From contig VEPD01000158.1 in assembly GCA_012027035.1 (NCBI GenBank), forward strand, positions 1-33,708: a stretch of 33,708 nucleotides of DNA, in the 5' to 3' direction. The stretch's first letter is position 1. Each line of letters starts with the position of its first letter. Origin of the DNA: Ruminiclostridium sp. (lineage in GTDB: Bacteria; Bacillota; Clostridia; Acetivibrionales; DTU013). The notes below the pieces were generated by a model. It worked only from the letters and a program-made list of their open reading frames with translations. It was not told the origin of the DNA and made no database searches. The translations under genes and the position numbers were made by a program. Positions 1 through 33,708 of the stretch are shown piece by piece.

Positions 1-827
1 ATTATACCTATTGATACCGGAATACAGCTCTGAAAAACCATTGCCCCTGTTATATTACCCATTGCAAGAGTATCTTTTCTCTTGCTTATCCATATAATAC
101 TGTTGAATTTCTCCGGAAGTTCAGTTGCCACCGGCGTTATTATAAGAGATAGTGCTAACGCGGAAATACCGAATATTTCAGAGGTTTTTTCAATACTGCC
201 TACAAAAATTTCCGCTCCAAAAACTATACCAGCCAGGGCTATGGCAATCTGTATGGCGATGAATTTCAGTTCAGGCTTGAACTTAAGAAGTCTGGACAGA
301 TAAAGATCCTCAAGCTCACAGTGTATACATACGTCATTCTTCACTGTAAGTACGATGTAATAGATATAATAACCGATCAGGAATGCAGCAACCAAATACT
401 TCAAAATCTGAATATTAAAAAAGCTGGCAGTTACACCTATTGTATATATGATAATAAAAAAGCCGATATCCCTGCTGAGAATCTTTTCATTAACATGCAT
501 CACAAGTCCGGACTTCCGCTTTTTCCAGAACACAAGCACGCTCATTCCCGTGAGAAAGAAAGCCAGGGTGCTTAGCATGAAAGGTGCGCCGATTATTGCG
601 CCTATACCGATATCGACATTATTTCCCGAGCCTGCAGTAAATAGGATTGCTATGATCGGAATCAACGTCTCCGGCAGGCATGTGCCCACAGCGGAGAATA
701 TGCTGCCGACTACGCCATCCCCGAATTTCAGCTTTCTGCCAAGCCATTCTATGCCGTTTGTAAAAAATTCGCAGCTTAAAAGTATTATTCCAAGGCTCAA
801 AATCAATTTTACAATATCAAACCACAT
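1..827 (-). CDS. Sodium/calcium exchanger (CaCA) family membrane protein, partial (runs off left edge)
   Basis: Reverse-strand translation from ATG at 827 (SD GGAGG upstream): MWFDIVKLILSLGIILLSCEFFTNGIEWLGRKLKFGDGVVGSIFSAVGTCLPETLIPIIAI...; hydrophobic, with the exchanger-like alpha repeat G(S/T)..PE. Absent from the ORF track because it has no stop in the window. Confidence 0.8.
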   Translation of the reverse strand, partial: MWFDIVKLILSLGIILLSCEFFTNGIEWLGRKLKFGDGVVGSIFSAVGTCLPETLIPIIAILFTAGSGNNVDIGIGAIIGAPFMLSTLAFFLTGMSVLVFWKKRKSGLVMHVNEKILSRDIGFFIIIYTIGVTASFFNIQILKYLVAAFLIGYYIYYIVLTVKNDVCIHCELEDLYLSRLLKFKPELKFIAIQIAIALAGIVFGAEIFVGSIEKTSEIFGISALALSLIITPVATELPEKFNSIIWISKRKDTLAMGNITGAMVFQSCIPVSIGI

Positions 828-997
828 GCCAACCTCCATTCCGCCGCTATCCAACAGCATAAAATTTCATCCTGACACAACGCATTTATTTTTCTACTTT
901 AATTGCTATCAGGAGGTATATGCATACTTTTTTATTTTACTATATAAAATGCAAAAAAGATATATTACAACAAGTTTTTTGAATGGATTAACAATAT

Positions 998-1807
998 TCA
1001 ATGTTGAATTTTCAAAGACCGCTGCCTTACAGCTTCGTATATCATTACACCGGCGGCAACCGAAGCATTCAGAGATTCAGCCTTTCCAAACATCGGGATT
1101 CTTACAAGTACATCTGCCGATGCTCTCAATTCCTCGCAGACGCCTTCAGCCTCACTGCCTATTACAAGTGCAGCGCCCAAACTCATATCCGTTTCAAATA
1201 AGCCGACTTTGCCTTCAAGATGGGATACAAGTATTCTGATTGTATTTGATTTGAGAAGCTTGATCATTTCTGAGATATCGCCAGCCTGATACACAGGTAT
1301 ATGAAAAACAGATCCCATCGTAGAGCGTAAAACCTTGGGGTTATATAAATCCACACAGCCTTTGGATAAAATAACACCTGAAAATCCGGCTGCATCCGCC
1401 GTCCTTATTATTGTCCCCAGGTTGCCCGGATCACGTATGGAATACATGATAACATAGAGACCGTTCTTGTCCAGTCCATGCTTAAGCTCATGCTTCCGTA
1501 TTCCCATTATTGCAAGGATTCCCTGGGGAGTTTCAGTATCGGTGATTTCTTTAAAAAGCTTTGAAGTAAAAAGGTACGATTTAACTTTCAATACTTCTAT
1601 TCTACTTAAAATTCCTGTATTACGCGAATCGGCGGCAAATTCCTCCGATATCGCTATTCCCGCAATATCTGCATTTCCGTTCAGAGCCTCTTCCACTATC
1701 CGGAGGCCTTCTACATAATATAATCCTTTTTCTTCTCTGTCCCTGCGGTTTTTCAAGGATATGATCTCCTTGAAGACCGGATTCTTATTGCTTGAAATGA
1801 GTATCAT
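998..1807 (-). CDS. TrmH/SpoU family RNA methyltransferase
   Basis: Translation has SpoU motifs IRDPGNLGTIIRTADAAGFSGVILSKGCVDLYNPKVLRSTMGS and IPMFGKAESLNASVAAGVMIYE. Confidence 0.9.
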   Translation of the reverse strand: MILISSNKNPVFKEIISLKNRRDREEKGLYYVEGLRIVEEALNGNADIAGIAISEEFAADSRNTGILSRIEVLKVKSYLFTSKLFKEITDTETPQGILAIMGIRKHELKHGLDKNGLYVIMYSIRDPGNLGTIIRTADAAGFSGVILSKGCVDLYNPKVLRSTMGSVFHIPVYQAGDISEMIKLLKSNTIRILVSHLEGKVGLFETDMSLGAALVIGSEAEGVCEELRASADVLVRIPMFGKAESLNASVAAGVMIYEAVRQRSLKIQH

Positions 1808-1837
1808 ATTATCACCGCAAAAAGGTAAAATATTTCT

Positions 1838-1882
1838 AATAGAAATGATAAAGGGCTTTTTCAGCCCCTTATCATTTCTATT
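1838..1882 (-). terminator. Hairpin terminator at the end of rplT
   Basis: Inverted repeat aatagaaatgataaagggct/agccccttatcatttctatt immediately at the rplT stop. Confidence 0.7.
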
Positions 1883-2228
1883 ATTTCTTTATCGTGTTCA
1901 CCAGTTGTGTAAAGCCTGCTGCATCATTTATTGCCATATCCGAAAGTACTTTTCTGTTGAGAGCGATACCTGCCTTCTTCAGACCGTTCATGAACCTGCT
2001 GTAGCTGAGTCCGTTGATTCTTGCCGCAGCATTTATCCTGGAAATCCACAGGGACCTGAAATCTCTCTTTTTTGACTTTCTATCCCTATAAGCGTATGAA
2101 AGAGATTTCATAACGGCTTGATTAGCTATTCTGAACAACTTGCTCTTTCCACCGAAATAACCTTTGGCAAGTTTAAGTATTTTCTTGTGTCTTGCACGAG
2201 TTCTTAACGCGCCTTTTACTCTTGACAT
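1881..2228 (-). CDS. rplT: 50S ribosomal protein L20
   Basis: [70 protein letters not shown]. Confidence 0.98.
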
Positions 2229-2246
2229 TGCAACTTTCCTCCTTTA

Positions 2247-2444
2247 TTACTTATATGGAATAAGCATTTTTATAGTTGCTTCATTTGCTGATGAAGCATA
2301 TGCGCCGAGCCTGTGTTGTTTCTTTGCTTTTCTTGCCTTGGAAATCAGTCTGTGGCTTCTGAAAGCATGATTCATCTTAACCTTGCCTGTGGCAGTTATT
2401 CTAAATCTCTTTTTAGATGCACTGTGTGTTTTGAGCTTTGGCAT
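2247..2444 (-). CDS. rpmI: 50S ribosomal protein L35
   Basis: MPKLKTHSASKKRFRITATGKVKMNHAFRSHRLISKARKAKKQHR. Confidence 0.98.
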   Translation of the reverse strand: MPKLKTHSASKKRFRITATGKVKMNHAFRSHRLISKARKAKKQHRLGAYASSANEATIKMLIPYK

Positions 2445-2464
2445 TTTACTCTCCTCCTGATATC

Positions 2465-2986
2465 TTATTGCTGTTTCGGATTGAGAATCATTATCATGCT
2501 CTTTCCTTCCAGCTTGGGTCTTCTTTCAACTATTCCTACTTCTGCTACCGCTTCTGCAAATTTCTTCAGAACTGTTTCTCCCAACGAGGTGTAATTCATT
2601 TCTCTGCCCCTGAACCTGACGCTTACCTTCACCTTGTCTCCGTCCTGCAGGAATTTGTAAGCATTTTTGGCCTTGAAGGAAAAATCGTGTTCTTCTATGC
2701 CGGGTTTTATCCATACTTCCTTGATACTGATGATCTTTTGGTTCTTTCTTGCTTCCTTTTCCTTCTTTGCCTGTTCAAACATAAACTTACCGTAGTCCAT
2801 TATCCTGCAAACCGGCGGGGCTGCCTGAGGAGCTATCTTAACAAGGTCCAGGTTCCTGGAGTTCGCCAGCTTCTGGGCTTCCTTGGCAGTAATTATGCCA
2901 ATCATTGACCCGTCGGCGTCGATTACACGCACTTCCTTATCTCTGATATCCTCGTTAATCATCAATTCATTTTTACTTATAACCAA
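2465..2986 (-). CDS. infC: Translation initiation factor IF-3 (TTG start)
   Basis: INEDIRDKEVRVIDADGSMIGIITAKEAQKLANSRNLDLVKIAPQAAPPVCRIMDYGKFMFEQ; SD GGAGGTG before TTG. Confidence 0.97.
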   Translation of the reverse strand: MVISKNELMINEDIRDKEVRVIDADGSMIGIITAKEAQKLANSRNLDLVKIAPQAAPPVCRIMDYGKFMFEQAKKEKEARKNQKIISIKEVWIKPGIEEHDFSFKAKNAYKFLQDGDKVKVSVRFRGREMNYTSLGETVLKKFAEAVAEVGIVERRPKLEGKSMIMILNPKQQ

Positions 2987-3036
2987 ACACCTCCGAGTTA
3001 TTTTTAGTTCGATTCCATTTGCAAAATTGTCTTAAA

Positions 3037-3165
3037 TAAAAAATGGATTGAAAAAAATCAATCCACCTGATAGCAAGGCACTACACAACTTAAACCTTTA
3101 CTATTTACCCTATCGGACTTATCCGGAAGGTGAGAAGCGGATGACTTCTTCTTTGTTTTGCTTAT
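3037..3165 (-). ncRNA. L20-type ribosomal leader with terminator upstream of infC-rpmI-rplT
   Basis: Reverse strand GAAGTCATCCGCTTCTCACCTTCCGG... resembles the Firmicute L20 leader; followed by the terminator TGGATTGATTTTTTTCAATCCATTTTTT. Confidence 0.8.
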
Positions 3166-3339
3166 TCATAATAGCAAAAAGCAAGGCTGTTGTCAAGGTT
3201 TCAGAGAAAAATAGGAATTTTTGAAGTGAATTTCATATTTTAATCCGTCTTATTAATTTAAGGAGTAAAAAAGTGTTATAATTAAGGACAAGACCGCTGG
3301 ATGACGTGGAAAACAACGAAAGAGGTGATGGGTGTATTA

Positions 3340-3906
3340 ATGACTGACGAATCAATAATAGAGCTGGTTCTAGCCGGAAATACCCACATGTTTTCCCAGT
3401 TGGTCGACAGGCACAAGGACAAAATATATGGAATGGCTCTGAGCTTCACGGGAAATAACAGCGATGCGCAGGATGTTTCCCAGGAGATATTTATAAAGGC
3501 TTATAAAAATCTTTTCAGATTTAACAGGAAATCAAAATTCTCCACATGGCTGTACAGAGTCAGCTACAATGTATGTATCGACTGGATCAGAAGCAATAAC
3601 AAGCACGGGAGAGATTTGGATCTGACCGGATTTGACAATATACTGACAGACAGCCGGGCCGGACCCGAGGAAAGCTTTTTGGAGAAGGAAAAACGTTTTA
3701 TTTTGAAAAAGGCAATTTACGACTTGAAGGAAAAATACAGGAATATACTGATTTTATTTTATTTTCAGGCTCTATCGTATGAAGAAACGGCCGAGGTTCT
3801 GGAAATTCCGGTAAAGACGGTGGAAACACAGCTGTACCGGGCCCGAAAACAGCTTAAGGTATTATTAAAGCATGAGACAGGAGATGAACCATATGTATTG
3901 CCATAA
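3340..3906 (+). CDS. ECF-type RNA polymerase sigma factor
   Basis: Sigma-70 region 2 (AQDVSQEIFIKAYKNLFRFNRKSKFSTWLYRVSYNVCIDWIR) and region 4 (YEETAEVLEIPVKTVETQLYRARKQL); start set at ATG 3340 with SD AGAGGTG. Confidence 0.93.
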   Translation: MTDESIIELVLAGNTHMFSQLVDRHKDKIYGMALSFTGNNSDAQDVSQEIFIKAYKNLFRFNRKSKFSTWLYRVSYNVCIDWIRSNNKHGRDLDLTGFDNILTDSRAGPEESFLEKEKRFILKKAIYDLKEKYRNILILFYFQALSYEETAEVLEIPVKTVETQLYRARKQLKVLLKHETGDEPYVLP

Positions 3907-4402
3907 AGCAGAACTTTTGATAAACAGATATTTGAAAGATAAGCTGGACACCCGGGAAATGGTTTCTTTTAAGGACCATTTAGCGATATGCAAAAGCTGC
4001 AGTTCATCTCTGAAAATAGCTAAAGCATTATTGGAGGAACAAGGTTTGCAGCCGGCAGTCAAAGCTCCCGGGGGCTTCACTGAGGATGTTATGTCTGCAG
4101 TTTTCAGCCTGGAAGCAGATAAAAAAGCACATCCGACGGAATATGATCAAAAAGGTTGGTCAATGGCATATAGGAGACTGGGTTTCAGTCTGGTACTCAC
4201 TGCAGGAATAATAGTATTTTCATTTTTAGTACCTGCTTTCAGGGGTTATTCCGGAGTCATTTCCACCCCTGCACCGCAAAATGATAACACTTCCGGATAT
4301 ATAGATGTTTTCACAGGCCTGGATTCCGGAGTCAAGGGGATATTTGAAAATATAAACAAATCAGTTATAGATTTTAAAGGAGGTACGGATAATGAATTGT
4401 AA
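3893..4402 (+). CDS. Anti-sigma factor with putative zinc finger (zf-HC2-like) and one TM helix
   Basis: CHKAELLINRYLKDKLDTREMVSFKDHLAICKSC at the N-terminus, TM segment LGFSLVLTAGIIVFSFLVPAF; overlaps the sigma gene. Confidence 0.8.
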   Translation: MYCHKAELLINRYLKDKLDTREMVSFKDHLAICKSCSSSLKIAKALLEEQGLQPAVKAPGGFTEDVMSAVFSLEADKKAHPTEYDQKGWSMAYRRLGFSLVLTAGIIVFSFLVPAFRGYSGVISTPAPQNDNTSGYIDVFTGLDSGVKGIFENINKSVIDFKGGTDNEL

Positions 4403-5051
4403 GAATCATATGGAGACTGAGTCTGTCTTTGTCTGCACAGTATGCGGCGAGCCTCTGTGCACTGATTGCGCTGTTGAGCTGGGCAGGAATATATGCTGCA
4501 GAGAATGCCTTAATAAAATAGTTGAACAAAAGACCGGTAACAAGGCTCCGGTAAAAAAAAGCTGGTGGTTAGCCATGCTGTTAAGTTTGGTACCCGGTAC
4601 CGGACATATGTATCTGGGATTGGTCAAAAAAGGCACCACAATAATGGCTCTCCTGTTTTCGCTGGTTTTCCTGATAATACTGCTTTCCGAGTCATCAGCC
4701 TGGCTGGCCGGTTATCTCATTCCTTCACTGTGCTTCATGTTTTTATCCTACAGCATCTTTGACTGTATTTCCCTTACAAGCAGGATAAATGCAGGTGAGG
4801 ACCTTCAGAATGAAGGCATATATGAGCTTGGACTTCTGAAAGAACTGATTATAAGAAGAAAAGGCCTTTTCAGCCTGGTATTGATAATTTCAGGCTCCAT
4901 CGGCATAGTCACCATCTTTTCAAAAGTGATCGGCGAGGTTCTTTTTAACCTTCTTGGAGTCCACTTTTCAATCGCTGCGTTCCTGATCCCGCTACTGCTC
5001 ATAATACTAGGCTTTTACCTTTTAAGGGAAGGCCGCAGCCGTAGATTTTGA
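4392..5051 (+). CDS. B-box-type zinc finger plus membrane protein
   Basis: CKNHMETESVFVCTVCGEPLCTDCAVELGRNICCRECL followed by several TM segments. Confidence 0.75.
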   Translation: MNCKNHMETESVFVCTVCGEPLCTDCAVELGRNICCRECLNKIVEQKTGNKAPVKKSWWLAMLLSLVPGTGHMYLGLVKKGTTIMALLFSLVFLIILLSESSAWLAGYLIPSLCFMFLSYSIFDCISLTSRINAGEDLQNEGIYELGLLKELIIRRKGLFSLVLIISGSIGIVTIFSKVIGEVLFNLLGVHFSIAAFLIPLLLIILGFYLLREGRSRRF

Positions 5052-5137
5052 GGTGTGATTTTGAGATATTTTATATTACGACAAGCTATTTGGGACGCCG
5101 TAGTCTCAAGAATCAGCGGACTATACTGCACAATCAG

Positions 5138-5250
5138 TACTACAGCGGCAATTTCATTATTATATCGGCATATATGCACCTTGCAGGATTAGTGCGAACG
5201 CTTTAACGCACTAACCCTGCAAGGATATAATGGTAATTGCCGCTGTAGTA
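5138..5250. repeat. Nested inverted repeat (large hairpin)
   Basis: tactacagcggcaatt (5138-5153) pairs with aattgccgctgtagta (5235-5250); inner ccttgcaggattagtgcg (5179-5196) pairs with cgcactaaccctgcaagg (5207-5224). Confidence 0.85.
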
Positions 5251-5287
5251 TTAGTAAAGGATAGGCAAAATAAATGTTGAACTATAA

Positions 5288-5779
5288 TTATGAAGCTTGT
5301 AGTTTACTATCTTTTGGATGGATACGTTTTCCAAATAATCCTTCTGAAAAAAATACAAGAACTATTAAACTCAAATAATCTTGCATTGCATCAAGAATCA
5401 TATTGTATTTTCCTAAATGCTCTGCTTTACCTACATGTTCCGGTATATATTCAAACATTAGAGTGATGACTGTAAATATGAGTATAACAAACAGTTTCTT
5501 TAAAAATTTCCGGGGGATAAAATACATTACTACTATAGCGCCGCCCGCTCCCCAAAGAAGGTGACATAAAGGTATGCCAAAAATAGGCAGGAACGCATTG
5601 GGAAATTGATATAATCCGGCGTTGATTAGAAATTCCTCGGTCAAAAACTGTACAACAAAGCCGAGAATAACCGTCGGGAATAATTCTTTAATACGTTTTG
5701 GATTACGCCAAAACAATACTAATATAACCAAGCACACGATTATAGTATAATATAAATAAATAAAATACCAAAAATTCAT
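5288..5779 (-). CDS. CBO0543-like membrane protein of unknown function
   Basis: MNFWYFIYLYYTIIVCLVILVLFWRNPKRIKELFPTVILGFVVQFLTEEFL...; SD GGGAGGA before ATG at 5779. Confidence 0.65.
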   Translation of the reverse strand: MNFWYFIYLYYTIIVCLVILVLFWRNPKRIKELFPTVILGFVVQFLTEEFLINAGLYQFPNAFLPIFGIPLCHLLWGAGGAIVVMYFIPRKFLKKLFVILIFTVITLMFEYIPEHVGKAEHLGKYNMILDAMQDYLSLIVLVFFSEGLFGKRIHPKDSKLQAS

Positions 5780-5913
5780 TGCAGTCCTCCCTCCATCCAT
5801 AAATATTTTACTCATACAGAAATCTTTTATACACGCTGCTGTAACACCTTAATACCAATGTGATATAATAGCGAAGAAATCATACGCCGGATATTAATGA
5901 AGGAGTGTTGGAA

Positions 5914-7668
5914 TTGCCTTTTGACGGAATAGTGGCAAGATGCGTTGTTGAAGAGTTGACTAAAGAACTTGCCGGTGGAAGAATCGAGAAAGTATTTCAA
6001 CCCGAGGCTGATGAAATATTGATAAGCATACGGGCCAGGAACGCTAATTACAAGCTTCTTTTGAGCGCCAGCGCCAATTACCCCAGGATTCATGTAACTT
6101 CCGGTGTAAAGGAAAATCCGGCTGCGCCCCCGGTATTTTGCATGCTTCTCAGAAAACACCTCTCAGGTGGTAAGATACTGGCTTTCGAGTTTCATGATTA
6201 TGAAAGAATAATAGGCATGCAAGTAGAATCCGCAAATGAGCTTGGCGATGTATCTGTAAAAAAATTGATTATCGAAATCATGGGACGCCACAGCAATATT
6301 ATTCTTGTAAACAGCGAAAATAAAATAATCGACGCGATAAAGCATATTGACAGCGATATCAGCAGGGTTCGTGAAGTTATGCCTGCCAGGACTTACATCC
6401 TTCCCCCCGGCCAGAATAAGACCAGTCCGGATTTCCTGGATCCTGATGAATTGGTGAATAATTGTCTTTCTTCACAGATCCCATTGGAAAAGTATCTTCT
6501 GAATAACATTAAAGGCCTCAGTCCGCTTTTATGCAGGGAGATTTGCCATCGGGCCGGAATAGACGGCGGAACGCCTGCGGCAGCTTTAGACGTTTCCCAA
6601 CAGGCAAGTTTGAGACTTGCTGCTGCCGGAGCTATTAAAGAGATATCCGGTTGCAGGTTCAAACCTTGTATAATATTCGAAGATGAGACCCTGGAAAAGC
6701 CATTGGACTTTCATTGCATGGATGTATATCAATACCAATATGTTAAAAGCCTTGAATCCATGAGTAAAGCACTTGATTATTTCTATACCGCCCGTGACCG
6801 CTCCGAAAGATTGAAGCAAAAGAAATCCGATGTACTGAAGGTTTTAAGCAACGCGATAGACCGCTGCAATAAAAAATTGGCGATTCAGCAGGATACAATG
6901 CGTGAAGTTTCAGACAGAGAAAAACTGAAGCTTTTTGGGGAGTTGATAACTGCCAATATTTACTGCATCCCTGTAAACTCAAAGTCCGTTACACTTTTAA
7001 ATTATTATTCCGAAGGCGGCGAATATATCGATATTCCCATGGATGAAAATTTACTCCCCCAGGAAAATGCGCAAAAGTATTTCAAAAGATATTCCAAAGC
7101 AAAAAGCACCTGGATGTATACAGGCAAACAGCTTGAAGAAACCCGTAAAGAGCTTGATTACCTTGAAAGCGTGCTTCATCAGCCTGAAAACTGAATTTCG
7201 CCTGCAGAAACCGATGAAGTGAGGCAGGAACTTGCAGATCAGGGGTATATGATTTTGAAAAAGAAGTCCGGCTTCAAGAAGCGGAACAAGCCATCAGAGC
7301 CCATGAGCTATACTTCGTCTGACGGCTTGGATATTCTGGTTGGAAAGAACAACAGACAAAACGATTACCTGACGCTGAAGCTGGCTTCATCCAATGATAT
7401 ATGGTTCCATACCAAAAATATACCGGGTTCACATGTGATTATCCGGAAATTGCAGTACGACATCCCCGAAAACACGCTGAAGGAAGCTGCTTTGCTGGCA
7501 GCATGGCACAGTAAGGCAAAAATGTCGGCTAACGTACCGGTGGATTACACAGCAGTAAAAAATGTAAAGAAGCCTTCCGGAGCCAAGCCCGGCATGGTCA
7601 TATATGAGAATTACAAGACGGTAACGGTTACGCCTGATGAGGAAGTAGTTAAAAGGCTTCGGAATTAA
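5914..7668 (+). pseudogene. rqcH: NFACT/RqcH (fibronectin-binding-A-like) interrupted by an in-frame TGA at 7192-7194
   Basis: ORFs 5905-7194 and 7219-7668 share a frame. The N-part has NFACT-N (FDGIVARCVVEELTKELAGGRIEKVFQP...), the C-part has NFACT-R (DILVGKNNRQNDYLTLKLASSNDIWFHTKNIPGSHVII). Only one stop codon separates them. Confidence 0.88.
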
Positions 7669-7787
7669 CAATTACCGGCCGTTAACTACCAAGGCTTTCA
7701 ATATATTAAAATATCAAGACAAATAATTTATCAAAGGCGGTAGTTTGAAAGACTTGTCTGAAAGCTATGGCCATGTGAGGAAAAGCA

Positions 7788-10175
7788 TTGAATGGATCCA
7801 AGACTATAATCAGAATATCAGTACAGAACCTGATAGATTTTTCACCTCAATCAGGAGATCTGGGCACCGGTTTCCTTTCAGTTTCCAGAGCCGTCGAAGG
7901 TACAAAAGGTCATCAGACTGTTCGGAAAGCCGTAATTTCAGCCCTGTCTGAAGACACTTCTTATAGTTCTGAAGTTCCGATAACTTTTGTTAAGGAAGGC
8001 AGACATACCATACTTGAGGTATCAGGCCGCATCGATGGCGTAATAGAAGGATCCTCCCATACAACCATTCACGAAATCAAAACAACACAAATGGACCCTG
8101 ATTTCATAGAGAAGGATCACAATCCCCATCATTGGTCACAGGCAAAATGCTATGCATATATGTATTCCTTCCGGTACAAATTAAACCGGATCGGGATCAG
8201 ACTTACTTATTACTGTCTGGAAAACCGGATGGAAAAATCTTTTATTGAGGAATTCGATTCCATCAATCTTGAAGAGTTTTTCCTCGCTCTTGCAGAAAGC
8301 TTTCTGGATTGGCAGGATGCACTGTATGAATGGCAGGATTTGAGAAACAGCTCTATACTTGACCTCCCTTTCCCATATCCTTTTTATAGAAAAGAACAGG
8401 GCAAATTTATGAATGGCGTAAGTAATTGCATAAAAACAGCAAGTGTGTTGTTTGCCCAGGCCCCCACAGGTACAGGAAAGACAATAGCCGCTCTTTTCCC
8501 TGCTGTTAAAGCCCTTGGAGAGGGTCTTGTTTCAAGAATTTTCTATCTGACTGCCAAAACAACTACCAGGGCCATTGCTGAAAAAGCTCTTGAGGATATG
8601 AGGCATAAAGGACTTCTATTGAAGTCGGTAGAAATAACCGCAAAGGAAAAAATCTGCATGAACGGCAGCTTCAACTGTGATCCGGCTTTATGCAAATACG
8701 CTGTCAATTATTACGGCAAAGTGAAAAATGCAGTCAGGGATGCATTTAGGTACGACAGTCTCAGCAGAGATTTAATAGAAAATATTGCCGCCAGGCATGA
8801 CGTCTGCCCTTTCGAACTGTCATTGGATCTATCCCTTTGGTGTGACGTAATAATATGCGACTATAACTATCTCTTTGACCCCCGGGTTTATCTCAGACGG
8901 TTTTTTGCGAATCAAAAAGGAGCCTATTGCTTTCTGGTCGATGAAGCTCATAACCTTGTGGATCGGTCCCGGGAAATGTACTCGGCTGAATTAGGCAAAA
9001 GAACCATACTGGAACTGAAACGAGCCGCAAAAGCAGAATTGCCAGATTTATATTTTTATATTGATGAAATATATAAGCACATTCTTAGCATATCCAAAGA
9101 ATTTGACACGGGGAACGATAAGACGGTCAGCCCTCTGATACATGTCAGGAAGGAACCTCCCATGGAATTGGGAAAGCTGGCGGCAAGGCTTGCCGAATAT
9201 GCTGAAAGCTTGCTTTCTAAAGGACTTTCCGTTTCTTTTCAGGAGGAATTCCTGGATTTCTATTTTAATTAATTAAGCTTTACAAAAATATTGGAGCTAT
9301 ATGATGATCATTATGTGACCTATTATGAGAAAACCTCAAGGGATCTGAAGATAAAGCTATTCTGCATCAATCCGTCAAGACTCCTGAAGGAAGCTTTGGA
9401 TAAGGGCAAAGCCTCTGTTCTGTTTTCTGCCACATTGTCGCCTGTTGAATACTTTACAAGGATGCTTGGCGGCGATGAAACCTCCGGATCGGCATTGCTT
9501 CCTTCGCCATTCCTGAAGGAGAATCTTTGTGTTTATATTGACGATACTGTGGCAACAAAATATAAGACCCGGTATTTAAGCTACGGCTATATAGCGGAGA
9601 GTATTTTTTCGGCGGTAAGCTGCAAGACGGGAAACTACATGGTATTCTTCCCCTCTTTTGAATATTTGCGTGAAGTTTACTTAAGGTTTCAAGGTATTCA
9701 GACCGGGATCAGAACTTTGTATCAGACGCCCGGTATGTCCGAAGCGGCAAGACAGGATTTCCTGGATGAATTTGAATCTCCGGGAGAGACAAGCCTGGCG
9801 GGGTTTGCTGTTTTGGGCGGAGTTTTCAGCGAAGGCATAGACCTGGCCGGCGACCGTTTGTCGGGAGCTATAATTGTAGGCGTCGGGCTGCCGCTTCTTT
9901 GCAATGAAAGAAATATAATAAGGCAATATTTTGACGAACAGGCTTGCTGCGGTTTTGAATATGCATACCTGTACCCGGGTATGAACAGAGTACTCCAGGC
10001 TGCAGGCAGGGTGATCCGCTCCGAGACCGACAGGGGCGTTATTGTTTTGCTGGATGAAAGATATGCAAATCATGCTTACAGGGAACTGCTTCCTTCAGAA
10101 TGGTTTCCCGTACTGAGAGCCAGCGACGGCTGCAAGCTTGAAGAAGTGCTTAAGGATTTCTGGGGCGAAGAGTGA
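7788..10175 (+). pseudogene. PD-(D/E)XK nuclease + DinG/Rad3-like Fe-S ATP-dependent helicase interrupted by an in-frame TAA at 9270-9272
   Basis: ORFs 7788-9272 and 9291-10175 share a frame. Walker A APTGTGKTIAALFP, DEAH box VDEAHNL, Fe-S cysteines CMNGSFNCDPALC, C-terminal motif LQAAGRVIRSETDRGVIVLLDERY. TTG start at 7788. Confidence 0.85.
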
Positions 10176-10878
10176 TGAGCAGGCAACCGGATAGTCCATA
10201 AAAATCCGATACCTTATTACTTACCTCAGGATGCTTGCCATACCTGTCCAGGAAAAGCGGCGTCATGCCCAATTTAGTTGGAGTTACAAAATCATTTACA
10301 TAGTCGTCCCCTATAAATACCGTTTCCTCAGCCTTTGCGCCGAGCCTTTCAAGCGCGGCCTCATATACGACAGGATGAGGTTTCCTCCACCCTTCTCTCA
10401 CTGATGTTACAACTACATCGAAATATTTCAAAACTCCGTTTATTTCTAGCAGCTCTTCAATGCCGCCCGTTACCATAAAGTTTGAGACAACACCGAGCCG
10501 GTACTTCTCTGCAAGCAGAGGCAGCACTGCCAATACATCCTCTCTCGCATAACAAGTTGCCTTATAATTTTGCCAATAGTTTAAGTTCAACTGCTTTGCC
10601 GTATATTCAATCCTTGAAACCGGAAAGTCGGGAAAGCTTAGCCGGGTAATAAGTAAGAAGCGCTCAAACATATCATAATCCTGATACTCATGGAGTCTCG
10701 CCGAAACTTCGCTCCTCGCAAGCAAATAATACCGGAAAAACTCATCAAAGTCCTCCCACAAATCCTCGACTCCCGAACCGTTATATCCCCAGAAGGCATA
10801 ATCCCTCAAATCAGGCAGTTGCCTTAAATCTACAATGGTTTCCATACAGTCGAATAAAATGTACTTTATATTTTTCAT
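10150..10878 (-). CDS. HAD-superfamily hydrolase
   Basis: ILFDCMETIVDLR, VVSNFMVTGG, REGWRKPHPVVYEAALERLGAKAEETVFIGDDYVNDFV; ATG at 10878 with SD AGGTGA. Confidence 0.88.
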   Translation of the reverse strand: MKNIKYILFDCMETIVDLRQLPDLRDYAFWGYNGSGVEDLWEDFDEFFRYYLLARSEVSARLHEYQDYDMFERFLLITRLSFPDFPVSRIEYTAKQLNLNYWQNYKATCYAREDVLAVLPLLAEKYRLGVVSNFMVTGGIEELLEINGVLKYFDVVVTSVREGWRKPHPVVYEAALERLGAKAEETVFIGDDYVNDFVTPTKLGMTPLFLDRYGKHPEVSNKVSDFYGLSGCLLITLRPRNP

Positions 10879-11045
10879 ACGCTCACCTTTACAGTTTTTG
10901 CAGTATTTTTGAAAGGCCTTGCCCATGACTTTTTAGTATATTATAATGTATCATGGTCGGTTAAGCAATGTAAAGCAAAGCAGAAAACAAGAAAACAATA
11001 CTGAAAAGTACACGAAATCAGGATGTCTGTCAGGGAGGGTTCACT

Positions 11046-11246
11046 ATGGGGACAGTAAAGGACTTTAAAAACATAACAAATTGGGAGGAATTGTTTGATA
11101 TGACAAATGAGTATCTGACTTTCCTTGTGGAACAGGATGATGTGACTCATGAAATGATCATAAAAACCACCCACGGCATATTGAAAAACGCAGGCTATAA
11201 TTATACTCTGGATGATGTTGAAAAGGAGTACTATAATTGCTATTAA
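11046..11246 (+). CDS. Small hypothetical protein (66 aa)
   Basis: SD GGAGGG eight nt upstream of ATG; no family recognised. Confidence 0.5.
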   Translation: MGTVKDFKNITNWEELFDMTNEYLTFLVEQDDVTHEMIIKTTHGILKNAGYNYTLDDVEKEYYNCY

Positions 11247-11296
11247 GAATTTAGAGGATACAATCCCAGTGGATTGATTTTCATTAGCAGCAAAAT

Positions 11297-11344
11297 CTTG
11301 GAGCAAAATCCTTGAAGGAAAATGCTTGAAGGAAAATGCTTGGA
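11297..11344 (+). repeat. 14-bp tandem repeat (~3.4 copies)
   Basis: cttggagcaaaatc / cttgaaggaaaatg / cttgaaggaaaatg / cttgga. Confidence 0.7.
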
Positions 11345-11462
11345 ATACAGTGTTGACAAACGATTCAAAAGATATTATCATGGTAAAGTACAAAATTGAA
11401 AGTTCAGGGACACCCAAACTATTAGATTTCAGGCATTTTCGCGCTAACAGAATGCTAATTGT

Positions 11463-11520
11463 GCTGGTGTGGCTCAATGGCAGAGCAGCTCATTCGTAAT
11501 GAGCGGGTTCATGGTTGTTG
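11463..11520 (+). pseudogene. Truncated tRNA-Thr (CGU) - 5' two thirds only
   Basis: GCTGGTG TG GCTC AATGGCA GAGC A GCTCA TTCGTAA TGAGC GGGTT CATGG TT then diverges; no 3' acceptor strand CACCAGC. Confidence 0.75.
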
Positions 11521-11587
11521 ATAAGGTAGGATGGGTAAGTTATAATAAAATGAAAACGAGGGTCGGAAGTCCTGCCCTTTCATATAT

Positions 11588-11662
11588 GCTGGTGTGGCTC
11601 AATGGCAGAGCAGCGGTATCGTAAACCGCAGGTTGAAGGTTCAATTCCTTTCACCAGCTCCA
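11588..11662 (+). tRNA. tRNA-Thr, anticodon CGT, CCA encoded
   Basis: Cloverleaf by eye: GCTGGTG/CACCAGC acceptor, GCTC/GAGC D stem, GCGGT ATCGTAA ACCGC anticodon arm, GAAGG TTCAATT CCTTT T arm, TCCA end. Confidence 0.88.
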
Positions 11663-11666
11663 ATGG

Positions 11667-11699
11667 AAAACGTGTAGTTTCAATGGCTACACGTTTTTT
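11667..11699 (+). terminator. Rho-independent terminator after tRNA-Thr
   Basis: AAAACGTGTAG tttcaatg GCTACACGTTTTTTG. Confidence 0.85.
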
Positions 11700-11846
11700 G
11701 TTACTCATTTTATTATTCATTAAGAGAAATGATACCCACTTATCTCTACAAATAATATATTGAACAATATGTTTTGTGTTGTATATTTCATAGATAAATG
11801 TTAAAATTTTCTTGTTACTATCTCATCAAAACGGAGCGGTGCCAAA

Positions 11847-12014
11847 ATGAAAGCAAGCTATAAACGGCTGTGGAAGCTCCTGATAGATAAGGATACGAAG
11901 AAAAAATACTTGCTGGAACAGGCCAGTATTAGTTCGTTTTCGATTCGCAAGCTCAACCGTGGCGAAAACGTCACTATGGATGATCTTGGAAAGATATGCA
12001 TGGCGTACATATAG
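11847..12014 (+). CDS. XRE/Cro-C1-type HTH protein, short (55 aa), possibly truncated
   Basis: MKASYKRLWKLLIDKDTKKKYLLEQASISSFSIRKLNRGENVTMDDLGKICMAYI; resembles the clostridial small HTH family but ends early. Below the ORF-track length cut-off. Confidence 0.65.
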   Translation: MKASYKRLWKLLIDKDTKKKYLLEQASISSFSIRKLNRGENVTMDDLGKICMAYI

Positions 12015-12026
12015 AAGGAGAAGCAA

Positions 12027-12588
12027 ATGGATAACATAATGAATAAAACACATATGGAACCCATTACTATAAAAATCAGAGCTGAGCATGGCTGTTTTTG
12101 CCGTAGTCATTCAAAAGAAACCAATAGTCTAATTGACGACATAGTTCGAAATAACCATTCACATGAATTTGACTACCATGAACATGAAAGTGGTCCCGAA
12201 ATAATAGCTTGGCTGGCTCTTGGTACAGCGGGCTTAACTGTTACAAAGTCATTGATTGATTTAATAACTGCGATTATAAATGCTTGTAAAGAAGGTCGAA
12301 AAAAAGAATGGTAAATTGTTGCTAATAATTCGAGATACACACCGTACCGAAAATTCAACCGAAGAATTGAAGAAATTACTGAAGATATGCTTAGACATTG
12401 ATTCCAAAAGCCTCTCTCATCCCCGATTTTACGGCCAGCGATTGAGGAAAAGCAAGCGGTGTTTTATTCAGATGATTTGCGTCACCTTCTTTGAAAGCCA
12501 TGAGGAATACAAGAAACTTGCCCGGATCAACCGTAAAATGCTCATGTATGTCATTAATAAAAAAGACCAAATCAACAAGTTATTCTGA
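12027..12588 (+). pseudogene. Frameshifted small membrane-associated protein (possibly EACC1-like) followed by further frame-disrupted coding remnant
   Basis: Frame 12027-12314 (...GPEIIAWLALGTAGLTVTKSLIDLITAIINACKEGRKK) continues in another frame (NGKLLLIIRDTHRTENSTEELKKLLKICLD). A third frame carries PILRPAIEEKQAVFYSDDLRHLL before returning to ESHEEYKKLARINRKM. Confidence 0.5.
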
Positions 12589-12615
12589 CCGCTGTGGGAA
12601 CTACCATTGTTAATG

Positions 12616-12652
12616 GCAGCAGGCTATGATCTGTCGACTCATAGCCTGCTGC
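12616..12652. terminator. Strong hairpin at the 3' end of the ABC operon
   Basis: GCAGCAGGCTATGA tctgtcgac TCATAGCCTGCTGC, 14-bp perfect arms. Confidence 0.75.
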
Positions 12653-12656
12653 AACA

Positions 12657-13691
12657 TTAGACATTAATTTTTTTACCGGAATCCCAATCCCTATATAGCC
12701 CTGCAATTACCTGCTCAATTGGAGCCTTTTTTATTTCAACATCTCGAACTCCCTCGACTTCTGATAACTGACTCAATAAATCTCTGACAGGTGTTTTAGC
12801 AAGATCAACATCATATTCAAAGAGTCCGTTATTGGATGAAAGAAGGTTGCCGTTTTCAATTTTAGGGATAAAGCCCTGCTCCATCGTGATTGCAACTCTT
12901 GTGAGGTTGCCCGTAATAGAACGCAGCTCGCTGAAGCTTCCGTCAAAAGCGATTTTACCGGCAGAAATCATCAGAATACGTTCTGCCATTTCTTCGAGGT
13001 CATCCATGTCATGGCTTGTCACGATGATAGTTACAACATTATCCTTGTTGATTCTCTTAAGGAAATCGATCATCTGTCTCTTTGCTACAACATCAAGTCC
13101 GAGCGTCGGTTCATCCAGAAGAATTACCTCGGGATTATGTAACAGCATCATGGCGAGATCAGCTCTCATCCGCTGACCGAGGCTGAGCTCACGGGCGAAA
13201 GTTTTAAGTAAATTTCCTATGTGCAGAAGCTCTATGACCATCGCAAGGTTCTTTTTGTACATCTCATCAGAGATTCCCCAAACGACCTTTTTCCACTCAA
13301 GGCTCTGGATTACAGGATGATCCCACCATAACTCTGTACGATTGCCAAACAAAATCCCCAACCGCTGCATCAGTATTGTACGCTGTTTTTGCGGCGATAG
13401 GGACAAAACCGATATGTCACCGCTATTTGGCAGTAACATACCGCCGAGCAGCTTCATCGTCGTGCTTTTGCCTGCGCCATTGGGCCCAGCATACGCGACG
13501 AATTCGCCTTTTCGGATTGCAAAGGTGACGTCGTCAAGAGCTGTAATCGTTTGTTTTTCGGGCTTTATAAGATTCCTTATAAGCCCCATGCCGGTGTTGT
13601 CACGCTGCCATTGTGTGAAGGTTTTAGTAACATTGTTTATGCTAACGGCGAAATCCGTATGGCACATATCTGTTGGAGCCTTTTTTAACAT
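12657..13691 (-). CDS. ABC transporter ATP-binding protein (ABC-2 exporter type)
   Basis: Walker A AYAGPNGAGKSTTMKLLGG, signature ELSLGQRMRADLAMMLLHNPEVILLDEPTLGLDVVAK. Confidence 0.93.
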   Translation of the reverse strand: MLKKAPTDMCHTDFAVSINNVTKTFTQWQRDNTGMGLIRNLIKPEKQTITALDDVTFAIRKGEFVAYAGPNGAGKSTTMKLLGGMLLPNSGDISVLSLSPQKQRTILMQRLGILFGNRTELWWDHPVIQSLEWKKVVWGISDEMYKKNLAMVIELLHIGNLLKTFARELSLGQRMRADLAMMLLHNPEVILLDEPTLGLDVVAKRQMIDFLKRINKDNVVTIIVTSHDMDDLEEMAERILMISAGKIAFDGSFSELRSITGNLTRVAITMEQGFIPKIENGNLLSSNNGLFEYDVDLAKTPVRDLLSQLSEVEGVRDVEIKKAPIEQVIAGLYRDWDSGKKINV

Positions 13692-14496
13692 AATAGTTCA
13701 GTCCTTTCCTGAAAATAAAGCTTGCCGCGAGCGCTATAATCAGTGCATACGCAAGCGGGAAGTATTCTGTAAGATTTAAAGGCGGCTTACCGAGCAGACA
13801 GAGCGACGGGAACCACGCCATCAGCCCCTCCGGTAAAATCGTGAGCAGCGGTATCTGAATGAAGCTTGGCATCCCCGATAACGGGAATGTACTCAACTGC
13901 CATGTGCCTTCAATTGCTGTACTGGAGATTTCCTCGGCAGCTACCGGCGCATAAAACGCGACGCTGGATACCAAGTATGCACGGGCGACAATGATTATCA
14001 TGGTCGCAAGTATGTAAATGATTAGCAAGGTTATCCACCAAAGCGATACCTCAAGATGCAGTCGGTTTATGGCTATTGCCAGCAATATGCATCCTATGAT
14101 GAAGTTACCGCTTCCCGTAAACGGCGAAAAGCCGCTGGTTATAAGTTGTGTTTTTAATGTGAGCGGCTGCACAAAAAGGTGTTCGAGCTGCCCGCGTCCG
14201 ATGATGCGGCTGATGTGGATGTTATTGCCCGATCCAAATAGAATGAATATGCCTGTTGTAATGGTGGAATAAGCCATCATAAACAGAACCTCATCGACGC
14301 TCATGCCTCCGATTCCGCCAAAGCGGAGAGCAATCAAATAGACGCTCGATACGACGGAAAGATTGGATATGGTGTCAGCCAATATAGCTGTTAAAGCGAA
14401 TTTCGTATCGCGAAACAGCCACACCAAATCCATTTTTGCCGAGATTGCAAATAGGCTTATGAGCCGTTTGAGTTTGAAAGCTGATTTAACCCCCAT
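13642..14496 (-). CDS. ABC-2 family permease
   Basis: MGVKSAFKLKRLISLFAISAKMDLVWLFRDTKFALTAILADTISNLSVVSSVYLIALRFGGIGGMS; multiple TM; overlaps neighbours in an operon. Confidence 0.85.
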   Translation of the reverse strand: MGVKSAFKLKRLISLFAISAKMDLVWLFRDTKFALTAILADTISNLSVVSSVYLIALRFGGIGGMSVDEVLFMMAYSTITTGIFILFGSGNNIHISRIIGRGQLEHLFVQPLTLKTQLITSGFSPFTGSGNFIIGCILLAIAINRLHLEVSLWWITLLIIYILATMIIIVARAYLVSSVAFYAPVAAEEISSTAIEGTWQLSTFPLSGMPSFIQIPLLTILPEGLMAWFPSLCLLGKPPLNLTEYFPLAYALIIALAASFIFRKGLNYYVKKGSNRYVPYGFRR

Positions 14497-15253
14497 AGCT
14501 GACCATCCCCTCCTGTGATTTATTGAATGCAAGCAAGGCAGCAGGCCATAGGATGAGATTCCATATGATTTGCAGCCACAAGACACTTGCAGGTTCCGCC
14601 GCGCCAACAAATATTGATAGTGGCGCACCACCAAGGCAGGCAAAAGGCTGGTATTTCATTATTTCGCTGAATCCAAGCGGCAAAAAGCTGATTGGTATCA
14701 CTGTCCCGGATAAAAGCGCGATAATAGCAGCCCTTATGCGACCTATTAACCAACTCATGTTTCTCAGTTTTATCGACAGGCAGGCAAAGAGAACATCAAT
14801 GGCAAAACCGAGAGAGATGCAAAGTAATAGGCTGATTAGAAACCATATTGATGTTGGTCTCAGACTTACCCCAATAAGCGGAGAAAAAATCGCCATCGGC
14901 AGTGAGAATAAAGCCAACATGGGCAGCCATCCTCCAAACGTCTGCGAGATAAGCTGACCCAGAACAGACAGCGGGCGGCCATATAGTCTCATTAGAACAC
15001 CCTCGCTGAGCCATCCAGACGCCGCAGTTTTTACGACCATCATATCGGATAGCAAAGCGCTAACATATGTGTAAGAGAGCATTTGTTGCATACTCATACC
15101 TACATCTACCCCCGAAGACATGACCACTCTCCAAAGGAATATAAGAGGAATCAAAGTGCATATTTTGATGATGATGTCTGGCAGGAGGTAGAAAACCCCG
15201 CCGTTTGTTTTTTCAAGACAAACCATATGTGCTGTCTTTATATACTTAACCAT
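14486..15253 (-). CDS. ABC-2 family permease
   Basis: MVKYIKTAHMVCLEKTNGGVFYLLPDIIIKICTLIPLIFLWRVVMSSGVDVGMSMQQMLSYTY; SD AAGGAG before ATG at 15253. Confidence 0.85.
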   Translation of the reverse strand: MVKYIKTAHMVCLEKTNGGVFYLLPDIIIKICTLIPLIFLWRVVMSSGVDVGMSMQQMLSYTYVSALLSDMMVVKTAASGWLSEGVLMRLYGRPLSVLGQLISQTFGGWLPMLALFSLPMAIFSPLIGVSLRPTSIWFLISLLLCISLGFAIDVLFACLSIKLRNMSWLIGRIRAAIIALLSGTVIPISFLPLGFSEIMKYQPFACLGGAPLSIFVGAAEPASVLWLQIIWNLILWPAALLAFNKSQEGMVSYGG

Positions 15254-15289
15254 GTGCTTCTTGCTCCTTAACGATTGAAATTTGGGCAT

Positions 15290-15385
15290 AAAAATACCCA
15301 GGCATCCGTTTGAATACCTGAGTCAGTAACACATGATTAAGCCTGCGTAATCAGGCTGGACTTATGTGTGGCAAGAGGTATTCAA
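15290..15385 (-). promoter_or_regulatory. Candidate transcription attenuator (terminator / antiterminator) upstream of ABC operon
   Basis: Terminator-like stem CAGGTAT..ATGCCTG followed by GGTATTTTT; alternative pairing TTGAATACCT (15385-15376) with AGGTATTCAA (15319-15310), 10 bp perfect; upstream hairpin ACACAT..AGCCTG..CAGGCT..ATGTGT (15369-15329). Confidence 0.6.
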
Positions 15386-15550
15386 CACGGCGAAATGGAC
15401 ACAGTAATCCCATAACTGACCAAAATTGGCGCAAATAACGAGTAAAAGGGCAGACTTCACCCATGACGCCGCATTTTTGAATGCGTAGCCTTTAATGTAT
15501 TCGCAATTCAAATACACATCGCCATTACTGCAAAAAGCAGAAATATTCAT
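15362..15550 (-). CDS. Small ORF (62 aa), candidate leader peptide
   Basis: MNISAFCSNGDVYLNCEYIKGYAFKNAASWVKSALLLVICANFGQLWDYCVHFAVLNTSCHT; SD AAAGGTGG eight nt upstream of ATG; lies between a consensus promoter and the attenuator. Confidence 0.5.
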   Translation of the reverse strand: MNISAFCSNGDVYLNCEYIKGYAFKNAASWVKSALLLVICANFGQLWDYCVHFAVLNTSCHT

Positions 15551-15582
15551 ACCTCTCACCACCTTTCGCTAAAGATGAAATT

Positions 15583-15611
15583 ATTATACAACACTGCTTT
15601 AATGATGTCAA
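15583..15611 (-). promoter_or_regulatory. SigA-type promoter for leader ORF/ABC operon
   Basis: Reverse strand TTGACA - 17 nt - TATAAT. Confidence 0.75.
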
Positions 15612-16125
15612 ATATTGCAGGCAACCGAAAAATGCAAGCGTGAGCTTAAGACTGTCGAAAAGAGAATCGCCGAGCTGGACAAGATTTTAAACAAGCTCTA
15701 CGAGGACTTGGCTCTCGAAAAGGTCACGGAGGAACGCTATCAGGTCATGTCCAAAGGCTATGAGGAAGAACAGTCAGGACTTAAGGAGCGGCGGAATCAT
15801 TCTCACCGAACTGATTACCCGCGCTGAGTCGGCGTATGAAAATATCGATAAATTCCTGCCGATTATACAGAAGTATACTGATATCTCCGAACTCAATACG
15901 CACATTTTAAATGAACTGATACAGAAAATTGTTGTATATGAAAAGACAGACAATCCTGACGGCAGCAAAAGCCAGCGGGTGGATATCCATTATAAATTTA
16001 TCGGGTATGTGGAGATGAAAGAGATGTTTGGGCTGCCGATGGTCATGGCAATGGCAAAAGGTGTTGAAATTGATGATGTGCTGATAGCCGAAGCCAAAGG
16101 ATTAGCGAAAGAGCTTGCCGGATAG
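15612..16125 (+). pseudogene. C-terminal remnant of a large serine recombinase (resolvase/DUF4368 type), frameshifted
   Basis: KCKRELKTVEKRIAELDKILNKLYEDLALEKVTEERYQVMSKGYEEEQSGLKER then, after a frame change, ITRAESAYENIDKFLPIIQKYTDISELNTHILNELIQKIVVYEKTDNPDGSKSQRVDIHYKFIGYV. Confidence 0.8.
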
Positions 16126-16189
16126 AATAAGGAATTGCAAATAAAGGGAATTTTTGTTACAATAAATCTAAATAGCAGAACCGTCAGAC

Positions 16190-16225
16190 GATTTTAAACC
16201 CCTCGAATTCGACGGGTTTAAAATC
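16190..16225. repeat. Palindrome A (36 bp, one mismatched pair)
   Basis: GATTTTAAACCC C TCGAATTCGA C GGGTTTAAAATC. Confidence 0.9.
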
Positions 16226-16289
16226 TTGGATTACTTAAATTACTTCTATGTTTGAGGTAATTTATTTCATAATACAGGAGGACGTGCGA

Positions 16290-17126
16290 ATGGTGGAATT
16301 ATCAATATTTGAAAGAATAAAAAGAGTTAACGAATATGGTTCGGAATACTGGCTTGCTCGTGAGTTGCAAGGGGCTTTAGATTATAAACACTGGCGCAGT
16401 TTTGTTAATGCAATTGATAAAGCAAAAATAGCTTGTGAAAACAGTGGTAATGCGGTTTCTGACCATTTTGCGGACGTCCGCAAAATCGTCGAAGCAGGTG
16501 TCACTTCGAAAGATATTGGTGACATTAAATTATCACGTTATGCCTGTTATTTGATTGTTCAAAACGGCGACCCACGCAAAAAAAGTATTGCACTTGGTCA
16601 AACATATTTTGCAATCCAAACCCGTCGCCAGGAAATAGCCTATGGAAACCTGCTGGATGAAGATCAGAGACGACTCAAAATTCGCGCTGACGTAAAGCAT
16701 TGGAACAGAGAACTCGCCGACAGAGCTCTTGAAGCAGGTATTCAAACAGAGCTGGAATATGCCACTTTTCAAAATGCCGGGTATATGGGTCTTTACGGCG
16801 GTCTCACCGTGGAAGATATTCATAAACGAAAAAAGTTATCCAAGAACGAGAAAATACTGGATAACATGGGGAGTGTGGAGCTAGCTGCTAACCTTTTCAG
16901 GATTACACAGACGGAAGATAAATTAAGAAGAGAGCAAATTTTTGATAAAAAGGTTGCGACAAAAACACACCATGCTGTAGGGAAAAAGGTGAGGCAAACT
17001 ATTAAGGAATTAGGCGGCGAGATGCCGGAGAATCTGCCCAAGCCTGAACTTGATATCAAAAAGCTAGAAAATAAAATAAAGAAAGAGATTAAAAAGAGCA
17101 AGAAACCACCGATGTTGGATGAATAA
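16290..17126 (+). CDS. dinD: DinD-like DNA damage-inducible protein (Bro-N-like), copy 1
   Basis: EYWLARELQGALDYKHWRSFVNAIDKAKIACENSG...SDHFADVRKIV...LSRYACYLIVQNGDPRKKSIALGQTYFAIQTRRQE; ATG at 16290 with SD GGAGG. Confidence 0.88.
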   Translation: MVELSIFERIKRVNEYGSEYWLARELQGALDYKHWRSFVNAIDKAKIACENSGNAVSDHFADVRKIVEAGVTSKDIGDIKLSRYACYLIVQNGDPRKKSIALGQTYFAIQTRRQEIAYGNLLDEDQRRLKIRADVKHWNRELADRALEAGIQTELEYATFQNAGYMGLYGGLTVEDIHKRKKLSKNEKILDNMGSVELAANLFRITQTEDKLRREQIFDKKVATKTHHAVGKKVRQTIKELGGEMPENLPKPELDIKKLENKIKKEIKKSKKPPMLDE

Positions 17127-17129
17127 GTG

Positions 17130-17155
17130 TAAACCCGTCGAATTCGACGGGTTTA
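17130..17155. repeat. Palindrome B (26 bp perfect)
   Basis: TAAACCCGTCGAATTCGACGGGTTTA immediately after dinD copy 1; same sequence family as palindrome A. Confidence 0.9.
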
Positions 17156-17169
17156 GAGAACAGTTGTCA

Positions 17170-17193
17170 AATTGCCTCGAAATTGAGGCAATT
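17170..17193. repeat. Palindrome C
   Basis: AATTGCCTC GAAATT GAGGCAATT upstream of the HEPN-like gene. Confidence 0.88.
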
Positions 17194-17225
17194 AACTTTC
17201 TGAATAGAAGACAGGGGGAAATCTA

Positions 17226-17842
17226 ATGAGTAAAAAGCCCGAGTCCCCATTTGGACTATTAAGAAACAAATCAATCTGAGTCATGCTCTAATTGAAGAAA
17301 TGAAAGTTATAAATGAACAGTGTGAACACATGGGAATTCCTAAGCTATTTAACAAAACTTTTGGAACCCACTATTCTGAGATGCCAGAGGGATTTCGAAA
17401 TATACTTTTGCCAACTCTGAAAAATTATTATGACTTTGTTCTCGTGCTTGAAAAAATCATTGTGCATAATATTTCTTATAAAACATTTCAAAAAGATGCC
17501 CCGCATATACGAAGTATTGACCGCAAGGATGAATCAGGCAAAGATAAAGGAAGCCTCGTGATGTTTGAAGAATGGCTTAGTAAAAATATCCGGACACAAG
17601 AAAATCTCGCAGATTTAATAATTAAGCCATTAAAAAACATAAGAAATATTCGTCAAAAACCAGCACATGAATTAACATCTAACGAATATGATGTTACGCT
17701 ATATCAGAAGCAGTTTAATTTAATGAATGATACATATACAGCAATCAGAGCTATAAGGATGTTTTTTGCTAATCACCCTTTAGCGAAAGATGTAAAAGTT
17801 CCAGAACACTTGGTTTCTGGAAAAGACATTGTGAATTATTAG
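17226..17842 (+). pseudogene. HEPN-like protein with an N-terminal frameshift (intact ORF 17300-17842)
   Basis: ORF contains RX4H motif RQKPAH within IKPLKNIRNIRQKPAHELTSNEYD. MSKKPESPFGLLR (ATG 17226, SD GGGGGAA) and KQINLSHALIEEMKVINEQ lie in frames offset by one nt. Confidence 0.55.
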
Positions 17843-17850
17843 AGATTCAT

Positions 17851-17872
17851 AACTGGTCGTTTTTCACCAGTT
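17851..17872. repeat. Palindrome D
   Basis: AACTGGT CGTTTTTC ACCAGTT followed by TATCTTTA, downstream of the HEPN-like gene. Confidence 0.85.
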
Positions 17873-17919
17873 TATCTTTAAAGTCTGCAGTCAATGTTTG
17901 CAGATTTTAATTCCTTGAT

Positions 17920-17943
17920 CATTTTGCTGACCTCAGCAAAATG
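17920..17943. repeat. Intergenic palindrome resembling an internal dinD segment
   Basis: CATTTTGCTGA CC TCAGCAAAATG, 11-bp arms; about 48 bp around it aligns to dinD (GGATTTT..TGATCATTTT.CTGAC.TCAG.AAAA). Confidence 0.75.
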
Positions 17944-18068
17944 GTGTAAAATAGTGAAAGATATCTTTTAAATATATCACGCAATTGACTATTTGCGCAT
18001 AACGTGTTATTATAATGTCAATAATATTAACAAAATAAGTACATAATAATAACAAGAGAAAGGAGCCC

Positions 18069-18719
18069 TTGCCTATGGAACGTTTTACTTACGGTGAATT
18101 TATCACGAACAAAATAGCTGATATTCCGTATGGGCAGTCATTTCAGACTGACATCATAGCGGAGGCAATGGCTGAAGAATATGCAATCCCTGTCCATAAA
18201 GCCAAACCAATTACCAACGTCACCTTGAAACGTTTGGCGGACAGGGGATTGATTGAGCGTTTTCAAAAAGGCGTTTATTATCGTGCCAAGCAAACCGTAT
18301 TCGGTAAAGCTCGTCCGAGCGAAGATATACTTGAGGCACAGCTTCTTACCCGCCGCGGTAATGAAATCATCGGATACGAAACAGGATTATCCCTTATGAA
18401 TAAAATAGGTCTGACCACACTTGTCCCCAAAAAGCGTGAGATTGCCACTAACGCTTACCGCAAAAATATAAATGACAGATATATCATTGCAAGAAAGCCG
18501 GTTATCACGGTTAACGCAGGTAATTTCCGCTATCTGCAGCTTCTTGATGTCATCAGAGATTTGCCGGAGGCACCTGTCGATGCTGAGAATCCTAAAGCAC
18601 TGCTTCATGCCTTCACAGAAAAGAATGGGCTGGATACGGTTGAAACCTTGACATATGCCAAGCAGCACTACCCGCAAAAAACACTGCTCAACTTGGTAGA
18701 TGTGCTGGTGGAGAGGTGA
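18069..18719 (+). CDS. AbiEi-type antitoxin / DUF6088 family transcriptional regulator
   Basis: PKAHKAKPITNVTLKRLADRGLIERFQKGVYYR-like winged-helix region, overlapped by the AbiEii gene. Confidence 0.8.
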   Translation: MPMERFTYGEFITNKIADIPYGQSFQTDIIAEAMAEEYAIPVHKAKPITNVTLKRLADRGLIERFQKGVYYRAKQTVFGKARPSEDILEAQLLTRRGNEIIGYETGLSLMNKIGLTTLVPKKREIATNAYRKNINDRYIIARKPVITVNAGNFRYLQLLDVIRDLPEAPVDAENPKALLHAFTEKNGLDTVETLTYAKQHYPQKTLLNLVDVLVER

Positions 18720-19690
18720 TGGAAATGAAGCTGCATAAAGACAGAGACGCTTTTCAAGCGTTGCTTTCAACAATATCAGAAAAGACAGGAATCAGGGAAG
18801 ATATTATAGAAAAAGATTACTACCTTACCCTGCTTCTTTCTGAGCTAGCTTTATGGCAAACAGAACTGCCTGCGTATTTCAAGGGCGGTACTGCATTATA
18901 CAAGGCAATCGGGAGTCTGAAAAGGTTTTCTGAAGATATTGATCTGATGGTTGAAGTGCAGGATTGCTCAAAATCTCAAGGTAAAAAGAGACTGGAAACT
19001 GCGGCAAATGGCTACAGCTCTCTGACAAGAACGAGCGATAAAACCAGGGAGACTAACACAAAAGGAAGCATTACCAGCGTTTATGAATATCAACCGGTGA
19101 CAAAAATTGATGTTGATGATACCCTTCAGAGATTCGGATATGTAAAAGTAGAAGCGACTTCCTTCACAGTAAGTGAACCCGTGGAATCTCTAATGGTTGC
19201 ACCTTTGCTGTATATAGGGGCAGGCGATGAGCAACATGTTATTCTTCATGATTACTATGACGTGTTTCCTTTTGAAGTTAAGACTATCAAAATGGAGCGC
19301 ATCTTCGCGGACAAGGTTCTGGCAGCTGAATTTTATTATCAGAGGCAAATGCTGTTTGATGTTGCAAAGCATTTATACGACCTGACTTTGATGATGAAAA
19401 CCGAAAGAATCTCTGCCCTTCTTACTCAGCGAGATGAACTGCTTAAAATGCTTGAATATAAACGGCGGGAGGAACAAAACAGAATTGGCAGCGACTTGGC
19501 ACAAAAGTCTTTTGCCGACTTCTGGCTATTCAAAGCCCTCGAAAGTGATGCTAAGTTACAGGCGACTTTTGCTGAAATGCAGAGGATTTACGTTTTTAAC
19601 GACGCCGATGTAATACCGTTTACGGAAGTAAAAAAACAAATGATTAAGCTTTACAAGGTATTGCAGGAGATAGACAGAAAACTGAAATAA
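18716..19690 (+). CDS. AbiEii-type nucleotidyltransferase toxin
   Basis: FKGGTALYKAIGSLKRFSEDIDLMVE nucleotidyltransferase signature. Confidence 0.9.
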   Translation: MMEMKLHKDRDAFQALLSTISEKTGIREDIIEKDYYLTLLLSELALWQTELPAYFKGGTALYKAIGSLKRFSEDIDLMVEVQDCSKSQGKKRLETAANGYSSLTRTSDKTRETNTKGSITSVYEYQPVTKIDVDDTLQRFGYVKVEATSFTVSEPVESLMVAPLLYIGAGDEQHVILHDYYDVFPFEVKTIKMERIFADKVLAAEFYYQRQMLFDVAKHLYDLTLMMKTERISALLTQRDELLKMLEYKRREEQNRIGSDLAQKSFADFWLFKALESDAKLQATFAEMQRIYVFNDADVIPFTEVKKQMIKLYKVLQEIDRKLK

Positions 19691-19743
19691 TATAAGATTG
19701 TTTTTTGCTAATCATCCTTTGACAAATGACGTAAAAGTTCCGG
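19691..19743 (+). pseudogene. Tail fragment of a second HEPN-like gene copy
   Basis: ataagattgttttttgctaatcatcctttgacaaatgacgtaaaagttccgg vs 17750-17802 ataaggatgttttttgctaatcaccctttagcgaaagatgtaaaagttccag. Confidence 0.85.
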
Positions 19744-20013
19744 GAATCCTAACGTGTGTGGAGCAAAAGCTGTGAGCTTGTCCGCAAGTATACAGTTTGC
19801 ATTTGGAAGTTGCACAGAAACAACGGGAGGCTCTATAAGCAGCAGTTCATGATGGTTTGTCCATTATACATGCAGACAGCCATGCGTTTTGGCAAAAATC
19901 AGTTTTTTTAACAAAATGCTATTTATATTAAAGCTTAAACGGATGTGGAATATTTTGTCGGTTAGTGTTATCATTAATGCAATAAACATTTGTATTTTCG
20001 AGGTAGAGACAAA

Positions 20014-21213
20014 ATGGGGCTTTTTGATGTGGTGCCAAGCAATTTCTTTTCGGTATTGGTATCAGGAAATAGAGAAATATACGTTGATGCGCTTATGCTT
20101 TTGCATCAGATTTTTAAATTCGAGTTAAACATTCGAGTGGATGATTATATTTCATCGCTGATTTCCATATTGGAAGGCAAGGCTTTTGTCCCCGAAGATG
20201 ATGATGAGATGCAGGAAAACAGCCTAACACTAGGCGGAAAGGCTCGTTTGATACTGAATCGTTTCGTTAAAACTGGCTGGGTCGACAAGGAGTTCCTCGA
20301 CGGTTCATTTATCGAAATCATTACACCGCGTAATTACGCCATATCAGTCATGAAATTGCTCAGCGAGTTGGGTGACAAGTCGCTGCACGAGTATAATTCA
20401 CTTGTTTTTGCAACTTATTCCGGATTAAAGCAAGCGAAAAGCGAAAATGAATCACAAATGTATGAGGCCGTTTTATCTGCGAGAGCCAATACCGAACAGT
20501 TGGAATACGAATTACGCACGTTATACCATGGGATTCGTGGGTTCTTGCGCAGCATACAAGAGAAAAATGATGTTAATCTGTTGTTGCAAAATCACTTTGA
20601 GGAATACAAAAAGATGTCTGACCGAATCTATCATCCAATTAAAACGATGGACTCTATTCATCGCTACATGGCTCCAATCCAAAATATTTTATCCGATATA
20701 CTGGCGGATGATAACCTGATGCGTATCATGCGTGAGAGGGCTATGACCGTTAAAAAGTATGACGATGAAGTTGAAGCAGAAAAGGAAATTATATCTGCGA
20801 TCGACTATGTTTTGGACGCTTATCAGTCCGTGGGCGGTATTGTAAATGAGATAGACAGAAAGCATAGTACTTATACAAAAAGCTCCATTGAAAAAATACA
20901 ATATTTAATGACAGCCGACCAAACCATCAAAGGTAAGCTCGTTGAAATGTTAAAAACATACGCAAAAGCAGCAAGCGGAGAGCGTAACGCTCTAGGGGAT
21001 ATGTTTGAAAGGAACATCCGTGTGAACCGTCAAGAGTTTGTGGATGGCAGAAGGACGAATCGAGCGCAATGGATATCGCTTTCCCAATATGATTATCCGC
21101 AAAAAGGAGGGCAAAAGTCATGTGGAATGAACAATATGAGGCTCTATCCTCTTATGAAAAAGGAGAGTTTCGCAGACTGGCCAACTATTTATAATCCCAT
21201 ACATACATGGTGA
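20014..21213 (+). pseudogene. jetA: Wadjet JetA-like protein (DUF5716) with altered/truncated C-terminus
   Basis: MGLFDVVPSNFFSVLVSGNREIYVDALMLLHQIFKFELNIRVDDYISSLISILEG...; ORF reads through the jetB start out of frame (KSCGMNNMRLYPLMKKES). Confidence 0.72.
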
Positions 21214-21215
21214 GA
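21120..21215 (+). pseudogene. jetB: jetB remnant (N-terminus only, in-frame TAA)
   Basis: MWNEQYEALSSYEKGEFRRLANYL*SHTYMVR. Confidence 0.65.
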
Positions 21216-21216
21216 T

Positions 21217-21420
21217 ATGAAGTTCGATAAATTGAATTTTCTCACCGGAAAAAATGCTTCCGGAAAGTCTACAATTATCGACGCGATGCAATTAATTCTG
21301 CTGGGAGATACCAGCGGCAGCTTTTTCAATAAAGCAGCCGCTAGACATGGTAATAGAACATTAGCGGGATATCTCAGAGGTGAGATGTGTTATAAATTAT
21401 GTGTAGATTCAAGTATTTAG
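21217..21420 (+). pseudogene. jetC: jetC remnant (Walker A region of SMC/MukB-like ATPase)
   Basis: FDKLNFLTGKNASGKSTIIDAMQLILLGDTSGSFFNKAAARHGNRTLAGYLRGE then stop after unrelated residues. Confidence 0.75.
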
Positions 21421-21484
21421 TTTTTAATTATGTTATAGTGAAAACAAGATAGTTTCCATTAAGGAGCGGCACGGAGGAATAAAA

Positions 21485-22339
21485 ATGTCAAATTTGAATG
21501 CTGAGGAATATAAATCATTTGAAGGTATCAAGCACATTCGTGAAAACGGAACGGAATTTTGGTATGCTCGTGAGCTTTCTGAGATATTACAGTATAACAA
21601 ATGGGAAAATTTCCGAAAGGTAATTGACCGCGCAATTCTGGCATGTAAAAACAGTGGATTTTCAGTCTCTGATCATTTTCCTGACGTCAGGAAAACGATA
21701 ACGATGCCTAAGAATGCAAAAAAACAAATCATCGATTTTGAACTCACAAGATATGCTTGTTACTTGATTGTTCAAAACGGTGATCCGCGAAAAGAAATCA
21801 TCGCTCTGGGTCAAACCTATTTTGCTATACAGACACGGCGTCAGGAGGTCCAAGATGCCTTTAATCAGCTTGACGAAAATAACAAGCGGTTAGTTGTTCG
21901 TGGCAATATAAAACAATGGAATCAGCTCCTTGCTGAAGCGGCACACAATGCCGGAGTTATTACCGATGAGGAATTTGCAATCTTCCAGAATGCCGGATAC
22001 ATGGGGCTTTATGGTGGCATGACGGTCTCCGATATTCATACGAGAAAAGGCTTAAAGAAAAACGATAAAATCCTTGATTATATGGGCAGCACAGAGCTGA
22101 TTGCTAATCTGTTCAGAATTTCGCAGACTGAAGAAAAGCTGAAGCGGGATGAGGTTTCCACGGTGGAAGCCGCAAATAATACCCATTACGAGGTCGGTGA
22201 AAAAATCCGTAAAGCCATTATTGAAATGGGCGCTACCCTTCCAGAAGATCTGCCGGTGCCGGAGAAAAGCATTCAAACCATTGAACGGGGAGGAAATCCG
22301 CAAGCTAAGAAATTCAAAAAAGAAGCTGATGCTGGATGA
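21485..22339 (+). CDS. dinD: DinD-like protein, copy 2
   Basis: GTEFWYARELSEILQYNKWENFRKVIDRAILACKNSGFSVSDHFPDVRKT...LTRYACYLIVQNGDPRKEIIALGQTYFAIQTRRQE. Confidence 0.88.
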   Translation: MSNLNAEEYKSFEGIKHIRENGTEFWYARELSEILQYNKWENFRKVIDRAILACKNSGFSVSDHFPDVRKTITMPKNAKKQIIDFELTRYACYLIVQNGDPRKEIIALGQTYFAIQTRRQEVQDAFNQLDENNKRLVVRGNIKQWNQLLAEAAHNAGVITDEEFAIFQNAGYMGLYGGMTVSDIHTRKGLKKNDKILDYMGSTELIANLFRISQTEEKLKRDEVSTVEAANNTHYEVGEKIRKAIIEMGATLPEDLPVPEKSIQTIERGGNPQAKKFKKEADAG

Positions 22340-22350
22340 ATAAATGAATA

Positions 22351-22455
22351 TGTGGTATCCGATTGAAAATGGCCAAACTATTTGCTGACGTCAACAAAAT
22401 GGTCAAGCGAAGGATATTAAGATTATCAAGGCGGCTAATACGCATGGATACCACA
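22351..22455. repeat. Inverted-repeat-bounded 105-bp element with inner TGACGTCA palindrome
   Basis: tgtggtatcc (22351-22360) / ggataccaca (22446-22455) enclosing tttgctgacgtcaacaaa (22381-22398). Confidence 0.8.
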
Positions 22456-22463
22456 TTTCTTAA

Positions 22464-22485
22464 ATTGCCTCGAATTCGAGGCAAT
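22464..22485. repeat. Palindrome E (22 bp perfect)
   Basis: ATTGCCTCGAATTCGAGGCAAT; same family as palindrome C. Confidence 0.9.
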
Positions 22486-22533
22486 AATAACAAATTTGTT
22501 ATTGTAAAACAATAACGAATATGTTATTATAAT
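22486..22533 (+). promoter_or_regulatory. Tandem operator pair and -10 box for TA operon
   Basis: AATAACAAATTTGTTATT (22486-22503) and AATAACGAATATGTTATT (22511-22528), 25 bp apart, next to TATAAT. Confidence 0.75.
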
Positions 22534-22558
22534 ACTATAGATGAGGGGAACACTAAGA

Positions 22559-22918
22559 ATGTTCGAAATTGAATTTTACGAAGACCGAAGCGGCAATGAA
22601 CCTATAAAGGATTTCATAATTGAACTGCAGACAAAAGGACAAACAAGCAAAAACGAGAGTATTCGGAGTGAAAAAATTCTGACCTACATCAGAGTACTGC
22701 AGGAATATGGAACAAGAGCGGGAGAACCTTTTGTCAAGCACATCGAAGATGATATCTGGGAACTGCGCCCGCTGGATGACAGGATATTCTTTTTCTACTT
22801 CAGAGATAACACTTTTGTATTGCTTCATCATTTTCTGAAGAAAACAAAGAAGATTCCCCGAAGAGAAATTGAGCAGGCCAAAAGGAATTTAGCCGACCAC
22901 CTTGAAAGGAGCAAATAG
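22559..22918 (+). CDS. RelE/HigB-family (Gp49-like) toxin
   Basis: MFEIEFYEDRSGNEPIKDFIIELQTKG...GEPFVKHIEDDIWELRPLDDRIFFFYFRDNTFVLLHHFLKKTKKIPRREIEQAKR. Confidence 0.9.
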   Translation: MFEIEFYEDRSGNEPIKDFIIELQTKGQTSKNESIRSEKILTYIRVLQEYGTRAGEPFVKHIEDDIWELRPLDDRIFFFYFRDNTFVLLHHFLKKTKKIPRREIEQAKRNLADHLERSK

Positions 22919-22920
22919 AC

Positions 22921-23205
22921 ATGGGAACTAATTTTAATAAGCTCTGGAATGACCCCAAATTCATTGACCCTTCACAGAAAGCTAAGATTGATTTTGAGGT
23001 AGCGCTGATTGGGAAACTGATTGAAGCCAGAGAATCCAAGGGACTGTCCCAAAAAGAGCTTGCCGAACTTGCAGGCTTAAAGCAGCCCGCCATAGCCCGG
23101 CTGGAAAGCATGAAGGCCACGCCGCAAATAGATACTTTATTCAAGATTTTGCAGCCGCTTGGGTATACATTGGCTATTGTCCCTTCTGAACAACCACAAA
23201 AGTAA
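22921..23205 (+). CDS. HigA/XRE-family antitoxin
   Basis: GKLIEARESKGLSQKELAELAGLKQPAIARLESMKATPQIDTLFKILQPLGYTL. Confidence 0.9.
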   Translation: MGTNFNKLWNDPKFIDPSQKAKIDFEVALIGKLIEARESKGLSQKELAELAGLKQPAIARLESMKATPQIDTLFKILQPLGYTLAIVPSEQPQK

Positions 23206-23209
23206 GATC

Positions 23210-23233
23210 AAACTGGTCGATTTCGACCAGTTT
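23210..23233 (+). terminator. Palindrome F (24 bp perfect), terminator-like
   Basis: AAACTGGTCGATTTCGACCAGTTT followed by ATTTTTATA; same family as palindrome D. Confidence 0.85.
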
Positions 23234-23307
23234 ATTTTTATACTATTTCCCACGCAAAGTGATATAATATCTCAAAGTTTGATTAATATATTTTCCCATT
23301 AAATATA

Positions 23308-23904
23308 CTAATCATTTAATCCCTTTCCATTGAGAATTTGCTGCATACATTTTTCAACCCTTGACTCTCGAGTTTTGGATTGCTTGGGTTCGGAAAAATA
23401 GAGGATGTATGCCCGTTGGCGTCCCGGAGTCAATGCTTCAAAAGCAGTTTTCAAGGCAGGGATTTCATCGAATTTTTTTTGAAATTCTTCAGGAATTGTG
23501 AATTCCGTATTCTTTTTTAAATTCACTCCCAAACCGGCTTTTTCAACTTCAATGGCTTCATAAACATAGGCTTTCAAGATGGTTTCCACTGCAACTATTT
23601 CTCGAACATTGGTGAACCGAATCTGGCGCCCCGCCTGTACATTCTCCGTTTGTTGTATTAAAATACCATGGGCGTCATGTAACAGGGCTCCTTTGAAAAA
23701 CAGAAGCGCACAGTATTCTTTAAATCCATGTATTAAAACTATATTACTTTCCTGAAACGTGTAACAAGGTTTACCCCACTTAAATTCTTCGGTCAGCTGG
23801 CAGTCAAGAACGATCATCCTCAATTTCTCAAATTCTTCCTGCCTCTTTTTGGCTTTGCTTAAATATTCGTCAACCTTGGGATTCATTCTACTATTTGTCA
23901 TCAA
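23308..23904 (-). CDS. YdeI/OmpD-associated-like (DUF1801/DUF1905-type) protein
   Basis: NPKVDEYLSKAKKRQEEFEKLRMIVLDCQLTEEFKWGKPCYTFQESNIVLIHGFKEYCALLFFKGALL...LTPGRQRAYILYFSEPKQSKTRESRVEKC. Confidence 0.8.
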   Translation of the reverse strand: MMTNSRMNPKVDEYLSKAKKRQEEFEKLRMIVLDCQLTEEFKWGKPCYTFQESNIVLIHGFKEYCALLFFKGALLHDAHGILIQQTENVQAGRQIRFTNVREIVAVETILKAYVYEAIEVEKAGLGVNLKKNTEFTIPEEFQKKFDEIPALKTAFEALTPGRQRAYILYFSEPKQSKTRESRVEKCMQQILNGKGLND

Positions 23905-23991
23905 AGAACACTCCATTTCATTCCTTACAGGAATGCTTTTCAATTCTTCGGTCAGCTGACATTCAAAATACCTATGTCCTGTTAAAGCTCA

Positions 23992-25254
23992 TCAGGTACC
24001 GCTCTCCCAGGATGCCAGATATTTAATCTGTTCCCCGGTGAGAACATCAATTTCCACTCCCATGGAAGCCAGCTTGAGCCTTGCAATTTCATTGTCCACT
24101 TCTTTGGGCAGTAGATAAACCTTGCTTTCCATTGTTCCCGAATTCTTTACAATATATTCGGCTCCAAGAGCCTGATTTGCAAAGCTCATATCCATAACTA
24201 CCGCAGGATGCCCCTCTGCAGCAGCAAGGTTCAGAAGCCTTCCCTCCGCAAGCAGAAATACCTTTCTTCCATCCTTCATGATATATTCTTCGACAAAATC
24301 TCTTACCGTCCTTTTTGATCCGGACAAACCTTCTATGGCAGTTATGTTGATTTCATCGTTGAAATGTCCGGAATTGGCGATGATAATACCGTCTTTTGCC
24401 AGTTTTATATGCTTTTCATCAACAACGTTCAGATCTCCTGTGACTGTAATGACTATATCGGCTATCCTGATTGCATCTTCCAGCTTCATTACCCTGAAGC
24501 CTTCCATAACAGCTTCTATAGCTTTAATATGGTCAACTTCGGTAACTATGACATTTGCTCCCATGCCTTTTGCCCGCATAGCAAGGCCCTTGCCGCACCA
24601 GCCATAGCCGCAGACTACAAAGGTCTTGCCGCTGAGCAATACATTCGTTGCTCTGAGTAAACCGTCAAGGGTGCTTTGCCCTGTACCGTACCTGTTGTCA
24701 AAAAGATGCTTGGTATCAGACTCATTTACGGCAATGATGGGGATTTGCAATGCGCCGTCTCTTTCCATACTTTTCAGGCGGATTACACCTGTAGTGGTTT
24801 CTTCCGTTCCACCGATTACATTTTTCAGGACAGTATCCCTATATTTCTGATGGATCAGCCCCACAAGATCACAGCCGTCGTCCTGGGTCATGTCCGGACC
24901 ATGTTCAATTGCAGCTATCAGGTGCCTGTAATATGTGTCCCTGTCTTCCCCCTTAATTGCAAAAACCGGTACTCCATAATCCACTACCAGAGAAGCTGCA
25001 ACGTCATCCTGGGTGGAAAGGGGATTGGATGCGCACAGTACAATGTCGGCTCCGCCTTCTTTCAAGGTGCGGATCAGATTTGCCGTCTCTGTAGTCACAT
25101 GCAGACAGCAGGACATCTTTTTCCCGGCAAGAGGCTTTTCTTTTGCAAACCTCTCTCTGATCATTTTCAAAACAGGCATCTGGTTGTCGGCCCATTCAAT
25201 TCTCAGTTTGCCTCTTTGCGCCAGAGACTAGTCCTTAATATCACATTTTACCAT
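23992..25254 (-). pseudogene. ahcY: S-adenosylhomocysteinase with in-frame TAG at codon 9 (25228-25230); uninterrupted from 25179
   Basis: GGAGGT SD and ATG at 25254 give [66 protein letters not shown]-binding [20 protein letters not shown]. Confidence 0.9.
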
Positions 25255-25256
25255 TT

Positions 25257-26195
25257 TCAAATACCTCCGAAATTTTCATAATACCTTTTATTAAATTCTT
25301 CCATAGTGTATTTATGTTCTGTCGGCCCTTTGTGCTCTACTGCATAGACAGCCGTAACACTGGCATATTTACCCATGACGTCAAGCCTGGCGCCTTCAAG
25401 GTACCCTTTCAGCAAACCTGCTCTGAAAGCATCTCCGGCGCCTGTGGGATCAATGACTGCAAAGGGTTTTGCCGCCGGAACATGAACCCTTTCATTCCGG
25501 GTGCTCAGTATGGAGCCTTTTTCACCCATAGTTTCCACAACAAGCTCCGCTTTGTTCAGAATCTCGCCAATTGTCAGCCCTGTTTTCTCCCGCAGCATTT
25601 CATATTCATATTCATTAAATATGACAATCCTGGCGCCCATAGTTCCGGAAACCAATTCCTGAGGTGAAAGCCTCGGAATCTGCATTCCTGGGTCATACAG
25701 ATATGGTACCCCGATTTTTCTGCATTCATCACACCATTTTGACATTGCCGCAGGTTCCGTAGGCGCAATAATTACCAGTGACACATCATCCATACAAATA
25801 TCATTCAGGCTGATTTCAGGATCCTTTGCCATAGCCCCGGGATAAAAACCTGTTATCTGGTTGTTTGAAAGATCTGTGGTAATAAAGCATGAAGCTGTGT
25901 AATCATCCTCAAGAATTCTTATAAGCCCCGTGCCCACTCCATTACTTTCCAGCCATTGCCTGTACTCGGCAAAATCCCTGCCCGCCGTTCCCAGAACTTC
26001 GGGCTTCTGACCGGTCAGGGCCAGGCTGTATGCAATGTTGGGGGCAGTCCCTCCTCTTACCTTTTTCAAGCTCTTAACAAGAAAGCTGACGTTCAAGACA
26101 TGGATCCTGTCGGGAAGGATGTGATCTCCGAACTGTCCCGGAAAATCCATGATATGATCATAAGCAATTGATCCGCCGACAATTATTTTACCCAT
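25257..26195 (-). CDS. PfkB-family carbohydrate kinase, adenosine-kinase-like
   Basis: GGSIAYDHIMDFPGQF..., VRGGTAPNIAYSLALTG, VIDPTGAGDAFRAGLLKG. Confidence 0.88.
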   Translation of the reverse strand: MGKIIVGGSIAYDHIMDFPGQFGDHILPDRIHVLNVSFLVKSLKKVRGGTAPNIAYSLALTGQKPEVLGTAGRDFAEYRQWLESNGVGTGLIRILEDDYTASCFITTDLSNNQITGFYPGAMAKDPEISLNDICMDDVSLVIIAPTEPAAMSKWCDECRKIGVPYLYDPGMQIPRLSPQELVSGTMGARIVIFNEYEYEMLREKTGLTIGEILNKAELVVETMGEKGSILSTRNERVHVPAAKPFAVIDPTGAGDAFRAGLLKGYLEGARLDVMGKYASVTAVYAVEHKGPTEHKYTMEEFNKRYYENFGGI

Positions 26196-26279
26196 ATAAA
26201 CCTCTTTTCACAAAATCTCGGGATATTGAGCCCCTCCCGATTTCAGGTAAATTCTGCTTAGGCAGAATACCTCAGTTTA

Positions 26280-27050
26280 CTACTTTACCGCTGTCATTAT
26301 GAATATGTTGGGCAGCGACTCCAATTCTATTTCCTTAAAGCCGCATTTATCAAACCACTCTCTAATTTCGTCAGCAGCAAAGCCCTGCCAGACATCGTGC
26401 ATCTTTTCCTTCAGTTCCTTGTTGGAATGCTCCTTTAAATCGGCCAGAAAAACTTTTCCGCCGGGTTTCAATATTCTCTTGATCTCTTTAACCGCCTGCT
26501 CCGGATCTTCAATGTGGTGAAGGTACATATTGGCGCAAACAAGATCAATACTGGAATTGTCCACCGGAACACCGCAGCCGTCGCTCTCCAGCGTCTCAAT
26601 ATTTGACACGCCTTCGGCGCCTGCCTTCCTGGCAAGCTCCCTGAGCATTTCTCCTGAAATATCTACTGCTATCACCTTTTTGACATATCCTGCCACTGCG
26701 CGTGACAAATATCCGTCGCCTGCCCCAAGATCCATCACCGTCATCCCGCTTTTCAGCAATTTCATTTCTACAAGCTTGTTTTTTACCGATTCGTCGTAAT
26801 AACCCCGGCGAATGTCCTCCCATTCAGGAGCCACACGGTTGAAAAATTCCTTTGCTTCGCTTTCGCTTGATGAATAAGCTTGAGAATCCCCCGAAGACAG
26901 CCACTCCACCAGTGCTTTCCGGCTGAATCTCCATTCCCTTCCTATTTTCCTTGCAGGCACCTTTTCTTCCTTAAGGAGTTTGATAAATGTTTTAATGCTG
27001 ACGTTAAAAAGCTCCGCTGCTTCTTCCATGTTGAGAATTTCCTTGTCCAT
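26280..27050 (-). CDS. Class I SAM-dependent methyltransferase with N-terminal excisionase-type HTH
   Basis: MDKEILNMEEAAELFNVSIKTFIKLLKEEKVPARKIGREWRFSRKALVEWL fused to VMDLGAGDGYLSRAVAGYVKKVIAVDIS methyltransferase. Confidence 0.85.
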   Translation of the reverse strand: MDKEILNMEEAAELFNVSIKTFIKLLKEEKVPARKIGREWRFSRKALVEWLSSGDSQAYSSSESEAKEFFNRVAPEWEDIRRGYYDESVKNKLVEMKLLKSGMTVMDLGAGDGYLSRAVAGYVKKVIAVDISGEMLRELARKAGAEGVSNIETLESDGCGVPVDNSSIDLVCANMYLHHIEDPEQAVKEIKRILKPGGKVFLADLKEHSNKELKEKMHDVWQGFAADEIREWFDKCGFKEIELESLPNIFIMTAVK

Positions 27051-27206
27051 GAACTTACTCCCTGTCATATTGGATTTTTGCCAAAATATCTCAAAAATAA
27101 AAAGAGTCAATATTTGTATTATATACCAACTCCTTTTTATTATCAACAGTTATTTTCAATTATATTCACTATATTTTCATTCTTACAGCCATTATTTACA
27201 TCCAGT

Positions 27207-27270
27207 TCTGCATCTATCTCACCATGTCGATTTGCAGCTCTGCATCTATCTTACCATGTCAATTTGCAGT
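27207..27270. repeat. 32-bp tandem duplication of the 3' end of the lipoprotein gene
   Basis: tctgcatctatctcaccatgtcgatttgcagc / tctgcatctatcttaccatgtcaatttgcagt. Confidence 0.85.
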
Positions 27271-28274
27271 TCTGAAACTTTATCGTCCTTAAAGACAATG
27301 GAAAACAGCTCATAGCCGTCATAAGTATATCCCCAGTGGGTATCGTCTTCAGTATTGTCAGGCTCACCGTAAAGCTCCCTGACCCGATCCTTTCCGTCGC
27401 CCACTTTTAGGCCTTTTGGAGTCGAATAGCTTTCGCTGTTAACATTCATTGTGTAAACCGTATCGTCAATAATGTATATTTCCGTACCATCGTCATAAAA
27501 CAAGGTAGTTCCGCCAAGTTCACCCGTTTCCTCCTTGATAAGTTTGGCTTTCATCGTCTTTTTAACATTCTCATAAGCCATATCGATATATATTTCACCC
27601 AGCTTTAAATCATCAAGTGAAATCTTATTGGCGCCGGAATCAAGTTTTGGCCCTTCCATACGGGTCCTCAGGCTCATTGCAATATTAGTCAGCTTATCGG
27701 AATTCTGTTGGTACCATGTTGTATTATCTTTATAGTTCACATAAAAGCAAATATATGTATCTCCATCCACCCGTACAAAATAAACTCTGGAATTATTCTG
27801 TATTTTTTTGCCCGACTCGCCGTCATTAAAAGTGAAATCCTCGATTTTGCCGCTATTTCCGGCAAGCTTCCGGTAATACTCCTCCTCGGCGGTTTCTTTA
27901 AGGAGGCCATACACTCTGACGTCCATATCGGCTGCATCCGGGATAATAAAGTACCCGTCGCCGTTTTTCGACTTGTCCACAGCCTTCCAGCCTTCAGGCA
28001 AATCAAACCAGAAGTCAAAGGCTTCATTATATGCCGTCTTGTATCCTTCGACTGCATTCGGGTAATATTTTGCTTCCTTGCCATTATTATTTGCCGGGGA
28101 ATTATTATCTCCGGAATCACTCGTTTTTCCTCCAGCCATATCCCCCGTCCCTGCACTTTCGGAGGAATTATCCTGTGTCGAATTCTGCCTGCCGTCAGGC
28201 TTTACATTTGAACATGCAGAAACGCCGCCTGCAATCAATGCTATTAATATAAATAAAATTATAATCTTCTTCAT
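27246..28274 (-). CDS. Putative lipoprotein of unknown function
   Basis: MKKIIILFILIALIAGGVSACSNVKPDG lipobox-like signal; low-complexity linker then globular region. Confidence 0.75.
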   Translation of the reverse strand: MKKIIILFILIALIAGGVSACSNVKPDGRQNSTQDNSSESAGTGDMAGGKTSDSGDNNSPANNNGKEAKYYPNAVEGYKTAYNEAFDFWFDLPEGWKAVDKSKNGDGYFIIPDAADMDVRVYGLLKETAEEEYYRKLAGNSGKIEDFTFNDGESGKKIQNNSRVYFVRVDGDTYICFYVNYKDNTTWYQQNSDKLTNIAMSLRTRMEGPKLDSGANKISLDDLKLGEIYIDMAYENVKKTMKAKLIKEETGELGGTTLFYDDGTEIYIIDDTVYTMNVNSESYSTPKGLKVGDGKDRVRELYGEPDNTEDDTHWGYTYDGYELFSIVFKDDKVSELQIDMVR

Positions 28275-28380
28275 ACTCTTGATCTGCTCCCTTTAAAAAC
28301 TGACTGATACCTAATTATATCATATTGCTGCTTACAGTACTATAGCGCAAGTTACATTACAATGTCGGTATTTTATCTCA

Positions 28381-29904
28381 TCACCGGTCTGCAAGCTTTC
28401 CAGCCTTGTACCGTGAGATGTTGAAGGATTGCCAGTCATTGTTTTTCAATGCTTTTTCACTTTTTGCCTTTATCAACCCGGCTATATCCGCCGCCACCTT
28501 TTCATCATCAGTCACTTTAAGCTTTGCTATCTCGGGTAATGCATCGTAGGATAGGGACGAAAGATAATCAACATCTATCGTTTTTGTCTTTTGATACCTG
28601 TCAATATTATTCCTTGCAATTATACAATCGACATTAATGTAGTTTACAATGACAAAAGCGGCTACCGCTGTGATAATAAAAGGCTTTGCCAGTGAAAACC
28701 CGTCACTCCATATCCTGAAAAGTGAAATTGCAAATAAAACAAGCATAAATATCATGAACGCCTGGGTAAACACCCTTAAATATGTAAAACCGTAAGCTCC
28801 TTCATATAGCAGCATCCGGTAATAGGCTGATACCAGCATGACAGCAGTATTTCCCACAAGGAGTGAATACAAGCCCCTGAGGAATTTACCGGCTGCTCCC
28901 CTGTCCATTTTTGTAAAGCCGATAAACAATAACATGATCCCAAAATTGATTATTGTCACTACAATTAATTCAAAAAATCCCCTGCGGGCATATCCGGAAT
29001 AAGTCAAGCTGTCCGGCAATACCTGATTGCCGCCTCCAAAAAGATATGCAAACTGTATAACTACAAACACCAGATATATGGCATTTACAAGGATCATTAC
29101 GGTAATTGCAACCACCGGATCCCATACTTTAGGCAGCCTTATGCTTCCATCCCCTTCAATGGACTTTACCGGCTTCTTCCTCTCAATCAGGCTATAAATA
29201 AAGCTGAAGGAAGTGACAAAAATAAGTGTGAAGAAAATAGCTCTGCTAAAATACTCTCCGATATTGATCCCTGCAAAAATGTCAGTGATGCGGAACATAT
29301 AGCTTTCAAATATCCTGTCGGCCGAAATGAGCAAGGAAACAACAATGAATAGTAACGGTACGGAGATGAGAAGTCCCAGCAACACTTTACCAATTACGCT
29401 GCCGCCTGAATTTTTAGTTTTTGCAGGAAAAGCAGAAGCTATTACCTTAAAAGGCTTTGTAACAAAAGCAAAAACCCTGTAAAAGAAACCGTATATAATA
29501 TCGATTAAAAATCCGGGAGTATCCCAGGAGAAAGTATTGTTTTCCGTGATTAATATTGCCTGTACAACAATAAGCAGGGTTATGGCCATGAAATCAAGAA
29601 CCTGGAAAACCATATTTGAGTAGAACAAATAAGTAAGGGATAAAAGTATCACAGGTATCGTGAGCGTCCATGGGAGATTCGGTTTGAATCTCAACTTTTT
29701 ACCGCTGCTTATGAAAAGAACCGCATAAAAAGCTGCCACAAAAACAGGTATTGAAAGCCCCAATTCACTTGCAAAAAACAAAATATTTGCCAGTATGCCC
29801 AGAAATATTGTGCCAATTAGTAGAATAATGTGCTCTTTCCTCGCAGCTCTATAGCTCTTTTCCATCGTTGCCTCCACTTCCGCCGGGCTCACCGGCATAC
29901 TCAA
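28381..29904 (-). CDS. DUF4153/DUF4173-like multi-pass membrane protein
   Basis: Many TM helices; conserved-looking YSGYARRGFFELIVVTIINFGIMLLF motif. Confidence 0.75.
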   Translation of the reverse strand: MSMPVSPAEVEATMEKSYRAARKEHIILLIGTIFLGILANILFFASELGLSIPVFVAAFYAVLFISSGKKLRFKPNLPWTLTIPVILLSLTYLFYSNMVFQVLDFMAITLLIVVQAILITENNTFSWDTPGFLIDIIYGFFYRVFAFVTKPFKVIASAFPAKTKNSGGSVIGKVLLGLLISVPLLFIVVSLLISADRIFESYMFRITDIFAGINIGEYFSRAIFFTLIFVTSFSFIYSLIERKKPVKSIEGDGSIRLPKVWDPVVAITVMILVNAIYLVFVVIQFAYLFGGGNQVLPDSLTYSGYARRGFFELIVVTIINFGIMLLFIGFTKMDRGAAGKFLRGLYSLLVGNTAVMLVSAYYRMLLYEGAYGFTYLRVFTQAFMIFMLVLFAISLFRIWSDGFSLAKPFIITAVAAFVIVNYINVDCIIARNNIDRYQKTKTIDVDYLSSLSYDALPEIAKLKVTDDEKVAADIAGLIKAKSEKALKNNDWQSFNISRYKAGKLADR

Positions 29905-30091
29905 GAATATCTCCCGGCTGACAGTCCAATTCCCTGCAGATTGCGTCCAGTGTGGAAAACCTGATAGCCCTGGCCTTATTATTTTTTAAAATAGAAAGGT
30001 TTGCAAGAGTGATATCCACTCTGGATGCAAGCTCCGACAGCCCGATTTTCCGTCTGGCCATCATTACGTCAAGATTTATAATTATCGCCAT
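29849..30091 (-). CDS. XRE-family (YozG-like) HTH regulator
   Basis: MAIIINLDVMMARRKIGLSELASRVDITLANLSILKNNKARAIRFSTLDAICRELDCQPGDILEY. Confidence 0.92.
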   Translation of the reverse strand: MAIIINLDVMMARRKIGLSELASRVDITLANLSILKNNKARAIRFSTLDAICRELDCQPGDILEYAGEPGGSGGNDGKEL

Positions 30092-30206
30092 TGGTTCCTC
30101 CTAGTAGGATGTCAAGTCTAATTTCATACCATACTCATTAAGATTAGTGCTTATAAAATCAGAATTAGGCTTGACACCATAGTATATTTTTAAAGTTGAC
30201 GGTGAA

Positions 30207-30677
30207 CTAGATCGTCAGATCGTTTTCTTCCTTTACTTTCAATGCTTGATGGAATACCTCCGCCAGTACGATTGCAAAAAGGCCGGCAATAACAAAGACC
30301 ATAGCAAGGATTATTGTGAGAAAGGAATTGAAAAGCAGAATTTTCAAAAGATATAGTACTGCAATAGCTAAGGAGGAAACTGCAATATGACGGAGACTTT
30401 TTACGTTATCCTCCATAAACGGGTTCTTCCTTCCCAGAGTCTTTAAAATCCTTCTGATATTATAAAGTATAATCAGCGCCAGAAATCCCGTGATATAAAG
30501 AAATGGAAGTAGAAACCAGTATTTCTCACCTGTCCCCAGGTATAACGAACCTAGATAACGTTGAAGCAATACAGGCAGGAAAGCAATGATTACCGCGCCT
30601 CCCAGCATAACCAGTTCCAGAAGATGCTTCAATATCCCAGTCAAACCTTTTTCATCCAGAATCCTCATGAAAAGCAA
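30207..30677 (-). CDS. DUF2975-like membrane protein
   Basis: Four TM helices, adjacent to the YozG-like regulator as commonly seen for this family. Confidence 0.7.
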   Translation of the reverse strand: MLFMRILDEKGLTGILKHLLELVMLGGAVIIAFLPVLLQRYLGSLYLGTGEKYWFLLPFLYITGFLALIILYNIRRILKTLGRKNPFMEDNVKSLRHIAVSSLAIAVLYLLKILLFNSFLTIILAMVFVIAGLFAIVLAEVFHQALKVKEENDLTI

Positions 30678-31029
30678 GCCTCCCTATGACTTATACTAAT
30701 AGCGTAAACTAACTATTGATGGCATTTTAAATCTCATATACTTTATATCCCTTGCAAAATACAACACAAATATTTTTATGCGATATATTTTAAAAAGATA
30801 TTCCGGCAGTTTTCGCTGTTGTACTATTAATTAAGTTACTATTAATTTCCACAAGGATATTATACTCCGATATTTATTTAATATCAATACTTTTTTATCG
30901 TTTTTCAATAATTTTAACTGTGACCATATTAACTGTGATCAAAATTTGCGAAGCCCCCTCCCTCCCGGATTTGGAAACATATATTGATTCGCTATGTCAG
31001 AATACTTCTAGAATACAAAAAGCCTTCGG

Positions 31030-31048
31030 CTTTAGGCGGCTTTCTTTT
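31030..31048 (+). repeat. 19-bp direct repeat, left copy
   Basis: ctttaggcggctttctttt, identical to 33045-33063. Confidence 0.8.
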
Positions 31049-31211
31049 GTTTTTTAATTGGACCTTGGGTGTAACTTTTAATTTGCTTCGTCCAACTATT
31101 TTTACATGATTGCGTCATAAATTTTCCTAATAAACTGCGCCTTTTAATATAAATTTATTTATTAATACATGTATAAAGGAAAGTGATAAAGGCAATATTT
31201 AGTTTTAGCAG

Positions 31212-31249
31212 AGCATATACTTGACATATGACAAGTATATGCTTATGAT
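31212..31249 (+). promoter_or_regulatory. Promoter embedded in a palindromic operator for the HipA-like module
   Basis: AGCATATACTTG acatatga CAAGTATATGCT (31212-31243); TTGACA (31221) - 17 nt - TATGAT (31244). Confidence 0.8.
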
Positions 31250-31273
31250 GTATACTGAGAGGTGGTGGCGATA

Positions 31274-32098
31274 ATGCAAACAAAAGTCATTCTTGAAAAA
31301 CAAGATCTTACATATCTGTCTTGGACGAAAATCCGGAATTCTTCAGGAACAGCAGGATCTTTTCTTAAGTCATATTTCGACCTTGGTGGAGAGAAAGTCT
31401 ATTATAAGCTTTCCAACTATGATGCTTATAAAGGGATTGTTGGCCATGAGTGCGTCAACGAACTGATTGTGGATCGTCTGCTGACCATCCTTGGGGTTGA
31501 GCATCTGAACTACCATCTAATACATGCGGACATTTTGATTGATGGGCAGCCCCATGAAACTTACCTTTGTGCCTCCTCTGATTTCAAGAAACGCGGCGAA
31601 AGCAAGATTGCTCTGGATACCTACTACCAGGCTGAACGAGAGGATGGTGAAAAACCACTGGACTTTTGCCTGCGCAACGGTTGGTCGGAGTATATATGGA
31701 AGATGTTGGTTGTAGATTTTCTGATACTGAACAGAGACCGTCACGGGGCCAATATTGAGGTGCTGCGTAACTCAAAGGTAAAAACACTGCGCCTTGCACC
31801 GCTATTTGACCACGGTCTCTCCCTGATTTTCAACTGCAAGGATAAAGAGGCTGCCCATGCATTCGATATTATGGCAGATAAACCGGTGCAGTGCTTCGTC
31901 GGTTCCAAATCTGCGGAAGATAACCTGAAGCTGATTCCGAAAGATAGTTTACCGCGATTGAATCCTCTTCGGGAATCTAATCGTGAGATGCTGTTTACCA
32001 ATCTGGAAACTGTTTTATCGCAGGTATGTATAGACAAAATATGGGAAATGCTTTGGCGGAGGTGGATGTTTTATGAAGATTTTTGCAATCAGGAATGA
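31274..32098 (+). CDS. HipA-like kinase-fold protein
   Basis: RNSSGTAGSFLKSYF...YYKLSNYDAYKGIVGHECVNELIVDRLLTILG...VVDFLILNRDRHGANIEVL...LAPLFDHGLSLIF; SD GAGGTGG before ATG 31274. Confidence 0.8.
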   Translation: MQTKVILEKQDLTYLSWTKIRNSSGTAGSFLKSYFDLGGEKVYYKLSNYDAYKGIVGHECVNELIVDRLLTILGVEHLNYHLIHADILIDGQPHETYLCASSDFKKRGESKIALDTYYQAEREDGEKPLDFCLRNGWSEYIWKMLVVDFLILNRDRHGANIEVLRNSKVKTLRLAPLFDHGLSLIFNCKDKEAAHAFDIMADKPVQCFVGSKSAEDNLKLIPKDSLPRLNPLRESNREMLFTNLETVLSQVCIDKIWEMLWRRWMFYEDFCNQE

Positions 32099-32888
32099 AA
32101 CCGATCCTGCCAGCAAAGATATTGCTTTCCTGATCTACTACGAGCGGGATAAGCGGTTTTACATCGAGCTTCCGGAAAACGCAGACCCTTGGGAAACGCC
32201 GCTTTTACTGTCCTCCTTCCTGAAGCGTGGCGAACAGACGGTAAACGCCTACTGGAGCAGAACGTGGGTGCAGCAGCGCATTACTCCATCCGACCGGCAG
32301 AATCTTGGGCAGATATTGAAAGATAACGGGCTAGAAGCCTACGATGAGTTTGATTTGCTAATGCTGGCAGACGGTCGCTGTGCTCAGGACGATTATTATC
32401 TGGTATCTATCTCTGAGGCGGATCTGCCGGAGAGCTTTGTGCGACGCTTTCAGAAGAAAGTAGAAGATGTCGTTCCACTCACAAAAAAACAACTATTAGT
32501 CTTCTTTCGGGACGGGAATGTAAAAATGTGTGATGTGGAGTCGCTTCTGGCAAACGACAAAACCTTTTCGCCTATCTGGAAAGATGAGAATCTGTTCCGT
32601 AGCGTCTGTATACAGCCGGGTGGCTATGGAGTCTGTTGGGGCGAAAATTTGAATATCGCGGATGATGTACTCTATGACCGCGGCAAGGATGTTCCGCTGT
32701 CCCTGGAGGACTTCCGGCGGTTCGTTGAAAGCCGAGTCGTCAACACGGCAGAAGCTGCTGAACTGCTCGGCTGTTCCCGGCAAAATATCGAAGATCTAAT
32801 CCGCCGTAACAAGCTGCACCTCATAAAAGCCACGCCAAAGAATAAGCTCTTTTTGAAAAGTGAAATCATCCAGCGGAACTGGAAGTAA
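32073..32888 (+). CDS. DUF2442-like domain plus C-terminal excisionase-type HTH, partner of HipA-like protein
   Basis: VVPLTKKQLLVFFRDGNVKMCDVESLL...VCIQPGGYGVCWGENLNIADDVLYDRG, then VVNTAEAAELLGCSRQNIEDLIRRNKLHLIKATPKNKLFLKSEI; overlaps upstream gene. Confidence 0.72.
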   Translation: MKIFAIRNETDPASKDIAFLIYYERDKRFYIELPENADPWETPLLLSSFLKRGEQTVNAYWSRTWVQQRITPSDRQNLGQILKDNGLEAYDEFDLLMLADGRCAQDDYYLVSISEADLPESFVRRFQKKVEDVVPLTKKQLLVFFRDGNVKMCDVESLLANDKTFSPIWKDENLFRSVCIQPGGYGVCWGENLNIADDVLYDRGKDVPLSLEDFRRFVESRVVNTAEAAELLGCSRQNIEDLIRRNKLHLIKATPKNKLFLKSEIIQRNWK

Positions 32889-32950
32889 ACTTTGCTGAAT
32901 ACTTAGTGATTTGTCGTATGACAAGTTCTTCTCTTCGTCGGCAAGCAAGC

Positions 32951-32992
32951 AAAAACAGTTGCTGTCCTTCGCATGACAGCAACTGTTTTGCT
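32951..32992 (+). terminator. Rho-independent-like hairpin after the HipA module
   Basis: AAAACAGTTGCTGTC cttcgcat GACAGCAACTGTTTT followed by GCTTTTCC. Confidence 0.8.
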
Positions 32993-33044
32993 TTTCCTAT
33001 CGGTTTGGGGTACGGTTCAATTAAGTTTCCCTATTAAACCGTGC

Positions 33045-33063
33045 CTTTAGGCGGCTTTCTTTT
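33045..33063 (+). repeat. 19-bp direct repeat, right copy
   Basis: ctttaggcggctttctttt, see 31030-31048. Confidence 0.8.
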
Positions 33064-33248
33064 TGTATACAATGTGAACTATTGGTAGAACTGTAATATG
33101 ATTGAATTTGCGCGGACGGTAACTGCACAATTAATTTGAAAGACGACCTCTTACAAAGGCAGAATATTTCTTCTTCCTTTTAATACTTTACACACAACTG
33201 TTGACTGTTTTCCATTTTGTGGGGTATAATAGTTGTAGGGTGATAAAA

Positions 33249-33551
33249 ATGAGTCTTCTTATTCGTACTGTTCAGAAGGAAAAAGAACGGATAGATTATA
33301 TGCTCAGCAAATATCTGCAGCAGCTAAAAGAACTGCCCAAAGGCTCAATAACGACAAAGCGTGTCGGAACAAACACTTATTATTACTTGAAATACCGTAA
33401 TGGCAAAAAAGTATTCACCGATTATCTTGGCAAAGATGGTGAGCGGGTTCAGCGTGTCCGCGCCGAGCTTGAAAGGCGCAATCATATAGAAGCGATGGTA
33501 GCGCATTTGCGCATCGAACAGTCACTGGTAGACAGAGTTTTGGAGGAATGA
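33249..33551 (+). CDS. Small conserved protein (DUF6788-like)
   Basis: MSLLIRTVQKEKERIDYMLSKYLQQLKELPKGSITTKRVGTNTYYYLKYRNGKKVFTDYLGKDGERVQRVRAELERR; promoter TTGACT-18-TATAAT upstream. Confidence 0.65.
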   Translation: MSLLIRTVQKEKERIDYMLSKYLQQLKELPKGSITTKRVGTNTYYYLKYRNGKKVFTDYLGKDGERVQRVRAELERRNHIEAMVAHLRIEQSLVDRVLEE

Positions 33552-33708
33552 TGATGATTTTATATCATGGCAGTAACGTGGCAATCGAACAACCGCGTTT
33601 CATCCAACTAACACGCTTTTTGGATTTCGGACCCGGTTTTTATACCACTGAAAACAAAGTACAGGCAATTTCATTTGCAGAGAAAGTATTTCGCCGCAGA
33701 AATGAAGG
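33548..33708 (+). CDS. DUF3990-like (ADP-ribosyltransferase-fold) protein, partial
   Basis: MMMILYHGSNVAIEQPRFIQLTRFLDFGPGFYTTENKVQAISFAEKVFRRRNE; ATGA overlap with the previous gene; runs off the right edge. Confidence 0.75.
   Translation, partial: MMMILYHGSNVAIEQPRFIQLTRFLDFGPGFYTTENKVQAISFAEKVFRRRNE

Follow-up and report, generated by a model that had tools for sequence, protein, structure and literature searches.

The leader that precedes a three-gene ABC-2 exporter operon on the minus strand of a Ruminiclostridium sp. contig (VEPD01000158.1; the whole 33,708-nucleotide stretch that was analysed is called the window) is very probably a ribosome-mediated transcription attenuator in which three competing helices control the operon (probability roughly 0.87). 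This reading is built on directly observed sequence elements, on their conservation and covariation among related leaders and on the outcomes of predicted folding. Its strongest argument is a dual complementarity that six leaders share, wherein a segment called C is complementary to segments B and D alike, and segment B to segments A and C alike. Leader-peptide transcription attenuation had been proposed for this locus by a first-pass annotation, and the proposal is supported by the homologous leaders that precede this operon in relatives, by covariation in both the antiterminator and the terminator, by insertions and deletions that stay in frame and by the lack of such leaders at paralogous exporters. 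Found together in the leader are the structural hallmarks of this class of regulator: an open reading frame (ORF) with a Shine–Dalgarno (SD) sequence, an intrinsic terminator and a mutually exclusive antiterminator that overlaps the ORF.

Organization of the leader and its operon

A sigma-70-type promoter (15583..15611, minus strand) is evident by direct reading, with a −35 hexamer TTGACA at 15611–15606, a 17-nt spacer and a −10 hexamer TATAAT at 15588–15583; both hexamers are also found in the related leaders G040, G363, G836 and L001. Between the promoter and the leader ATG (15550–15548) lies an SD-rich stretch, AAAGGTGGTGAGAGG. The leader ORF (15362..15550, minus strand), identified by direct reading, comprises 62 codons (MNISAFCSNG...NTSCHT) and ends with TAA at 15364–15362, and an in-frame GTG at 15562 would extend the peptide to 66 amino acids. 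Beyond the ORF, an intrinsic terminator (CTCAGGTATTCAAACGGATGCCTGGG plus TATTTTT; 15290..15322, minus strand) is formed by segments C and D. Its stem, CAGGTAT (15320–15314) with ATGCCTG (15305–15299), is followed by GGTA and then TTTTT (15294–15290), whose end at 15290 sits 36 nt ahead of the permease ATG.

Segment B (TTGAATACCTCTTGCCAC; 15368..15385, minus strand) occupies the end of the ORF and is the strand common to two alternative helices. In the antiterminator, TTGAATACCT (15385–15376) is the exact reverse complement, over 10 bp, of segment C (AGGTATTCAA; 15310..15319, minus strand). The promoter, the 62-aa ORF, the terminator and this 10-bp pairing had all been located correctly by the first-pass annotation. 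Its inventory of helices held B:C and C:D but overlooked a longer pairing, in which segment A (GTGGTGAGAGGTAT; 15549..15562, minus strand), made up of the SD region and the beginning of the ORF, forms 14 bp with the end of that ORF (15562–15549 with 15381–15368). This third helix, to which A contributes the 5′ strand of a putative anti-antiterminator, competes with the antiterminator for segment B. When the start region is blocked, the predicted fold also contains, within the antiterminator, a helix ACACAT/ATGTGT (15369–15364 with 15334–15329; 15329..15369, minus strand) that encloses an inner hairpin AGCCTG/CAGGCT (15357–15352 with 15345–15340, minus strand). A candidate pause hairpin inside the ORF, GGGU/GCCC, shifts register between relatives and is broken in G836, and is therefore not claimed.

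Folding of the leader, which had been suggested along with covariation as a check, gives a z score of −6.0, with none of 100 dinucleotide shuffles as stable. The exact 10-bp match carries little weight alone, with an estimated 0.05 or so such 10-mer matches expected by chance in a 320-nt leader, and the B:C duplex in the window alone is matched by 68 of 500 shuffles; the pairing stands above chance because it is conserved in relatives.

Profile searches place two DUF990/ABC-2 permease genes and one ATPase gene downstream of the leader, all on the minus strand. Permease 1 (14486..15253; Pfam ABC2_membrane_6/DUF990, PF06182) scores 27.8 bits and permease 2 (13642..14496, with its start set at an internal ATG at 14496) scores 88.5 bits, both above the curated Pfam cut-off of 22 for this exporter class. 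Permease 1 begins with the ATG at 15253, and AAGGAG is located 10 nt upstream. The ABC transporter ATPase (12657..13691; PF00005, 82 bits) has drrA as its nearest named family but scores below the DrrA cut-off (TIGR01188, 157.7 versus 312.45 bits). A search of PDB with the permease profile gave no match.

At the opposite flank of the operon, a tRNA-Thr gene (anticodon CGT; 11588–11662, plus strand) is a possible integration site. Immediately divergent from the leader promoter is the C-terminal remnant of a serine recombinase (DUF4368; 15615–16125, plus strand, two overlapping frames), whose missing N-terminal part may reflect truncation by insertion of the exporter cassette or by another event. 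The plus-strand cluster at 16248–22918 looks like a defence or mobile island, carrying two DinD-like BRO-N proteins (16248–17126 and 21485–22339), an AbiEi/AbiEii pair between their genes (18069–19690) and a Gp49-like RelE-type protein (22541–22918). At 31262–32888 (plus strand), a protein with a weak HipA C-terminal match, below its curated cut-off, precedes a DUF2442 protein that matches a helix-turn-helix domain.

Conservation of the pairings among related leaders

Relatives were sought by DNA, peptide-profile and permease-profile searches of whole genomes. Homologous leaders lie ahead of the same ABC-2 exporter in G040, G363, G836, G113 and G785, and more diverged leaders precede the same permease in G290, G732 and G773; permease identity to that of the window is 87% in G040, 80% in G363, 69% in G113 and 38% in G290. 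Searching species genomes with the peptide yielded one relative, and extending the searches to the families and orders of G785, G363, G113 and G732 brought in G836 alone. Of the weak peptide-profile matches inspected in the class, nearly all proved to be chance frames; the one in G290 was accepted as real, given that it is followed by the same permease. An orphan copy, L001 (in G072, 4930–5330), carries a promoter, SD, ORF and terminator with no exporter gene before hisH, and has about 50 nt of additional hairpin-forming sequence between the end of the ORF and the terminator.

For covariation, we used an ungapped alignment of the arms of six leaders, and a set of six to seven close leaders is small for this purpose. 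The complementary segments are indeed conserved. Antiterminator B:C is paired in 96.7% of cells, with 3 of its 10 pairs changed on both sides (two leaders, for example, have G-C in place of A-U at columns 25/43), and pairing falls to 18–47% when the partner is slid. Terminator C:D is paired in 93.9% of cells, with two pairs changed on both sides, and A:B is paired in 97.6% of cells across the six leaders. A compensatory change from ATATACC/GGTATAT in G363 to ATATGCC/GGCATAT in G836 occurs in the region of the inner antiterminator helix (15329..15369). Among the more diverged leaders, CCTCTTGCC is retained also in G732 and G773, though mostly outside B:C, and the modelled B:C pairing could not be found in G290.

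In 10 of the 12 leaders tested, the SD:ORF-end duplex is stronger than 90% or more of the dinucleotide shuffles, and in 9 it is stronger than 96% or more. Specifically, the number of shuffles per 500 that were at least as strong was 5 for the window, 4 for G040, 5 for G363, 4 for G836, 2 for G785, 0 for G290, 2 for G773, 17 for G732 and 0 for G634. The duplex is weaker in L001 (47/500) and G113 (68/500), and there is none in G810 (435/500).

Predicted folding at different ribosome positions

Once D is present, the terminator wins at equilibrium in nearly all ribosome states of the full leader, so that the switch has to operate kinetically. As equilibrium folding of the whole leader says little for this reason, we instead folded RNA that ends just after C, with arm D not yet transcribed and ribosome positions blocked, for seven leaders. 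With a ribosome on codons 1–5, B:C is predicted to form (8–11 pairs) in all seven; with a ribosome on codons 56–58, at the end of the ORF, B:C is predicted in none. With no ribosome, the equilibrium fold before D contains A:B in the window and B:C in several relatives, which makes the anti-antiterminator role of A:B less certain than the roles of B:C and C:D.

According to the model, if there is no ribosome, or once a ribosome has gone past, A would pair with B and C with D, and transcription would stop at about position 15290. A ribosome on the last codons would mask B and cause termination as well. By comparison, a ribosome that stays on or close to the start codon would cover A; B would then be free to pair with C while D is still untranscribed, and read-through into the exporter genes by RNA polymerase would follow. 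Termination and read-through by RNA polymerase in this way, with read-through dependent on ribosome position, are what this scheme predicts.

Parts of this logic had been anticipated. The idea that an early-stalled ribosome frees B agrees with the folds for codons 1–5 in all seven leaders; past codon 5 in the window, A:B wins. The companion idea, that a ribosome finishing the ORF masks B, agrees with the loss of B:C at codons 56–58, but the stop codon lies further downstream in most relatives, and a ribosome at that stop no longer covers segment B. The position of the stop codon in these relatives suggests that the SD:ORF-end helix is needed to withhold B from the antiterminator.

Since the A:B helix can form again once a ribosome has travelled past, the design would favour arrest at the first codons, as judged from equilibrium folding and a kinetic argument. 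The leader SD supplies a strand of the switch and encloses the ORF in full, and the element may respond selectively to ribosomes that stop on the first few codons. A preference for early arrest would match drugs that arrest initiating ribosomes, as has been reported for vmlR (PMC9226507). We infer that the stalling signal is an antibiotic and that the best inducers would be drugs that stop ribosomes during initiation or very early elongation, such as those of the lincosamide, pleuromutilin or streptogramin A type.

The main rival to a first-codon preference is that attenuation is real but the arrest site hardly matters, so that any ribosome slowdown before the end of the ORF would induce and the leader would serve as a general sensor of translation stress. 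This is a serious possibility, albeit one that we hold at less than even odds. At equilibrium, B:C beats A:B for a stall almost anywhere before codon 40 in four of the seven leaders (G363, G836, G113 and mostly L001), whereas A:B prevails in the window as described above and in G785 for codons 6–8. Furthermore, A:B, which is strongly kept, can already fold before transcription reaches C.

The exporter subfamily and its leaders

The exporter subfamily occurs in 7 of 391 class-sampled genomes, that of the window included (at least 299 bits, with paralogs at 83 or below), and in 9 of 399 phylum-sampled genomes, again counting the window's own. This sparse and scattered distribution would fit horizontal spread of the exporter together with its leader. 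Gene neighbourhoods of the relatives contain the same three-gene operon and no shared neighbour. Searches of plasmids (with leader DNA and permease protein) and phages (with leader DNA) gave no match or chance matches only; in IMG/VR, a pattern for the ORF core returned nothing, an SD pattern returned two matches, neither of which is a leader, and no permease match was confirmed.

A leader ORF plus terminator is found upstream of at least 11 of 17 subfamily exporters (nine recognized by script, with G113 and G290 added by eye) versus 0 of 21 paralogous exporters. Two of these 11, G634 and G810, have leaders without evident sequence similarity to that of the window. The dissimilar leaders (35 and 38 aa) and their terminators are located at about 1250–1500, in gene orientation, on L082 and L085. 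In G634 the leader SD again pairs with the end of the ORF, and recurrence of this design in a dissimilar leader suggests selection for sensing early ribosome arrest.

Only G059 departs from the common gene arrangement, and the neighbourhoods elsewhere give no clue to function. There, the permease gene overlaps the end of an ABC-F gene by 4 nt (L073, 2131–4484, minus strand). The ABC-F gene passes the NCBI ribosomal-protection-like cut-off (439 versus 380 bits), and a terminator-like hairpin lies upstream of it, near the contig end.

Evidence for translation of the leader ORF, and alternative explanations

The leader ORF and its SD are retained in eight relatives, and indels in the ORF among homologous leaders measure 3 or 6 nt, the sole exception being a 1-nt deletion near the 3′ end of the window's ORF. 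Pairwise dN/dS upstream of segment B is mostly 0.15–0.54, with a value of 0.88 for the closest pair, which differs by few changes. Because RNA structure may add to this constraint, the ratios support, rather than prove, translation of the ORF. The deletion in the window alters the last codons and leaves segment B unchanged, which argues that the RNA, and not the C-terminal peptide, is conserved there. No Pfam or NCBIfam family matches the leader peptide.

A translated leader could instead sense a shortage of an amino acid through uncharged tRNA, as classical biosynthetic leaders do. The mechanism would suit any stalled ribosome, and the peptides seem to be translated and partly conserved. We nevertheless consider this explanation unlikely, as no leader peptide found has a run of a single amino acid, the regulated genes encode an exporter rather than a biosynthetic pathway, and the exporter of one relative is joined to an ABC-F gene. 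Even less probable is a riboswitch or protein-binding attenuator in which translation takes no part. The structured and conserved 5′ region with its terminator and antiterminator would fit such an element, but the leader SD itself builds one of the helices, the ORF and SD persist with indels in frame, and a search of the leader finds no Rfam family above its gathering threshold (the best, NsiR1, scores 19.6 versus 39 bits, E 0.18). Least credible is the first-pass annotation's alternative of a Cys-rich exported peptide, here widened to a secreted or bacteriocin-like exporter substrate with incidental RNA folds: although the peptide is small and hydrophobic, has five Cys in the window copy and a dN/dS below 1, and adjoins an ABC exporter, its Cys positions are not conserved among homologs, its C terminus is frameshifted in the window where the RNA segment is kept, no double-glycine processing site is seen in it, a Pfam search finds no peptidase domain in the ATPase, and the RNA helices show compensatory changes.

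Probable function and relation to known systems

With ribosome-mediated attenuation as the preferred reading, the pump most likely exports a ribosome-targeting drug, and its inducer is probably a drug that arrests initiating ribosomes; the ABC-F overlap in G059 offers an indirect link to antibiotics. More tentatively, the SD-closed ORF of 62–80 codons may be a selective sensor of initiation arrest, and the DUF990 subfamily an unrecognised inducible resistance pump against drugs of this initiation-arresting kind. The attenuator points to inducible drug export as the likely role of a definable subfamily within a class of exporters that is otherwise anonymous, and the inducing drug would provide a handle for finding the substrate of the pump. 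The attenuator family, which spans several bacterial families and is matched by no Rfam, Pfam or NCBIfam model, adds to the known set. In the papers that we consulted, we found no description of this leader family or of attenuation of DUF990 exporters; one survey of attenuators reports several ‘ABC-leaders’ (PMC2965389), among which the family may already be listed. The mechanism is already known, and the attenuator family itself seems to be undescribed.

In trp-type attenuators, alternative 1:2, 2:3 and 3:4 pairings are governed by control codons. These pairings match A:B, B:C and C:D, but control codons are absent here and the leader SD serves as segment 1. Trp-type attenuation has also been contrasted with the bmrB leader of the bmrCD multidrug ABC exporter in Bacillus subtilis, a 53-aa ORF that is induced by ribosome-targeting antibiotics (PMC4191407). 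As with bmrB, a leader ORF would control an ABC exporter; unlike bmrB, where the terminator resides inside the leader ORF, the terminator here lies beyond the stop codon, the leader SD itself supplies a strand of the third helix, and the exporter is of the DUF990 ABC-2 type with a separate ATPase (PMC4191407).

The vmlR attenuator of B. subtilis, which is induced by lincosamides and pleuromutilins, relies on ribosome arrest at the beginning of an upstream ORF to prevent formation of an anti-antiterminator, leading to antitermination (PMC9226507), and the same step is modelled here. The vmlR ORF has only three codons, however, its leader sequesters the main gene's SD as well, and the regulated gene encodes an ABC-F protein (PMC9226507). 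Systems such as msrD and hflXr (lmo0762) likewise combine a small ORF with a terminator that is switched by antibiotic-stalled ribosomes (PMC10314930, PMC6310831), but their ORFs are short (14 aa with an RLR motif in hflXr), and no RLR arrest motif is present in the leader peptides found here. By analogy, the best reading is that the leader works like bmrB-bmrCD (PMC4191407) and vmlR (PMC9226507).
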